DNA from: Balneolaceae bacterium
GTDB lineage: Bacteria > Bacteroidota > Rhodothermia > Balneolales > Balneolaceae
Length of the DNA: 64,000 nt
Assembly (NCBI GenBank): GCA_007693745.1
Contig: REDA01000062.1
Coordinates: forward strand, 1 to 64,000
Direction of reading: 5' to 3'
The notes below the pieces were generated by a model. That model made no database searches. It saw only the letters and a list, made by a program, of their open reading frames with translations, and was not told the origin of the DNA. Every line of letters starts with the position of its first letter. The first letter of the stretch is position 1. Both the position numbers and the translations under genes were made by a program. Shown here piece after piece: positions 1 through 64,000 of the stretch.

Positions 1-50
1 CATATCCTGACCATCTTTTTCACTAAATCTAAAATAAACCAATTCAAATT

Positions 51-1574
51 ATGAATGAATCAGGAAAAAAAGTAACTAAGAGCGGTTTCTCCCGTCGCCA
101 GTTCTTAGCCTCAAGTGCTGCAGCAACTGCAGCATTCACCATTGTACCAAGCAGTGTTGTAAGCGGACTGGGACACAAAGCCCCCAGTGACAAGCTTAAC
201 ATCGCAGGTATTGGTGTAGGTGGTCGGGGATTCGGCGTACTGCGTCAAATGGAATCTGAAAATATTGTTGCTCTGTGCGACGTTGACTGGAGATATTCAC
301 AGCGTTGCTTCGACTACTTCCCGAATGCAAAGAAATTCTGGGACTGGAGAGTGATGTACGATGAAATGATGGATGATATTGATGCTGTTATGGTAGCAGG
401 ATCGGATCATACTCATGCGATTCAGGCTGCTCATGCCATGACTGCAGGGAAGCATGTCTATGTTGAAAAGCCACTGACACACACTGTGTATGAATCCAGG
501 CTTCTCACCAAACTTGCTGAAGAGTATCAAGTAGCAACCCAAATGGGAAATCAGGGTTCCTCTGATGAAGGTGTAAACCTGATGATCGAATGGATCCGCG
601 CCGGTGAAATCGGTGAAGTAACCCACATTGAAGCCTTTACTGACAGACCTATCTGGCCACAGGGTCTGAACACTCCGAGTGAGGAGATGGCAGTACCTGA
701 TACATTCAACTGGGATCTTTTCGTAGGACCGGCCAGAATGAGACCGTACCATGAAATCTACACACCCTGGAACTTCAGAGGATGGTGGGATTTCGGAACC
801 GGTGCGCTGGGTGATATGGCCTGCCACATTCTTGAAGCACCTTTCAAATCTCTTGAACTGGGTTATCCAACCAGAGTACAGGGCAGTTCCTCAATGTTGC
901 TGAGAGACTCCGCTCCTGTTTCCCAGAAGGTTCAGCTGATCTATCCTGAAAGAGAAAGCAGCTTTGGCCATCTTCCTGAAGTGACGATCGACTGGTATGA
1001 CGGAGGTCTGCAGCCGGTGAAACCTGAAGGCTGGGTTGAAGCACAGAGATACAAGCCTGAAGAGTGGCCATCCAACGGCAGCCTGAATCACAGAGGCGGT
1101 GGCGTTATTTTCCACGGATCCAAAGACACCCTGGTATGTGGTTGCTACGGAGCCAGCCCCTGGTTGCTCTCCGGAAGAAGACCGGATACTCCGAAGACCG
1201 AAAGAAGAGTGGAACTTGGCCATTACATGGATTGGGTCAGAGCCTGTAAGGAAAGCCCTGAAAGCCGTGTAGAGACCAAATCTGCATTCAAGGATGCCGG
1301 ACCTTTTAATGAGATGGTTGTTATGGGTGTTCTTGCTGTTCGTCTGCAAGGCCTGAATAAGGAGCTGCACTGGGATGGTGAGAATATGCAGTTCACGAAC
1401 ATCAACCCGGATGAAACACTGAGAATCATCATTGAAGATGGATTCACCATCGAGGATGGCCATCCGTCCTTCCGTCGTGATATGACCGATCCGATGAATG
1501 CTCAGGAGTTTGCCAACAGCCTGATCAAGACCAACTATCGCGATGGCTGGGATCTCCCGGACATGCCGGCATAA
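51..1574 (+). CDS. Tat-exported Gfo/Idh/MocA family oxidoreductase
   Basis: This is a 507-residue NAD(P)-dependent sugar or cyclitol dehydrogenase of the Gfo/Idh/MocA family. The N-terminus carries a twin-arginine signal (SRRQFL, Arg15-Arg16) followed by an Ala-rich stretch, so the folded, cofactor-loaded enzyme is probably exported. A Rossmann glycine motif (GIGVGGRG, about residues 53-60) and the family's EKP motif (residues 139-141, catalytic Lys) are visible. The rest matches the C-terminal alpha/beta substrate domain in length. It lies 24 bp upstream of a DUF1080 lipoprotein on the same strand, a frequent pairing that suggests work on oxidised (3-keto) glycosides. The exact substrate cannot be read from the sequence. 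Confidence 0.93.
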   Translation: MNESGKKVTKSGFSRRQFLASSAAATAAFTIVPSSVVSGLGHKAPSDKLNIAGIGVGGRGFGVLRQMESENIVALCDVDWRYSQRCFDYFPNAKKFWDWRVMYDEMMDDIDAVMVAGSDHTHAIQAAHAMTAGKHVYVEKPLTHTVYESRLLTKLAEEYQVATQMGNQGSSDEGVNLMIEWIRAGEIGEVTHIEAFTDRPIWPQGLNTPSEEMAVPDTFNWDLFVGPARMRPYHEIYTPWNFRGWWDFGTGALGDMACHILEAPFKSLELGYPTRVQGSSSMLLRDSAPVSQKVQLIYPERESSFGHLPEVTIDWYDGGLQPVKPEGWVEAQRYKPEEWPSNGSLNHRGGGVIFHGSKDTLVCGCYGASPWLLSGRRPDTPKTERRVELGHYMDWVRACKESPESRVETKSAFKDAGPFNEMVVMGVLAVRLQGLNKELHWDGENMQFTNINPDETLRIIIEDGFTIEDGHPSFRRDMTDPMNAQEFANSLIKTNYRDGWDLPDMPA

Positions 1575-1598
1575 CCGTGAAAAAATTATAATCAAAAA

Positions 1599-2360
1599 AT
1601 GATGATTAAATTAACAAACATGGTTATCGTCATTGCACTGGCGGCAGGTTTTCTTGCCGCCTGTGCTTCCGGCGAAGAAGCAGAGGCTCCTGCAGCAGAG
1701 GCTGTCTCAATGAATAACACACTCACTGAAGCTGAACTCGAAGAGGGTTGGATCCTGATGTTTGACGGAGAAACCACCGACGGGTGGCGTGGCTACAACA
1801 GGGATGCATTTCCTGAAAGTGGCTGGGTTATCGAGGATGGGACACTAAGAGTGGAGGCCGGTGCACGGCCCGGCGACATTATCTATGACGCCAAATTCCA
1901 CAACTTCCATCTGAAGCTCGAGTGGAAAGCAGCCGAAGGCGCAAACTCAGGGATATTCTATCTCTCTCAAGAGATCGAAGGAAGGCCTATCTGGCACTCA
2001 GCCCCTGAAATGCAGATTCTGGACAATGAGAATCATCCCGATGCCAATCAGGGAATTGATGGTAATCGCAAAGCCGGAAGTCTCTATGACCTGATCCCAG
2101 CCGTTCCGCAGAACTTTCGCGGACATGGCGAGTGGAATGAGGTGGAAATCATTGTGAATAACGGATCTGTTACCCATATCCAGAATGGAGAAGTGGTAGT
2201 GGAATTCGAACTTGGAACCCCGGAATGGGACGAGATGGTTGCAGAAAGTAAATTTGCCCCATTGGATGTCTTTGGAATTGATCAGCCAGGCTATATCGGC
2301 CTGCAGGATCATAATGACGACGTCTGGTTCAGAAATCTTAAAATTATGAGCCTGGATTAA
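1599..2360 (+). CDS. DUF1080 (3-keto-disaccharide hydrolase-like) lipoprotein
   Basis: This 253-residue protein has a lipoprotein signal peptide ending in LAAC (Cys22) and then an acidic Ala/Glu linker. One DUF1080 domain follows, beginning near FDGETTDGW and rich in beta strands, with the family's NSGIFYL-like segment near the middle. Members have been linked to hydrolysis of 3-keto-glycosides, which would use the product of the oxidoreductase just upstream. A second ATG three bases downstream (1602) is an equally good start. A strong terminator follows at 2383-2417, so the two genes look like a complete transcription unit. Confidence 0.88.
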   Translation: MMIKLTNMVIVIALAAGFLAACASGEEAEAPAAEAVSMNNTLTEAELEEGWILMFDGETTDGWRGYNRDAFPESGWVIEDGTLRVEAGARPGDIIYDAKFHNFHLKLEWKAAEGANSGIFYLSQEIEGRPIWHSAPEMQILDNENHPDANQGIDGNRKAGSLYDLIPAVPQNFRGHGEWNEVEIIVNNGSVTHIQNGEVVVEFELGTPEWDEMVAESKFAPLDVFGIDQPGYIGLQDHNDDVWFRNLKIMSLD

Positions 2361-2382
2361 TTCCGACTTACTCGATTTCAAT

Positions 2383-2417
2383 AAGCCGGAGCTGAATACG
2401 CTCCGGCTTTTTTTTTG
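2383..2417 (+). terminator. Rho-independent terminator after the DUF1080 gene
   Basis: A perfect 10-bp stem (AAGCCGGAGC at 2383-2392, GCTCCGGCTT at 2400-2409) with a 7-nt loop is followed by a run of T. It ends the two-gene oxidoreductase/DUF1080 unit. Confidence 0.9.
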
Positions 2418-2911
2418 GTTGGGGCAAACCCTTACAGGCCTCTGATTACTGCCTTCTTCAATGATCCCTTTCCAAGCCTCTCATTATTAAAACGGAATCT
2501 TTTTATCAGGGAACTGAATCTGCGAAAGCACCTTTTTCTGCGCACACTCCAAAATAATTCCGGCTTCCGCCGGTAAAGTATAACGCAGAAAATTTTCGGT
2601 TTTTCCTGTCTTTAATTCCTATTAACCCCTCAAAATATTCTTAATTTTGCATTTTTTAATAGCATAAGTTATTGAAAATTATGTAGATGAAAAATAGACC
2701 TCATTATCCTAAAATTAGTTTGTAGTTTTCCGTTCATTTTTGGTAATATAGATATGCGCTCAAGTAGCGTCTCTCTTGATGAATAGTCAGGGTATCACAC
2801 CGGATAGGTGTGATACCCTCTTTTTTTTGAAACTTGCCACTCTTCTATTCGTATCTTTATTTTTAAGCGATCGCTGAAGACTCTATATTGCTTACAAACC
2901 TATTCTATTAA
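2418..2911. other. Non-coding gap upstream of the partner-switching genes
   Basis: No convincing open frame is present. The gap holds a second terminator (2790-2829) that has no gene in front of it, an AT-rich stretch at about 2620-2760 that could contain a promoter, and a near match to the Bacteroidota -7 box (TATCTTTA, 2852-2859) about 50 bp before the STAS gene. The last is only a partial match, and no well-spaced -33 element was found. Confidence 0.5.
2790..2829 (+). terminator. Strong terminator without an upstream gene
   Basis: A perfect 12-bp stem (GGGTATCACACC at 2790-2801, GGTGTGATACCC at 2807-2818) with a 5-nt loop is followed by C and nine T on the + strand. There is no T-run on the minus strand, so it acts on rightward transcription. 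The nearest upstream gene already ends in its own terminator 400 bp away. It therefore ends either a small RNA or an attenuated leader of the partner-switching operon. Confidence 0.85.
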
Positions 2912-3280
2912 ATGACCGCCGGTATGAAAACTTTCAATATTAGTCACCGTACCCATAATGGCCTGGAAGTTCTGGAGCTTCAAGGTGAACTGGATGCCCA
3001 TACAGCTTCCAGACTTGAAGAGACGCTCAAGGAGTTAATACGCAGTAATAAGGGTAGAATTATCGTCAATTTCAGTGAGTTGGAGTATATCGCCAGTGCC
3101 GGTTTGGGAGTATTCATGGCCTACATAGAAGATGTGAGAAGTACCGGAGGTGATATCAAACTCACAAATATGAACGATAAGGTTTATAACGTATTTGACT
3201 TACTGGGCTTTCCGACACTCTATGACATCTTTCCTGACGAAAGTGAAGCTGTTGAGAAGTTTTTCGATGACAATCCATAG
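2912..3280 (+). CDS. STAS-domain anti-sigma factor antagonist (RsbV/SpoIIAA type)
   Basis: The 122-residue protein is a single STAS domain. The segment YIASAGLGVFMAY contains the phosphorylatable serine (Ser62) expected of RsbV/SpoIIAA antagonists. When unphosphorylated it would bind the anti-sigma kinase and release the sigma factor. A second in-frame ATG (2924, MKTFNISHR) gives a protein of more typical length and may be the true start. It is the first gene of a three-gene set with the kinase and the phosphatase that would control its phosphorylation. The sigma factor is not in the window. Confidence 0.92.
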   Translation: MTAGMKTFNISHRTHNGLEVLELQGELDAHTASRLEETLKELIRSNKGRIIVNFSELEYIASAGLGVFMAYIEDVRSTGGDIKLTNMNDKVYNVFDLLGFPTLYDIFPDESEAVEKFFDDNP

Positions 3281-3295
3281 AATGGTTTAAGGAAG

Positions 3296-3721
3296 GTGAA
3301 AGCATTTTCTTATCATAAAATCATCAAGGCCTCTACCGAGCATCTTTCGGAAGTGAGGGAGTTTGTATCCATGCACGCCGGACTTCATGGGTTTAATGAT
3401 AAGGAAATTGCTGATATTCGCCTTGCTGTGGACGAAGCCTGTACCAACATTATCAAACACGCCTACAAGTATGACCCCTCTAAAGAGATTGGTATTGTTA
3501 TCACTGTAGATGATGAGAAATTTATGATCGTAATCACGGATCAGGGGGAGCCTTTTGATAAAAAGAAATATCAAAAGCCCAGCCTTAAAAAGCAGATCGC
3601 TCAGAAGAAAAGAGGCGGAATGGGGGTGCATTTAATGCGCAAGCTGATGGACGAGGTACGGTACAGCAAGACAGACAACCTGAACACGCTCTGTATGTGT
3701 AAAAACCGAATCGAATCCTGA
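3296..3721 (+). CDS. Anti-sigma factor serine kinase (RsbW-like HATPase)
   Basis: The 141-residue HATPase_c protein is of the RsbW/SpoIIAB type. The N-box is clear (DEACTNIIKHAY) and the second ATP motif is represented by DQGEPFD plus a Gly-rich GGMGVHLMRKLMDE lid. It would bind a sigma factor and phosphorylate the STAS protein encoded just upstream. The start is GTG at 3296 with AAGGA just before it, and I found no usable ATG. Its stop codon directly abuts the ATG of the phosphatase gene, which implies translational coupling. Confidence 0.9.
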   Translation: MKAFSYHKIIKASTEHLSEVREFVSMHAGLHGFNDKEIADIRLAVDEACTNIIKHAYKYDPSKEIGIVITVDDEKFMIVITDQGEPFDKKKYQKPSLKKQIAQKKRGGMGVHLMRKLMDEVRYSKTDNLNTLCMCKNRIES

Positions 3722-5458
3722 ATGGTTTCAAGCAGATCAAATGATGATTTTTATTCCGGTTTTGAACTGAAAACTGTTCTGGAGACAAGCCGTTTGCTGG
3801 TCGAATCCAGGGATTCTGAATTTATCATCAACAACCTTCTTCTCATCCTCATGGGAAGGCTTCTCGTTACCAAAGCAGCTCTGTTCATATATGACAGTGT
3901 TACCGGAAATTATCTTCTGAAGGGTGTAAAAGGCTTTACCGCTATTAAAGTCGATGAGGTTATTCCCATCGTCAGCGAAGAGGGACAGCGGCAAAAATCA
4001 TGGTTCCCGCTGTCTGAGGCATCTGATGAGTTTCCGGCAATCGCAGCCGAGCCGGAGAAAAGCCTTCTGTTCAATCTCCGAACCAGTAATAACCATCACG
4101 GTTTTCTGCTGATCGGTTCAAGGGCGTCCGGGAATGAGTTCTCCCTTCAGGATATTGAATTTGCTGAAGCGCTCTGCATCATTTCGACAGCGGCTCTTGT
4201 CAATTCCGAACTCTTTAATGAACTGAACAAGACGTATCGTAACCTTGATCGGAGAATACATGAGCTGAACACGCTGTTTGACCTCTCCAAGGAGTTTAAC
4301 TTACTGGTTGACAGAGAAAAGATATCGAGGATTTTTAAATTTGCGCTTCTCGGTCAGCTTTTTATCCGGACTTTTTTTCTGATCTATAAAAATCAGGAAC
4401 GCACAACCCTGCTCTCTTCCAGCGGAATAAAGACAGAACCTGATCCATCCGCCATTGAGGAAATTTTTGAAAATGCGAATGACGACATTCTGATTATTGA
4501 CAAGCATTTCAGGAACAGCTATCCATGGCTCAAAGAGCACGAAATATCCATGCTTTTTACTGTCTCAATTCAAAACAGGAAGGTAGCGGTTATTGGTGTT
4601 GGAGAACGTGCGAATCAGATCCCATTTAACGAAAGTGATATCAATTTTCTCAGGTCTCTGGCAAATCTTGCGGTTATTTCCATCCAGAAAACCTACTTTT
4701 TGGAAGAGCGTATCGACAAGGAGAGAATGGAGGAGGAACTTTCAATTGCGAAATCTATCCAGAAGGGGCTGTTTCCCGATCCGGTACCTGTTGTAAGCGG
4801 GATCGATTTTTCTGTAACCTCCATCTCTTCCAGGGAAGTGGGAGGCGACTACTTTGATGTGGCAACAACCCCGGATGGAAACACTATTTTCGCGATCGCG
4901 GATGTTACCGGTAAAGGGGTTCCCGCAGCACTTTTGATGGCAAATCTGCAATCAATGCTTCATGTATTGCTTCCTGTGGAAATATCATTGTCGGAAGCTA
5001 CCGAAAGAATCAATAATCTGATTTTTAAAAACACACCCTCTGATAAATTCATCACTTTTTTCTGGGCCAAATACCTCAGTACTCATAAAATCCTCCGCTA
5101 CGTAAATGCAGGACATAATCCGCCTCTTTTACTGAGAAATAATTCCACAGATTTTGAAGAGCTGAATAAGGGCGGGCTTCTGCTCGGGGCACTGGAAACT
5201 CTCACCCCTTACGAACAATCTGATGTTCAGCTCAATCCCGGTGATATCCTGGTCTGTTATACAGATGGAATCGATGAAGCACCCCATCCGGAAAATGAAG
5301 AAGAGTATGGCACAGAACGGTTACGGCAGATCATCCTGAAGTCGAGAAACCTTTCATCATCGCAGCTGATGAATGCAATTGTTGAAGATGTAAACGCCTA
5401 TTGTGAAAACAGACTGATTGACGATCTGACCCTCATGGTGATCAAGGCTGACGCGTAA
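3722..5458 (+). CDS. GAF-containing SpoIIE/RsbU-type PP2C phosphatase
   Basis: The 578-residue protein has two GAF-like regions (about residues 15-160 and 185-320), a short coiled linker (330-348), and a C-terminal SpoIIE-type PP2C domain. Metal-binding motifs are intact: GGDYFD (374-379), DVTGKG (394-399), YVNAGHNPP, YTDG (513-516) and DDLT (567-570). It should dephosphorylate the STAS antagonist in response to a signal bound by the GAF region. There are no membrane segments, so the signal is sensed in the cytoplasm. The 3' end overlaps the convergent transglycosylase gene by 17 bp. Confidence 0.92.
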   Translation: MVSSRSNDDFYSGFELKTVLETSRLLVESRDSEFIINNLLLILMGRLLVTKAALFIYDSVTGNYLLKGVKGFTAIKVDEVIPIVSEEGQRQKSWFPLSEASDEFPAIAAEPEKSLLFNLRTSNNHHGFLLIGSRASGNEFSLQDIEFAEALCIISTAALVNSELFNELNKTYRNLDRRIHELNTLFDLSKEFNLLVDREKISRIFKFALLGQLFIRTFFLIYKNQERTTLLSSSGIKTEPDPSAIEEIFENANDDILIIDKHFRNSYPWLKEHEISMLFTVSIQNRKVAVIGVGERANQIPFNESDINFLRSLANLAVISIQKTYFLEERIDKERMEEELSIAKSIQKGLFPDPVPVVSGIDFSVTSISSREVGGDYFDVATTPDGNTIFAIADVTGKGVPAALLMANLQSMLHVLLPVEISLSEATERINNLIFKNTPSDKFITFFWAKYLSTHKILRYVNAGHNPPLLLRNNSTDFEELNKGGLLLGALETLTPYEQSDVQLNPGDILVCYTDGIDEAPHPENEEEYGTERLRQIILKSRNLSSSQLMNAIVEDVNAYCENRLIDDLTLMVIKADA

Positions 5459-6962
5459 TTGCGGAGAATCCGGTCAGATTTGTAAATCCTCCCTGCTGCT
5501 GGGATTCTGCAAGTGCGATGATCGCCTGATATGTTCTGTACCTGTTGAGTATTTCTTCAACATACTGAACGGGCTCAATTCCTCTCGCAAATCCAAATCG
5601 GGCTTGTTCATAATATCTGCGCTGCATAAGCCTGAGAAGCGCCTCTGATACCTCACTCCACTGATTGGGATTCCTGTTTCTGTCGATAACGAGTCGCCGT
5701 GCATCTGCCATGTGCCCAAGACCTACGTTGTATGTAGCGAGTGCAAACGCTACCTGATTATCCGGATCCATGTAGGAATAGTGATCCAGATGCTCTCTGA
5801 AGATGGATGCACCCACCTGCAGATTGGTCATCTCATCATAGAGCAATTCGTAAGGCGTTTCCACAAACCTCGGTATAATCTGCATCAGACCAACAGCTCC
5901 TGCCCAGCTTTTACTGTTTGGATTAAAACCAGACTCCTGAGCAATCATCGCGGTTATCAGCAACCAGTCAAGATCCAGCGAATCAGCCACCATTTTTACC
6001 ATATCATCATAAGGAGAAATGATTCCGAGTGACTGATACTGCCACTCGGGATTGTAATACTCAGCCATCTGACGGCTCTCTTCAAAGTATTTTCGTCTCA
6101 ATACATTCAAAAACGTTGATCTTCTCGGTTGTCTCTCCTCATTAAAGCGAAAATGTCTGTGCAGGTAGCGGTTCATTCTGCTCTCAAGATCCGGTGCATT
6201 CGAACGGATTGCCCATGCGATGGTATCTGCCTCTGAAATAACCGGTCCGGTATAGAGCCCCTCCAGATAACGGTTCACCGCATGAAACATATTGTCATCT
6301 GCAACTGTCGCACGCAGATCTCCATTGGCAACCCGAAGAAGTGTTGCCTCGGTATCCATGGCATCTGAGATAATGTCAATTTCCAGCTCATATCCCTGTT
6401 CAACAAGATCCATGAGCCTGAAATAGTATGAACTGTTACGCCGTACAGAAACAGGGATCCCCGATCCTGAAAGTTCTTCTATGGTCTGAGGCCTCAGGCT
6501 CTCTTTCATCGAATAGACTACAATCTGATCTACAATATTGTACGGTCTGGTAAATCCGGCCACATTTCTTCGTTCCGGAGTAATGGTGTAGTTCGCTGCG
6601 ATCACATCCCCGACCCCCTCATTCAGCAGATCAAACGGGTTTTCTTCAGCTCCAACAATGATCACCTCCAGAGCAAGATCATGTTCTCGGGCAAATTCTT
6701 TCATCAGTTCATACTCAAATCCAACTTCAATTCCCTGATTCAGAAAATAGGTATTGGAGCTGTAGTAGGTAATCATTCTCAATACACCGCTATTCTTTAT
6801 ATCAAAGAAATCACGTTCTACCGGATCGATGTCGCTCAGCACAAACTGACTGCCTCTTGGGACTTCGTTGCCGCCGGTTTGGCTGCCACATCCGTACATC
6901 AATACGGTCAGTATCAGAACTGATAATGAATTTGAAATTATTTTTTTGGGTATAATCTCCAT
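5442..6962 (-). CDS. mltF: MltF-like membrane-bound lytic murein transglycosylase
   Basis: The 506-residue lipoprotein (LMYGC lipobox, Cys25) has an N-terminal periplasmic solute-binding domain (about 55-275) and a C-terminal SLT transglycosylase domain. The catalytic glutamate is Glu343 in IAQESGFNP, and the following GAVGLMQI is typical. This two-domain order defines MltF, where the binding domain modulates the lytic domain. It would cleave peptidoglycan glycan strands at the envelope. The gene stands alone on the minus strand and overlaps the phosphatase gene tail-to-tail. Confidence 0.93.
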   Translation of the reverse strand: MEIIPKKIISNSLSVLILTVLMYGCGSQTGGNEVPRGSQFVLSDIDPVERDFFDIKNSGVLRMITYYSSNTYFLNQGIEVGFEYELMKEFAREHDLALEVIIVGAEENPFDLLNEGVGDVIAANYTITPERRNVAGFTRPYNIVDQIVVYSMKESLRPQTIEELSGSGIPVSVRRNSSYYFRLMDLVEQGYELEIDIISDAMDTEATLLRVANGDLRATVADDNMFHAVNRYLEGLYTGPVISEADTIAWAIRSNAPDLESRMNRYLHRHFRFNEERQPRRSTFLNVLRRKYFEESRQMAEYYNPEWQYQSLGIISPYDDMVKMVADSLDLDWLLITAMIAQESGFNPNSKSWAGAVGLMQIIPRFVETPYELLYDEMTNLQVGASIFREHLDHYSYMDPDNQVAFALATYNVGLGHMADARRLVIDRNRNPNQWSEVSEALLRLMQRRYYEQARFGFARGIEPVQYVEEILNRYRTYQAIIALAESQQQGGFTNLTGFSAITRQP

Positions 6963-7276
6963 GAATTACAGGTTGGTTCCTGTTCAATGGCTGAAAAAAC
7001 GGGAGTGACCGGAATTGCTAGGTTACCTTGCCCTGAGTTACTGTTATGTGATAGGAATTTTTCATGTCTCTAATAAACAATAGATCCGCTTATCTGTATT
7101 TGTTTGCTAAATACGTCTTACTAAAAGCTCCTGCCTAATATGCCATTGTTTTAGTTTTCGGAGTTTTCTACTGCTTCAGCCAGATATAAATATACCGCTT
7201 TTCCATTAGGCGTACAAACTCCCGGATTTCACATTCCTGCCGAATCCCTTGCTAACCCTCTAATTCATATTTTGTT
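6963..7276. other. Intergenic gap between mltF and an EamA gene
   Basis: This 314-bp gap should hold the leftward promoter of the transglycosylase gene and the 3' end of the EamA transcript. I see no open frame, no good hairpin with a T-run and no tRNA. Confidence 0.5.
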
Positions 7277-8200
7277 TCATGAGGAGTCTCTCTTTCTGAC
7301 CATCCTTCTCGACCAGCTGAGACTTACTCCGGCCATGATCAAAATCATTGCGAAAATGGACAGTGCCGCCGGGATTTCACCAAACAGAAAAAAAGCTGCC
7401 ACAGCTGCGAGAACTGCTTCTGAGAGGATTAGCGTAGAGAGCAGTGTCGGAGATACATATTTCACCGCGTAGTTCATCGATCCGTGCCCGATTATCGTGG
7501 GGCCTGCAGCCAGCGCAATCCCCATCAGAATCCCCATTTTACCGGGTAGTGGTATTCCGCCTGTCCAGATAATAGTGAGTACCACGCAAAAAATTGCTGC
7601 AAAGAGATAGACATTGAATACGTAGTCTATCCATTCTGTAGTTTGCCTGATTTTCCGGCCGATCATGAAATAGACCACAAATACGACCGCTGCGGAAAAA
7701 GCGAGAAAATTTCCGGTGAGCGCATTGGGAAAAAGTTCGGAACCGGTATCATCTGCAAGCCCGAGCAGCAGGGATCCACCGAAAGCAACAAGAACCCCGA
7801 TCCAGACCAAAGGTCTGAAGTTTTTCTTGAAAATCAGCCTTTCTGCGACAATAAGCATTACCGGGTGAATCGTCACCAGTACAGATGCAGATGCCACAGA
7901 GGTGTAGTCGAGTGAGGTGATCCAGAGACTGAAATGAAGTCCCAACGCTATCCCCGCAGCAGCGATCAGGATCGGTTTGGTTCCATTACTGCGCATTTCA
8001 GGCAGTGATACTCTTTTCCTGAGCCAATAGGGCAGCAGTATAAACACTGCAAAAATGCATCTCAGCGCCGCAAGTGTAATGGGATCCGTATCCGTGGCAT
8101 AACGCACCAGAATGGGAGCCATTCCAAAACAGATCAGCCCTGCAAAGAGCAGGATGGTCAGCCTTAAAAGCGATGGTTCGGTCTCTTTTTTGAGTGTCAC
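7277..8200 (-). CDS. EamA (DMT superfamily) transporter
   Basis: The 307-residue integral membrane protein has about ten hydrophobic helices in two EamA repeats and a basic C-terminal tail. DMT proteins of this type export small metabolites or amino acids, and the substrate is not predictable. The start overlaps the stop of the upstream DUF4293 gene by 4 bp (ATGA), so the two are co-transcribed. A second EamA protein is encoded at 16084. Confidence 0.92.
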   Translation of the reverse strand: MTLKKETEPSLLRLTILLFAGLICFGMAPILVRYATDTDPITLAALRCIFAVFILLPYWLRKRVSLPEMRSNGTKPILIAAAGIALGLHFSLWITSLDYTSVASASVLVTIHPVMLIVAERLIFKKNFRPLVWIGVLVAFGGSLLLGLADDTGSELFPNALTGNFLAFSAAVVFVVYFMIGRKIRQTTEWIDYVFNVYLFAAIFCVVLTIIWTGGIPLPGKMGILMGIALAAGPTIIGHGSMNYAVKYVSPTLLSTLILSEAVLAAVAAFFLFGEIPAALSIFAMILIMAGVSLSWSRRMVRKRDSS

Positions 8201-8604
8201 CGGATTCTGTCTGCCGACTTTACCAGTTCCTCATCCTTTCTGATGTTTTTCCCCGCTAACCAATAGAAGAGAAGGCCTGCTAAAATAATCATTACACCCA
8301 CGCTTTCACGCACCAGAAAGGTTCCGAAACCACCCAGAGAAAAGAGTATTCCGGAAGAAAAGCCAAAAGCTACGATTTGCAGAAAAGTCCCCCACTTTAC
8401 CACATTGAGCTGCAATCCCCGTTTTTTGTACAGAAAAATTGCAATAAAGCCGGTGAACATAGCCAGAGTAAGAGAGAGAGCAAATCCGGAACCGATCCAA
8501 ACGGCCGGATCAGCCATTGCCCTGCTGTAAACGGAAGTCTTGAAGACACTCAGATTAAGCAGGCTCATCAGCAGCAGATAGAGGCTTTGCGGTCTTTGTA
8601 TCAC
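8197..8604 (-). CDS. DUF4293 membrane protein
   Basis: The 135-residue protein has four hydrophobic helices. It begins MIQRPQSLYLLL, the characteristic opening of DUF4293, a family I know mainly from Bacteroidota and relatives. Function is unknown. It is translationally coupled (4-bp overlap) to an EamA transporter gene. The opening motif supports the ATG at 8604. Confidence 0.85.
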   Translation of the reverse strand: MIQRPQSLYLLLMSLLNLSVFKTSVYSRAMADPAVWIGSGFALSLTLAMFTGFIAIFLYKKRGLQLNVVKWGTFLQIVAFGFSSGILFSLGGFGTFLVRESVGVMIILAGLLFYWLAGKNIRKDEELVKSADRIR

Positions 8605-8680
8605 TACAGTGTTCGATTTCTTTCAGTTTCTGTCAAAGTGAAAAAATAGTGAATTTTTACAACAGATGGCTCTCTGATTC

Positions 8681-11600
8681 TTACAGGGTTGTATCACTGT
8701 ACCATACACTTTTCAGCCTCTCCGATACTGAGTCAAAAGCGGAATAAAGGACCGGAACCACAACCAGAGTGAGAAATGTCGCAAAGGTAAGGCCACTGAT
8801 GATTGCGATTCCCATAGGTCCCCAGAATGCAGTGTTTTCAGAGCCAAACTGAAGTTTGGGATCGAAGGATCTGAACAGTTCAACAAAATCGATGTTGATA
8901 CCGAATGTCAGGGGAACGAGACCTAAAATTGTGGTAAGAGCCGTCAGTATTACCGGTCTGAAACGGATCAGACCTGCTTCAATGATCGCATTTTTCTTCT
9001 TGAGTCCCTGTTCCGTGAGTTGTTTTACATAGTCGAGCAGAACAATGTTGTTCACACACACAATGCCTGCCAGGGAGATGATCCCAATGAAGGTCATAAG
9101 TCCAAAAGGTGTTCGCGTTAGAATCAATCCCAGAAGCACACCAGTCAGACTCAGTCCAACTGCCGTCATGATAATGAGAGGAGAGACAATGCTGTTGAAT
9201 TTTGCAAGCATGACTAAAAATATCAGCGCAAAACCAACCATCAGTGCGGTGGTCAGGAATCCGAATGCTTCTTCCTGATCTTCACTCTCACCTGTGTATT
9301 GCATGGTGTATCCCTCCGGCAGATTCTGCTGATAGCCGGTCAGCCGCTGCTGTACTTGTGAAAGTATCTCCGGTCCGCTGAAACCCGGTGCTGCACGACC
9401 CTCAATGGTTGCCGTTCTCTGCAGGTTCAGGCGTGTGATACTGCCCAGACCCGTACCCTCTTCAAATGTTGCTACAGACACGAGCGGAATACTTGCACCC
9501 GCCATGGTTGTGATGTTCAGATCCCGCAGGCTTTCCAGCTCCCTCCGGTCCTCCGGACGCAGCCTCACCACAATATCGTATTCATCTTCACCATCACGCC
9601 ATTTACTCGCTTCAATTCCATTATTGGCAATCCGTATGGTTTGGGCGATATCTGCCATGCTCAGCCCCAGGCGGCTGGCACGCTCATGATCTACGATAAC
9701 TCTGTATTCAGGAATCCCGCCGCTCACGTTGTTGCGAACATCCACAAGTCCGGGTATGGATTGTGTCGTTGAAGCTTCCACAAGGAGTTGGGTGATCTCC
9801 CGTGTAATGCGTACGATCTCATCAAAATTCTCACCGGATACCTCAATATTAACGGGCGAGCCTGTGGGAGGGCCTATCTGTTCGCCATCGATGTTGATAT
9901 TGATATCCGGAATATCCCTGATCGCTTCCCTTAGTTTGGTCAGTGTGGCCCCCGAGGGTTCGGTTCGGTCCCCGAAATCAACCAGATTCAGCGTAAGCCT
10001 GGATCGCTCCGCACTCTGGCCGCCTCCGCCAAAAAACGGGTCACCGGACACACCCACATTGGTCTGCAGGTTTACAACGTTTGCCTTCACCAGCGGGTCT
10101 GTATCGATTAAATTATAAATACGCTGCTGAACGTCACGTGCAATCTCGTCGCTGCTGTTTACATTCATACCTATAGGACCTTCAAGCTCTATAATAATTC
10201 TGTTCGGATCCGTTTCAGGAAAAAATTCCACGCCGGTTGGTGCTATCGTAAATATTCCGATGATGAAGAAAAGGGTCGCCATCACTGCATTCAGCAACAG
10301 GGATCTGTTGTCTGTAATTATCAGCGGACTTTCACTTTTCCTGAGCATCCCCAGCAGCCCTGTTACGATGACGAGAAGCGGCACAGCCAAGAGTGTAATC
10401 CATACATCAGCAGACACTTCACTCGTTAGTGTTACGATAAAGAGAATGGCAGAATTAAATAGCGCCAGCAGAATTCCCGAGAACACGGAAATCTTTTTTC
10501 CTCTGAAGACAGCCTCCATAAAATGAATCAGTACCATCACACTCCCCAGGATAAAAAACAGTGCGGCAAGGCTTGTCAGAATCACGGACGCTGATGAAAA
10601 AAGTCCCACCAGACCGCCCAAAATTACCAGTAACAGGGCAAGTGCGAGACTGCCCAGGGCGAATGTATTGCGCAGCATCGCAAATCGTGGCCTGTAGTCG
10701 CGCTGCAGGAACGAGCGAAGCATCACCTTGTAGTACTTCAGTATCCTTGGCAGGGTTTTCTCTGTGAAACGAATCGATACCGGCTTTATCATATAGCGGT
10801 AGGTGACAAAGAAAAACAGAACCGTCAGAATGGAAACAGCAAGTGTGGTGAGATTTGCCATAGCCACTGCGATCACGGCAAAAATCAGAAGGCCGGCCAG
10901 AATCCCCTTCAAAACCGAACTGAACGGCTTCGATTTCTCTCCGTCCAGTTTTACAAGATATGCTGTAAGTACCGGATAGAGAACCAGCGCAACAAAAAGC
11001 GAACAGATGAGAACGATGATGAGCGTAAGGGGCAGGTAGCCCATGAACTGGCCGATGATACCCGGCCAGAACGTCATTGGAATAAACGCTGCAAGCAGTG
11101 TGGAGGTCGCGGCGATCAGTGCAAATCCAACTTCATCCGTTGCCCGCTTGGCGGCATCAAAGCGGTCATATCCCATCTCTCTGTACCTGTAGATATTTTC
11201 CACCACCACGATGGAGTTATCCACCAGAAGACCCAGTGCAATGATCAGGCTGAAGAGTATGATAAAATTTGCAGTATATCCAAGCGACAGCAGCACTACA
11301 AATCCTACCAGTATGGAGAGAGGTACAGCCGTACCCACCAGGATGGCATTACGTACACCCAGAAAGAAAACCAGCACCAGCACAACAAAAAGCATCCCGC
11401 TGATGATACTGTTTTCCAGATTGGATACCAGTTCCCTGATATCCTCGCTGGTATCTCCGGTAACAATAACACTGGTGCCGGAGGGTATTGCATATTGATC
11501 CAGCAGATTCAAAACCTCTTCAGTGGTATCCAGGATATTAACCCCGGGCCGTTTTTTTATATTCAGGCTGATCACCTGAAGATCCTGGATATCCTGCTCA

Positions 11601-12478
11601 GGCAGGTCGATTTTTTTACCGTTCTCATCCACTTTATAAGATCTCAGCCTTGCGAAGCTGTCACGTTCCCTGAAGCCAAAGACCACCTCAGCAACATCCC
11701 TCATGTAGACCAGGCCGGGCCCTCTCGGGCCTTCCCCGACAGGACGGGCAACCACGAGGTTTTCAATCTCTGAGGGATCCTCAAACTCACCGCTGACACG
11801 GATCAGATAACTCATCATATCCACATCTGTAGTCCCGCCGGGGATCGTCAGATTCCGGCTTTGAATCGCATTGATCAGCTGACCGAAGCTGAGACCGTAT
11901 CCATTCAGCTGAGCAAGATTCACATCCACCTGCACCTCCCGCTCCACAGCTCCCACAACTTCTACTTCCCGGATCCCCGAAAGAGTTTCCAGCGCTTCTT
12001 CGAGTCTTTCTGCGACTGTTGTCAATCTGGATATCGGATATTCCGCTGCAAGATTCACAGTCATGATCGGAAAATCGTCCAGGTCGATCTCAATAATAAA
12101 GGGCTCTTCAGCATCCGGGGGCAGATCGTTTCTGGCCAGATCCACCCTCTCCCTTAATCTCTGACTCGCCTCGGAAATTGGCACATCCAGATCAAATTCC
12201 ACAACAACACTGCTGAAACTCTCCGTGGTTGTAGAACGGATATCTTTCACCCCATTGATGCCCTGCAGCTGCCTTTCCACAGGCTGCGTAATGAGCGACT
12301 CCATATCTGAGGGAGAGATACCGGGATAAATGGTATTCACGATAAAAATCGGAATCTCGATAGAGGGATTGGACTCTTTGGGTATTGAACTGTAACTGTA
12401 TGCCCCTGCAATAATCAAAATGGCAGTCAGTACAATAATGACTGTCCTGTTTTTTAAAGTAATCTCGGTTAATCTCAT
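8681..12478 (-). CDS. RND efflux pump inner-membrane subunit with extra membrane insertion
   Basis: This 1265-residue AcrB-family proton/substrate antiporter would form the inner-membrane part of a tripartite pump. The family's TM1, the two large periplasmic loops and TM2-TM6 and TM7-TM12 are recognisable. The TM4 proton-relay motif reads GLLVDNSIVVVEN, with Asp420 kept and the second Asp of AcrB replaced by Asn421. Residues about 510-725 are an insertion between TM6 and TM7 that contains roughly six further hydrophobic segments. This explains why the protein is about 200 residues longer than AcrB. It is the last gene of a tetR-tolC-adaptor-pump operon, 32 bp after the adaptor. Confidence 0.94.
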   Translation of the reverse strand: MRLTEITLKNRTVIIVLTAILIIAGAYSYSSIPKESNPSIEIPIFIVNTIYPGISPSDMESLITQPVERQLQGINGVKDIRSTTTESFSSVVVEFDLDVPISEASQRLRERVDLARNDLPPDAEEPFIIEIDLDDFPIMTVNLAAEYPISRLTTVAERLEEALETLSGIREVEVVGAVEREVQVDVNLAQLNGYGLSFGQLINAIQSRNLTIPGGTTDVDMMSYLIRVSGEFEDPSEIENLVVARPVGEGPRGPGLVYMRDVAEVVFGFRERDSFARLRSYKVDENGKKIDLPEQDIQDLQVISLNIKKRPGVNILDTTEEVLNLLDQYAIPSGTSVIVTGDTSEDIRELVSNLENSIISGMLFVVLVLVFFLGVRNAILVGTAVPLSILVGFVVLLSLGYTANFIILFSLIIALGLLVDNSIVVVENIYRYREMGYDRFDAAKRATDEVGFALIAATSTLLAAFIPMTFWPGIIGQFMGYLPLTLIIVLICSLFVALVLYPVLTAYLVKLDGEKSKPFSSVLKGILAGLLIFAVIAVAMANLTTLAVSILTVLFFFVTYRYMIKPVSIRFTEKTLPRILKYYKVMLRSFLQRDYRPRFAMLRNTFALGSLALALLLVILGGLVGLFSSASVILTSLAALFFILGSVMVLIHFMEAVFRGKKISVFSGILLALFNSAILFIVTLTSEVSADVWITLLAVPLLVIVTGLLGMLRKSESPLIITDNRSLLLNAVMATLFFIIGIFTIAPTGVEFFPETDPNRIIIELEGPIGMNVNSSDEIARDVQQRIYNLIDTDPLVKANVVNLQTNVGVSGDPFFGGGGQSAERSRLTLNLVDFGDRTEPSGATLTKLREAIRDIPDININIDGEQIGPPTGSPVNIEVSGENFDEIVRITREITQLLVEASTTQSIPGLVDVRNNVSGGIPEYRVIVDHERASRLGLSMADIAQTIRIANNGIEASKWRDGEDEYDIVVRLRPEDRRELESLRDLNITTMAGASIPLVSVATFEEGTGLGSITRLNLQRTATIEGRAAPGFSGPEILSQVQQRLTGYQQNLPEGYTMQYTGESEDQEEAFGFLTTALMVGFALIFLVMLAKFNSIVSPLIIMTAVGLSLTGVLLGLILTRTPFGLMTFIGIISLAGIVCVNNIVLLDYVKQLTEQGLKKKNAIIEAGLIRFRPVILTALTTILGLVPLTFGINIDFVELFRSFDPKLQFGSENTAFWGPMGIAIISGLTFATFLTLVVVPVLYSAFDSVSERLKSVWYSDTTL

Positions 12479-12510
12479 AGATATAGATCCTTTCGCATGA
12501 AACTGTTAAT

Positions 12511-13632
12511 TCAATTCTGGTGGGACGCTGTCTGAACGTCTGCCTTTATCAGCCTGACTGCCCTCTCCCGGCTCGATTCACTGGAAAGGATATTGAGCTC
12601 GTCCCCGATACTGAGAGTCCGCATCCCGGAAACTACAACTTCATCCCCCTCACGAATACCACTTAGTATCTGTATCAGTGAACCCGAAGCCATACCCGTG
12701 GTTACTGATACAAGATCTGATACTTTTTTCCCGTTCTCCATTACTGATTTGAAAACAAAAACTCCTGTCTCGTCCCGGATCACAGCCGTGCGTGGAATCA
12801 CAATCGTATTTCTGATAACTGCTCTTCTGACTCTCAGATCCGCAATCATATCGGGTTTCAGTCTTCCGTCCTGATTTTCCAGTTCAACTTCAATGGCGAA
12901 GGTTCGGGTATCCGGATCAATGACACTTCCTGCATAGGTGATCGATCCCGCCCTTACATTATCATCGAGGGAGCGGAGAATAATCTCAACCGGGTCGCCC
13001 TCCGATATCTCTCCCGAATAGCGTTCCGGAATCCCGGCTGTGACACGAATTTTATCGCTGTTTACCAGTCGGACTACGGGCTGACCGGGATTAACAAGCT
13101 CACCGGTACGAATCATCCTCTCTTCAATCCTCCCCGAAAATGGAGCCACGATTCGTGTGTCTCCCAGCTGTTTTTCAGCCAGATCCAGTTGTGATCTGGC
13201 CTGATCGCGCTGAGCGCGTGCGCTCAGGAAATCCTGTGTGCTGATGATAGAATCGGCATAGAGTGCTTCCAGTCTTTCGTATGTATCGAGTGCAAGTTCA
13301 AATCCTGCGCTGGCCGCGCTGTACTGCGCCTGAATCATCCGGTCGTCCAGCTGAATCATCACATCGCCCTTACGTACCTCTTCCCCTCTGTTCAGGATTG
13401 AGAGAACGCGGCCGGAACTTTCAGAAGCCACTGTGGCATCTTCAAGTGCTTCAACTTTGCCGGTCAGCCTGATTGAATCCTCAAAGTCGCCGGGTTCAAT
13501 TCGTACTGTTTCAACAGAGACTGATCTCGCATTGTTCTGTGTGGTTTCTTCTTTCGGTTCACCGTTTCCGGAACAGCTGTTCACTGTAAGCACAACTCCG
13601 GCAATCAGGAGTAAGAGATAGGAATTCTTCAT
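12511..13632 (-). CDS. RND periplasmic adaptor (membrane fusion) lipoprotein
   Basis: The 373-residue HlyD/AcrA-type adaptor has a lipobox (VNSC, Cys20). A biotinyl-lipoyl-like half motif, a short coiled-coil hairpin (about residues 95-155) and beta-barrel and membrane-proximal domains follow. It would link the RND pump to the TolC-like channel. The gene is 14 bp downstream of the tolC-like gene and directly precedes the pump gene. Confidence 0.94.
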   Translation of the reverse strand: MKNSYLLLLIAGVVLTVNSCSGNGEPKEETTQNNARSVSVETVRIEPGDFEDSIRLTGKVEALEDATVASESSGRVLSILNRGEEVRKGDVMIQLDDRMIQAQYSAASAGFELALDTYERLEALYADSIISTQDFLSARAQRDQARSQLDLAEKQLGDTRIVAPFSGRIEERMIRTGELVNPGQPVVRLVNSDKIRVTAGIPERYSGEISEGDPVEIILRSLDDNVRAGSITYAGSVIDPDTRTFAIEVELENQDGRLKPDMIADLRVRRAVIRNTIVIPRTAVIRDETGVFVFKSVMENGKKVSDLVSVTTGMASGSLIQILSGIREGDEVVVSGMRTLSIGDELNILSSESSRERAVRLIKADVQTASHQN

Positions 13633-13646
13633 GATTTAATCTGTTG

Positions 13647-15275
13647 TTAATCGTTAAATATCGGTTTTCCGATGGCTTTGTCATACTGACTCAGGGCAAT
13701 CAGATAGTCATACACTGCGGCCAGATAGTTCAGCCGGCTCTGATCGAGCAGAGATGAGGCCTGCCGTTCCTGCAGGGGAGTTCCCACCCCTTCACTTAGC
13801 CGCCTCATGGAAAACTCGTAGTTAAGCTCGGCCTGTTCCAGGTTTCGTTCCTGACTCTGAATTCTCTTCAATGCCGTTTCAAGGCTTCTGACTACCTGTT
13901 CGATTTCCAGATAAACTGCGTTCTTCTGGAATTCCCTGTCAATTTCAGCCTGCCTGACTGCGATTCTGCTCTGTTCAACACGCATGCGGGTCTGAAAACC
14001 GGTAAAAATGGCCCAGTTGAACCGGAGCCCTACGGAAACAGCGGGGTTCCAGTAGGAATTACTGAAAAAACTTCTGGATTCCGAACCATAGGTAAAATCT
14101 TCATCCTGTACCTGAAAAATCCTGGTTCGGTTTGAGGGGACCTGTCCGATATAGGATGCATTTGCGAAGGCGTTCACAGTGGGCATAAAGGAGGAACGCG
14201 TGATCTCACTCTGAACATTGAGCAGTTCAATCAGTCCTTCACTCTGCCGAAGTTCGGGTCTCTGTTCAATTGCAAGGGCGTAGGCTGTGCCTGGTTCCAA
14301 AAGATCGGGAAGCTGCGATTCATCAAACTGCAGTGCCCCTCTGAGATTGAGACGGGTTTGCGCCGGAATCCCAAGCTGCAGTGCCAGGTTTTTTACAGCA
14401 AGTTCTGTCTGATTCTCAACCTCCAGCAGGCTTGTTTCAAGATTTACCAGCTCTACTTCAGCACTGACTCGATCAAATTTGGACAGCATTCCCGCCTCTA
14501 CGGCTCTGGCCGTTTCACGTACCGTCTCTCTCAGGCGATCTACACTGGCAGCAAGCACACGATTCTGTTCAATCGCAAGGAGTGCCGTGTAGAATGAGAT
14601 GCGGATCTGTTCAACAACAATCTGACGGTCAAGCTCGGCCTGGTCTTCGTTCAGTTCACGTACCTGTCTTGCACCGCGGATCGCGGCAAATGCAGCTCCG
14701 TTATAAATAGTCTGCCCTATGGACAGCCCAAAATCAAATTGATTTTCTACCGCAAAGGGATTGCTGCCGTCAAAACCCGGCGGGGTGAGTCCTGCCTGCT
14801 CAAAACCCTGCCTCTGTCTGTCAAAGTATTCATCAATCGCGATCGGTACTGTTTCCGGATTGTCATCGGTTCTCGCGCTCTCATTGTAAGCCAGCCATTC
14901 AATAGCACCCAGACTGTCAAAAAATCCGCCCGCATCAGATCCTGCAAAAGGATTGGGTGTTTTCAGATTCCGGGTGTACCCGCCTGATGAAGAGAGCTGA
15001 GGATAGACTGAACCCCAGGCTTCGAGGATCTGCGCTTCTGCATTTTCAATATCCAGCAAGCCCCGCCGGATCATGTAATTATTCACAAGTGCAATTTGAA
15101 TCGCTTCCTCAACTGTGATAGTTAACTCCTGCGGAAAATCCCTCTCCTGCGCCATGGCATCCATTTCGGTCACGCCGGCAACTCCCAGCACAAATGCAAA
15201 AAAGAGCAGCCATTTGCCGGTAACCCCAACCTTCAGTAAATACATAGTTTTTTTGTTCAACTTATTGTTAATCAA
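13647..15275 (-). CDS. TolC-family outer membrane efflux protein
   Basis: The 542-residue protein has a signal peptide (cleavage near DAMAQ), two outer-membrane-efflux repeats and long helical segments with regular heptads, as in TolC/OprM. It would be the outer membrane channel of the pump encoded downstream. An in-frame ATG at 15245 (MYLLKVG) gives a cleaner signal peptide and may be the actual start. The gene begins 48 bp after the stop of the TetR gene. Confidence 0.93.
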   Translation of the reverse strand: MINNKLNKKTMYLLKVGVTGKWLLFFAFVLGVAGVTEMDAMAQERDFPQELTITVEEAIQIALVNNYMIRRGLLDIENAEAQILEAWGSVYPQLSSSGGYTRNLKTPNPFAGSDAGGFFDSLGAIEWLAYNESARTDDNPETVPIAIDEYFDRQRQGFEQAGLTPPGFDGSNPFAVENQFDFGLSIGQTIYNGAAFAAIRGARQVRELNEDQAELDRQIVVEQIRISFYTALLAIEQNRVLAASVDRLRETVRETARAVEAGMLSKFDRVSAEVELVNLETSLLEVENQTELAVKNLALQLGIPAQTRLNLRGALQFDESQLPDLLEPGTAYALAIEQRPELRQSEGLIELLNVQSEITRSSFMPTVNAFANASYIGQVPSNRTRIFQVQDEDFTYGSESRSFFSNSYWNPAVSVGLRFNWAIFTGFQTRMRVEQSRIAVRQAEIDREFQKNAVYLEIEQVVRSLETALKRIQSQERNLEQAELNYEFSMRRLSEGVGTPLQERQASSLLDQSRLNYLAAVYDYLIALSQYDKAIGKPIFND

Positions 15276-15323
15276 ATCTCTGTTTCGTACGGATTAACCT
15301 TCGTCATGTTTCACAATTTATGA

Positions 15324-15977
15324 CTATTGGTCATTTTTTATTCCAGAACGCAGTACATCGATAAAAATGCCCAGCAGGGAAGCGTAATCCATTTCTTCAC
15401 TGCCAGAGTGTTCCGCTGATTTCAGAATCTCACTCTGATGAGCCGCATGAACCACACCACGGGAGGCGCTCCAGATAATCAAACCCAGCTTGTACGGATC
15501 ATGGCTGTTCCTGATGGACCCATCCTGTATACCAATCTGAAGCGACCTCACGATGTAGGTCATCGCCTCTTTTGCATGTTTCTCGCATTCTTTTGTCAGT
15601 GAGCTTTCCGTCAAAATATTGTTTTTTAACAGATTCTCGTAATAACTTGCTGCCATGAAAAAGACCGGATTTTTCTTAATAAAACGGAGATAGGCGTTTC
15701 CGAGCTCATCCAGGATTTCAATTCCACTCTTATTTTGCAGGATAATCTCCCTGAGCTGCTGATTGAGAAGCCCGGAACCGCGTTCATTTATCGCCAGATA
15801 AATATCTGCTTTATTCCTGAAGTAGAGATAGAGTGTACCCTTGCCGAGATCTGCTTCCCTGGCGATTTCATTCATGGTAGCCTGTTCAAATCCATTTCGC
15901 CTGATCACTTCAACAGCTGAGTCGATGATCAGTTCTCTTCGGATCTCCTTTTTCCTTTCCCTTTTGGTTTTCCTCAT
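15324..15977 (-). CDS. TetR-family transcriptional regulator
   Basis: The 217-residue protein has a basic N-terminus and a TetR helix-turn-helix (about residues 10-60; MNEIAREADLGKGTLYLYF). A ligand-binding helical domain follows. The frame stays open upstream to 16181, but that would overlap the divergent EamA gene, and only the segment from MRKTKRERKK looks like TetR, so I place the start at 15977. As first gene of the efflux operon it probably represses its own operon, and possibly the divergent EamA gene, from the 106-bp shared region. Confidence 0.9.
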   Translation of the reverse strand: MRKTKRERKKEIRRELIIDSAVEVIRRNGFEQATMNEIAREADLGKGTLYLYFRNKADIYLAINERGSGLLNQQLREIILQNKSGIEILDELGNAYLRFIKKNPVFFMAASYYENLLKNNILTESSLTKECEKHAKEAMTYIVRSLQIGIQDGSIRNSHDPYKLGLIIWSASRGVVHAAHQSEILKSAEHSGSEEMDYASLLGIFIDVLRSGIKNDQ

Positions 15978-16058
15978 AAGTGACCGGGAGTCATTTTTCA
16001 AAGTGATTAAAAGTAAATCTTTGTGAAGTTCGTTCCTAATCCTTCCTGAAAATCTGAT

Positions 16059-16066
16059 TATCTTTG
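16059..16066 (+). promoter_or_regulatory. Candidate Bacteroidota-type -7 box for the EamA gene
   Basis: TATCTTTG fits the TAnnTTTG -7 consensus of the Bacteroidota housekeeping sigma factor and lies 17 bp before the ATG at 16084. No -33 TTTG at the usual spacing is evident, so this is tentative. Confidence 0.35.
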
Positions 16067-16083
16067 GTTCTGAACACACTCTT

Positions 16084-16986
16084 ATGACCTCAAAACCTGA
16101 AAAAATCAGTGCAGATGTTGCACTTTTCTCCATCGCCTTTGTGTGGGCCCTTAATTTTACCGTAATCAAGGCAAGCCTCACTGAAATAGACCCCTATTCA
16201 TTCAATGCGTTACGATTCATACTGGCTGCCGGGTTCATCTGGATTGTTATCTACAGAAAGAAAGCATGGTTTCGTGTAAATAAAGAGGACTGGAAAGGAC
16301 TGATTCCCCTGGCACTGATCGGCAATCTGTTATATCAGTGGCTCTTTATTGCAGGAATTGACCTCACGCTGGCGGCTAATGCCGCACTGATGCTGGGCAC
16401 CATCCCTATTTGGGTGGCTGTTTTATCACACTTTACCGGCTTTGAAAAGCTGAACCGTATTACTTTTTACGGTGTTTTACTTGCGTTCTGTGGAATTGGT
16501 CTCATTATATTTTTCGGCAAGGAACCCATTTCATTTGGTTCGGATACCTTTACAGGAGACCTTGCCATTCTTGCTGCCGCCGTTGTATGGGCTGTTTTTA
16601 CCATTTATTCGAAATCCTTTCTGACTCGCTATACCCCTCTTCAGCTTTCGGCGTTCATGACCACCTGCGGAGCCATTGTTCTGACGGCTCTTGCTGTTCC
16701 CTTTGCAGCCGCCACAGAATGGGGCTCTGTCTCCTGGGCCGGCTGGTCCGGGGTCGCCTACAGCGGAATCCTCGCTATCGGGCTGGCATATATCATCTGG
16801 AATAACGGTATCATGAAAGTGGGTGCTGTACGCACTGCAACCTATCAGAACATGGTACCCGTTCTTGGTCTCTTTTTCGGGATTATTCTGCTGAATGAGA
16901 CACTTCAACCTCTTCAGTATACAGGAGCTGCAGTCGTGATCGGGGGGATTTTAATCACGCGTTACTCGCAGCGGATCACTCTCTGA
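16084..16986 (+). CDS. EamA (DMT superfamily) transporter
   Basis: The 300-residue protein has about ten hydrophobic helices in two EamA repeats (second repeat from about residue 155). It is divergent from the TetR/efflux operon, so it may share regulation by that TetR protein. Substrate is unknown. Its 3' end overlaps the convergent pyrB gene by 11 bp. Confidence 0.92.
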   Translation: MTSKPEKISADVALFSIAFVWALNFTVIKASLTEIDPYSFNALRFILAAGFIWIVIYRKKAWFRVNKEDWKGLIPLALIGNLLYQWLFIAGIDLTLAANAALMLGTIPIWVAVLSHFTGFEKLNRITFYGVLLAFCGIGLIIFFGKEPISFGSDTFTGDLAILAAAVVWAVFTIYSKSFLTRYTPLQLSAFMTTCGAIVLTALAVPFAAATEWGSVSWAGWSGVAYSGILAIGLAYIIWNNGIMKVGAVRTATYQNMVPVLGLFFGIILLNETLQPLQYTGAAVVIGGILITRYSQRITL

Positions 16987-17929
16987 CGCGACCGCTCAAC
17001 AGATAGAGAACTGCCATGCGAATGGCGAGGCCGTTGGTTACCTGATTCAGGATCACAGCCCTTTCACTATCCGCCACACGGCTTTCCATCTCCACTCCCC
17101 TGTTTATCGGGCCCGGATGCATGATGATGAAATCAGGATATTTTTCCAGATGTGCCATCTTTATACCAAATAGATGATGGTATTCTCTCAGGCTTGGAAA
17201 CAGATCTGTAACCTGCCCCATCCGCTCCATCTGAATGCGCAGTGCCATTGCCACATCACACCAGGCGAGGGTTTCATCCAGATTCCATGAGACATTGGCT
17301 CCCATCGATTCCACAAAGGCCGGCATCAGTGTTTTGGGCCCGCAGACAGTGACTTCTGCCCCAACTTTTTTTAAACCCAGTATATTGGAACGCACCACAC
17401 GGCTGTAACTTATGTCGCCAATGATGGCAATTTTCCTGCCCCTGAGATCCGGGTGAATCTGCTGAATCGTAAAAAGATCGAGCAGTGCCTGAGTAGGGTG
17501 TTCGTGTGCACCGTCACCTGCATTGATGATGGAAGCGTCCACACATTTTGTGAGAAAATGAGGTACTCCCGGTCCCTCATGCCTTACCACAACCATATCA
17601 ATCTTCATGGAACTGATATTCTGAATGGTATCCCTGAGGGTTTCCCCTTTTCTTGTACTGGAGGTGCTTGCTGAAAAATTAACCACATCTGCACCCATTC
17701 GCCTCTGCGCAAGCTCAAAGGAGAGACGGGTTCGGGTGCTGTTTTCATAAAACAGGTTCACAATTGTCTTATCCCGCAGTGTCGGGATTTTCGGGACCGG
17801 GCGCTCAAGAACTTCACGGAATGTTTTTGCCTGTTCCAGAACATAGAGGATGTCCTCAGCCGAATAATCAGAAAGCCCCAGGAGGTGAGAATGGTTAAAC
17901 TGATATACACGTTCAGGCGTTTCAGCCAT
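16976..17929 (-). CDS. pyrB: Aspartate carbamoyltransferase catalytic subunit
   Basis: The 317-residue enzyme makes N-carbamoyl-aspartate from carbamoyl phosphate and aspartate in pyrimidine synthesis. The carbamoyl-phosphate loop STRTRLSFE (about residues 64-72), HPTQALLDL and the C-terminal HPGPINRGVE motif are intact. It overlaps pyrR by 8 bp, and no pyrI regulatory subunit is present. The pyrR-pyrB order resembles Gram-positive and other PyrR-controlled operons. Confidence 0.96.
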   Translation of the reverse strand: MAETPERVYQFNHSHLLGLSDYSAEDILYVLEQAKTFREVLERPVPKIPTLRDKTIVNLFYENSTRTRLSFELAQRRMGADVVNFSASTSSTRKGETLRDTIQNISSMKIDMVVVRHEGPGVPHFLTKCVDASIINAGDGAHEHPTQALLDLFTIQQIHPDLRGRKIAIIGDISYSRVVRSNILGLKKVGAEVTVCGPKTLMPAFVESMGANVSWNLDETLAWCDVAMALRIQMERMGQVTDLFPSLREYHHLFGIKMAHLEKYPDFIIMHPGPINRGVEMESRVADSERAVILNQVTNGLAIRMAVLYLLSGRVRE

Positions 17930-18494
17930 TCGTACCTCCTTTTATAAGATAGACAGCGTCTTCGCCGTCCAGTTCTCTTACTTTCACAAGTACCTCTTCC
18001 TCTGCGTGAGTAGGCAGCTTCATCCCCACGTAATCTGCACCGACCGGCAGCTCTCTGTGCCCTCTGTCGATCATGCAGCAAAAGCGAATGCTTCTGGGTC
18101 TGCCATAGGCCATGAGCGCATCCATGGCAGAACGGACTGTGCGTCCGGTATAGAGTACATCATCTACCAGAATAATATCTCTGTTATACAGATCAAAAGG
18201 GATTTCCGTAACCTTAACCTCTGGCATTTTCATTCTGGAACGAAAGTCATCCCGGTAAAACGTTACATCCAGAGTCCCAAAATCAGGTGTTACCCCCATC
18301 TCTCTTTCGATCAGTGAGAGTATTCTTTTGCCCATGTAAACGCCTCTTGTCTGCATTCCGATTATTGCGGGCTCGGAAGGGTCGTCATAGGGTTCAAGAA
18401 ATTGCCAGGCGAACCGCAAATAGGTACGGGTCACATCTTTTTCCGACATAATTCTGGCACTTTCCAAAACAGATAGAGGGCTTGGGTTATGCAT
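17922..18494 (-). CDS. pyrR: Bifunctional pyr operon regulator / uracil phosphoribosyltransferase
   Basis: The 190-residue type I phosphoribosyltransferase carries the PRPP loop ILVDDVLYTGRTVRSAMDA. Length and N-terminus match PyrR, which has uracil phosphoribosyltransferase activity and in several bacteria binds pyr mRNA to control attenuation. It heads a pyrR-pyrB unit with an 8-bp overlap. An 8-bp inverted repeat lies just upstream of the start (18502-18530). Confidence 0.94.
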   Translation of the reverse strand: MHNPSPLSVLESARIMSEKDVTRTYLRFAWQFLEPYDDPSEPAIIGMQTRGVYMGKRILSLIEREMGVTPDFGTLDVTFYRDDFRSRMKMPEVKVTEIPFDLYNRDIILVDDVLYTGRTVRSAMDALMAYGRPRSIRFCCMIDRGHRELPVGADYVGMKLPTHAEEEVLVKVRELDGEDAVYLIKGGTNG

Positions 18495-18501
18495 TTAAAT
18501 T

Positions 18502-18530
18502 AGTGATTGAATGAGTGCAAAACAATCACT
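18502..18530 (-). promoter_or_regulatory. Inverted repeat immediately upstream of pyrR
   Basis: AGTGATTG-N13-CAATCACT is a perfect 8-bp inverted repeat ending 8 bp before the pyrR start codon. It could be an operator or a leader hairpin covering the initiation region. It does not obviously match the Bacillus PyrR binding loop and no T-run follows, so a terminator role is unlikely. Confidence 0.4.
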
Positions 18531-18672
18531 TTACTGCGAATCGGCCGGAAACTATTTAGCCCTTCTTCTGCCTTTTCGCAAAAAAGCAACTCCCCTGATA
18601 TTGCAGCCAGATTACGCTATTACGCTTTGGCGTTGAATGCGAACCGTACTTCCGGGTTTTCAATCTCCTCAG

Positions 18673-19176
18673 TCATTCTTCAATATAGACCCTGTCGGGA
18701 CCTTCAACCCTGGGTACTACAGGCACTTCATACCGTTCGTAAAAGCCAAAGCCCATAAACGGAGCCAGGCGTGAGAGAAGCTGGAAAAAGCTGTTTTTCT
18801 CTTTAAATGTGGCCTGAAGAAGCAGTGCCAGGTTCTCGTTGAGCTGCTGTTCCCACTCCGGGCCATAGGCCTGATAACGCGGATCCTCCGCCATCAGCAT
18901 CTCCTCCACAGTCCGGTCACGAAGCCTCCTGAAAAAAGTGTAGTTGCCGGAAAGGTCTTCTGCCTGATATCTGTTGATCTGGCCGGGTGTAACAGGAGAC
19001 ACATAAGGCATTCGCAGAATGGCGTTGTGGCGGGTTGTTTCAAAGCGGCCCGGCCCCTCTCTCTCCACTCTGCTGGTGTCGGTTACCGATTCCTGAGTCT
19101 GTGCATAGAGAGAAGCTGAAGGGATAAACAGAAAAATGAGTAAAAAAAAGAGAGCGGTGATCATAAATGCAACCAT
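18673..19176 (-). CDS. Hypothetical exported protein
   Basis: I do not recognise this 167-residue protein. It has a signal peptide or N-terminal anchor (hydrophobic residues 4-22, then SLYAQ) and a mostly charged, helical remainder that ends in a Val/Pro-rich tail. The frame is open up to 19341, but the start at 19176 is preferred because a strong AGGAGGG lies 6 bp before that ATG and the signal peptide begins there. It is transcribed towards pyrR but separated from it by about 180 bp. Confidence 0.7.
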   Translation of the reverse strand: MVAFMITALFFLLIFLFIPSASLYAQTQESVTDTSRVEREGPGRFETTRHNAILRMPYVSPVTPGQINRYQAEDLSGNYTFFRRLRDRTVEEMLMAEDPRYQAYGPEWEQQLNENLALLLQATFKEKNSFFQLLSRLAPFMGFGFYERYEVPVVPRVEGPDRVYIEE

Positions 19177-19541
19177 CCGATTCCCTCCTGCCTTTGTGGC
19201 GCCGGATATGCCCGGTCTCCCGGTTAAGAAACCTCTTCCATTGCTTAGCAGCAACACTGATCGGCAGTAAAACGAATCTGACAACGATGATCCGGATTTA
19301 TTCATATCTGTTTCTGTAAAAAAAGTATCTCGCAATTCCACAACTGAATCGAGTTGGCAACAATTCCATCAATGGTCTTTCAGTTGTCCGGGGTTTACTC
19401 AAAGATACGCTGGAAAATGTACGGTATTGTGCAAGCCTCTGCAATGTACTTTCGCAAGCGAGGTATTCAGTGTGATTTGAGACAGAGTTTCGTATCATTA
19501 AATAAACAAAACAGCGGCAATTTTAAAATGAATCCAGCCCG
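19177..19541. other. Divergent intergenic region
   Basis: This 365-bp region lies between the leftward exported-protein gene and the rightward DUF456 gene and must contain both promoters. I found no conserved promoter box, RNA gene or repeat in it. Short open frames here lack coding features. Confidence 0.45.
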
Positions 19542-20015
19542 ATGGAAATCCTGATCATTGTTATTGCCTCACTTTTTCTGATCGCAGGCCTGATCGGTGC
19601 TTTTATCCCGGTGGTACCCGGCACTCCATTGAGTTACATTGGAATTCTTGTGTTCCATTTTGGTATGGGTGGTGTATTCAGCTGGTTATTTCTCATCTCC
19701 TGGGGTATTGTGGTGGTGATTACCACTACGATGGATGCTTATCTGCCTGCTGAGGGAGCGCGGCGCAGCGGGGGCAGTAAACTCGGAATCTACGGAGCTC
19801 TCCTGGGAGCACTTCTTGGCCTCTTTTTTTTCCCGCCGGCCGGGATTGTGATAGGCCCTGTGATCGGAGCATTTGCAGGTGAACTGGTAGCCGGGAAACA
19901 ATCCGGATCGGCACTGAAAGCCGCAATGGGTTCATTTGTGGGGTATCTTGTGGCTACCGGACTCAAAGTTGGAGTGGCAATTATCCTTGCCTATCAGTTT
20001 CTTACCCATCTCTGA
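19542..20015 (+). CDS. DUF456 family membrane protein
   Basis: The 157-residue hydrophobic protein opens with a helix followed by GAFIPVVPGTPLSY, a recognisable DUF456 signature. Glycine-rich helices that include a GxxxG-rich central pair come next. Function is unknown. It is a single-gene unit facing the convergent phosphofructokinase gene. Confidence 0.85.
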   Translation: MEILIIVIASLFLIAGLIGAFIPVVPGTPLSYIGILVFHFGMGGVFSWLFLISWGIVVVITTTMDAYLPAEGARRSGGSKLGIYGALLGALLGLFFFPPAGIVIGPVIGAFAGELVAGKQSGSALKAAMGSFVGYLVATGLKVGVAIILAYQFLTHL

Positions 20016-20180
20016 TCATTTTAGCTGCGTTCCTGTTAGCTAAAGGGGAACTCTGTCACCCGGTTCGGGCAAGAGTCTGATCAGGATACGTACGATAGCT
20101 GTGTGGCTTCATTCTCCATCACATATGGAGTCGGTATAAGTGCACACAGACCGGCCTGTAAGTGCATGTTCCATTTCTGT

Positions 20181-20222
20181 AAAACAAAATGGCTCTGCTA
20201 TCCGGGATAACAGAGCCATTTA
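20181..20222 (-). terminator. Terminator of the phosphofructokinase gene
   Basis: Read on the minus strand, the stem AAATGGCTCTG/CAGAGCCATTT is followed by TTGTTTT. Only the minus strand has the T-rich tail, so it serves the leftward phosphofructokinase gene, about 30 bp past its stop. Confidence 0.8.
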
Positions 20223-20249
20223 AAAAAAACTCCAAAAAATAGCGGCAGG

Positions 20250-21464
20250 CTATTTTTTGGCTATGGATGATGCCATGATAAAGAGCGGTTGACCTTCAAA
20301 CACATTATAGAATGGCCGCAGACGCTCTCTGTTATAGTACTTCTCGATGTCAACAACCTTTGTGGTGCTGGTCACAACATCTACAGGAACATTTCCATAA
20401 GTACCGTTATTCAGAACCACCAGCCGTCCGTACTCTTTTCTCATCACCAGGTCGAGTGCGATGTTGCCAAATGCCATCGGAGCAATACTGTCGATGGCAT
20501 CAGGGTTCCCGCCACGAACCGTATATCCCAGTTTTTGATTGATGACGCCGATTTCACGACCGTTATTGTATTTGGCAGATCTCTTCTTCAGTTCGGCAGA
20601 AACCACATCACCTATGCCGCCAAGCTTCTTGTGTCCGTACGCATCTGCTTCGTCGCCCTCAAAAATCATATCCTGTCCCTCAATCATGGCTCCCTCGGAA
20701 ATCATCACCATGGAGTATTTGCTCGAACTGCGGTTTCGGTCACGAACCATAATTTCAGTTAGGTGCTCCAGATCAAACTTGCACTCGGGAATCAGGCAGC
20801 GGTGTGATGCTCCTGCGAGAGTTGGCAGCATGGCTGTAAAGCCTGCATAGCGTCCGAATACTTCCATAACCAGAAAACGCTCATGTGACCCGGCAGGTGT
20901 TCTCAGATCGTTGGCCAGCATAATGGTTCTTGAGATACAGGTGCTGAAGCCAATACAGTAATCTGTTCCAGGCACGTCATTATCCATTGTTTTCGGGATT
21001 GCAACCACATTGAATCCTTCCTGATGCAGCCTTACACCGTAGCTCAGTGTGTCATCTCCGCCAATCGGGATCATGGCTTCAACTCCCATGAAATCCAGAT
21101 TCTGCAGTACTTCACCGGTCAGATCATTAATCTCATCTGTATATTTGTCCCGGTACTGAGCGGGCATATCTTTTTTGCTTACCCGGCTCGGGTTCGTACG
21201 CGAACTGTGTAAAAAGGTACCGCCGGTACGTGCAGCTCTGTTTACAATCTCTTCTGTCAGTTCATAATAGTTGTCACTGTTATCATAATCTTTATCCCGA
21301 ACCACATCGATGAGGCCTCCCCATCCTCTACGGATTCCTATAACTTTGTATCCTTCTCTGATGGCACGGATGGCAACTCCCCTGATCGCAGGGTTCAGGC
21401 CGGGAACGTCGCCGCCGCCTGTCAGTATGCCGATTACACCTTTAATTTTGTTAACATTTGCCAT
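20250..21464 (-). CDS. 6-phosphofructokinase with pyrophosphate-type active-site residues
   Basis: The 404-residue PFK phosphorylates fructose-6-phosphate. The N-terminal GGGDVPGLN loop, GGDDT (135-139) and PKTMDND (157-163) are visible. In E. coli ATP-PFK the corresponding residues are Gly104 (GGDGS) and Gly124 (GTIDND). Asp138 and Lys158 here match the residues known to fix PPi as phosphoryl donor and block ATP. I therefore infer a PPi-dependent, reversible enzyme (EC 2.7.1.90), though the donor has not been tested. The length is longer than E. coli PfkA (320), as in this class. It is a single-gene unit with its own terminator. Confidence 0.93.
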   Translation of the reverse strand: MANVNKIKGVIGILTGGGDVPGLNPAIRGVAIRAIREGYKVIGIRRGWGGLIDVVRDKDYDNSDNYYELTEEIVNRAARTGGTFLHSSRTNPSRVSKKDMPAQYRDKYTDEINDLTGEVLQNLDFMGVEAMIPIGGDDTLSYGVRLHQEGFNVVAIPKTMDNDVPGTDYCIGFSTCISRTIMLANDLRTPAGSHERFLVMEVFGRYAGFTAMLPTLAGASHRCLIPECKFDLEHLTEIMVRDRNRSSSKYSMVMISEGAMIEGQDMIFEGDEADAYGHKKLGGIGDVVSAELKKRSAKYNNGREIGVINQKLGYTVRGGNPDAIDSIAPMAFGNIALDLVMRKEYGRLVVLNNGTYGNVPVDVVTSTTKVVDIEKYYNRERLRPFYNVFEGQPLFIMASSIAKK

Positions 21465-21580
21465 AATAATCGTTCTCTTTTCTTTTAATTGTCATTAACG
21501 TTACTGCAAGTACGTAATATAAAACTATATGATGAATTATGAGTATTAAGTCTTAAAAAAATTGCGCTTCTTTCGGTCAT

Positions 21581-21665
21581 ATTCTCATTTAGCGAATAAA
21601 GATTCTCATCGATTTAGTACTTTACAGAGGCACCGGAAAAGGATCCTTTGCATGAAGATTCTCAT
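21581..21665 (+). repeat. Three direct copies of ATTCTCAT upstream of hutH
   Basis: The octamer ATTCTCAT occurs at 21581-21588, 21602-21609 and 21658-21665. The first two are 21 bp apart, two helical turns, and the last two share the longer core AAGATTCTCAT. All lie within 150 bp of the hutH start in the divergent region shared with the phosphofructokinase gene, so they may be a regulator binding array. Confidence 0.4.
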
Positions 21666-21726
21666 TTCACAAGTTATATCTACTAATTTCAATCCGTATC
21701 AGATGTTGATCCGCTGAGGTTGTAAC

Positions 21727-23241
21727 ATGTCTCTGATTCAGAAAACCATATCCATCCCGAGTTTGTACAGCGATATCTCCGAATTCATTCGCACCATGCG
21801 AAGTTCACCTGACAGGGTGTTGAATTCGCGGGCAGTGGTTGAAGATGCCCTGAATGACGGAAATGTTTATTATGGGATCAACACCGGTTTCGGGGCTTTG
21901 GCTGAAAAACGGATTACAAGAGATCAGCTGACCCGTCTGCAGCAAAATCTGATTTTGTCTCATGCTGTGGGTGTGGGAGATCCTGTACCAAAAGATATTT
22001 CCAGGTTGATACTCCAGCTGAAAGTCTGTTCACTGGGTCTTGGATATTCAGGAATATCCGAAAAAACACTAAACAGGCTTCTTTTTTTTCTGGAGCATGA
22101 TCTGATTCCTGTCATTCCGCAAAAAGGCAGTGTCGGTGCTTCCGGAGACCTGGCACCCCTTGCACATATGTCACTTCCTCTGCTTGGTTACGGACAGATC
22201 TGGAATCCTGAAGGTACAGCTGGAATTGAAACATCAGAAGCCCTCACCTCTTTTTCACTTGATCCGTTGGAACTTCAGCCAAAGGATGGCCTCTCGCTGA
22301 TCAACGGAACTCAATTTATGTGTGCTTATGGTGCCTGGGTTCTCGAAAAGTCGACCTCTCTTCTTAAAATGGCTGATCTGATCGCTGCGATGAGTCTCGA
22401 AGCGTTACAGGGAAGTGTGATGCCATTTGATGCCCGTATTCAACGTGTAAGACCACACAGGGGGCAGGCAGAAACAGCACAAAACGTCCGGAATTTGCTG
22501 GAGGGAAGTGAAATCCTGGAATCGCACCGCCACTGTGGAAAAGTGCAGGATCCATATTGCCTGCGTTGCGTGCCGCAGGTGCATGGTGCAAGCCGTGATG
22601 CTCTCCGTCATGTTACGGAGATTTTTGAAATTGAGATGAATTCCGTCACTGACAATCCCCTTGTTTTCGAAAACGGGGATATTCTGAGCGGAGGAAACTT
22701 TCACGGCCAGCCTCTTGCCCTTGCTATGGATTATGCGAAAATTGCACTCGCTGAAATTTCAAGTATTTCTGAACGGCGAACGTATCTCCTGCTGGAAGGC
22801 CATGACGGGCTCCCTGCACTGCTTATGAAGGAGACCGGGATTAATTCCGGGTTCATGATCCCTCAATACACATCTGCTGCCCTGGTATCTGAAAATAAGG
22901 TACTTTGTCACCCGGCCTCAGTGGATTCCATTCCCACCAGCCGTGGGCAGGAGGATCATGTAAGTATGGGCAGTATCAGTGCGCTCCACCTTCATAAAGT
23001 GTTTGAAAACAGTGAAACGGTTCTTGCAATTGAGCTCTTTACTGCTGCACAGGCACTCGATTTCCGAAAGCCCCTCCGGCCCGGCAGGGGTGTGGAGCTG
23101 GCACATGAATGGATCCGATCATTCATCCCCCATGCCGAGGAAGATCACTATTTCAGAAATGATATTCAGGCAGCTGTTGATCTGATGGGTAACCGGGAGA
23201 TCATACACCTTTTAAATGAAAATCAGTGCCGGCTTCTGTGA
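21727..23241 (+). CDS. hutH: Histidine ammonia-lyase
   Basis: The 504-residue lyase deaminates histidine to urocanate. The Ala-Ser-Gly triad that cyclises to the MIO cofactor is at residues 138-140 (GSVGASGDLAPLAHM), and the catalytic tyrosine motif YGINTGFG is at about 49-56. Length is typical of HutH. Tyrosine or phenylalanine ammonia-lyases share this fold, so substrate is inferred from overall resemblance. No hutU, hutI or hutG genes are next to it. The next gene, miaA, starts 82 bp downstream. Confidence 0.9.
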   Translation: MSLIQKTISIPSLYSDISEFIRTMRSSPDRVLNSRAVVEDALNDGNVYYGINTGFGALAEKRITRDQLTRLQQNLILSHAVGVGDPVPKDISRLILQLKVCSLGLGYSGISEKTLNRLLFFLEHDLIPVIPQKGSVGASGDLAPLAHMSLPLLGYGQIWNPEGTAGIETSEALTSFSLDPLELQPKDGLSLINGTQFMCAYGAWVLEKSTSLLKMADLIAAMSLEALQGSVMPFDARIQRVRPHRGQAETAQNVRNLLEGSEILESHRHCGKVQDPYCLRCVPQVHGASRDALRHVTEIFEIEMNSVTDNPLVFENGDILSGGNFHGQPLALAMDYAKIALAEISSISERRTYLLLEGHDGLPALLMKETGINSGFMIPQYTSAALVSENKVLCHPASVDSIPTSRGQEDHVSMGSISALHLHKVFENSETVLAIELFTAAQALDFRKPLRPGRGVELAHEWIRSFIPHAEEDHYFRNDIQAAVDLMGNREIIHLLNENQCRLL

Positions 23242-23323
23242 ATCGTATTACTGTCATGAACCTGACCACCTCTCCCAGTGAAACTGAAATCACACTATCT
23301 GTAACCTTACTTGTTCATTTGTC

Positions 23324-24259
23324 ATGATCAAGCGAAGAATCATCATTGCCGGTCCCACCGCTTCAGGAAAAACCGAGCTCTCCCTGAGGGCTGCGACACG
23401 ACTGGGTGCTGAGATTATTTCAGTGGATTCCCGACAGTGCTACCGCTTCCTGGATATCGGAACGGCAAAGCCAGGCAGCCCGGAGCTTGCCAGGGTGCCC
23501 CATTACAATGTATCTGTACTGGATCCCTCGGAAAAAGACTCGGCAGCGAGGTTTTCCGAACGTGCCGGGCAGTATGTTACATACATTGAATCTAAAGGTA
23601 AAAGAGTTCTTTTCTGCGGAGGAAGCACACTCCATCTTCAATCACTCATTCAGCCTCTGGATCACATTCCCGAATCGGATCCGATCATTCTGGAAGAGCT
23701 GTCCGAAGTCGCCGCTGCCAAAGGGATTGAATCACTATATGAGGAGTTGCTTCAGGCGGATCCGGACTACGCCGGAAAGATGGATGGTAAAAATTATCAG
23801 CGAATCATCCGGGCTCTTTCTGTCTGGAAGCAGACCGGAATCCCCTTCAGCCATTTTCATACAGCAAAGTCTGTCAGTCTGCCGAAAGCACTGGATCTGT
23901 TTCTGATTCATCGTGAGCGTGCAGAGTTGCATGAACGTATTTCCGAGCGAACCGATCGTATGATCCGTGACGGGTTCACAAATGAGGTGATAGAGCTGCT
24001 GAAAATGGGGTATCAGCCGAAACTGCAATCACTACGGACGGTAGGATACAAGGAGGCAATCGCTTATCTACAGGGGGATATTACACATACTCAGATGGTT
24101 TCTGATATAAAAACAGCTACGCGGCGATACGCAAAAAGGCAGATCACCTGGTTCCGGAAATGGGATTTTGCCACAGTTCTCAATCTCTCGGAACTGAGTA
24201 TGGATGAAGCTGTAAATCAGATCACGGAACAGGTAGCAGCTAAGGAGCAGAAGCCTTAA
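23324..24259 (+). CDS. miaA: tRNA dimethylallyltransferase
   Basis: The 311-residue enzyme adds a dimethylallyl group to A37 of tRNAs reading UNN codons. The P-loop GPTASGKT (10-17), the SVDSRQCYRFLDIGTAKP segment (catalytic Asp and target-binding region) and the C-terminal RRYAKRQITWFRKW motif are present. Length is normal. Confidence 0.96.
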   Translation: MIKRRIIIAGPTASGKTELSLRAATRLGAEIISVDSRQCYRFLDIGTAKPGSPELARVPHYNVSVLDPSEKDSAARFSERAGQYVTYIESKGKRVLFCGGSTLHLQSLIQPLDHIPESDPIILEELSEVAAAKGIESLYEELLQADPDYAGKMDGKNYQRIIRALSVWKQTGIPFSHFHTAKSVSLPKALDLFLIHRERAELHERISERTDRMIRDGFTNEVIELLKMGYQPKLQSLRTVGYKEAIAYLQGDITHTQMVSDIKTATRRYAKRQITWFRKWDFATVLNLSELSMDEAVNQITEQVAAKEQKP

Positions 24260-24287
24260 CTTTAGCTAAATTTAACTATGATTTAAA

Positions 24288-24530
24288 ATGTATAAAGTCA
24301 AAATAAACGTAACACTCAGAAAGTCCATTCTGGATCCCAAAGGTAAGGCAGCGTATCAGGCACTGCAGAATCTCGGTCTTTCACAGATTGAAGATGTCAG
24401 AATTGGAAAGTTCATTGAATTAACGGTGGATGCCGGTTCAGAAGAGGAAGCCTATACATTTGCAAAAACGGCCTGTACACGGCTTCTTGCCAATGAGGTG
24501 ATGGAGGATTACGAGATTACCGTTGAGTAG
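24288..24530 (+). CDS. purS: Phosphoribosylformylglycinamidine synthase subunit PurS
   Basis: The 80-residue PurS is the small bridging subunit of the three-part FGAM synthase. The opening YKVKINVTLRKSILDPKG and the C-terminal ANEVMEDYEI are standard. The partner purQ follows after an intervening clpS gene, and purL is not in the window. The clpS frame overlaps its 3' end if the TTG at 24523 is used. Confidence 0.95.
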   Translation: MYKVKINVTLRKSILDPKGKAAYQALQNLGLSQIEDVRIGKFIELTVDAGSEEEAYTFAKTACTRLLANEVMEDYEITVE

Positions 24531-24876
24531 AGTAAGCTCTTTTCATATGATCCGAAGATATCCTGAATATGCTGGTGAGAAGCCTTTTAAACCGGTACAG
24601 AAACCGGAGAAAGAGGTTCTTGTGGACACGATGGAGGAAGAGCTTCTCGACACTCCATGGACACTGATTCTGTATGATGACGACATACATACGTTTGAGG
24701 AAGTCATCAGTCAGCTGATCAAAGCGCTGGGTTGTTCTGTGAACAGGGCAGAAGAGATCACCTATACCGTCCATAATGAAGGAAAAGCGGTTGTCTATCA
24801 GGGAAGTTTTGAAGAGTGCCTGAAGATCAACTCTGTTTTACAGGAAATACAACTTATCACAGAAATTAAGGGGTAA
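24523..24876 (+). CDS. clpS: ATP-dependent Clp protease adaptor ClpS
   Basis: The protein has up to 117 residues, with an N-terminal tail of about 40 and then the ClpS fold. Two starts are possible: TTG at 24523, overlapping purS by 8 bp, or ATG at 24547. ClpS delivers N-degron substrates to ClpAP. The acidic pocket residues are kept (ILYDDD aligned to E. coli VLLNDD) and the TVHNEGKAV motif retains the key histidine. The position of the E. coli gatekeeper Met40 is Phe here, and Thr38 is His. It lies inside the purS-purQ pair, and purQ follows 4 bp later. Confidence 0.88.
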   Translation: MSRVSSFHMIRRYPEYAGEKPFKPVQKPEKEVLVDTMEEELLDTPWTLILYDDDIHTFEEVISQLIKALGCSVNRAEEITYTVHNEGKAVVYQGSFEECLKINSVLQEIQLITEIKG

Positions 24877-24880
24877 TATT

Positions 24881-25582
24881 TTGTCTAAAAAAATCGGCGT
24901 ACTTGTTTTCCCGGGTTCCAATTGTGATCATGATGCCTATCATGCCATGAAGCATATCATGAATGCTGAAACCGAATTTATCTGGCATAAAGAAACGGAT
25001 TTAAAGAATATTGATCTTCTCATTGTACCCGGCGGATTCTCATATGGAGATTATCTTCGATCCGGTGCCATCGCACGGTTTTCACCGGTAATGCAGGCTG
25101 TCCAGGGCTATGTGGAAAAGGGGTATCCTGTCTTGGGTATCTGCAACGGTTTCCAGATCCTGCTCGAATCAGGCCTCCTGCCCGGTGCGATGATGCACAA
25201 CGAAAAGCTTCGGTTTGTCTGTAAAAACGTTTCGATCCGTGTTGAAAACAGAAATTCACTCTTTACCTCCTCACTCCGGGAAGGCCAGGTACTGAATATT
25301 CCTGTCTCTCATGGAGAAGGAAATTACTTCATCGACAGTGATGGTCTCAACAGGCTCGAGGAAAACCGCCAGGTGGCGTTCCGTTACTGTGATCCGAATG
25401 GCAACTTGACACAGGAATCCAACATTAACGGTTCGGTTTCAAACATTGCCGGGATTACAAATGTAAAAGGAAATGTACTGGGCATGATGCCTCATCCGGA
25501 ACGGGCTATGGAATCTCAGCTGGGATCAACTGACGGAGTCCTCTTTTTTGAATCTCTGTTCGAATCGCTTCATCTTGCCTGA
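24881..25582 (+). CDS. purQ: Phosphoribosylformylglycinamidine synthase subunit PurQ
   Basis: The 233-residue class I glutamine amidotransferase subunit supplies ammonia for FGAM synthesis. The nucleophile is Cys88 (LGICNGFQ), and the His/Glu of the triad are in MPHPERAME near the C-terminus. The start is TTG at 24881 with AAGGGG upstream; the MSKKIGVLVFPGSNCD opening is canonical, so this start is well supported. Confidence 0.96.
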   Translation: MSKKIGVLVFPGSNCDHDAYHAMKHIMNAETEFIWHKETDLKNIDLLIVPGGFSYGDYLRSGAIARFSPVMQAVQGYVEKGYPVLGICNGFQILLESGLLPGAMMHNEKLRFVCKNVSIRVENRNSLFTSSLREGQVLNIPVSHGEGNYFIDSDGLNRLEENRQVAFRYCDPNGNLTQESNINGSVSNIAGITNVKGNVLGMMPHPERAMESQLGSTDGVLFFESLFESLHLA

Positions 25583-25681
25583 TTCATCCCTGGGCTGGTT
25601 TCATTTCACAATACGTTTATCTCTTCGAGGAGCGTTTTCAGGAAGATTCCCTGAACTAAATGCCTGTTAAACCGCAGTAAT

Positions 25682-26440
25682 ATGGAACAAATAACGGAAA
25701 CACCGCTTCGTCTATACAGCCGAGATCTCGTCAAGAGTTACCGGAAGCGCATTGTTGTCAATAATATATCCATCCACGTAAACCAGGGGGAGATTGTTGG
25801 ACTACTTGGTCCCAATGGTGCAGGCAAAACCACAACCTTTTACATGTTTACCGGTATAATCCGCGCAAATTCCGGCAGTGTTTATCTGAATGAGAAGAAT
25901 ATTACCTATAAACCGATGTATCAGCGGGCCCGGATGGGAGTCGGATATTTATCCCAGGAACCCAGTATCTTCCGAAACCTGACCGTAAGGCAAAATCTTG
26001 AGTCTATACTTGAGTTCCTATCCGTTCCCAGGAAAGAAATCCGCCGGAGAACTGACCAGTTGATTGACGAGTTTGGCCTTGGTAAAGTGATAAACAACAA
26101 GGGCTACAGTCTTTCAGGCGGGGAAAGACGGCGAACTGAGATCGCAAGGGCGCTTGTTACAGATCCGAAATTTATTTTGCTGGATGAACCCTTTGCCGGA
26201 GTTGATCCTATTGCAGTGGAAGATATTCAGCAGATTGTGGCCGACTTAAAAAACCGGAATATCGGAATTTTCATCACAGATCATAACGTACATGAAACCC
26301 TTGCAATCACAGACAGGGCCTATCTGATGTTTGAAGGAAGAATACTAAAAGAGGGAACTGCTGAGGAGCTCGCAGAGGATGAAGAAGCAAAAAAACTATA
26401 TCTTGGCAGTACGTTCAAATTAGACAGATACACATCATAG
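25682..26440 (+). CDS. lptB: LPS export ABC transporter ATP-binding protein
   Basis: The 252-residue ABC ATPase drives LptB2FGC extraction of lipopolysaccharide from the inner membrane. Walker A is GPNGAGKT (43-50), the signature is LSGGERRR and Walker B is FILLDEPFAG. The segment MGVGYLSQEPSIFRNLTV is characteristic of LptB. Other lpt genes are not adjacent. A rhodanese gene follows after 7 bp. Confidence 0.95.
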   Translation: MEQITETPLRLYSRDLVKSYRKRIVVNNISIHVNQGEIVGLLGPNGAGKTTTFYMFTGIIRANSGSVYLNEKNITYKPMYQRARMGVGYLSQEPSIFRNLTVRQNLESILEFLSVPRKEIRRRTDQLIDEFGLGKVINNKGYSLSGGERRRTEIARALVTDPKFILLDEPFAGVDPIAVEDIQQIVADLKNRNIGIFITDHNVHETLAITDRAYLMFEGRILKEGTAEELAEDEEAKKLYLGSTFKLDRYTS

Positions 26441-26447
26441 TTTTGAA

Positions 26448-26768
26448 ATGAAGGAAATAACAGTTGAAGAGTTGAAAAGTAAGATTGAAAATGCAGAACC
26501 TTTCATTTTTTTGGATGTCAGGGAGCCTTTTGAAGCTCATATTTCCAAGCTGAATATTCCAACTGTATCTATTCCACTTGATGAACTCCCGTCCAGAGTG
26601 CATGAGCTCAATGATTCTGAAACGATTATAGTGATGTGCAGAAGCGGCAACCGAAGTGGTACGGCATGTGAATTACTGGAAGAGAAAAGGTTTGAAAAAG
26701 TCTTTAATTTAAAAGGCGGGATCAATGACTGGGCCAAAAAGATTGACCCATCTCTTCCACAGTACTGA
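26448..26768 (+). CDS. Single-domain rhodanese-like protein
   Basis: The 106-residue protein is one rhodanese domain. The active-site loop CRSGNRSG carries Cys64, so it could carry a persulfide in sulfur transfer. No signal peptide is present, so it is cytoplasmic. It is co-directional with lptB. Its stop codon abuts the stop codon of the convergent rho gene, and the two stops form the palindrome TGATCA (26766-26771). Confidence 0.92.
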   Translation: MKEITVEELKSKIENAEPFIFLDVREPFEAHISKLNIPTVSIPLDELPSRVHELNDSETIIVMCRSGNRSGTACELLEEKRFEKVFNLKGGINDWAKKIDPSLPQY

Positions 26769-27986
26769 TCAGGTGGTGGCTGCGATCTGAGCAAAGAGTT
26801 CATCGTTGCTTGAGGTACGCCTGATAACCTGCAACAGCATCTGGATCGACTCCTTCGGTGATTTTTTCAGAAGGAATCTTCGAACCATATTTCTCTCCTC
26901 GAGGGAGTCTGTGATAAATTTATCCTCATTTCTGGTGCCGGATGCAGCAATATTGATTGCGGGGTAGATGCGGTCATTTGCAATTTCCCTGTCCAGAACA
27001 AGTTCCATGTTGCCTGTACCTTTAAATTCTTCAAATATGAGATCATCCATCCTGGAGTTGGTTTCAATCAGGCAGGTAGCAATGATGGTTAGTGAACCAC
27101 CTCCTTCAATTTTCCTTGCTGAGCCAAAAATTTTCTTTGGGATTTCCAGTGCACGGATATCAAGGCCACCTGACAGCGTTCTGCCGCTGTTCACCTGCGC
27201 TGCATTGTAGGCGCGTCCCAGCCGCGTCAGGGAGTCAATCAGAAGCACTGCATGCTCACCATATTCAGCTTTGCGTTTCACATAGCCAAGTGCCATTTCT
27301 GAAATACGAACATGACTCTCGGTTGGTTTATCATTCGACGATGCAAAGACTTCGGCACTCGTGGTTCTGATAAAATCGGTAACTTCCTCAGGTCGTTCAT
27401 CCACCAGAAGAACGGCTGTATGGATATTGGGGTGGTTCTCAGTCAGGCTTCTCGCAATTTTTTTAAGCAGTACGGTTTTCCCTGTTCGGGGAGGAGCTAC
27501 AATCAGCGCCCGTTGTCCTCTGCCAATCGGGGTGATCAGATCCATAACGCGAAGTTCAATATCTTCGGGATCGAAACCCAGTTTCACATACTCATTGGGC
27601 ATGATGGGTGTCTGAAGTTCAAACCGATTTATTTTCTGCCACTCCTGAGGTGATTTACCGTTAATTTTTTCAATACTGTGAACATGCCGGTTCCCACTCT
27701 GATCCTGTTCAAATTCACCCTCCATAATCAGGCCGGATCGCAAATCATTCAGTTTCACCTCCTCCGGTTTTAAAAACGGATCTTTCGGATTATAACTGAA
27801 TTCGAAATCGATACGGCGAATAAATCCATAGCCCTTCTCATTGATTTCAAGAATGCCACTGTATCTGCCCCCGATGCGGGTCTGCTGATTGTGATGAAAC
27901 TGCGGAACAAAAATATTCTTTTTATTCGCTTTAGCTTTAGGAGCTTTCTTTTGATGGCGTCCCTTATTTTTGCGTGAACGTGTCAT
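26769..27986 (-). CDS. rho: Transcription termination factor Rho
   Basis: The 405-residue hexameric RNA helicase ends transcripts lacking intrinsic terminators. A Lys/Arg-rich tail (residues 1-25) replaces the usual Rho_N helical domain. The OB-fold RNA-binding domain spans about 40-120 (SGILEINEKGYGFIR). The ATPase core has Walker A APPRTGKT (164-171), LLIDSLTRLGRA and the GSARKIEGGGSLT Q-loop. Many Bacteroidota Rho proteins carry a long insertion near the N-terminus, and this one is compact. Confidence 0.96.
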   Translation of the reverse strand: MTRSRKNKGRHQKKAPKAKANKKNIFVPQFHHNQQTRIGGRYSGILEINEKGYGFIRRIDFEFSYNPKDPFLKPEEVKLNDLRSGLIMEGEFEQDQSGNRHVHSIEKINGKSPQEWQKINRFELQTPIMPNEYVKLGFDPEDIELRVMDLITPIGRGQRALIVAPPRTGKTVLLKKIARSLTENHPNIHTAVLLVDERPEEVTDFIRTTSAEVFASSNDKPTESHVRISEMALGYVKRKAEYGEHAVLLIDSLTRLGRAYNAAQVNSGRTLSGGLDIRALEIPKKIFGSARKIEGGGSLTIIATCLIETNSRMDDLIFEEFKGTGNMELVLDREIANDRIYPAINIAASGTRNEDKFITDSLEERNMVRRFLLKKSPKESIQMLLQVIRRTSSNDELFAQIAATT

Positions 27987-28083
27987 GCACCTGTATTTAT
28001 TAGATCGTATAGTTCAGAATAGCTGCTCTGTGATTGTGAATTATAGAAGAGCCTGCTATGCAGAGATGTGAAGAAAGAGATGA

Positions 28084-28112
28084 AAGGGTGCTCATACAAA
28101 GAGAGCACCCTT
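28084..28112 (-). terminator. Hairpin downstream of the TPR gene, possible terminator
   Basis: A perfect 10-bp inverted repeat (AAGGGTGCTC / GAGCACCCTT) lies 41 bp after the TPR gene stop. The leftward tail is T-rich but interrupted (TCATCTCTTTC). It may end the long glgB-to-TPR unit, or protect its 3' end. Confidence 0.5.
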
Positions 28113-28152
28113 CTGATAAGATAAGGAAGGAATAAATAGATTAAAAAAAAGT

Positions 28153-29499
28153 TTACCGGACTCTGGTTGTTTCATTAATCCAGGCGTAGCATTCATTCAA
28201 ATTTGAATCAATTCTGAACTCCTCCCCGGTTTCCCAGCCTCTGAAAAATTTATCTTCAGCAGTCGGCATCACCGGTCTGTATGAATTCGTTCTTCTGTTG
28301 GCTGCATTGGCTACAGAGGGATCGGCCGCTCTCGCTCTGTCCACATAGTCCAGAACCAGCCAGTACACTGTTCTGTCGTCTCTGTCAATAACTCTTCCCT
28401 GAGCACTTGTACATTGTGAAACTGCTTCTGCATAAATATCTGCAATTCTCAGGTATGGCTCCCCCCAGCTGCGATCGATCTGACTTGCCTGCCTTGCATA
28501 TCGGCGTGCTGCCTGCAGATCTCCTTCATTCTGATAGAGCTCAGCAATTTCAATGGTGATGTTCTTCCTCAACTCGTCATCCTGTGCAATCTCAAGCGCC
28601 TCACTCAGGTATCGGATTGCCTGCCGGTTTTGTCCGTCAGCTTTTGCGTAGTCGGCCAGCCTGCGGATATTGGAGAAACTTTTTTCATCCTCATACAGTC
28701 TTTCGGCAAACTCCAGAGCCTTTGCCCGGTTACCCATCGATTCGTACATCGACGCCAGTTCGGTGATGATAGTAATGTCACCGGGATTGTTCTCCAGCCG
28801 CTCTTCCAAAAAAGCCAGCCTCTCCTCAGGATCGGAGAAGAGTCCGTCACGTATCTGATCAATCGCATCTGCCAGAGAGGGCCCTGCAAGCGGCTCGGCT
28901 ATATCAATCATAGCCAGCGCAGCATCCCTGTCATTGTTCGACACATAGTTATTGAGAAGGATCTGAATGTAGTAACCGTCACCAGCCTGCACAAGCCTCT
29001 CGGCGTCCAGTTCAAAAGCTCTCAGGTAGTCTTCATAAGCAAGATTGAGTCCGTTTCGAATACTGGATTGATTTTCCTGAAGAAAGCGCCCTCTGTTAAA
29101 ATGCCATGAATACTCCTCAAAGCTCTCATCTTCGGCAAATGTTATGAATGCGTCTTCGAAAATGATCAGGGCTGTATCCAGATATGCCGATTTCAGGGAG
29201 GGATCAGAGACCTTCTCCGCCATCTTGGCATAGATATCTATGAGTCGTTCATACTGCCTTTCCAGACTGAATCTTGGCACACCGGTGATATCTTTAGGTC
29301 TTTCGGCAAGCAACCATTTTCCGTACATAAGTGCCATCTCATAATCTCCGGTTCGGTAATTCTCACCGAAAATTGAGAAGGCAGCAATTTCACTCATGTT
29401 GAATGGCCTTTCACTGTCGGTAAACGGCCATTCACTCTGCGCGTGTACTATAGGTATTGCCATGAAGAACACGAGTGGCAAGATGAGATACTTTTTCAT
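28153..29499 (-). CDS. Exported TPR-repeat protein
   Basis: The 448-residue protein has a signal peptide (MKKYLILPL...VHAQ) and several tetratricopeptide repeats, clearest over residues about 230-365 (repeats such as ALEFAERLYEDEKSF and AIRYLSEALEIA). The frame extends to 29652, but the signal peptide fixes the start at 29499. TPR arrays mediate protein contacts. The gene is last in a run behind a DUF4270 lipoprotein and an outer membrane protein, so a role in envelope assembly or motility-like machinery is possible but unproven. Confidence 0.83.
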   Translation of the reverse strand: MKKYLILPLVFFMAIPIVHAQSEWPFTDSERPFNMSEIAAFSIFGENYRTGDYEMALMYGKWLLAERPKDITGVPRFSLERQYERLIDIYAKMAEKVSDPSLKSAYLDTALIIFEDAFITFAEDESFEEYSWHFNRGRFLQENQSSIRNGLNLAYEDYLRAFELDAERLVQAGDGYYIQILLNNYVSNNDRDAALAMIDIAEPLAGPSLADAIDQIRDGLFSDPEERLAFLEERLENNPGDITIITELASMYESMGNRAKALEFAERLYEDEKSFSNIRRLADYAKADGQNRQAIRYLSEALEIAQDDELRKNITIEIAELYQNEGDLQAARRYARQASQIDRSWGEPYLRIADIYAEAVSQCTSAQGRVIDRDDRTVYWLVLDYVDRARAADPSVANAANRRTNSYRPVMPTAEDKFFRGWETGEEFRIDSNLNECYAWINETTRVR

Positions 29500-29551
29500 G
29501 GATCTGATGTTTGGTTCGGGAATTAAAAATAAAAAGAGATTTATGCTTTTG

Positions 29552-30868
29552 TTACTGGAAAAGTTGGCGTACAAACATATATTCAGCGAGGTTGAGTGAA
29601 AGCTTGAAACCCCATATATCTTCTTTAACCAGACTGGATGAATCTGTTCCACGCATTCCGTAAAAAAAGCTGAGATCGATGGACGAAGCCGTTCTGAACG
29701 ACATGATCCCTACACCAGCGTGAAGGGTTAGCGTCTCAATGTCAAGATTATTCATTTTCAGGTGACCGGTATCGTACGTAATTCCGGCACTATACTTGAA
29801 ATTTGAAAAAAATCCTCCGGGTTGATTGGATCGGTATGGATGATACTGAAATCCAACACCTGTCCGAAGTCTGTCTTTAAAAAAATCCTGCTGGACATTA
29901 TCAAACCCGTAGGTAGCTTCACCCCAGCGTTGCATCATGAGCTCTGCAACAATGTTTGTAAAGCGATTCAAATTATACGTAAGTCCCGTATTAATTTCCA
30001 ATGGCATCTTTACCGATGCGTTTCTCAGCGGTGAGTTCTGGTTGAAATCAATAAGCTGTCTGTTTCCGTTTACTGACCTGAAGCCTGTAACCAATTCCTC
30101 AGCATCTATGGTAAGTGGCAGAGTCACCGTTGCTCCCAGTGCAAGCTGATCGCTGCTTCGGAAAAGCGGTCCTGTAAAGGCATATAAACCAAACCTGTGC
30201 CCAAATCCATATCCCTGTGTTTTTCTGTCGAAAGGGGAGGCTCTGTACTGGGATTCTGAAAATTGAGGGAATACAGAGTTGCTGATCGAAAGAATATTTG
30301 CTGAGAATGCATAACCAACGGAAATATTGTTGGTCAGGGATAACCCTGCCCCGGCTTCAATCCGGTTCACCCCGCCTGAACCTGACTCTTCAAAATCGTA
30401 CCGGATAAGGTTGGAAGTTCCCGCTATCGGCTCGAAGAGGCCTCCGCTTCGGAATCGGTAATCACTGCGTATAATGGGCGTCACTGAAACTGAAACACCG
30501 AGGCGGTCCCTGAGTACAGGAAAGGTGATCTGAAACTGCTCGACACCGAATCGGGTGTTTTGTGACGTTCCCCTGCTGTCAGCTGCATTGAAATGGTTTA
30601 AGCCGGTAACGAGAGAACCCTGGGTAAAAGCAAGAAGACCCCATTGAGCAGGATTTGCAATATTGGTTGAAAAGCCGCTGTAGTTTGAAACACCGCTCAG
30701 GCCCATCCCCATCGAATAGGGAGAAAAGATATCTGTCGGCATGCCGAAGCCCACTCCCGAATAGAAAGATCCTGTATTTGCAATACGTTCAGCCTGAGCG
30801 AGGGCCGTCGACACAGGCACTATCTGAAGAAGAATTACAGAAAAAAGAATTGGAAAGAGTCGTTTCAT
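29552..30868 (-). CDS. Predicted outer membrane beta-barrel protein
   Basis: The 438-residue protein has a signal peptide (cleavage near TALAQ). Its body is rich in alternating aromatic and glycine strands (for example GVGFGMPTDIFSPYSMGMG), as in PorV/FadL-like barrels of Bacteroidota. Specific function is unknown. Its start codon directly follows the stop of the DUF4270 gene with no gap, so the two are translationally linked. Confidence 0.78.
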   Translation of the reverse strand: MKRLFPILFSVILLQIVPVSTALAQAERIANTGSFYSGVGFGMPTDIFSPYSMGMGLSGVSNYSGFSTNIANPAQWGLLAFTQGSLVTGLNHFNAADSRGTSQNTRFGVEQFQITFPVLRDRLGVSVSVTPIIRSDYRFRSGGLFEPIAGTSNLIRYDFEESGSGGVNRIEAGAGLSLTNNISVGYAFSANILSISNSVFPQFSESQYRASPFDRKTQGYGFGHRFGLYAFTGPLFRSSDQLALGATVTLPLTIDAEELVTGFRSVNGNRQLIDFNQNSPLRNASVKMPLEINTGLTYNLNRFTNIVAELMMQRWGEATYGFDNVQQDFFKDRLRTGVGFQYHPYRSNQPGGFFSNFKYSAGITYDTGHLKMNNLDIETLTLHAGVGIMSFRTASSIDLSFFYGMRGTDSSSLVKEDIWGFKLSLNLAEYMFVRQLFQ

Positions 30869-32209
30869 CTAATTTAAAAAGGTAAGTACAATTCTGGGTT
30901 TCAGGCTCTCATCCGCAGTGGAGTCGTAAAACTGATCGGAGTAGATGATTCCATTGACAATCTGGGTAGTGATATAGAGCTTTCTGCCCGGTACATCTCC
31001 AAATACTTCGTCCAGTACATATTGGGTAATATCGATACTGAACTGATCATTCCCTTCGTCATTAATTCGGAAGAATGCCGGATCCCTTGTAAAAATCTCC
31101 GCCATCAGATCGGAAGGCAGGTCTCTGAAAAGATGGACTCTCAGAAGATCTGATTCGGGCCGGCTGATTTGAGGATACATATTCTCCGACTCTCTGTTTT
31201 TTGTCAGCAGCAGCTGCGCATTGGTAATATTTTTGGATGAAAGGCGCTCCACCGGAAGCTGAAGATCCAGTTCCAGAACCCTTTCTGTGTTATGCATCAC
31301 AATGGCTTCCGGTTGTTCAGGCTCGCCGGACCGGTTCACAACGGATCCCCAGTCCCGGAGTCCGATCAGGCGGATTCCGTCATCCACCTCCTCCTCTTCG
31401 CCATTCTCATCGTCCTCACCGTTTTCATCTCCGTTTTCTCCATCATCTTCCCCGTCGCCTTCCTCACCTTCCCCATTTTCCTCTTCGAGAGGTGGCCTGT
31501 TAATCAGAAAACTGGTTAAAACAGTCTGCTCATCAACCTGCGTTCTACCGGTTTTCAGAAAACGGATTTTCTGATTTTGTCCGGACGGAACAATTGCGAT
31601 ACCGGGGAAATTGTCTCTGTATTCCGTATCCCGGATTGATTCATCCTCCGTGCTGTTATAAAACTCAGCAAACCTCATCTTCCAGTCATGATCCATCTCG
31701 ACCAGTACCGTATCCTCATCTGCAAGGGTAAATTCACCAATTTTGACCGACCGGTCCAGATCAGGTACCGGCTGATTGTACCGAAGCTGATTACCCCGCC
31801 AGGTTTCGGCAAGTTCATAGATCTCGAAACTGGACAGGCTGTTTGCATCACCATAGGCATCAGGTTCAAAAATCAGTCTCAGATAGAGAGTGTCTGCAGC
31901 ACTGATTATTTCAATCTGATCTCTGAAGATAGCCGGTTTTATCAGTCCGGTAGCTTCCACTGTTCCGTAAACCGGGTCTTCAAGGTGGCCGATCGCCGTG
32001 AAGATAAGGCGCCCTGAAAAGGTGTTCTCCTCAATCACTCGCTTTTCGGTCACATTGAGAATTTCCGAACCCATAAATTCGCCTTTATCGATCAGGTCAT
32101 TTCCCACGGTTCCGGAGGACTCGCAACCGGTAGATGACAGGCTCGTAATCAGAAGAAGAAAGGCAACCAACAGATATTGGCTGCCTTTTTGAATGCTGCT
32201 AACTCCCAT
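30869..32209 (-). CDS. DUF4270-like lipoprotein with acidic low-complexity insert
   Basis: The 446-residue lipoprotein has a lipobox ending at SSTGC (Cys29). The following GNDLIDKGEFMGSEI resembles DUF4270, a Bacteroidota envelope family of unknown function usually found beside a single-domain glycogen-synthase-like gene, as here. Residues 242-277 are almost only Glu, Asp, Gly and Asn (23 of 36 acidic). Alternative starts at 32254 and 32299 would overlap the upstream gene. I chose 32209 because it gives a normal lipoprotein signal and no overlap. Confidence 0.8.
   Translation of the reverse strand: MGVSSIQKGSQYLLVAFLLLITSLSSTGCESSGTVGNDLIDKGEFMGSEILNVTEKRVIEENTFSGRLIFTAIGHLEDPVYGTVEATGLIKPAIFRDQIEIISAADTLYLRLIFEPDAYGDANSLSSFEIYELAETWRGNQLRYNQPVPDLDRSVKIGEFTLADEDTVLVEMDHDWKMRFAEFYNSTEDESIRDTEYRDNFPGIAIVPSGQNQKIRFLKTGRTQVDEQTVLTSFLINRPPLEEENGEGEEGDGEDDGENGDENGEDDENGEEEEVDDGIRLIGLRDWGSVVNRSGEPEQPEAIVMHNTERVLELDLQLPVERLSSKNITNAQLLLTKNRESENMYPQISRPESDLLRVHLFRDLPSDLMAEIFTRDPAFFRINDEGNDQFSIDITQYVLDEVFGDVPGRKLYITTQIVNGIIYSDQFYDSTADESLKPRIVLTFLN
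31379..31486 (-). repeat. Low-complexity acidic coding tract
   Basis: This segment encodes 36 residues inside the DUF4270-like lipoprotein, of which 23 are Asp or Glu and nearly all the others Gly or Asn. On the plus strand it appears as a pyrimidine-rich TCN-type repeat, so it is prone to slippage. It probably forms a disordered, highly charged loop. Confidence 0.75.
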
Positions 32210-32243
32210 GGGTATATTGATTCTGTAGGGGTGTTCAGGGATT

Positions 32244-33050
32244 TTATTTATCATCTCCTGCAATGGTTCTGTAGTAATCTGCAAATTTTTTGGATACATC
32301 TTCGGGTGACCCCTGTATTTTTACAGGGTGGATTGAAAGTTCTTCGAAAAGCGTATTAAACTGATCAGACAAATGATTTCCGGTTACCACGTGATCGCTG
32401 TATTTCAGGCCGGTTTTGAGCATATCCAGTTTTCCATTTTCCATCAGACTCTGTAAATCCACCTCTTCCGGCAGACCCAGCAGTTCCAGGATGCGTTCAT
32501 TTTCAAACATCCCCTTGTTTTCGGGGTGATGCAGATTATAAACAATCTGCGTGTTTTTGAAAATTGCTTCATCCTTGTATTTGGTTTTGACAAGAAGCGG
32601 AATCAAACCTGCCGGCCAGTCATGGCAATGAATGATATCCGGCTCCCATCCAAGGCTGATAACTGTCTCAAGCACCCCTTTATTGTAGAAAGCCAGGCGC
32701 TCGTCGTTATCGGGGTAAAATTTCTCTGTTTTGGGATTATCAAACATCCCTTTTCTCTTGTAGTATTTGTCATTGTCCAGAAAATAAACCTGCAGCTTTG
32801 CATTGGGAATGCTTGCAACCTTGATTTTCATGCTCTCGATCTCACCCCCTACATCCACTTTTATTCCGGACAGCCTGATTACTTCATGAAGGCGGTTTCT
32901 TCTGTCGTTGATGGTTCCGTATTTCGGAAGAAGAATGCGGATTTCAAATCCCTGATCCTGCAGGGAAGCTGGCAGAAAACGTAACAGGTCGGCGGTGTGA
33001 GACATTCTTGCAAAAGGAGCAATCTCTGCTGCGGCGTAAAGTATTTTCAT
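32244..33050 (-). CDS. Glycogen/starch synthase N-domain protein (GT5-like, single domain)
   Basis: The 268-residue protein matches only the N-terminal half of GT5 glycogen synthases, including KILYAAAEIAPFA, the LPKYG segment and DIIHCHDW. The C-terminal GT-B domain is missing. The ADP-glucose-binding KxGGL motif after APFA is replaced by RMSHTADLL. Similar stand-alone proteins occur in Bacteroidota next to DUF4270 genes, so this is probably a conserved family and not a recent truncation. Whether it synthesises glycogen is doubtful. It sits in a unit with glgB and malQ. Confidence 0.82.
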   Translation of the reverse strand: MKILYAAAEIAPFARMSHTADLLRFLPASLQDQGFEIRILLPKYGTINDRRNRLHEVIRLSGIKVDVGGEIESMKIKVASIPNAKLQVYFLDNDKYYKRKGMFDNPKTEKFYPDNDERLAFYNKGVLETVISLGWEPDIIHCHDWPAGLIPLLVKTKYKDEAIFKNTQIVYNLHHPENKGMFENERILELLGLPEEVDLQSLMENGKLDMLKTGLKYSDHVVTGNHLSDQFNTLFEELSIHPVKIQGSPEDVSKKFADYYRTIAGDDK

Positions 33051-33095
33051 GATTACGTTTTCTTACTGGAGATGAATATTAGTTCTGTTGAATTG

Positions 33096-33896
33096 TTACT
33101 GTTTTTTTGGAATCATACTGTTGATTTCCGTTTCATCAATGGTGTAAAAATCAAAGAGTGTATCACTTCGCAGTCCCAGACGGAGTGTTTCAACCGGCAA
33201 CACTTCGGCGGGTTCAATATTTCCGAGATTTACATTACTGCCAAATTTCCGGATGAACCAGACCTGCTGCTCTTTCTTCGGAGCTTCAAAAATAAGGTTT
33301 TCAACGGGAATCTGATCAGCGATTTCATCGATCAGGCCTGAGCGGATCTCACCATTTGGACGAAATACTCCGACTGTCCCGGATTCTCTCGCCTCACAAA
33401 TCACTTTCCATGCCCCTGCTTCAAGTTCATTATTGATAATCTGCACCCATTTGTAGGGTGGCATAATCTCATTCGGATCCTTGCTTCCAACTTCAGACAA
33501 TACAGTAAAATCACGGCTTAAATCCCGAATAATCTCATTTTTCCTCTGATCTGACAGCCAGATACTCCCGTTTGACACTTCCAGATATCGGATATTATAG
33601 TCCTGAAGAATTTTTATGTACTCATTCAGCTGATTTCGCAGCACAAATGCTTCAAACAGTGTGCCCCCAAAATAGACAGGAATCTGGTTCTCTTTGTAAA
33701 TCGCCAGTTTCTCCCTGAGTTGAGTTGAGACATAAGAGATCCCCCAACCAAGCTTTACAATGTCTGAGTAGGCCGAAGCAACCTCACAAAAATCTTCAAC
33801 TGCACGCAAACTCAGGCCCTTATCAAGTACCAGTGTGATCCCGTTTCTTCTCGGCTTTTCAGTGCGCTGAGGCAGATGATCAAGTTGATATGCCAT
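33096..33896 (-). CDS. comA: Phosphosulfolactate synthase (ComA family)
   Basis: The 266-residue TIM-barrel protein belongs to the ComA family, which adds sulfite to phosphoenolpyruvate. Family segments include DIVKLGWG, PVYFGGTLFE, YLEVSNGSI and EVGSKD. In methanogens this starts coenzyme M synthesis; in bacteria it leads to sulfolactate or related sulfonates. No comB, comC, comD or comE gene is nearby. It lies between malQ and the GT5-like gene, an unexpected place for a sulfonate gene. Confidence 0.88.
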   Translation of the reverse strand: MAYQLDHLPQRTEKPRRNGITLVLDKGLSLRAVEDFCEVASAYSDIVKLGWGISYVSTQLREKLAIYKENQIPVYFGGTLFEAFVLRNQLNEYIKILQDYNIRYLEVSNGSIWLSDQRKNEIIRDLSRDFTVLSEVGSKDPNEIMPPYKWVQIINNELEAGAWKVICEARESGTVGVFRPNGEIRSGLIDEIADQIPVENLIFEAPKKEQQVWFIRKFGSNVNLGNIEPAEVLPVETLRLGLRSDTLFDFYTIDETEINSMIPKKQ

Positions 33897-33978
33897 TTGG
33901 TAAATTATATGTTCATAAACTGCTAAAGATACAAAATGAGTGTTTTATTAGAAAGCTACATTCATGTCTGTGAAAACC

Positions 33979-35481
33979 TCATCCCGCGGTGCCGGAACGA
34001 TTGGCAAGTGAGACCATGGCCCTGATCCGATCTTTATCCATATTCTCTAGCATTTCGGGAGTGTAACGCCACATCCAGTTACCCAGTGCTGTTCCAGGAA
34101 TGTTCATTCTGTGGGTTGCGTCCAGGTTCATAAAGTCCTGAAGCGGAAATATTGCCTGGTCAGCTACGGAGAACATTCCCAGTCGAATCAGATCCCAGTG
34201 GATCTCCCTGCCATCACTTTGAGAGTATTCCCTCGCTCTGTGGCGCTCAATTTCCGGAGCTGAATTGTACCAGCCAATGGTTGTATCGTTATCGTGTGTG
34301 CCCGTATAGACCACGCAGTTTTGGACATAGTTGTGGGGCAAAAAGCTGTTTTTGGAATCGCCATCGAAAGCAAACTGGAGAATTTTCATGCCCGGAAAAT
34401 TGAATGAGTCCCGCAACTCTTCAACCGTGGGTGTCATCACGCCCAGATCTTCAGCAATGATGGGCAATTCCCCCAGTTTCTCCTTGATTGCCGAGAAAAG
34501 CTTTTTTCCCGGCCCCGGCACCCAGGTTCCTTTGATCGCTGTCTTTTCATGTGCTGATACTTCCCAGTAGGCATCAAACCCGCGAAAATGATCCACGCGT
34601 ATCGCATCAAACAGATCAAACATCTGCCGGAACCGTTCTACCCACCAGGAAAAGCCGTCTTTCTCCAACACATCCCACTTGTAGAGTGGGTTTCCCCAGA
34701 GCTGGCCGGTTTCACTAAAATAGTCGGGGGGCACACCGGCAACCAGTGTGCGGTTTCCCTTCTCGTCCACTTCAAAATAGCGGGGATTCGCCCACACGTC
34801 GGCGCTGTTGTGATCCACAAATATGGGGATATCTCCCACAATCCGGACTCCCAGGCGGTTGGCTGTCTCTTTCAGCTCGTACCATTGAGTGAAAAATTCG
34901 TACTGAAGCCAGATCTGAAGCTCTATCTCAGCGGCATGTTTCTCCTTCAGTTTTTTCATTACTCCGGGTTTCCGCAGGGTATAGCCACTTTCCCACTGAT
35001 TCCAGGGCTTGCGGCCGTGAAGTCCGGAGCAGGTGATAAAAAGAGCGTAATCATCCAGCCAGTAGCTGTTGGACCGTTTGAATGTCTCCAGTTTTTTCAG
35101 CTCCTCTTTCTCCGCATTTGCGTAGAACCGCTCCGATGCCAGCCTGTAGAGAAGATCCTTGTTTATGTAGGAGGCGTCGTAGTCAGCCTGTGTGGTCACC
35201 GGCAACAGAGCGCCTTCGGCCTCTTCCGGTGTCAGTAATCCCTTATCAACAAGAAGATCCGGGCTGATCAGATAGTGATTGCCTGCAAAAGCGGAATAGC
35301 TGGCGTAGGGAGAATTCCCGTAACCAACAGGCCCGAGTGGCAGCACCTGCCAGATGGTTTGTCCGGTTTCGGCCAAAAAATGAATGAATGTTTTGGCTTC
35401 TCTGCCAAGGTCGCCCATACCGTACCGGGAGGGAAATGAGGTGGGGTGAACTAACGTCCCGCACGATCTCGGAAATCTCAT
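33979..35481 (-). CDS. malQ: 4-alpha-glucanotransferase (GH77, amylomaltase)
   Basis: The 500-residue enzyme transfers alpha-1,4-glucan segments. The nucleophile region AIRVDHFRGFD (Asp297), the acid/base motif IAEDLGVMTP and YTGTHDNDT are all intact. Length matches the plain bacterial type without N-terminal extension. It starts 24 bp after glgB ends and is co-transcribed with it, so it probably reshapes glycogen branches or recycles maltodextrins. Confidence 0.96.
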   Translation of the reverse strand: MRFPRSCGTLVHPTSFPSRYGMGDLGREAKTFIHFLAETGQTIWQVLPLGPVGYGNSPYASYSAFAGNHYLISPDLLVDKGLLTPEEAEGALLPVTTQADYDASYINKDLLYRLASERFYANAEKEELKKLETFKRSNSYWLDDYALFITCSGLHGRKPWNQWESGYTLRKPGVMKKLKEKHAAEIELQIWLQYEFFTQWYELKETANRLGVRIVGDIPIFVDHNSADVWANPRYFEVDEKGNRTLVAGVPPDYFSETGQLWGNPLYKWDVLEKDGFSWWVERFRQMFDLFDAIRVDHFRGFDAYWEVSAHEKTAIKGTWVPGPGKKLFSAIKEKLGELPIIAEDLGVMTPTVEELRDSFNFPGMKILQFAFDGDSKNSFLPHNYVQNCVVYTGTHDNDTTIGWYNSAPEIERHRAREYSQSDGREIHWDLIRLGMFSVADQAIFPLQDFMNLDATHRMNIPGTALGNWMWRYTPEMLENMDKDRIRAMVSLANRSGTAG

Positions 35482-35505
35482 GATCTAAAGCTGAAAATGT
35501 TGAAT

Positions 35506-37704
35506 TTATCTTTTTGGTTTCAGAACTACCCCGGCCAGCGGTGGTACAGTGATATTGATAAAACAGGGTTGGTTGTGCCAGCTTCCCTTGACACCCTGAA
35601 CCTCGATCTGCCCTGCATCACTGCCCCCGTAATGAAAGGAATCACTGTTAAAAATCACCTCATATTTACACGCTTCAGGTACGCCGAAACGGTACACTTC
35701 ATGATAAGAGGGTGTAAAATTGAGTATAAACACAAGATAATCCTCAGGATCGTTTGAGCGTCGGATAAAGGAGAGCAGGCTGTTATCTGCATCCGTGATG
35801 TCGATCCACTGAAAGCCTTCCCAGCGCGAATCGACCTCAAAAAATGAAGGTTCACTTTTGTACAGGTGATTCAGGTCTTTTACAAGATTCTGTATCCCCT
35901 TGTGGCTATCCCACTGCAACAGATGCCAATCGAGGGAATAAGCTTCTGTCCACTCACTCCACTGGCCAAATTCACTCCCCATGAAGAGAAGTTTCTTGCC
36001 GGGGTGACCATACATATAGGTATAAAGCAGTCTCAGGTTTGCAAACTTCTGCCAGTCGTCACCCGGCATCTTGGATACCAGGGATTTCTTCATATGCACC
36101 ACCTCATCATGAGACAGCGGAAGCACAAACTGCTCCGAAAAAGCGTAGATCATCGAAAAGGAGAGCTGACCCTGATGATACTTCCGGTAAATCGGATCTT
36201 TTTCCATATAATCGAGCGTATCATTCATCCACCCCATGTTCCACTTGAAATCGAAGCCGAGTCCGCCGGAAGAGGTGGGTTGTGATACACCGGGCCAGGC
36301 GGTGGACTCCTCCGCAAACGTGAGTACCCCCGGAAAGTAGAGATGGGTCACTTCATTAAATCTCTGCAGAAACCGAATCGCATCAAGGTTTTCACGGCCT
36401 CCGTACTGGTTTGGTATCCACTCTCCCTCCTCCCGTGAATAATCGAGATAGAGCATGGAAGCCACTGCATCCACCCTAAGACCGTCGATATGAAATTCTT
36501 CGATCCAGTAGACCGCATTGGAGAGGAGAAAATTCTGCACCTCAGTCCGGCCAAAGTTAAAGATCAGGGTTCCCCAGTCCTTATGCTCACCCATGCGCGG
36601 ATCTTCATGTTCATACAGGGCCGTGCCGTCAAACCGCCGAAGCCCGTGATCATCTTTAGTAAAGTGAGCCGGGACCCAATCAACGATCACACCAATCTCT
36701 GCCTGATGGCATTTATCAACAAAATAGCGCAGATCATCCGGATTCCCGAAGCGGCTGGTCGGGGCAAAATAGCCCGTGATCTGATAGCCCCATGACGGAT
36801 CATAGGGATGTTCTGCCACCGGCATCAGCTCCACATGGGTAAATCCCATCTCACTGAGATAAGGAACCAGATCATCCGCCAGCTCGCGGTAATTCAGAAA
36901 CCCCGGGTCTTGATCCGCTTTCCTCTTCCAGGAACCCGGGTGAATTTCATAGATGGAAACGGGCTTTTCATGAAATCCGCCTTCACCCCTCTTTTCCACC
37001 CAGTCCTGATCATCCCAGGAAAAAGCGGTTTTCCAGACAACAGAAGCTGTGCCCGGACGCATTTCACATAGCCGGCCATAGGGATCCGCCTTTTTCATCG
37101 GCGGAGTGTCTGCATGTACTTTTACTTCAAATTTGTAGAGATCTCCCTCTCCCACATGGGGGATAAAGATCTCCCATAGCCCCTGTTCATGATATTTTCT
37201 CATCCCGTGGATACGACCGTCCCAGTTATTGAACGACCCGATCACACTCACACGGGCAGCACTCGGAGCCGTCACTACAAAATGAGTTCCTTTCACTCCT
37301 TCCGCTTCGCGGATGTGTGCACCCATAAACCGGTAGGCGTGATGGTGATTTCCCTCGCCCCATAACTGAAGATCAAAATCCGAGATGAGCGGCCCGAAAT
37401 GATATGCATCCTCAATTTCGTACGACTCCCCCACATACGGGGTAACAACCAGTTTGACTCCAAACGGGGTTTTTTTCTGCGGCAATACCTTCTCGAACAG
37501 GCCTTCATCAGATATACGGTCCAATTCAAATGGTTTTCCCTTCTCCGGCAGTGCCATAATAGTTTTTGCGTCCGGTCGGAAACATCGCAGAACAAGCTTA
37601 TCTTTCCCGCTGACGTTTACCTTGTGAAATCCAAGAACGGAGAAAAGATCTCCGTGAGCTCCGTTCGAAACAGAGCGTATTTCATCAATATGTAGAGTCG
37701 CCAT
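35506..37704 (-). CDS. glgB: 1,4-alpha-glucan branching enzyme (GH13)
   Basis: The 732-residue enzyme introduces alpha-1,6 branches into glycogen. It has an N1 domain (about 1-110), a CBM48 domain (about 120-220; SFNNWDGR) and a GH13 catalytic barrel. The nucleophile is Asp412 (GLRVDAVASML) and the acid/base is Glu465 (TFAEESTAW). The domain layout equals E. coli GlgB. It is the first gene of a leftward run reaching the TPR gene at 28153. No glgC or full-length glgA is present in the window. Confidence 0.97.
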   Translation of the reverse strand: MATLHIDEIRSVSNGAHGDLFSVLGFHKVNVSGKDKLVLRCFRPDAKTIMALPEKGKPFELDRISDEGLFEKVLPQKKTPFGVKLVVTPYVGESYEIEDAYHFGPLISDFDLQLWGEGNHHHAYRFMGAHIREAEGVKGTHFVVTAPSAARVSVIGSFNNWDGRIHGMRKYHEQGLWEIFIPHVGEGDLYKFEVKVHADTPPMKKADPYGRLCEMRPGTASVVWKTAFSWDDQDWVEKRGEGGFHEKPVSIYEIHPGSWKRKADQDPGFLNYRELADDLVPYLSEMGFTHVELMPVAEHPYDPSWGYQITGYFAPTSRFGNPDDLRYFVDKCHQAEIGVIVDWVPAHFTKDDHGLRRFDGTALYEHEDPRMGEHKDWGTLIFNFGRTEVQNFLLSNAVYWIEEFHIDGLRVDAVASMLYLDYSREEGEWIPNQYGGRENLDAIRFLQRFNEVTHLYFPGVLTFAEESTAWPGVSQPTSSGGLGFDFKWNMGWMNDTLDYMEKDPIYRKYHQGQLSFSMIYAFSEQFVLPLSHDEVVHMKKSLVSKMPGDDWQKFANLRLLYTYMYGHPGKKLLFMGSEFGQWSEWTEAYSLDWHLLQWDSHKGIQNLVKDLNHLYKSEPSFFEVDSRWEGFQWIDITDADNSLLSFIRRSNDPEDYLVFILNFTPSYHEVYRFGVPEACKYEVIFNSDSFHYGGSDAGQIEVQGVKGSWHNQPCFINITVPPLAGVVLKPKR

Positions 37705-37809
37705 CTCGATCAGTTAAATTTTTTCCTTTACAACCTGAAGGTAAACATTTTAACAGGAAAATGGTTACATAATTGAATATTAGTGTAATTAACGATAGTT
37801 AAGTTCCGA

Positions 37810-39036
37810 ATGAATATCATTCATTTCATATCCAGACGGTATCTTTTTTCAAAAAAGCATATCTCCCTGATCTCCGTCCTTACCTCTATCAGCATCGCCG
37901 GAATCACCATCGGTACCGCGCTTTTAATTGTCATTCTCTCTGTGTTTAACGGCTTTTTTGACGTTATACGTGGGTATCTGCTCAGTTTTGACCCCGACAT
38001 TCGTGTGGAGCATGCCACCGACGGTTTTATACTTTCCAATTTGCACATTTCGGAACTGCTGTACTCTCATCCTGATGTGATCACGGTTTCACCCTTCATT
38101 GAAGGGAAGGCGATGGTGTCTCTGGAAGGCGGGCAAAATGAAGTGATTACGATCCGGGGAATTAACACAAACAGCGTAGGGAGTGAATCGCTTGCTGCCG
38201 GGGTGCATCCTGCGGTTCACTCGGATCTTTCCGTTATAAACGGCAGGCCCGGAATCGTAATCAGTGAATCCCTGGTGCACCGCTACAGGCTCGATTCGGG
38301 TGACGAAATAGCTCTTCTGAGTCCGACAGGTATGCGGCGTATGCTCACCCAGTTCTCCCTGCCAAGAGTGAGCCGTTTCGACGTGCGGGGATCCTACGAT
38401 ATCCATCAGATTTCAGATGAGGATATCGCCTATATCGAAATCACAGCTGCTCAAAGGCTTTTCAACCTTCGTAATGCCGTATCCGGTTATGATGTAAAAC
38501 TGACCGACACCGATCGTGCCGGCAGGGTTCAATCGGAACTGCAGCAGCTTCTTGGTGATGAGTATCGGATCCAGACCTGGTATGATCTGCAGAAACCGCT
38601 TTATGATGTGATGAATCTCGAAAAATGGGGCTCCTATTTTATCCTTATGATCATTGTGCTGGTCGCAGTTCTGAATATCGTGGGTTCTCTTACAATGATT
38701 GTGATTCAGAAAAAAAGAGATATCGGCATTCTGCTCTCTATGGGAATGACACGAAAAAAAATACGGGGTATCTTCCGAAACCAGGGTCTGCTGATTGGCC
38801 TGATCGGATGCGGAATCGGAGGCACAGTTGGGGTCGGACTCAGTCTGGCGCAGATGCATTTTGGCCTGGTAAAGCTCTCCTCTTCATTTATCATCGATGC
38901 CTACCCTGCAGCCGTTCAAATTTCGGATATTGTCATGATCCTCTCAGGAACCATGCTTCTCTGCCTTCTGGCCAGCTGGTATCCTTCTCTCCGCGCCGCG
39001 GCTGTAGAACCTGCTGATGCCGTTCGGGTGGATTAA
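37810..39036 (+). CDS. LolC/LolE-type lipoprotein-releasing ABC transporter permease
   Basis: The 408-residue FtsX/MacB-fold permease has TM1 near residues 20-45, a long periplasmic domain (50-265) and three C-terminal helices (275-300, 325-350, 370-395). The ISRRYLFSKK opening and the LISVLTSISIAGITIG helix are typical of LolC/E. It would release lipoproteins from the inner membrane with a LolD ATPase that is not encoded here. Many lipoproteins in the window are potential clients. Confidence 0.9.
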   Translation: MNIIHFISRRYLFSKKHISLISVLTSISIAGITIGTALLIVILSVFNGFFDVIRGYLLSFDPDIRVEHATDGFILSNLHISELLYSHPDVITVSPFIEGKAMVSLEGGQNEVITIRGINTNSVGSESLAAGVHPAVHSDLSVINGRPGIVISESLVHRYRLDSGDEIALLSPTGMRRMLTQFSLPRVSRFDVRGSYDIHQISDEDIAYIEITAAQRLFNLRNAVSGYDVKLTDTDRAGRVQSELQQLLGDEYRIQTWYDLQKPLYDVMNLEKWGSYFILMIIVLVAVLNIVGSLTMIVIQKKRDIGILLSMGMTRKKIRGIFRNQGLLIGLIGCGIGGTVGVGLSLAQMHFGLVKLSSSFIIDAYPAAVQISDIVMILSGTMLLCLLASWYPSLRAAAVEPADAVRVD

Positions 39037-39160
39037 GCTGACTTGAATTGGCTGCCTCAGGGATCCATTTTCAACAATTCCTTGTTCACGTTAAAAATCA
39101 GATATTACACTGTAATCTGTCAAGGTTGCACTTTCACACTTAAACTTCCGTCACTGTTTC

Positions 39161-40162
39161 ATGGATCCCCTTACCCACGCTCTTCTCGGCTCCGCTGCAT
39201 CGCAAAGTTTTGCAAAACCGGACCGGATCAAGCTCCGCGCGGCGGCAGTTACCGGTTTTCTGGCGGCTCTCTCCCCTGATCTGGATGTTCTGATCCAAAG
39301 TGCAACCGACCCCCTGCTCGCCATTGAATACCATCGTCAGTTTACACACTCTCTGATTTTTATTCCTTTCGGGGCTCTGCTCGTCAGCCTGCTTCTTTGG
39401 TGGTTTATGAAACGATACCTCACCTTCAGGGAGCTCTATCTCTCCTCACTGGCTGGTATTGCCACTCACGGGCTGCTGGATGCCTTCACAAGCTATGGCA
39501 CACAACTGCTCTGGCCATTTACAGATCTGCGTGTTGCCTGGAATATGGTCTCAATCATAGACCCGGTGATTACGCTGGGCCTCCTCCTGTTTGCATCCCT
39601 CTCGTTTTTCAGGAGCAGGCGCAACTGGTCGCGGGCCGGTCTCCTCTTTTTTGCGCTGATGATGGCCTTTGGCTGGTTTCAGCAACAGCGGGCGGAGCGC
39701 ACTGCCAGCAAACTGGCAGATATGAGAAACCATACCCCGGAACGCCTTGTTGCCCGCCCTGCTTTTGGAAATCAGATCGTATGGCGGGTGCATTACATTC
39801 ATGAGAACAGGATCTATGTAGACGCGGTAAGAGCCGGTTTTGCCGGTGGTATTCATGTTTATGAGGGTGAATCGGAAGATCTGGTGATCCCGGAGAGGGA
39901 TTTCGCTGCATTTCGGGGAACAACACTCTATAACGATCTGCTCCGTTTTTCCCACTTCTCCGATGGCTGGCTGGCCTGGCACCCGGAGATCCCCGGCGTT
40001 CTGGGTGATGCTCGCTATGCAATGGTTCCCAACTCCATGAGCCCGATCTGGGGAGTGGAAGTGGATACCACTCAAACCGGCCGCCATCTTCCTTTTGATT
40101 ACTACCGTTTTAACGACGAAGAGATTCGCAAAGAGTTTTTTGATCAGCTCTTTGGCAGGTAA
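39161..40162 (+). CDS. Metal-dependent hydrolase-like membrane protein (DUF457/YdjM type)
   Basis: The 333-residue protein opens with MDPLTHALLG, and the HRQFTHSL and GIATHGLLDAFTSYG motifs supply His/Asp residues. This is the pattern of the YdjM/DUF457 family of inner-membrane, putative zinc hydrolases. Four or five hydrophobic helices occupy the first 180 residues, and a soluble C-terminal domain follows. Substrate is unknown. Confidence 0.87.
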   Translation: MDPLTHALLGSAASQSFAKPDRIKLRAAAVTGFLAALSPDLDVLIQSATDPLLAIEYHRQFTHSLIFIPFGALLVSLLLWWFMKRYLTFRELYLSSLAGIATHGLLDAFTSYGTQLLWPFTDLRVAWNMVSIIDPVITLGLLLFASLSFFRSRRNWSRAGLLFFALMMAFGWFQQQRAERTASKLADMRNHTPERLVARPAFGNQIVWRVHYIHENRIYVDAVRAGFAGGIHVYEGESEDLVIPERDFAAFRGTTLYNDLLRFSHFSDGWLAWHPEIPGVLGDARYAMVPNSMSPIWGVEVDTTQTGRHLPFDYYRFNDEEIRKEFFDQLFGR

Positions 40163-40259
40163 GTTCACTTTTTCTGAGCCTGCGAATTCAGCTTTTGAAG
40201 TTAATTCCCGGAGACAAACTGAAAAAGCTGTGAGAAACTACGCCTGTATCGGTTCTTTT

Positions 40260-40868
40260 TTATTTACTGAGCTTAAATTCAGCCTCTTTTCGAATCGCTT
40301 TCTGCAGCCGCTTGTCATATTCCAAAACTGATACTTCAGTGCAACCGAACTGTGCAAGGTGCCCGGTATAGAACTGAGTATCCCAGAGCACAAATCCGTT
40401 GTCTTTCAAAATTTGATGGCAGTACCAGAGGGCTGCCTTGTCAGCCTCAGCTTCTTTTCTGAACATCGATTCGCCAAAGAAAGCGGCGCCCAGGGAAACA
40501 CCATACAATCCGCCGGCAAGGTCTCCGTCACGATTGTAGATTTCCACCGAATGCGCATAACCGGCCAGGTGCAGTACCTCATAGGAATCGATAATCAGAT
40601 CAGAGATCCAGGTAGAATCACGATCTGCACAATGTTCTATCACTTCCCGAAACGCCATATTAACGCGGCAGCTGAATCGCCCCTGACGGATGATTCTCTG
40701 AACATTTTTCGATACCCGGAACGTCTCTATAGGAAGTATGCCCCTCACTTTTGCTGAAAACCATTCCACATTCGGATCTTCCCTGTATTCGCTCATCGGA
40801 AATGCTCCGTGACGATATCCGTCGAGCAGTACTTCCGGCGGAATGATCTTTCGGGCACCGGATTTCAC
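40260..40868 (-). CDS. aat: Leucyl/phenylalanyl-tRNA--protein transferase
   Basis: The 202-residue Aat transfers Leu or Phe from tRNA to proteins with N-terminal Lys or Arg and so makes them N-degrons. The PPEVLLDGYRHGAFPM opening, EWFS, GGLYGVSLGAAFFGESMF and the DTQFYTGHLAQFG motif are standard. Its start overlaps the stop of the methyltransferase gene by 4 bp. It works with ClpS, whose gene is at 24523 in this window. Confidence 0.95.
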   Translation of the reverse strand: MKSGARKIIPPEVLLDGYRHGAFPMSEYREDPNVEWFSAKVRGILPIETFRVSKNVQRIIRQGRFSCRVNMAFREVIEHCADRDSTWISDLIIDSYEVLHLAGYAHSVEIYNRDGDLAGGLYGVSLGAAFFGESMFRKEAEADKAALWYCHQILKDNGFVLWDTQFYTGHLAQFGCTEVSVLEYDKRLQKAIRKEAEFKLSK

Positions 40869-41437
40869 GACTCTTCGAGCTGCCCGTTTTTTACGACTTT
40901 GTAGATCAGATAGGGGGGGAGATTGAGCATCTCCCGTTCCGTCTCAAGATTGCCAAACACCTCCATCACCGGTTTCTTCAGATGACCGCTGGTCTGGTAG
41001 GCAAGAAAAAGCCCTCCTTCTTTGAGAATGGTTTTGGTTGCTTTTAAAACAATCTGCTTTCTGTCTTTTTTCAGAAAAGAGAAAGGAATTCCGGACAGCA
41101 CATAATCCACTTTTCCGATCAGAGAAGGATTCAGAACAGAGAGTACATCCCCGGCACGGGCATTGTGGATTTCCACTCTTGGATCCGGAATTGTTTTTTT
41201 AAGATGGGCATAAAAATCCTTGTTCATCTCTATCATAATCAGCCTGGATCCCGGCGTCATCAGATCCAGGACGTAACGGGAAAAGACCCCATCGCCCGGG
41301 CCATACTCCACTAAAACAATATCCCGGGAAAAGTCGATGTTGGTGCACACTTTTTTCACACAGTGAAGGGATGTGGGTGTGACAGATGCCACATCGCGGT
41401 CCTTAATGAATGTCTTAAAAAAATCGATCTTGCTCAT
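40865..41437 (-). CDS. SAM-dependent methyltransferase (phospholipid N-methyltransferase-like)
   Basis: The 190-residue class I methyltransferase has motif I VEYGPGDGVFSRYVL and acidic motif II IMIEMN. The rest resembles PmtA-like and rRNA-dimethylase-like enzymes (GIPFSFL in place of the NxPY motif). Methylation of phosphatidylethanolamine is possible, but substrate is uncertain. It is coupled by a 4-bp overlap to aat and begins 15 bp after uvrB ends. Confidence 0.8.
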   Translation of the reverse strand: MSKIDFFKTFIKDRDVASVTPTSLHCVKKVCTNIDFSRDIVLVEYGPGDGVFSRYVLDLMTPGSRLIMIEMNKDFYAHLKKTIPDPRVEIHNARAGDVLSVLNPSLIGKVDYVLSGIPFSFLKKDRKQIVLKATKTILKEGGLFLAYQTSGHLKKPVMEVFGNLETEREMLNLPPYLIYKVVKNGQLEES

Positions 41438-41452
41438 TCTGTCTGTTTCGGT

Positions 41453-43501
41453 TCATAGTTCTTTTTCTAATTTAGCAATTTGATCACGTATTCGCGCGGC
41501 TTCTTCAAACTCCATGTTCTTCGCTGCGTGGATCATGGAATCGCGCAAATAATCGAGAAATTTTTCCTTGCTTTCAAATGTAACTTCTTTCATTGCAGGG
41601 GATGCTTTGTAGCCGATGCCCTTCTCAGCCACTCTTACCATCTCCAGCGGCTCCACGTCCCGGTCAGCCGGACTGTCCAGTGAAAAACCCTGCGTGGAGA
41701 TCAGGGAGGGGTCCACCAGTGGCTTCAGCTCCTTCTCGATGGTTCTGGGTGTAATCCCGTGTTTTTGGTTATACTCTCTCTGAACTGCGCGGCGCCTTTC
41801 CGTTTCATCCAGCACCTTCTGCATACTACGGGTGATCTTGTCTGCATAGAGAATCGCTTTCCCCTTCACATTCCGCGCTGCCCGTCCCACAATCTGAAAG
41901 AGGGCGGTCTCGGAGCGCAGGAAGCCCTCCTTGTCCGCATCCAGAATTGCAACAAGGCTCAGTTCGGGAATGTCTATTCCCTCTCTGAGAAGGTTAATTC
42001 CAACCAGAACAGCAAAATCCCCCCGCCTGAATTTGTAAAGAACTTCCACTCTCTGCATGGCATCCAGGTCACTATGCATATAGGCAGCCGGAATCCCGAG
42101 ATTCTTGAGATACTCGCTCAGCTCTTCACTTAATCGCTTGGTCAGCGTGATGCAGAGTACTCTCTCCCGGTTCTGGACACGTTGCCGTATTTCCTCGAGA
42201 AGGTCATCTACCTGCGTGCCCAGCGGCCTCACTTCAATTTCAGGTTCCATCAGTCCGGTTGGACGTATGATCTGCTCCACATAGACACCGTCTGATTTTT
42301 CCAGTTCATAATCGGATGGGGTGGCACTTACAAAGATGGCCTGATGAATCATCGTTTCCCACTCTTCAAAAGTGAGGGGACGGTTATCCAGAGCTGATGG
42401 AAGGCGAAACCCGTGCTCAACCAGTTCGGTTTTCCGGGAGCGGTCACCGCCGTACATCGCGCCTATCTGAGGTACGGTCTGATGGCTTTCATCCACAACC
42501 AGGAGATAATCTTTCGGGAAATAATCCATCAGACAGTAGGGTCTTTCACCCGGTTTCCTTGCACTCAGGTATCGAGAGTAGTTTTCGATACCGGAGCAGT
42601 ACCCGATCTCCTGCATCATCTCCAGATCAAAGAGTGTGCGCTGTTCCAGTCGCTTGGCTTCAAGATGGCGGGCTTCCTGCTTCAGGATCTCGATCCGCCA
42701 CCAGAGTTCTTCCCGGATCTGCTCAATAGCGGTATCGAGCCTCCCCTTTGTGGTTACATAATGGGATGCCGGATAGATTCGAAACTCTTCCACCTCTTCC
42801 AGTATGGAGCCGTTATTGATATCAAAGATTTCCATTCTCTCGATTTCGTCACCCCAGAAGCTGATGCGCAGGCCTTCTTCTGAATAGGCCGGATAGATAT
42901 CCACGACATCCCCTCTCACGCGAAAAGTGCCCCGTTTAAAATCGAGGTCATTCCGGCTGTAGTGAAGATCCACCAGATCATAGAGGAGTGTATTCCTCGG
43001 TATCTCCATTCCCGATTTCAGATGAATAATGAGCTGCTCATACTCAGACGGGGACCCGATTCCGTAAATACAGCTTACGGATGAAACAATAATTACATCG
43101 CGCCTCCCCGAGAGCAGAGAGCTGGTTGCGCGCAGCCGCAGCTTCTGGATCTCCTCATTGATTGAGAGATCCTTCTCGATATATTTATCCTGTGCCGAAA
43201 GGTAGGCTTCCGGCTGATAGTAGTCGTAGTAGGAGATAAAAAATTCGACCCGGTTTTCGGGGAAAAAGTCACTCAGCTCGCGATAGAGCTGAGCTGCGAG
43301 CGTTTTGTTGTGGCTCATCACAAGAACGGGACGCTCCACGTTCCCGATCACACCCGCTATGGTCCTTGTCTTGCCCGATCCCGTAATGCCCAGCAGCGTC
43401 TGGAACTTATCTCCTTTTATCACTCCTTCCGTAAGCTCTCTGATGGCGTTTGGCTGATCTCCGGCGGGCTCCCAGGGGGAGTGGAGTTTAAATCGGGACA
43501 T
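41453..43501 (-). CDS. uvrB: UvrABC excision nuclease subunit B
   Basis: The 682-residue damage-verification helicase of nucleotide excision repair has Walker A GITGSGKT (38-45), the beta-hairpin region YYDYYQPEAYL, the DEAD-like VVDESH, the helicase motif QIVGRAARN and a C-terminal UVR domain (about residues 640-680) for UvrC contact. It is the first gene of a uvrB-methyltransferase-aat unit. Confidence 0.98.
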   Translation of the reverse strand: MSRFKLHSPWEPAGDQPNAIRELTEGVIKGDKFQTLLGITGSGKTRTIAGVIGNVERPVLVMSHNKTLAAQLYRELSDFFPENRVEFFISYYDYYQPEAYLSAQDKYIEKDLSINEEIQKLRLRATSSLLSGRRDVIIVSSVSCIYGIGSPSEYEQLIIHLKSGMEIPRNTLLYDLVDLHYSRNDLDFKRGTFRVRGDVVDIYPAYSEEGLRISFWGDEIERMEIFDINNGSILEEVEEFRIYPASHYVTTKGRLDTAIEQIREELWWRIEILKQEARHLEAKRLEQRTLFDLEMMQEIGYCSGIENYSRYLSARKPGERPYCLMDYFPKDYLLVVDESHQTVPQIGAMYGGDRSRKTELVEHGFRLPSALDNRPLTFEEWETMIHQAIFVSATPSDYELEKSDGVYVEQIIRPTGLMEPEIEVRPLGTQVDDLLEEIRQRVQNRERVLCITLTKRLSEELSEYLKNLGIPAAYMHSDLDAMQRVEVLYKFRRGDFAVLVGINLLREGIDIPELSLVAILDADKEGFLRSETALFQIVGRAARNVKGKAILYADKITRSMQKVLDETERRRAVQREYNQKHGITPRTIEKELKPLVDPSLISTQGFSLDSPADRDVEPLEMVRVAEKGIGYKASPAMKEVTFESKEKFLDYLRDSMIHAAKNMEFEEAARIRDQIAKLEKEL

Positions 43502-43590
43502 ACAATTATCAGAGACTCATTACTATTCGCAGGTGTTTTATTCCGGCACGGCAAAGCGAAGGCAGCAGAACGGGATGGAAATTGAAGCCT

Positions 43591-44799
43591 TTACGCTGCA
43601 ATTACTTTCGATACCTCTTCTGCAGCTTCTTTCAACAATACGGCTGAGATCACATTCAGTCCGCTCTCGTCGATTATCACCTTGGCTTCTTCCGCATTGG
43701 TTCCCTGAAGGCGTACAATAATGGGTACATTCGCCACTTTTGCCGCAATTTCGGGATCTTTGATCGCCTCAATCACACCATTGGCTACTCGGTCGCACCG
43801 AACAATTCCGCCAAAAATATTGATCAGAATCGCCTTCACATTGGGATCCTCGAGGATAATCCGGAATCCGTTTTTGACGGTCTCCACATTGGCACCTCCG
43901 CCCACATCCAGAAAATTGGCCGGTTCACCGCCCGACAGTTTGATGATATCCATCGTGGCCATCGCAAGTCCGGCACCGTTCACCATACAACCCACATTTC
44001 CGTCAAGTTTGATGTAATTGAGATTATACTTCGAAGCCTCAACTTCTGCCGGATTCTCTTCCGACAGGTCACGAAGTTCCTGAACATCCTTGTGGCGATA
44101 GAGAGCATTGCCGTCGAATGTTACCTTGGCATCCAGCGCCATCACATCCCCGTCTGATGTAAGTACGAGGGGATTGATTTCCACCATATCCGCATCCTTT
44201 TCTACGTAGAAACGATAGAGTGCCGTGATAAACCGCACTGCTTTTTTAAACGCATCGCCCTCAAATCCAAGAGAGAACGCCAGCCTTCGGGCCTGGTTGC
44301 CCTGCAGGTCAAAGCCCGGCTCAACCCACTCTTTCACAATTTTTTCCGGGGTCTCCTCAGCTACAGTCTCAATCTCCACACCCCCTTCAGTGGATACCAT
44401 AATCACATTTTTACTATTGGCCCGGTCGAGCAGGATTCCCAGATAGAACTCCTTTTCAATCCCCACGCCATCGGTTACGTAAATGGTTTTCACCTCCTGA
44501 CCCTCATCACCGGTCTGAATGGTTACCAATACGTCGCCAAGCAGCGATTCCGCTGCAGAACGCACCTCTTCGATGGTCTTGCAGAGAATTACACCTTTTG
44601 CATGACTCTGCTTTGTGCGTCCCTTTCCACGTCCGCCTGCATGAATTTGAGCTTTAACAACAAAAAGAGCCGATCCCTTTGCCTGCATCTCCTCAGCCGC
44701 TTTTACAGCATCCTCCACACTATTTGCCGCAACTCCCTCGGGCACGGCGATCCCATATTCTTTGAATAATTCTTTGGCTTGATACTCGTGAATTTTCAT
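43591..44799 (-). CDS. sucC: Succinyl-CoA synthetase beta subunit
   Basis: The 402-residue ATP-grasp subunit makes ATP or GTP from succinyl-CoA in the citric acid cycle. [12 protein letters not shown] at the N-terminus, [12 protein letters not shown] and the C-terminal [12 protein letters not shown] motif are typical. The frame continues upstream to 44880, but the canonical opening fixes the start at 44799. The alpha subunit gene sucD is not adjacent. Confidence 0.96.
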
Positions 44800-44873
44800 G
44801 ATTCGGCAGACTTTTAATAATAATTCAGATTTCTGTAACAATTTGGAAGGGGGCTTTGACAAACAAAAAACTA

Positions 44874-44987
44874 TGCGCAAGACCGAGGTGAAAACAGATT
44901 TAATTCCGCAGCGTATTTACGATACGAGAGGCAGTTAAATGTGCGACAACAAAGATGTTGGCAGAAAAACAGTTTCTCAAAGCCAAC
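44874..44987 (+). repeat. Intergenic repeat, copy A
   Basis: This copy aligns along its full length with copy B, roughly 70 percent identical by eye. Shared blocks include GCAGCGTATTT, GATACG, GAGG, AGAT.TTGG and CAGTTT.TCAAAG. Near its centre it can form a CGTAT-N5-ATACG hairpin (44912-44926). Confidence 0.75.
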
Positions 44988-45175
44988 GGGAAAAATAGCC
45001 AAATCATCAGGTAAATAAAAGTAATGCTCTCACCAATCCCTGAGTAAGATCACCTCCGGCCACCCTGTCGCACAATTCCAAAAGGATTCAGTGACTAAAA
45101 ATCATTTTTTCAACATTATCAATTCATTTTTTTCTACATTTACTATACGGGGGAAACGTGATAAAGCTGAAGTTT

Positions 45176-45294
45176 TGTGCAGGATCAAGGCGAAAGCATT
45201 TTTTATTACAGCAGCGTATTTGTGATACGTGAGGAATTTTAAATTTTCGCCAACGGAGATATTGGGCAAAGCGACAGTTTTTCAAAGTCCCAAC
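45176..45294 (+). repeat. Intergenic repeat, copy B
   Basis: This is a second copy in the same orientation, starting about 300 bp after copy A. It keeps the central CGTAT-N5-ATACG hairpin (45215-45229) while the loop sequence differs. A flanking pair GGCGAAA/TTTTCGCC gives an additional outer stem, so the unit may act as a structured RNA or DNA element. Confidence 0.75.
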
Positions 45295-45540
45295 TCAGAG
45301 GTGCAAATCCATCCTGATATTCTTTTGCAATCTCAGATCGAGCCGATAATAACCTCATGAGTGGTCTCTGCGTATTTCTGATTATTAAAGGGTGGCAGAA
45401 TGGTCTGTTCTTTTTTATTACCGGGGCGAACAGAAATTTGGGTAGCGGTCAGGGATTTACGCCTGGCTGTACAGGATCATTGATAAAATGTGCAAGATTT
45501 TATCTCTTTGATGGGATCCATGATCTCCTGCATCATCAGA

Positions 45541-47823
45541 ATGGAAATTAAGAAAAGTATGGCAGAGTATAGTCAGACCAACAGATCAGACAGGCGATTC
45601 AGATCTCTTCTCGAATCACTTAATGCCGGCGTGGTGATTCATGATGCCAACACTCAAATTGTTGAATTCAATAGTAAAGCCCTTGAAATTCTGGGGTTGA
45701 CCAAAGAGCAAATTACGGGAAAAACAGCTTTTGACCCGCACTGGCACTTTATCGATGAAAATCATCAGATTCTTTCTGTGGATGAGTACCCTGTAAACCG
45801 GGTGCTTGAAACCGGAAAGCGATTGCCTGCTACTCTCTTTGGTATCTGTACTGAGAACTGCACCTCGGTTACATGGGTCTCGGTAAGCGGCAGCCCCATC
45901 AAGAACCCGGACGGAGCTGTTGAGGAAATCCTGATCAGTTTCATCGATATCACCAAAAGGATAGAGACGCAGAAAAACCTTCGGGAGAGTGAGGAGCGCT
46001 TTCGGATGATTTTTGAGTCCCTTCCCAAGTTGTCGGTCCAGGGATACAACAAAGACCGGGAAGTGATCTACTGGAACAAAGCCTCAGAAGAGATCTACGG
46101 ATACAGCAAGGAGCAGGCTCTCGGGAGAAAGCTTGAAGAGCTGATCATCCCGGATAACCTGAAAGAGGATGTGATCCGTGATGTGAGTAACTGGATGGAT
46201 CACGGGTTGAAAATTCCCTCTTCCGAACTGGAACTGAAGCGGGCTGACGGCACTCCTCTGCCGGTATTTTCCAATCACATCATGCTGGAAACACCCGAAG
46301 GGGAACGGGAGCTCTACTGTATTGATATCGATCTTACCAACCTGAAACTGACGGAAGAAAAACTACGGGAAAATGAGGAGCGTTACCGGTCGATCATCGC
46401 TGTTTCCAATACCGGCGCCTGGGAATACAACCTTGAGAATGAATATCTGTGGACCAGTCCGGAGTATTTCACGATGCTGGGTTACAGTCCGGACGATTTC
46501 AATTATGATTTTGAAACCGGTATTTCTGTCTGGCAGCAACTGATGCACCCCGAGGATCGCGACTCGGCTTCCCGGCGGTTTCTGGACTACCTTTCGGGTG
46601 AAATGAAGGATCCATATGAGAATTATTTCCGCATGGTTCACAGGGATGGTTCCACCCGGTGGATCTGGTCGAGAGGACAGAATCTGAAAAATCCCGACGG
46701 AAGTCCTACCAAAATTGTACTGGGAACCCATATTGATATTACAAAAAGTAAAAATGCTGAAGAGGAACTTAAACAAAGAGAGGCATACCTGAGTTCTTTG
46801 CTGAAAACCATTCCGGATTTGACCTTTGTGTTAAGCAGAGACGGGACCTATCTCGATTACCATGCCGATGAATCGAATCTCCTGCTCTCACCACAGCAGT
46901 TTCTGGGGAAAAAAGTTTCGGATGTGATGCCGCAGGAAATTGCTAACCTTCAGATGGAAGCCATCGAACAGGCCATATCCGGTCGCAAACTGGTTGAATT
47001 CCGCTACTCTATTCCAGAGGAAGATGAAATACACCACTACAATGTGCGCGTTGTGGCTTTTGGCCTGGAGAGGGTCATCGCCATGATCACCGACATCACG
47101 GATTCGGTCAGAAATCTGAATCAGATCAAGGAACTCCTCAAAAAGGAGGAGGAGCAGAACCTGCGCCTGGTCAATTTTACCCATATTGTATCACACAATC
47201 TTCGAACACATACAGCCAATATGCTCGGTCTGATCTCCCTTACTGAAATGGAGACCCCTGAAGTATTTGAACATGAATATCTGCGATTGATCAAGGAGTC
47301 CTCCTCCCATCTCGAGGAGACCATCAGCCATCTGAATCAGGTATTGGATATCAATCTGGAGATGGGTGAAAACATGACAGAAATTCGCCTTAAACCTGTT
47401 CTGGATGCTATCATTCAGAATCTGGCACTTCAGGCGAAGCGTTCCGGTGTAACCATCCGGAACGAGATACCCGATGATCTGCATGTTCGTGCAGTGCCTG
47501 CCTATCTGGACAGTATCTTATTGAATATGCTGACCAATGCGATTAAATTCAGGTCGGATCAAAGAGACTCCTATGTCAGAATTTATCAGAAGATCACTGG
47601 CTCTGAGGTTGTTCTCTCTTTTGAGGATAATGGTCTGGGCATCGATCTGGACAGACACGGATCCAAACTATTCGGGATGTACAAAACATTTCATGGTAAA
47701 AAGGACTCCAAAGGGTTAGGCCTTTTTATTTCGCGGTATCAGGTGGAAGCGATGGGCGGGCGGATTGAAGTAAGCAGTAAACCCGGGGTGGGAACGACGT
47801 TTCACATTTATCTTCCTCTATGA
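45541..47823 (+). CDS. Cytoplasmic multi-PAS sensor histidine kinase
   Basis: The protein has about 760 residues and no membrane segments. Four PAS/PAC units follow one another (about residues 20-140, 145-275, 280-410 and 415-525), then a HisKA-like helix with the phospho-His in VSHNLRT (near residue 552). A HATPase_c domain follows (N-box LTNAIKF, G1 EDNGLGID, G2 KGLGLFIS). The open frame begins with GTG at 45490. ATGs at 45541 and 45559 are more likely starts. The gene overlaps the response regulator gene by 4 bp, so they form a two-component pair. The signal is unknown; PAS domains suggest redox, light or a small ligand. Confidence 0.92.
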   Translation: MEIKKSMAEYSQTNRSDRRFRSLLESLNAGVVIHDANTQIVEFNSKALEILGLTKEQITGKTAFDPHWHFIDENHQILSVDEYPVNRVLETGKRLPATLFGICTENCTSVTWVSVSGSPIKNPDGAVEEILISFIDITKRIETQKNLRESEERFRMIFESLPKLSVQGYNKDREVIYWNKASEEIYGYSKEQALGRKLEELIIPDNLKEDVIRDVSNWMDHGLKIPSSELELKRADGTPLPVFSNHIMLETPEGERELYCIDIDLTNLKLTEEKLRENEERYRSIIAVSNTGAWEYNLENEYLWTSPEYFTMLGYSPDDFNYDFETGISVWQQLMHPEDRDSASRRFLDYLSGEMKDPYENYFRMVHRDGSTRWIWSRGQNLKNPDGSPTKIVLGTHIDITKSKNAEEELKQREAYLSSLLKTIPDLTFVLSRDGTYLDYHADESNLLLSPQQFLGKKVSDVMPQEIANLQMEAIEQAISGRKLVEFRYSIPEEDEIHHYNVRVVAFGLERVIAMITDITDSVRNLNQIKELLKKEEEQNLRLVNFTHIVSHNLRTHTANMLGLISLTEMETPEVFEHEYLRLIKESSSHLEETISHLNQVLDINLEMGENMTEIRLKPVLDAIIQNLALQAKRSGVTIRNEIPDDLHVRAVPAYLDSILLNMLTNAIKFRSDQRDSYVRIYQKITGSEVVLSFEDNGLGIDLDRHGSKLFGMYKTFHGKKDSKGLGLFISRYQVEAMGGRIEVSSKPGVGTTFHIYLPL

Positions 47824-48224
47824 AAAAAATCAATCAGGTGCTTCTTGTCGAAGATAATGACATCACGGTGCTTCTCACCAACAGGCTTATTGAAAAAACA
47901 GAGAAGGTAAACGAGGTGACGGTCTGCTACAATGGCAAGGAAGCCTACGACAAAATCCAGGAAATGCTGGAAAACGGAAAGCCGTTGCCGGAGATCCTGC
48001 TGCTGGATCTGGTAATGCCGGTTTGGGACGGCTGGGAATTTCTGGAAAGGTTCACCCCATTGAAAGAGAGTGAGCAGGTAGAGATTTTCATTCTTACCAG
48101 CTCTATCAGTAAAGAGGACATGGAAAAGGCAGAGCGGTTTGGCCTCATGAACAACTATCTGGTAAAACCGATCAGTTTCAGCAAACTGAACGAACTGTTT
48201 GAGCGCAGAAACAGCCCGGCCTGA
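47820..48224 (+). CDS. Single-domain response regulator
   Basis: The 134-residue receiver domain has no output domain. Acidic pocket residues are in LVEDND, the phospho-acceptor is Asp63 (LLLDLVMPVWDGWEF), and the switch residue (LTSS) and Lys116 (LVKPIS) are present. It is coupled to the upstream kinase by an ATGA overlap. CheY-like proteins of this subgroup (CheY with KPIS) act by protein contact or in phosphorelays, so the target is not encoded here. Confidence 0.94.
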   Translation: MKKINQVLLVEDNDITVLLTNRLIEKTEKVNEVTVCYNGKEAYDKIQEMLENGKPLPEILLLDLVMPVWDGWEFLERFTPLKESEQVEIFILTSSISKEDMEKAERFGLMNNYLVKPISFSKLNELFERRNSPA

Positions 48225-48230
48225 GTTTTC

Positions 48231-48758
48231 TCATATCTCCCTGAAAAGCGGCAATGCCCGGTCTTTATCGGACACCGTAGGATCCTTAACCGGCCAGCCG
48301 ATCTTCAGGTCGGGATCATCCCACCGTATTCCCGCCTCATCTTCCGGATGGTAGTAGTCAGTACATTTATAGGTAAAGTCCGTGTTGTCGGAGAGTACAC
48401 AGAATCCGTGAGCAAAGCCCGGCGGAACATAGACCTGAAGCTTGTTCTCTTCACTCAGCACTTCCCCGTGCCATTTTCCAAAGGTGGGTGAATCGCGGCG
48501 GATATCTACGGCCACGTCGAAAACCGAACCGCTTCGCACGCTGATCAGTTTCCCCTGCGGATATTGCACCTGGTAGTGAAGGCCACGGAGCACTCCTTTT
48601 TCGGAACGTGACCAGTTGTCCTGCACAAAATCGTTCTCCACACCCAGTTTCCGGAAGGTCTCTTTCTGCCAGGTTTCGAGGAAAAAACCCCGCTCATCCT
48701 CAAATACCCTCGGCTGCAGAACCAGAAGTCCGGCGATCGGTTCATTCAAGATAATCAT
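48231..48758 (-). CDS. rfbC: dTDP-4-dehydrorhamnose 3,5-epimerase
   Basis: The 175-residue cupin enzyme carries out the third step of dTDP-L-rhamnose synthesis. The catalytic region VLRGLHYQ and [10 protein letters not shown], the [10 protein letters not shown] strand and the C-terminal [12 protein letters not shown] are intact. It overlaps rfbA by 4 bp and is the last gene of the rhamnose cluster, tail-to-tail with the response regulator. Confidence 0.96.
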
Positions 48759-49633
48759 CCCTGTTTCCCCGTTTCCATGATTCGCATCAGATACTCTCCA
48801 TAACCGCTTTTCATGAGCGGCTGTGCCAGTTCGGCCAGCCTTTCGCTGGTGATGTACCCCATTCGCCAGGCCACCTCCTCCGGACTCGCAATCTTGAGTC
48901 CCTGCCGCTTCTCCACGGTCTGCACAAAGTTCGAGGCCTGCAGCATCGAATCGTGCGTACCGGTATCGAGCCAGGCCGTCCCGCGTCCCATGATCTCCAC
49001 GTTCAGCTCTCCTCTCTCAAGATAGACCCTGTTCAGATCGGTAATCTCCAGCTCTCCCCGTTTGGAGGGCTTGAGCGCACGGGCCCGCTCCACCACTTTA
49101 TTGTCATAAAAATAGAGTCCCACCACGGCGAAATTCGATCGCGGGTGCTCCGGCTTCTCTTCGATACTCAGCGCCTTGCCATCCCCGTCAAACTCCACCA
49201 CACCATAGCGCTCCGGATCCAGCACATTGTAGCCGAACACGGTGGCGCCCGAAGGCAGTCCCGCCGCCCGCTGAAGCGTGCCCGAGAGGCCCTGCCCGTA
49301 AAAGATATTGTCGCCCAGAATCAGCGCCACCGGGTCGCTGCCAATAAACGCCTCCCCGATCAGAAACGCCTGCGCCAGTCCGTCCGGACTCGGCTGTACC
49401 GCATAGGACAGTTCGATCCCCCATTTCGTACCATCTCCCAGCAGATCTTTGAAACGGGGGAGGTCCTCCGGGGTGGAGATAATGAGTATCTCCCGGATAC
49501 CCGAGAGCATCAGCGTGGTAAGCGGGTAGTAGATCATCGGTTTGTCATACACCGGCAGCAGCTGCTTGCTCACCACCAGTGTGTTGGGATGCAGCCGGGT
49601 GCCGGCCCCGCCGGCGAGAATAATTCCTTTCAT
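48755..49633 (-). CDS. rfbA: Glucose-1-phosphate thymidylyltransferase
   Basis: The 292-residue enzyme makes dTDP-glucose. It starts [18 protein letters not shown] with the nucleotide-binding signature, and [17 protein letters not shown] is unmistakable. A longer start at 49648 (MKLQP) exists, but that ATG lies inside the inverted repeat of the neighbouring S23 cassette, while the ATG at 49633 lies exactly outside it and gives the normal family N-terminus. It is separated from rfbB by the cassette. Confidence 0.95.
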
Positions 49634-49670
49634 GGGTTGAAGTTTCATGTTTCGGGTTTCTTGTTACCGG
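49634..49670 (+). repeat. Left terminal inverted repeat of the S23 cassette
   Basis: This roughly 37-bp sequence matches the reverse complement of 50095-50130 at about 30 positions. It is built from two near-identical units of about 14 bp (GTTTCATGTTTCGG and GTTTCTTGTTACCGG). It lies between the S23 stop codon and the rfbA ATG. Confidence 0.75.
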
Positions 49671-49672
49671 AG

Positions 49673-50062
49673 CTATTTAAATTTTGGGCCCCTGTGTTCA
49701 GTTTTCTTGAGATGATTTATAAAACTTTGAAGCTTTGCCAAAATCAGCTGAGTCTGATTTAGAAGCTCTTCCAATTGTTCTTGCCGAAGGTATCCATAAT
49801 CGTAGGCTCTGTAAAGCTGAGATCTGGTTTCTGAGCAAGATCCCTTCGCAATTGAGAGAAAACTAATCAATTCCTTATTTCCACCTCTGCCATAACCTTC
49901 AGCAATATTATCCATAACAGAACCTGATGAACGCTGAATTTGATCTCTAAACTGAAAGTTACTTTTGAACGGCTCCTTCATTGAGATAATGTAGATAGCA
50001 ATGGATAGTTTTCTGGCTAACTGCCATACCTCCAGATCTTCGAATTTTTTTACAGTACCCAT
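49673..50062 (-). CDS. Four-helix bundle protein, S23 / 23S rRNA intervening-sequence protein family
   Basis: The 129-residue helical protein carries the family hallmarks FEDLEVWQLARKL near the N-terminus and SVMDNIAEGYGRGGNKELISFLSIAKGS in the middle. Similar proteins are encoded inside intervening sequences of 23S rRNA genes and at scattered chromosomal sites. Molecular role is unknown, and oligomerisation with nucleic-acid binding has been proposed. The gene looks AT-richer than the GC-rich rfb genes on both sides and ends 3 bp from one inverted repeat, which suggests that it was inserted. Confidence 0.9.
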   Translation of the reverse strand: MGTVKKFEDLEVWQLARKLSIAIYIISMKEPFKSNFQFRDQIQRSSGSVMDNIAEGYGRGGNKELISFLSIAKGSCSETRSQLYRAYDYGYLRQEQLEELLNQTQLILAKLQSFINHLKKTEHRGPKFK

Positions 50063-50094
50063 GTGTAATCAGACTAAATATGAAATACAACAAA

Positions 50095-50130
50095 CCAGAA
50101 ACAAGAAACCCCAAACAAGAAACCTCAACC
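50095..50130 (-). repeat. Right terminal inverted repeat of the S23 cassette
   Basis: Read on the minus strand this is two near-identical units, GTTTCTTGTTTGGG and GTTTCTTGTTTCTGG, preceded by GGTTGAG. It mirrors 49634-49670 and lies 32 bp upstream of the S23 start codon. Confidence 0.75.
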
Positions 50131-50146
50131 TTAATCTCAACCTTAA
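50123..50146 (-). repeat. 12-bp tandem repeat at the rfbB stop codon
   Basis: TTAAGGTTGAGA and TTAAGGTTGAGG are adjacent on the minus strand. The first copy contains the rfbB stop codon, and the second runs into the cassette's inverted repeat. It may be a trace of insertion or slippage. Confidence 0.7.
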
Positions 50147-51195
50147 ACTTTCCCTAATCTCCCGAGATCGTAGGTGTTCTTCGTGACGCTTTCGCACCAG
50201 TCTATGTTGGAAAGGTACCATTCCACCGTGCGGCGCATACCGGTGTCAAAGGTCTCCAGGGGAGTCCAGCCCAGCTCCCGTTCTATTTTTGAGGCGTCGA
50301 TCGCATAGCGGAAATCGTGGCCCGGCCGGTCGGTGACAAACGTGATCTGCTCCCGGTAGCTCTGCCCACCCGGCGCCGGCTTCAGCTCATCCAGCGTGTC
50401 GCAGATCGTGTGCACCACATCCAGGTTCTTCTTTTCATTATGCCCGCCAATGTTGTAGGTCTCCCCGGGGGCGCCCTGCTCCACCACCCTCAGCAGCGCC
50501 CTTACATGATCCTCCACATAGAGCCAGTCGCGCACATTCACCCCGGTTCCGTACACCGGGATCGCCTGCCCCTGCAGCGCCTTCAGAATCACCACCGGTA
50601 TCAGCTTCTCGGGAAACTGGCAGGGTCCGTAGTTGTTGGAGCAGTTGGTAATGAGCACCGGCAGCCCGTAGGTATGGTGCCAGGCGCGAACCAGGTGGTC
50701 TGAGGCAGCCTTGCTCGAGGAGTAGGGCGAGCGCGGATCATAAGGGGTCTGCTCCGTAAAGAAGCCCTCGTCGCCCAGCGAGCCGTACACTTCGTCAGTG
50801 GAAACGTGCAGAAACCGGAAGCCCTCCCGCTTCGCCCCGCTCAACCCGTTGTAGTAGCCCCGCGCCTCTTCCAGCAGGGTATGCGTGCCGTTGATGTTGG
50901 TGCGGACAAACTCCGCAGAGCCGTCAATAGAGCGATCCACATGCGACTCGGCGGCAAGGTGCATCACCACGTCGGGCTCCGCCTCCCGGAAGATCCGGCG
51001 GATCTGCGGACCGTCGCAGATATCGGTCTGCTCAAACCGGTAACGCGGAGACTCAGCAACCGATGCGAGCGATTCCAGATGGCCGGCATAGGTCAGCTTG
51101 TCAATATTCACCACCGTGTGGGAGGTGTTCTCTATCAGATAACGAATCAGGGCTGAACCGATAAAACCGGCGCCCCCGGTAACTGCTATTTTCAT
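50143..51195 (-). CDS. rfbB: dTDP-glucose 4,6-dehydratase
   Basis: The 350-residue SDR-superfamily enzyme converts dTDP-glucose to the 4-keto-6-deoxy sugar. NAD binding is through TGGAGFIG near the N-terminus. The catalytic STDEVYG and [11 protein letters not shown] (Tyr-x3-Lys) motifs are intact. It is the first gene of the leftward rhamnose cluster (rfbB-S23-rfbA-rfbC). The last pathway gene, rfbD, is absent. The region looks GC-rich compared with flanking genes. Confidence 0.96.
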
Positions 51196-51593
51196 GACGT
51201 TGGATATAATTAGTTAATCGTTACCAGTTCATTTACAAACCCTGTGCCAGAAAAAGAAAGCGTTTATAAGATATTGTAAACATTGACAATATAACCTTTC
51301 CGGTTTGACGGTTTTTTCCAATAAACACAGCAGTATTCCAAAATATGGACTTCTGATTGGATGGTTTCAGAGTTCATATCAGTGTTATTTTTAATCAAAA
51401 TCCGGGATAAAACGGCCTGTTTTTTAATTACGAATCCACTTTTAAATGATACAAATGATGTGAAAACCTTCCTAATGCTGTTCATCTGCTCTCTCTTTTA
51501 TGGCTTCGGCATTGAAAACATTTCCGCTGAAATCGTACATTGAGGAGATATAATGTGTCGCACCATAATCCCGTAAAACAATCACCTGATTCT
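51196..51593. other. Divergent intergenic region between rfbB and the GH92 gene
   Basis: The gap of about 400 bp is AT-rich, in contrast to the GC-rich rfb genes. It should hold promoters for both sides. Short frames here, such as 51361-51543, lack any recognisable feature, and no strong hairpin or tRNA is seen. Confidence 0.5.
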
Positions 51594-53996
51594 ATGAATT
51601 TCGTCCGCTCTTTTAAATTCCCAATTCTTAGCTCCCTGCTGATCCTTATGGGTTTTTCAGCCTGTTCTGAACAGTCCGGCGAGATACGGCCGCAGGTAAC
51701 TCCCGTCGATATGGTTTACCCGCTGATTGACACCGCCCATTCCAGATGGTTCTTTTTCAGCTCGGCATCCCGCCCGTTCGGGATGGTCAATCTGAGTCCG
51801 GATATGGAAATCGATGGCGCCTGGGAAACCGGTTACAAGTACAACAGCGACCGGATCAAGGTATTCAGCCACATCCACGCCTGGCAGCTATCCGGGATAC
51901 CGATCCTGCCGACAACCGGCGAATTTCAGGGGCACCTGGGACCCGATGTTTACGGCTCTCACTACAATCGCGAACAGGAGATTGTGTTTCCCGGATATCA
52001 CAGGGTTGTACTGGACGATTATGACATTACAGCCGAACTCACATCAACCACCCGTGCAGGGTTTCACCGCTACACCTGGCCGGAATCACCCCAAAGCCAC
52101 ATACTGTTTGATTTTACAACTACGCTCGGTCCTTCGGCAACAAGTGAAGGAAGCGTTGAAAAAGTGAGCGACACGGAGCTTCAGGGGTTTGGTGTGATGG
52201 CCGGAACCATTCGGCGGCCCAAGCCCGTGACGGTCTATTTTGTAGCTCAGTTCGACCGGCCGTTCGACTCCTTTTCCGGCTGGAAGGATGGTGAACTTGT
52301 GGAGGTGGGTGACAGGATTGAGGGTGAAAAGACTGGTGCCTATGTCACCTACTCCACGAAGGAGGGTGATGTAACGCAGATGAAGGTGGGGATCTCCTAC
52401 GTGAGCACAGAGCAGGCGCGCCTCAATCTTGAAACAGAGATGCCGCACTGGGATTTTGACCGTGTGGTTGAAGAGTCGCGCCAGGAGTGGAATGAGTGGC
52501 TGGGCAGAATCGAAATTGAGGGCGGGACGGAGATTCAGCAGCGTCGTTTCTACACGGATCTCTGGAAAGCCCTTCAGGGCAGACGCATCGTCAGTGATGT
52601 GAACGGCCGCTATCTGGATATGACCGGAGTTGCGCCGCGAACCGGGCAGATTCCGCTGGATGAGCAGGGCCGGCCACTCTTTAACCATCACAACTCAGAT
52701 TCCTTTTGGGGTGCTCAGTGGTCGCTCAACACGCTCTGGCATCTCGTCTATCCGGAGGTGACGGAGAGCTTTGTCAACTCCATGCTGCTGATGTATGAAG
52801 ATGGCGGACTCATTCCACGGGGTCCTTCCGGGGGGAATTACACCTATGTGATGACCGGTGCCTCCACCACTCCCTTCATTGTGAGTGCCTGGCTGAAAGG
52901 GATTCGGGGGTTTGATATTGAAAAAGCTTATGAGGGTCTTCGTAAGAACCATTTTCCCGGCGGGATGATGAGCAAGGCGGGGTACGAACATGATACCACC
53001 ACAGGTGGCGGAATTGAGTATTATATCGACCGGGGTTATATCCCCTTCCCGCTATATGACCGTAACTACGGGTTCCACCAGGCCGGTGCGGGCCAGACGC
53101 TGGAGTATGCCTATCAGGACTGGGCCTTGTCTCAGCTCGCACTGGCACTGGGCAATGAGGAGGACGCCGGACTCTTTTCTGAAAGAGCCGGAAACTATCG
53201 GAATCTCTGGAATGCGGAGAAGGGATGGATGTGGCCCAGGGATCGTGATGGCAACTGGAGGGATACCGAAGGGTACGATCATCTCACCTATGCAGGCCCC
53301 TGGGTAGAGAGCAATGCGGCGCAGTACACCTGGTGGGTACCGCACGATTTGAAAGGGCTGGCTGACCTGATGGGCGGGGCAGAAGCGTTCACGGAGAAGC
53401 TCAATACCTCCTTCGAAAATGCGCAGCATCATCTGTTCACCTCCGGTATTGCCCATGCAATGGAGACGATCCGGGATTACCGCAGGGTCTATATCAACTA
53501 CGGGAATCAGCAGTCGATGCAGACGGCATGGCTCTTTAACTACTCCGGGGCTCCATGGCTTACACAGTACTGGACGAGGCGGGTTGTGGAAGAGGTGTAC
53601 AGTCACCTCACCTACGACCGGGGGTACAGCGGGGATGAAGATCAGGGGCTGATGGGTTCTCTGGCTGTTCTGCTGAAAATCGGGCTTTTTTCGACCGATG
53701 GGGGAGTGTATCAGGAACCCTTTTACGAGATTGGCAGTCCGATTTTTGATCAGATCACCATCCATTTGAATCCGGATTACTATCCCGGGGGTACCTTTGT
53801 GATCCGCACGGACAACAACGGGCCCGAAAACTACTACATCCGGTCAGCCAGCCTGAATGGCGAGGAGCTGGACAGGCCCTGGATACCACATACCATGCTC
53901 ATCAACGGTGGCGAGCTGCACCTGAACATGGGGCCGAAACCCAACAAAGAGTGGGGCAGCCGTCCCGATCAGGCACCCCCATCCCGAACGAAATAG
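51594..53996 (+). CDS. GH92 family alpha-mannosidase, lipoprotein
   Basis: The 800-residue protein is a GH92 calcium-dependent exo-alpha-mannosidase. It has a lipoprotein signal (MNFVRSFKFP...GFSAC), an N-terminal beta-sandwich (about 30-270) and an (alpha/alpha)6 barrel. Family segments NSDSFWGAQWSLNTLW and YSGDEDQGLMGS are visible; the latter region holds the catalytic and metal residues. The frame is open from 51540, but the signal peptide begins at 51594. It would trim alpha-mannosides on the cell surface or in the periplasm. No SusC/SusD pair is near, so it is outside a polysaccharide utilisation locus. Confidence 0.9.
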   Translation: MNFVRSFKFPILSSLLILMGFSACSEQSGEIRPQVTPVDMVYPLIDTAHSRWFFFSSASRPFGMVNLSPDMEIDGAWETGYKYNSDRIKVFSHIHAWQLSGIPILPTTGEFQGHLGPDVYGSHYNREQEIVFPGYHRVVLDDYDITAELTSTTRAGFHRYTWPESPQSHILFDFTTTLGPSATSEGSVEKVSDTELQGFGVMAGTIRRPKPVTVYFVAQFDRPFDSFSGWKDGELVEVGDRIEGEKTGAYVTYSTKEGDVTQMKVGISYVSTEQARLNLETEMPHWDFDRVVEESRQEWNEWLGRIEIEGGTEIQQRRFYTDLWKALQGRRIVSDVNGRYLDMTGVAPRTGQIPLDEQGRPLFNHHNSDSFWGAQWSLNTLWHLVYPEVTESFVNSMLLMYEDGGLIPRGPSGGNYTYVMTGASTTPFIVSAWLKGIRGFDIEKAYEGLRKNHFPGGMMSKAGYEHDTTTGGGIEYYIDRGYIPFPLYDRNYGFHQAGAGQTLEYAYQDWALSQLALALGNEEDAGLFSERAGNYRNLWNAEKGWMWPRDRDGNWRDTEGYDHLTYAGPWVESNAAQYTWWVPHDLKGLADLMGGAEAFTEKLNTSFENAQHHLFTSGIAHAMETIRDYRRVYINYGNQQSMQTAWLFNYSGAPWLTQYWTRRVVEEVYSHLTYDRGYSGDEDQGLMGSLAVLLKIGLFSTDGGVYQEPFYEIGSPIFDQITIHLNPDYYPGGTFVIRTDNNGPENYYIRSASLNGEELDRPWIPHTMLINGGELHLNMGPKPNKEWGSRPDQAPPSRTK

Positions 53997-54081
53997 GGGT
54001 TATCACCCCCCAATCTGAACGGAAATATCATTAGAATTGTCATACTTAAACAAGAATAATTCATAAAGAGGAGAACAGAAG

Positions 54082-54606
54082 ATGAGACAGCTGGAAGGAA
54101 AACGCGTATTGATGTTTGTGGATCATGTGTATGAAGATCTTGAGTTATGGTATCCCAAATTACGCCTGATTGAGGAGGGGGCAGACGTGGTGGTTGCCGG
54201 ACCTGAAAAGAATCAGGTTTATGAAGGGAAAAACGGTTATCCCTGCCGGTCAGACGCTGCCATTCAGTATATGGTCGCAGATGACTTTGATGCACTGGTC
54301 ATTCCCGGAGGATTTGCTCCGGATACTCTGCGGCGCGATCCTAAAGTACTCGAGCTCACCCGTGAGATGAATGACGCGGGAAAACCGGTCGCACACATCT
54401 GCCACGCCGGCTGGATCCCCATCTCAGCCGGAATTATGAAGGGATACCGCTGCACCTCTACTCCCGGCATCAAAGACGACCTGATCAATGCCGGAGCTGA
54501 ATGGCTGGACGTTGAAGTGGTGGTAGACCGGAATCAGGTGAGCAGCCGGCGTCCTGACGACCTTCCCGCTTTCTGCCGGGAAATTATACGGCTTATGAAA
54601 AATTAA
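54082..54606 (+). CDS. DJ-1/PfpI family protein
   Basis: The 174-residue class I glutamine-amidotransferase-like protein has its nucleophile elbow at Cys107-His108 (AHICHAGW) and a conserved Glu near residue 18 (YEDLELWYP). The family includes PfpI/YhbO stress proteins and deglycases. It is cytoplasmic. A good AGAGGAG ribosome site precedes the ATG. It is co-directional with the GH92 gene (85-bp gap). Confidence 0.9.
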   Translation: MRQLEGKRVLMFVDHVYEDLELWYPKLRLIEEGADVVVAGPEKNQVYEGKNGYPCRSDAAIQYMVADDFDALVIPGGFAPDTLRRDPKVLELTREMNDAGKPVAHICHAGWIPISAGIMKGYRCTSTPGIKDDLINAGAEWLDVEVVVDRNQVSSRRPDDLPAFCREIIRLMKN

Positions 54607-54634
54607 GCGCACCCCACTGAAAGATCGTTTTCTT

Positions 54635-55177
54635 TTAGTGAGAAACCGCTGAAGCATCCTCTTCAAGGAAAAATTCCTGAAACAGACCTGTTTCCTCATC
54701 CAGAAGGGTAAAGCGGTCTTCGATGATTCCAAAACCGTACCGGTGGCTGTCGTCTGAAAATCCGAGGGTTCCGGTCCAGCCGGAAATCTCACCCTCTTCC
54801 CATTGCGTTTCGATCAGATCCGCTGCCAGTGGCTCTTCATCCGGTACATTCCAGTAGAGAATCGCAGCAATAAACTCCCTGTCCGGGGTGTAAATTACCC
54901 GGATCCATTCACTTGCAATCCCGGGCCTGAATCCGTCGGACCGATAGGCAACGGAGGGCCACTCTGCCATCTTTTCTGCATCATACTCCATAATCCCGAT
55001 GTATTCCGAATGATCATAATCCGATTCCGAAAACTGCTCTTCAAATGTACTGCCCCTCTCCGGCAGAGTACCCGCCACTTCAGGTAGCTGTTCGATGTTT
55101 TCCTGCCTCGGCTCCGTTTCACCGGCACAGGATATCAGGATGAAGAATGGCAGGAGCAGAATGGTAACTGTTTTCAT
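54635..55177 (-). CDS. Hypothetical lipoprotein
   Basis: I do not recognise this 180-residue protein. It has a lipobox (ILISC, Cys17), an acidic linker and a beta-rich, Glu/Asp-rich remainder with several aromatic strands (ISGWTGTLGF, RYGFGII). It follows the M48 protease gene by 15 bp and is probably co-transcribed with lemA and that protease. Confidence 0.78.
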   Translation of the reverse strand: MKTVTILLLPFFILISCAGETEPRQENIEQLPEVAGTLPERGSTFEEQFSESDYDHSEYIGIMEYDAEKMAEWPSVAYRSDGFRPGIASEWIRVIYTPDREFIAAILYWNVPDEEPLAADLIETQWEEGEISGWTGTLGFSDDSHRYGFGIIEDRFTLLDEETGLFQEFFLEEDASAVSH

Positions 55178-55192
55178 AGGGCTCTGGCATGA

Positions 55193-57106
55193 TTATAAAG
55201 GGACCGGAAGGCCGATCGCTTCTGATACACCCCGAAGCAGCTCTCTCTCTTCAGCGTGGATCTGGCGATCAAAGAGGATGATGGTGATCACCGCTCTGAG
55301 AAACTCTTTTTTTACTGCCATGGATGAAGCGGTTATCTCCTCCAGTGCGCTGTTCAAACCGGCAATGTCGGGGCTGGATGAGAGCTCAAATTTCATCTCC
55401 TCCGGCAGCTCCGTCTGTACGGATTTGAGTCCCGCCTGCAGGGCTTTGTCCGGGTCCGATCCGGTCAGCCGGGCAAAGGCTGCCAGCAGAACCGAGAGCG
55501 GCCCCCTGAGGGTGCGCAGGCTGCTGTGACGCTCCTCCGGCTCTTTTGCCTCTCCAAAGGCGCGGTCGAGCTGATGTACCACCAGCTTCTCCAGAACAAA
55601 AGGAAAGAGGTCTTCAGTACCCGCTTTTGCGGCTGCTTTTTCAGCCACAGCCCTGAACGCGCTGTACTGCTCCTCACTCATCTCACGAAGCGCCGGAAGA
55701 GCCAGCTCTGCAAGTGGCAGATACCACTCCCGCCGACCTCCCTCAAGCAGGGGAATCAGTTTGTCTGCTTCATCGCTCAGCTCAACCCCGGCCATCGGGC
55801 GGATCTCTGCCGGGAGCGAAGATTCACCTTGTGCTGCGGCCAGCAAGGCAAGAACAACGGCTTCGGAACCCATCGGTTCATGTGCTGCTCTGCGCAGTTC
55901 TGCCGGAATTTCGCTGAGGAGTGTTCCGGCCTGCTCAAGCTGCGCCGGATGCATGGTTCCGATAGCGGCCAGAATCACTTCCGGCGTGAGGGCTTTGTGG
56001 CCCGATAGCAGTCCGTCTTCTTCCTTCCCTGAAGCGGCTTTCTTCTGATTTTTTTGCCCACGAATCTGATCGGCCTTCAGGGCGGATCGGGAGGAAACGG
56101 ACGGAACCGTATTGAGAGCACGGATCCTTTTTTCAATTGGGGGGTGTGTGGCATAGAGCCGGTCGAGGGCCGAATGGAAACTGCTTGCAAAAAAGAGATG
56201 GCTCATCTCCATAGCGTGACCATCCGCTATTTCTGCACCTCTCTTCTTTGCTCCGATTTTTTTCAGGGCGCCGGCAATTCCATCCGGGTTGCGGGTGTAC
56301 TGCACCGCTGCGGCATCGGCCAGGTACTCCCGCTGGCGGGAGATGGCAGACTGTATCATTCGCCCGAAAATCATCCCGATCCATCCGATAATCACCAGGG
56401 CCAGACCGAATGCGATGATCGCGATCGCTGCATTGCCTTCATTTTTATTCCCGCCGGTTCTCACACGCCGGCCGCCGGAAAACATGACACTCCTCATCAG
56501 AATCATCCCCATCACATGGATTACCAGAATTCCGTTCAGAATCCCGATCAGGCGGATATTCAGACGCATATCACCATTGAAAATATGGCTAAACTCATGC
56601 GCAATAACTCCCTGCAGTTCATCACGGGAGAGTTGCTCCAGGCAGCCACGGGTCACCCCTACGGCTGCATCCGCGGTTCCGAATCCCGCTGCAAACGCAT
56701 TGATATTCTCTTCCCGGTCGAGAATGTAGATATCGGGTACCGGGAGTCCCGAGGCGAGTGACATCTCCTCGACGATATTGATGAGTCGGGTTTCGAGCGG
56801 ATCGGTGGAAGAGGGTTCCACTTTACGTCCGCCCAGCAGCTCGGCCACAGCCGATCCACCCTTCCGGAGCTGCGACACACGGTAAAGCGTACCCGCACCG
56901 ATAATCATCCCAACCATTGCAAAGACCGTCAGAAACCAGGCGGGCTGCCACCAGGAAGGCTGTTCAGAACCGGCATACTGACTCTGAAAAGCCACCAGCG
57001 TTACAGCATAAATCGACAGAACAATACCAGTTACAGCGAGTGCATAGAGCACGATCAGCTTGCCCGTGTTACGTTTGGCGCGGTCCTGTGCCTCAAAGAA
57101 ATCCAT
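55193..57106 (-). CDS. M48 family metalloprotease (HtpX-like) with long C-terminal extension
   Basis: The 637-residue integral membrane zinc protease has TM helices near 18-40, 54-75, 185-205 and 225-250. The zinc motif HEFSH is at 170-174 and the third ligand Glu260 is in QREYLADA. The catalytic part resembles HtpX (about 290 residues), but about 300 residues follow. The end (RAVITIILFDRQIHAEERELL) resembles a TerB-like helical domain, an inference from pattern only. The gene is 21 bp downstream of lemA, the usual partner, and may act in membrane protein quality control. Confidence 0.9.
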   Translation of the reverse strand: MDFFEAQDRAKRNTGKLIVLYALAVTGIVLSIYAVTLVAFQSQYAGSEQPSWWQPAWFLTVFAMVGMIIGAGTLYRVSQLRKGGSAVAELLGGRKVEPSSTDPLETRLINIVEEMSLASGLPVPDIYILDREENINAFAAGFGTADAAVGVTRGCLEQLSRDELQGVIAHEFSHIFNGDMRLNIRLIGILNGILVIHVMGMILMRSVMFSGGRRVRTGGNKNEGNAAIAIIAFGLALVIIGWIGMIFGRMIQSAISRQREYLADAAAVQYTRNPDGIAGALKKIGAKKRGAEIADGHAMEMSHLFFASSFHSALDRLYATHPPIEKRIRALNTVPSVSSRSALKADQIRGQKNQKKAASGKEEDGLLSGHKALTPEVILAAIGTMHPAQLEQAGTLLSEIPAELRRAAHEPMGSEAVVLALLAAAQGESSLPAEIRPMAGVELSDEADKLIPLLEGGRREWYLPLAELALPALREMSEEQYSAFRAVAEKAAAKAGTEDLFPFVLEKLVVHQLDRAFGEAKEPEERHSSLRTLRGPLSVLLAAFARLTGSDPDKALQAGLKSVQTELPEEMKFELSSSPDIAGLNSALEEITASSMAVKKEFLRAVITIILFDRQIHAEERELLRGVSEAIGLPVPL

Positions 57107-57127
57107 AATCGTAGCGTCTCAACGCTT

Positions 57128-57715
57128 TTAAAAAGAGACTTTTGGAGCTTCTCTCTCTGCTTCGCTTTCAATGACAAACTGCTGTGCGGGACCAAATCCA
57201 AAGGAGCCGGCGAAGATCACATTCGGAAACTGCTCCCGGTAGGTGTTGTATTTCATGACGGAATCGTTGAATGCCTGTCGGGCAAAAGCGATCTTGTTCT
57301 CTGTAGAGGAGAGCTCTTCTGTGAGCTGCAGCATATTCTGGTTGGCTTTCAGGTCGGGATAGCTCTCCGACAGGGCAAAAAACCTGCCCAGTGACCCGCT
57401 CAACGCCTGCTCTGCGCCCATCAGTCCGCGCATAGCACCGGCATCTTCCGGGTTTTGTGCCACCTGTTTTTCAGCCTGCTGTGCCTGGTTCCGGGCCTGA
57501 ATTACCGCCTCCAGGGTTTCGCGTTCATGTTTCATGTAGGTCTTTGCTACCTCCACAAGATTGGGAATCAGATCATAGCGCCGTTTGAGCTGCACATCAA
57601 TCTGTGCAAAGGCGTTTTTAAAGCGGTTCCGGAAGCTCACCAGCTTGTTGTAGATGGAAACAATCCAGAAGACCAGAACGGCGGCAACCGCAAGCAGAAT
57701 CAAAAAAGTAGTCAT
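57128..57715 (-). CDS. lemA: LemA family protein
   Basis: The 195-residue protein has one N-terminal membrane helix (about 3-20) and a helical coiled-coil body with the motifs NRFKNAFAQIDVQLKRR and LIPNLVEVAK. LemA proteins are commonly paired with HtpX-like proteases, as here. Function is poorly known. Confidence 0.94.
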   Translation of the reverse strand: MTTFLILLAVAAVLVFWIVSIYNKLVSFRNRFKNAFAQIDVQLKRRYDLIPNLVEVAKTYMKHERETLEAVIQARNQAQQAEKQVAQNPEDAGAMRGLMGAEQALSGSLGRFFALSESYPDLKANQNMLQLTEELSSTENKIAFARQAFNDSVMKYNTYREQFPNVIFAGSFGFGPAQQFVIESEAEREAPKVSF

Positions 57716-57942
57716 TGCCTGATAGTTTAGTTGAAGTTGGGTTTTCAGCAGAAATTGAAAGTATGTCTTAATGGTTTCACACCATCGACGGTTTTGGATG
57801 CAACACCTGTTCGATGGCGCTCAGATACGAACCCGGCAGTAAACAGCCATAACCATTGCCTTCCGGAAGTCGCCCCTGCGATGTAAAAGCCCGGAGCTAT
57901 GATCTATACGGAACTGCCAGGGAAAAGATACAGATTCCTCAG

Positions 57943-59436
57943 CTATTTAAACTCTTCGATTGCATCGCTTAATGCCACATCCTTTTCATAGAATTTTTCC
58001 CACTTCTCCTTCGGATCGGGCTGTGTGAGCAGGGATACAACGATCAAAACCAGAACCGACATTCCTGCGGCAGGCAGTACGATATAGGTGGTCGGGATCC
58101 AGGGTTCCGGGAGTACCGAATTGATGATGGTAATCAGAACCGTGACGCCCATTCCGGTAGCTATCGATGCGACTCCGCCCGGTGTGGTAACCCGTTTCCA
58201 AAGGAATGCGGCGAGCAGAGCCGGGGTGAGTCCCGCTCCCACCATGGTATATGCAGTAAAGGCCATGTCGAGAATGGTTCGGAACTGTGTGAGCAGCAGC
58301 CATGCCATCACTCCGAGAAGAATCACCATTGAGCGCTGGAAGAAGACCACTCTCTGCTCCGAAGCCTCCGGATTGATGAAACGCTGATAGATATCACGCG
58401 TCAGGTTCGTGGAGGGAGTCAGCAGAAAACTGTTTCCGGTGGACGTAATAATGGCAACCGTTGCGCAGATCAGAAGGAGTCCGCCGGCAAGCGGAATACC
58501 CACTTCGGTGGCGAACCGCGCGGTATGGAGTATAATACGCTCGCTGTCTTCCACGGCAAGATGCAGAATACTGGAAGGATCGATGGCGTTAAAATGGCTG
58601 AAAGCGAGAATGGCGAGGGTGGCGATCGCTGTTTCAATGATTATGGTGCCAATGACCCAGAGTACCACCGCATTTTTTGCCGATTTTTCATTTTCGGCAG
58701 AGTAGAATTTCTGGTACATGTTCGACTCTCCCATCAGAAGCAGAAAGGTAGGAAAGAAAACCCCCATCACCCAGATCCAGCTGTGTCCGCCCAGCACGGT
58801 GAACAGCTGTGGATCAATTTCTGCGGCTACATACTCAGCACCTCCCAGATTCATAAACACCAGCGGCACGGCCAGGATAACAGCGATTGTGATAACGGTG
58901 CCGTTGATGATATCCACAGAAACAATGGAGAGCATCCCGGCAAAAGCGGTGAAAGTGATAATAAACCCGGCCGTAAGAAGTACACCCTGCCACTCCGGAA
59001 TACCGGCCACCAGATTAAGTACGAATCCCCCGCCTCTGAACTGATAGCCCACAATGGTGGTATAGGCGATCACGATCACAATCGTACCGAGGATGCGGGC
59101 ATATTTGTTGTAGCGAAGCTCCAGAATATCCGGAACCGTGTACTGTGCAATTCTGCGCACACGGCCGGCAAGAAAAAAAACAATGACGATCCCCACCCAG
59201 GCACCGGCAGCCATCCAGAGCTCGGAAATCCCGACTCGTGCCGCCAACCCCGCTCCGGCAAGCAGGGAACCGGAACCGATCCAGGTGCAGAGGAGTGTAC
59301 CAACCAGTTTGTAGGTGGGCACCTTACGGCCGGCTACCATAAAATCTTCCTGGTTTTTGATGGCCCGGCTTTTCCAGACGGAAATGCTCATCAGCAGGCC
59401 AAGATATAAAATGACAATCCAGAAGTAGATACTCAT
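57943..59436 (-). CDS. Sodium:solute symporter (SSS family)
   Basis: The 497-residue integral membrane protein has about 13 hydrophobic helices and the LeuT-like SSS architecture. The early motif GTLLCTWIGSGSLLAGAGLAA corresponds to the substrate/sodium site region of TM2. The substrate (amino acid, carboxylate or sugar) cannot be told from the sequence. It is a single gene with 227 bp before lemA, where I see no other feature. Confidence 0.92.
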   Translation of the reverse strand: MSIYFWIVILYLGLLMSISVWKSRAIKNQEDFMVAGRKVPTYKLVGTLLCTWIGSGSLLAGAGLAARVGISELWMAAGAWVGIVIVFFLAGRVRRIAQYTVPDILELRYNKYARILGTIVIVIAYTTIVGYQFRGGGFVLNLVAGIPEWQGVLLTAGFIITFTAFAGMLSIVSVDIINGTVITIAVILAVPLVFMNLGGAEYVAAEIDPQLFTVLGGHSWIWVMGVFFPTFLLLMGESNMYQKFYSAENEKSAKNAVVLWVIGTIIIETAIATLAILAFSHFNAIDPSSILHLAVEDSERIILHTARFATEVGIPLAGGLLLICATVAIITSTGNSFLLTPSTNLTRDIYQRFINPEASEQRVVFFQRSMVILLGVMAWLLLTQFRTILDMAFTAYTMVGAGLTPALLAAFLWKRVTTPGGVASIATGMGVTVLITIINSVLPEPWIPTTYIVLPAAGMSVLVLIVVSLLTQPDPKEKWEKFYEKDVALSDAIEEFK

Positions 59437-59825
59437 AACTCAGTTACCAGTGGGTTAGATTCGTCTTTTACAGCAGAAGGGTAAAGTTTAATGAATATAT
59501 GGTAAAGATTTATCTCTTTTTTGACGGTTTTTCAGTACAAAAGGAATCATAGCTTCAGTCACAAGAAAACTCTTTTTCGGCCTGTATTTGAACTGTTTAG
59601 AGCATTTACATTCATAAACTCTGACACCATGGGTGGGGCAGTACTGAGCTGTTTCGGGATGTGCCCCACAGTGCTATAGGGAACATCCTGATTGCTCTGT
59701 ACCGATTAATTCAGTTTGTTATATCTGTTAATTACACTGTCTCACTTCATAGCATTGAGAACTCATCTGCACCCCGAAGGTTGACAGAGAGATTTTGGTA
59801 CTGAAATACATAAACAGATAAAGGG
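59437..59825. other. Divergent intergenic region upstream of ppdK
   Basis: The 389-bp gap separates the leftward symporter gene from ppdK. It contains an 8-bp inverted repeat (59633-59669). A sigma70-like TTGACA followed 17 bp later by AAATAC lies just before ppdK. No open frame or tRNA is supported. Confidence 0.5.
59633..59669 (+). promoter_or_regulatory. GC-rich inverted repeat upstream of ppdK
   Basis: GTGGGGCA and TGCCCCAC are perfect complements separated by 21 bp in an otherwise AT-rich gap. There is no T-run, so this is more likely an operator or leader stem than a terminator. Confidence 0.35.
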
Positions 59826-62465
59826 ATGAAAGAAAAACAGGTTTATACTTTTGGAAACGGATCGGCTGACGGCGATCGCACCATGAAACAACTTCTCGGC
59901 GGTAAAGGGGCAAACCTTGCTGAAATGTCAAATATCGGTCTGCCCGTACCGGCCGGATTTACCATATCCACGGAGTCGTGCCACTACTACTCGAGCCACA
60001 ATAATCTCTGGCCAAAGGGCCTCAAATCACAGGTAAAAAAAGGAGTGGAATTTATTGAAAAAGCGATGGATGCTGTTCTGGGTCACTCCAAAAATCCATT
60101 GCTGCTCTCCGTTCGCTCGGGTTCTGCCGTATCGATGCCCGGCATGATGGACACCGTTCTGAACCTTGGAATGAATGACAATACCGTGGAGGCCATCGCT
60201 GAGCATACAGGCAATGAACGGTTTGCCTATGACAGCTACCGCCGTTTCATCAATATGTTCGGAAATGTAGTGATGAACATTCCCCATGATGATTTTGAGC
60301 ATGCCATGGATGCGCTCAAAGAGAGTAAGGGTGTGGAGCTCGACACAGATCTGACAGCAAAAGACCTTCAGGAGCTGGTGAACCGATACAAGGCTGTTTA
60401 CAGAAAATCCACCGGTTTCATGTTTCCGACAGACCCCTTTGAGCAGCTGGAATGGTCTGTCAATGCGGTGTTCAAGTCGTGGGACAGCGAGCGTGCGAAG
60501 AAGTACAGAAAGATTAATCAGATTACCGGCCTTCTCGGAACTGCGGTGAATGTTCAGGCGATGGTGTACGGTAATATGGGTGACGACTGCGCAACCGGGG
60601 TCTTTTTTACCCGTAATCCATCCACTGGTGAAAACAAGCTTTATGGAGAATATCTTGTAAATGCGCAGGGTGAGGATGTGGTGGCAGGGATCCGCACACC
60701 GGAAGATCTGGAAAAACTCAAGGAGATCATGCCGAAGCAGTATATCGAGCTGAGCGAATGGGGGAAAACGCTGGAAACGCATTACGGAAACATGCAGGAT
60801 ATCGAATTTACCATTCAGAAAGGTACGCTCTACATTCTGCAGACCCGCAGCGGGAAACGAACAGGGCATGCTGCGATTCGCATTGCAACAGAGATGGTAA
60901 CCGAGGGACTGATTGATAAGAAAACCGCAGTGAAAACCCACGTGGAGCCTGCCCACCTGGATCAGTTGCTTCATCCTCAGATTGATGCAAAAACAGTGGA
61001 TCCCTCCTCTGTTCTGGGTATTGGCCTGCCGGCCTCACCCGGAGCTGCCGTAGGGAAAGTGATCTTCGATTCGGATAAAGCAGAAGCCGCTGTCAGTAAT
61101 GGTGAAAAGGTGATTCTGGTTCGTATTGAAACCAGTCCGGAAGATGTTGGCGGTATGTCGGCTGCGGAGGGAATCCTCACCTCGAGAGGAGGCATGACCA
61201 GTCACGCCGCCGTTGTGGCAAGAGGCTGGGGCAAGCCGTGTGTGGCCGGTTGCGCTGATATCATCATTGATTATGAGAATGGCAATTTCACCAATGGTGA
61301 TGTAACCGTAAATGAGGGGGACTGGATTTCGATTGACGGTACGAAAGGGACAGTGATTCTTGGCCAGAAAGAGGTTGTGAAGCCAGAGCTTGACAAGAAT
61401 TACAAACAGTTTATGAAGTGGGTTGACAAGTTCCGCGATATGCAGGTTCGTACCAATGCCGACAGCCCGGAAGATGCTGCCAAGGCGATTGAGTTTGGGG
61501 CTGAGGGAATCGGACTCTGCCGGACTGAGCACATGTTCTTCGGAGAGGAACGGATCAAGGCGATCCGCCGAATGATAATCTCAGAGAATCATGATCAGCG
61601 GCAGGAAGCACTCGCTCTCCTTTTGCCGTATCAGAAAGAGGATTTCAAGGAGATCTACAGGGTGATGAAAAACAAACCCGTGACGATCCGGCTTCTCGAT
61701 CCGCCGCTTCACGAATTCCTTCCGGACGAGCCTGAAGAGATCAATAAAGTTGCAGATGAACTGGGTATACGGCGTAATCTCTTTACCCAAAAGGTGCGTT
61801 CCCTCAAAGAGTTTAACCCGATGCTGGGTCACCGGGGTTGCAGGCTGGGCATTACCTATCCTGAAATCACAGAGATGCAGACCCGTGCCATTATTGAGGC
61901 CGCTGTTGAGCTGACTGAGGAGGAGGGTATGAAGGTGATACCCGAAATTATGATTCCTCTTGTGGGTACGCCTCAGGAGTTCAGCTCTCAGAAGCTTGTG
62001 GTTGACAAAACAGCGGAAGCCGTTTTTGCGGAAAAGGGAAGGAAGATCCATTATCTGGTAGGTACCATGATTGAGATCCCGAGAGCTGCACTTGTAGCTG
62101 ATAAAATTGCGAAGGAAGCGGAGTTCTTCTCATTTGGCACCAATGATTTGACTCAGATGACCTTTGGATACAGCCGTGATGATGCCGGGAAGTTCCTTGG
62201 TGAGTATATTAATGAGGGTATTCTTCAGGATGACCCCTTCCAGGTGCTCGACATTGAAGGGGTGGGTCAGCTGGTAGAAATGGCTACCAGGAACGGCCGT
62301 ATGCAGAAACCCAAGCTTAAGGTAGGAATTTGCGGTGAGCATGGCGGAGAGCCCAAGAGCGTGACCTTCTGCTATGAGCAGAATCTGGATTACGTATCCT
62401 GCTCTCCCTACAGAGTACCGGTTGCACGCCTTTCTGCTGCACAGGCGGCCCTCAGAGGCAAATAA
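59826..62465 (+). CDS. ppdK: Pyruvate, phosphate dikinase
   Basis: The 879-residue enzyme interconverts pyruvate, ATP and phosphate with phosphoenolpyruvate, AMP and PPi. It has an N-terminal ATP-grasp domain ([10 protein letters not shown], about 25-34), the swivelling phospho-His domain with His460 ([17 protein letters not shown], with the regulatory Thr458) and a C-terminal PEP/pyruvate barrel with catalytic Cys836 (GICGEHGG). Length is typical. A terminator follows at 62487. With the PPi-type phosphofructokinase at 20250 it points to PPi-linked carbon metabolism. Confidence 0.97.
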
Positions 62466-62486
62466 AGAAACGTAGCCTTACCATTG

Positions 62487-62524
62487 AAGCCGGATCACAA
62501 TTTGTTTTGTGGTCCGGCTTTTTT
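62487..62524 (+). terminator. Rho-independent terminator after ppdK
   Basis: A 14-bp stem with one G-T wobble (AAGCCGGATCACAA at 62487-62500, TTGTGGTCCGGCTT at 62507-62520) and a 6-nt loop is followed by a T-run. Confidence 0.9.
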
Positions 62525-62585
62525 ATGTTCAGTTTTTCAACAGCACTTTTACCTTCCATTTCAACCATGAATACAATTCTTATCC

Positions 62586-63533
62586 ATGAATAAAAGAGTT
62601 TTTCTTCCCATCCTTTTTTCGGCACTTTTTCTGCTTCTCTCGTGCAGTTCTGAATCACCCTCTTTTGAAACCGTTGACCGCTCCCAGCTGCTCTCGGACA
62701 TTGAGTACCTTGCATCCGACGAGTTGGCAGGTCGTTTCCCCGGCAGTGAAGGCAGCAGAATGGCACAGGCTCATATCGAAGCTCGTTTTCAGGCTTTGGG
62801 CCTTGAAACCATCGGTACTGGCTACCGCCATCTCTTTGATCACACCAACCGGCGGTCGGGTCAGGAATTCTCCGATCTGGTGAACCTTATTGGTATGATA
62901 ACCGGCAGGGATAACCCGGATCAGTTTATTGCCGTGATCGCCCATTACGATCATTTGGGCGAATCAGACGGCGAGATCTTCAACGGCGCGGATGACAATG
63001 CCTCCGGAACGGGTGGCCTGCTTGCTGCTGCACGCTATTTTTCACATAACCCGCCTAAAAGCAGCCTGCTGTTTATCGCGCTGGATGCAGAAGAGCAGGG
63101 ACTGGGCGGGGCACGCTATTTTGTTGAAAACCCGGCTCTTCCCCTGAATCAGATCACCGTTGTCGTGAATATGGATATGATCAGCCACAATTTTGAAAAT
63201 GAACTCTATGCCGTGGGTACCTACCACTATCCTTTTTTAAAGCCACTTCTTGAAGCTGTAGCAGAAACGGCTCCTGTGCAGCTGCAATTCGGATATGATT
63301 CAGATGAGTGGCCTCAGGACTGGACCTTCTCTTCAGATCACGGTCCTTTTCATTCCAATGGAATTCCCTTTATCTATTTTGGTGTAGAAGATCACCCGCA
63401 CTATCATACACCCACGGACACCTTCGACCGGATCAACCCCGATTTTTATGTCGCGGCTGTGGAGACGATTATTGGAGCCATTGAGGAATTCGACCGGAAT
63501 CTCCCGGCTATCAGAGAAGCCTCCGGGCGTTAA
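62586..63533 (+). CDS. M28 family zinc aminopeptidase, lipoprotein
   Basis: The 315-residue lipoprotein has a lipobox (LLLSC, Cys20) and an M28 catalytic domain. Two-zinc ligands are visible in order: AHYDHLG, GADDNASGTGG, DAEEQGLGG (general-base Glu), NMDMISHN and a late His in GVEDHPHYHTP. It would release N-terminal amino acids from peptides at the outer face of a membrane. It is a single gene with terminators on both sides. Confidence 0.94.
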   Translation: MNKRVFLPILFSALFLLLSCSSESPSFETVDRSQLLSDIEYLASDELAGRFPGSEGSRMAQAHIEARFQALGLETIGTGYRHLFDHTNRRSGQEFSDLVNLIGMITGRDNPDQFIAVIAHYDHLGESDGEIFNGADDNASGTGGLLAAARYFSHNPPKSSLLFIALDAEEQGLGGARYFVENPALPLNQITVVVNMDMISHNFENELYAVGTYHYPFLKPLLEAVAETAPVQLQFGYDSDEWPQDWTFSSDHGPFHSNGIPFIYFGVEDHPHYHTPTDTFDRINPDFYVAAVETIIGAIEEFDRNLPAIREASGR

Positions 63534-63644
63534 TGTGTGTGTCGGATAACCGATCCCATGTTTTACCAACAACACCCACCCGGCTGAGGGCAAAAACCAC
63601 TTTTCAGAAAGTACCGCGTCAATAAGTCCATCCCTGAATAACAG

Positions 63645-63683
63645 GCAAAAAAAAAGTCATGCAGAACTCTGCATGACTTTTTC
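63645..63683. terminator. Bidirectional terminator between M28 peptidase and cupredoxin genes
   Basis: A perfect stem (GTCATGCAGA at 63656-63665, TCTGCATGAC at 63668-63677) is flanked by an A-run on the left and a T-run on the right. It can therefore serve both convergent genes. Confidence 0.92.
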
Positions 63684-63708
63684 AGGCTGAAATAAATCAG
63701 TCCGGAAT

Positions 63709-64000
63709 TTACTGGACAATCAGTTTTCCAACCATTCCGCCGGCAAAGTGACCCGGGAAGGTGCAGACGTAATCATACTCACCTGGTGCTTCAGGAGCAG
63801 TAAACGTAATGGTGTCTGTCTCGCCATTACCAAGCATACGGGTAGTGACGATGACCTGATCTTCAAAAGCAGGAGCGATATAGTCATTGTCGCGAGCTGT
63901 GATCGATGCTCTTGCAAACGCGTCCACATCGGTACCAAGTTCCACCAATGCAAGGTTATGTGACATGGCAGTGGCAGGCAGGTTACTCACAGTGGTGAGA
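63709..64000 (-). CDS. Azurin/auracyanin-like blue copper protein (5' end outside window)
   Basis: This partial cupredoxin runs off the right edge, and about 95 C-terminal residues are present. Copper ligands are visible: His in AMSHN, Cys in YVCTFPGH, His in the same motif and Met in the following FAGGM. The Met lies five residues after the His, as in plastocyanin and auracyanin; azurin has four. It is probably a periplasmic or membrane-anchored electron carrier. The reading frame stays open to the window edge, so the internal GTG at 63990 is not a real start. Confidence 0.9.
   Translation of the reverse strand, partial: LTTVSNLPATAMSHNLALVELGTDVDAFARASITARDNDYIAPAFEDQVIVTTRMLGNGETDTITFTAPEAPGEYDYVCTFPGHFAGGMVGKLIVQ

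Follow-up and report, generated by a model that had tools for sequence, protein, structure and literature searches.

Two repeat copies between sucC and a histidine kinase gene

In the window, the 64,000-nucleotide stretch of Balneolaceae DNA that was analysed, sucC (minus strand, likely ATG start near 44799) and the gene for a PAS-domain histidine kinase (plus strand, from 45490) are divergent, and the gap between them holds two copies of a repeat (Table 1). An earlier note, made from the letters alone, described two direct copies about 300 bp apart at this place, with roughly 70 percent identity. Both observations hold: the copies align locally with a score of 55, compared with a maximum of 24.5 among 1000 dinucleotide-shuffled pairs, and their identity is 71% across 128 aligned columns. 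The retained central hairpin and flanking blocks were also read correctly, as both copies carry GCAGCGTAT-N5-ATACG-N-GAGG. A third copy is indeed missing from the window, where the 24-mer finds only these two sites even at 3 mismatches (0.01 expected). The unit, however, was put at 114-119 bp; it is about 140 nt long and has inverted ends that had been missed, which in copy 1 read GGGGGCTTTGACAAAC ... GTTTCTCAAAGCC.

The scores in Table 1 come from covariance model R1, which was built from 18 sequences including other family copies and none from the window. Both R1 and a second model, R2 (built on the 68 model-aligned matches described below), were calibrated on little sequence, so that their E-values are rough. 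The flanks of copy 1 match at 4 of 5 positions, a likeness that is not significant alone and proves nothing alone.

Table 1. Repeat copies and their parts in the gap between sucC and the histidine kinase gene (positions in the window)
Feature	Position	Strand	Remarks
Copy 1, probable decayed foldback MITE of ~140 nt	44849-44987	+	R1 49.1 bits, E 2.6e-10 at 44872-44969; 77% to family consensus
Copy 2, probable decayed foldback MITE of ~140 nt, left outer arm heavily worn	45149-45292	+	R1 52.0 bits, E 4.5e-11 at 45174-45273; 80% to family consensus
Core hairpin, copy 1	44908-44931	+	GCAG-CGTAT-N5-ATACG-A-GAGG
Core hairpin, copy 2	45211-45234	+	GCAG-CGTAT-N5-ATACG-T-GAGG
Box A, copy 1	44884-44890	+	CGAGGTG, worn from CAAGGCG; covariance-model alignments
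Box B, copy 1	44947-44951	+	CAACA, worn from CAACG; covariance-model alignments
Box A, copy 2	45186-45192	+	CAAGGCG, intact
Box B, copy 2	45251-45255	+	CAACG, intact
Possible worn 5-bp target duplication of copy 1, left half	44844-44848	.	TGGAA
Possible worn 5-bp target duplication of copy 1, right half	44988-44992	.	GGGAA

Each window copy is nearer to the family consensus than to the other window copy, and as each other's relatives they rank only 25th and 55th of 100. Because each is closer to other copies of the family, the two are independent insertions and neither is the closest relative of the other.

A dispersed family of small foldback elements

One of the options in the earlier note, a dispersed palindromic element, was the right one, as 101 distinct elements were recovered by profile HMM among the loci fetched from the genome. 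The exact core occurs at 6 sites in the whole genome. With blastn, 40 near-full-length places are found, of which three have the same sequence throughout their 140 nt, and a covariance-model scan gives 99 matches at E<=1. The best copies run from GGGGGCTTTGAAAAAC to GTTTTTCAAAGTCTCC, about 140 nt, and have terminal inverted repeats. The whole unit forms a foldback (DNA fold z -7.6), and none of 200 shuffles folds equally well. Among the 58 elements with enough flank, target duplications of exactly 5 bp are perfect in 13, compared with 0.21% by cross-pairing, and none of these elements has a target duplication of 6-9 bp. All 30 copies whose context was examined are intergenic according to a crude ORF caller. 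The element contains no transposase gene; 140 nt is too short for one, and no ORF of at least 80 aa runs across the two window copies.

One contig of the window's assembly (G000:C41:1-140) has the first base of a copy as its own first base. The repeats are therefore a probable cause of breaks in the assembly, which may show fewer copies than the genome really has. In a large subfamily of the same genome (L012, L015, L022 and L031 among others), the core stem CGTAT..ATACG is replaced by CCTGTTTGCCAACCG, while the boxes and the GCAG and TGAGG loops are kept. Thus, the core stem is not always needed.

A core module shared with other phyla and with ERIC

The core module has three motifs in a fixed order: box A (AAGGC), C-GNAG-stem-loop-stem-TGAG-G, and box B (YAACG). 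Its hairpin stands over an asymmetric internal loop, C-GNA-G / U-GA-G, which may be read as sheared G.A pairs. Besides this loop and the two boxes, TA..TA in the top stem is fixed. A scan of a species-genome collection with a core pattern of 19 fixed bases gave 56 stretches, while about 2 are expected by chance (our own arithmetic). They come from Balneolales, Sedimentibacter, Alkaliphilus, Bacillus, Ruminiclostridium, Rickettsia and other alphaproteobacteria, Nitrospirota, Desulfovibrio, Fibrobacter, Rikenellaceae and others, and a few look chance-like. The core thus recurs in dispersed elements of Bacillota, Pseudomonadota, Nitrospirota, Desulfovibrio, Fibrobacter and others, with arms and ends that vary from group to group. 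Box A ([AG]AGG[CA]) and box B ([CT][AG]ACG) lie outside the search pattern; both are present in 33 of 58 matches or, when each group is reduced to a single copy, in 10.6 of 23 groups compared with 0.50 after shuffling. R1 has matches at E<=1e-4 in all 15 source genomes, with 1 to 74 copies in each. At this threshold it also hits 31 of the 198 genomes from the window's phylum, and at E<=1e-5 it hits 66 of the 398 from Pseudomonadota. Among viral contigs scanned for the core, the GGAGCGTAC form is found in 10 and the GCAGCGTAT form in 0; the element of the Balneolaceae genome has no match in phage and plasmid records.

The fold of the module is supported by covariation across families. In alignment A1, made with MAFFT and no structure, compensatory change is already seen in 17 of 27 pairs. 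It is seen in 23 of the 27 among 68 model-aligned matches, with a covariation of 0.566 compared with 0.174 for shuffled and at most 0.137 for slid pairs, in an alignment that was fitted to the covariance model and so leans towards structure. A1 consists of 18 rows picked by hand, L007 and 17 of the 56 scan loci. Loci that were poorly aligned, odd or chance-like were dropped: L053, L062 and L076 after consideration, and L044, L045, L049, L051, L065 and L074. Where a species had further copies, most of these were unused. A2 comprises 61 loci chosen from those fetched, with L135, L137, L139, L140, L142, L144, L145, L147, L149, L151 and L155-L166 omitted, and A3 comprises 29 of the 30 loci L220-L249, with L242 omitted. 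An excess of G.U in A2 and A3 was set aside, because these alignments were fitted to a model that rewards G.U.

The motif order of ERIC, which we took to be similar to that of the core module, prompted a test. On one E. coli ERIC, R1 scores 13.5 bits (E 0.66) and R2, which contains no ERIC rows, 22.0 bits (E 0.0034 over 54 kb; best noise 13.9). ERIC is detected by blastn in 13 of the 398 Pseudomonadota genomes. When R2 was run over these 13 whole genomes, with 150 candidates scored per genome, ERIC places listed by blastn were found at E 8.1e-7, 8.8e-6, 3.2e-5, 2.0e-4, 2.3e-4 and 0.0064, although the matches at E<=1 cover only 6 of the 24 places that blastn scored as ERIC. Plain similarity is nearly absent: the best blastn match of the 127-nt ERIC to any R2 training row, the window's family included, has E 0.08 and covers the core only. 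Thirty R2 loci were fetched from the 13 genomes (L220-L249), of which 16 are ERIC by blastn at the match, and many of the others have the common core GGAGCGTAC-N5-GTACGTGAGG. Several aligned ERIC copies read GCAAGGCGGC ... GGAGCTTAC..GTAAGTGA ... GCCAACGCAGC, and covariation is strong over 31 rows of ERIC and non-ERIC loci together.

A second enterobacterial repeat, with the core GGAGCGTAC-N5-GTACGTGAGG and without box A, is found in the ERIC-bearing genomes, at L220-L222, L234, L237, L244 and L247, and in the ten viral contigs (L350-L359).

ERIC (also IRU or RU-1) is likewise an intergenic foldback, of 127 nt, and at equal places of the fold it has box A AAGGCG, the core G-GA-G-CTTAC..GTAAG-T-GA-C and box B CAACGC. 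It differs in its ends, TATACCC ... GGGTATA bounded by TA, whereas the window's family has GGGGG ends and a 5-bp duplication; its core loop is 2x2 rather than 3x2, and there is no overall blastn similarity. The window's family is therefore not ERIC proper, having neither TA-bounded ends nor similarity to the consensus. Box A, the core hairpin and box B, in this order on one covarying foldback, are proposed here as the mark of an ERIC superfamily, and they are found in the window (by R1) and in ERIC (by R2). ERIC very probably belongs to this cross-phylum superfamily as one branch, even though many single ERIC copies score poorly. MITEs and ERIC are kinds of element already known. No literature that joins ERIC to repeats of other phyla was found among open-licence papers, and a literature text search for GCAGCGTATTT returned only papers on unrelated subjects, as judged by title.

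The likeness to ERIC could also be convergence, with long hairpins of similar loops having arisen separately and the window's element being an ordinary lineage-specific MITE. The shortness of the common sequence, of which blastn sees so little, and the weak scores of many single ERIC copies would suit this explanation. It has to account, however, for three distinct motifs that agree in their order and in their positions within the fold, with GCAAGGCGGC ... GCCAACGCAGC among them in several ERIC copies, and for whole-genome E-values down to 8e-7, and we regard it as unlikely.

The range of ERIC itself is given as Enterobacteriaceae and Vibrionaceae by a review among the papers used (PMC10969869, PMC2267715, PMC2229807, PMC3733652 and PMC4923244). 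The Rfam family RF02818 (V_AS5, Vibrio RNA AS5) matches ERIC (L124:2000-2123), scoring 48.1 bits (E 2.8e-8) on an E. coli ERIC and 41.6 bits on another ERIC copy, so that V_AS5 appears to be built on a Vibrio copy of ERIC type. Even ERIC stays below the gathering score of this family (96), and the window copies are unmatched by it.

Ends, movement and the role of the core

While the core is shared, the ends are not. The ERIC and Rickettsia copies are bounded by TA, as read by eye. Palindromic, terminator-like direct repeats of 19-40 bp flank the copies in 8 of 18 Sedimentibacter loci and 1 of 3 Alkaliphilus loci, a count in which loci too near the locus end (L052, L056) were skipped. Together with the 5-bp type of the window's family, this makes at least three insertion signatures around one core, and different families presumably use different transposases. 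At the palindrome-flanked loci (L038, L040, L059, L061, L071, L086, L089 and L092 in Sedimentibacter, L039 in Alkaliphilus), two direct copies resembling a terminator hairpin enclose the element, as if insertion had duplicated the whole terminator. These copies also have an extra small hairpin at the left end.

The ends of the Sedimentibacter and Alkaliphilus relatives resemble what we take to be IS1182-type ends. According to passages of PMC4923244, IS1272 and other members of the IS1182 family target palindromes or terminators, so that the relatives and IS1182-type elements are alike in where they insert; for IS1272, however, that paper reports no duplication of the target, and in the relatives a stretch of 19-40 bp is duplicated. 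Small, non-coding, dispersed elements with inverted ends are also found among the bacterial MITEs (Correia/NEMIS, RUP, YPAL, bcr1), a likeness drawn from descriptions in review passages. REP/RAYT repeats are described in part of PMC3733652 as a palindrome of 20-40 nt with a GTAG- or CGTC-type tag, whereas the window's unit is a 140-nt foldback with a 5-bp duplication.

In the Balneolaceae genome, which is 95% complete, neither a DDE_Tnp_1 transposase nor a Tn3 transposase (DDE_Tnp_Tn3) was found. Tn3-derived miniature elements (TIMEs), as we understand the family, have ends starting with GGGG and a 5-bp duplication as in the window's family, but no Tn3 transposase was found in the window's genome. 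A search for a parent element with the same ends gave 97 end-like sites in the genome, among which no insertion sequence was recognised by eye.

A different mode of movement, single-strand transposition guided by hairpins as in IS200/IS605 or REP-RAYT systems, would read the core as a DNA hairpin. It would suit the asymmetry of the motif, with its conserved unpaired bases on one strand. The exact 5-bp duplication, however, points to staggered double-strand cuts, and copies show no clear replication strand bias either in genome G402 (20 plus and 20 minus over 0-2.7 Mb; 16 plus and 13 minus over the rest) or in genome G434 (26 versus 18 by skew-defined arms, counted by hand); genome G207 was dropped from this test because its skew was too noisy. 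Movement of this kind is very unlikely.

Selection on structure, which the earlier note had suggested from the two copies, is borne out across families and phyla by the compensatory changes above and fails among the dispersed copies of the Balneolaceae genome. In these 101 copies, single changes that leave G.U (189) are no more frequent than those that leave A.C (193), kept double changes are only slightly above the shuffled number (50 versus 40 +- 5.4), and wear in the boxes is about equal to that in the remainder of the element. Selection thus seems to act on copies that spread and not on those that have landed. As the dispersed copies give no sign of selection on structure, the core probably serves the spread of the element and not the kinase or sucC. 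Most likely, the repeat is a selfish element whose core helps movement or tolerance. A transposase acting in trans would read the ends and move the element, and the module would work for the element during spread, either as a folded transcript or as an extruded DNA hairpin. The reader of the core could be a widely conserved host factor or the transposition machinery. After landing, copies would decay neutrally, and no regulatory role for sucC or the kinase would be needed. We consider it probable that the window repeats are old independent insertions of a non-autonomous element (MITE) of about 140 nt that is moved in trans, shares a conserved module across phyla and with ERIC, and decays neutrally once landed.

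The small RNA family and the binding site array that were also proposed for this locus find no support. A cis-acting or small RNA maintained here by selection, with the histidine kinase or sucC as its regulated target, is suggested by the place of both copies, in the divergent gap with the core hairpin retained, and by passages of reviews in which ERIC copies of Yersinia affect mRNA stability through RNase E. That effect fits occasional side effects at single loci. About 100 copies lie beside many other genes, and they have no constant orientation towards the adjoining genes (+E+ 24, -E- 31 in four small sets that disagree, with crude ORF calls). Rfam has 0 matches in the window at the gathering score and none over the elements in 10 loci. 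As the drifting copies also lack an excess of G.U over A.C, regulation from this locus is highly improbable. A local duplication without function, to which the 300-bp spacing might point and for which the earlier note had looked to a lack of further copies, is excluded by the further copies and by the mutual ranks of 25 and 55 of 100.

A wider reading, tentative and somewhat doubtful, is that the structured module, about 100 nt long, is a genomic parasite that is both ancient and modular, occurs across bacterial phyla and has repeatedly changed its transposon ends (5-bp, TA-bounded and palindrome-duplicating). The core would then define the lineage and would have to bind something that nearly all bacteria have, and ERIC would be only its enterobacterial branch. 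If the core does outlive changes of ends, the middle of this parasite, and not its mover, would define it. Strain typing makes wide use of ERIC, and the relatives of ERIC in many phyla, some with identical and so probably recent copies, offer new systems in which to look for the transposase and for the factor reading the core. With the three-motif model, annotation can also detect such elements where plain similarity search fails.

Two minor observations concern the arrangement of single copies. Tandem runs of three copies each are found at L081 (core starts 2126, 2277 and 2427; period about 150), L076 (1724-2011; about 103) and L240 (1252-1583; about 125). In a Bacillus genome, a copy (L047:4279-4378) lies amid the tRNA genes of a tRNA cluster.
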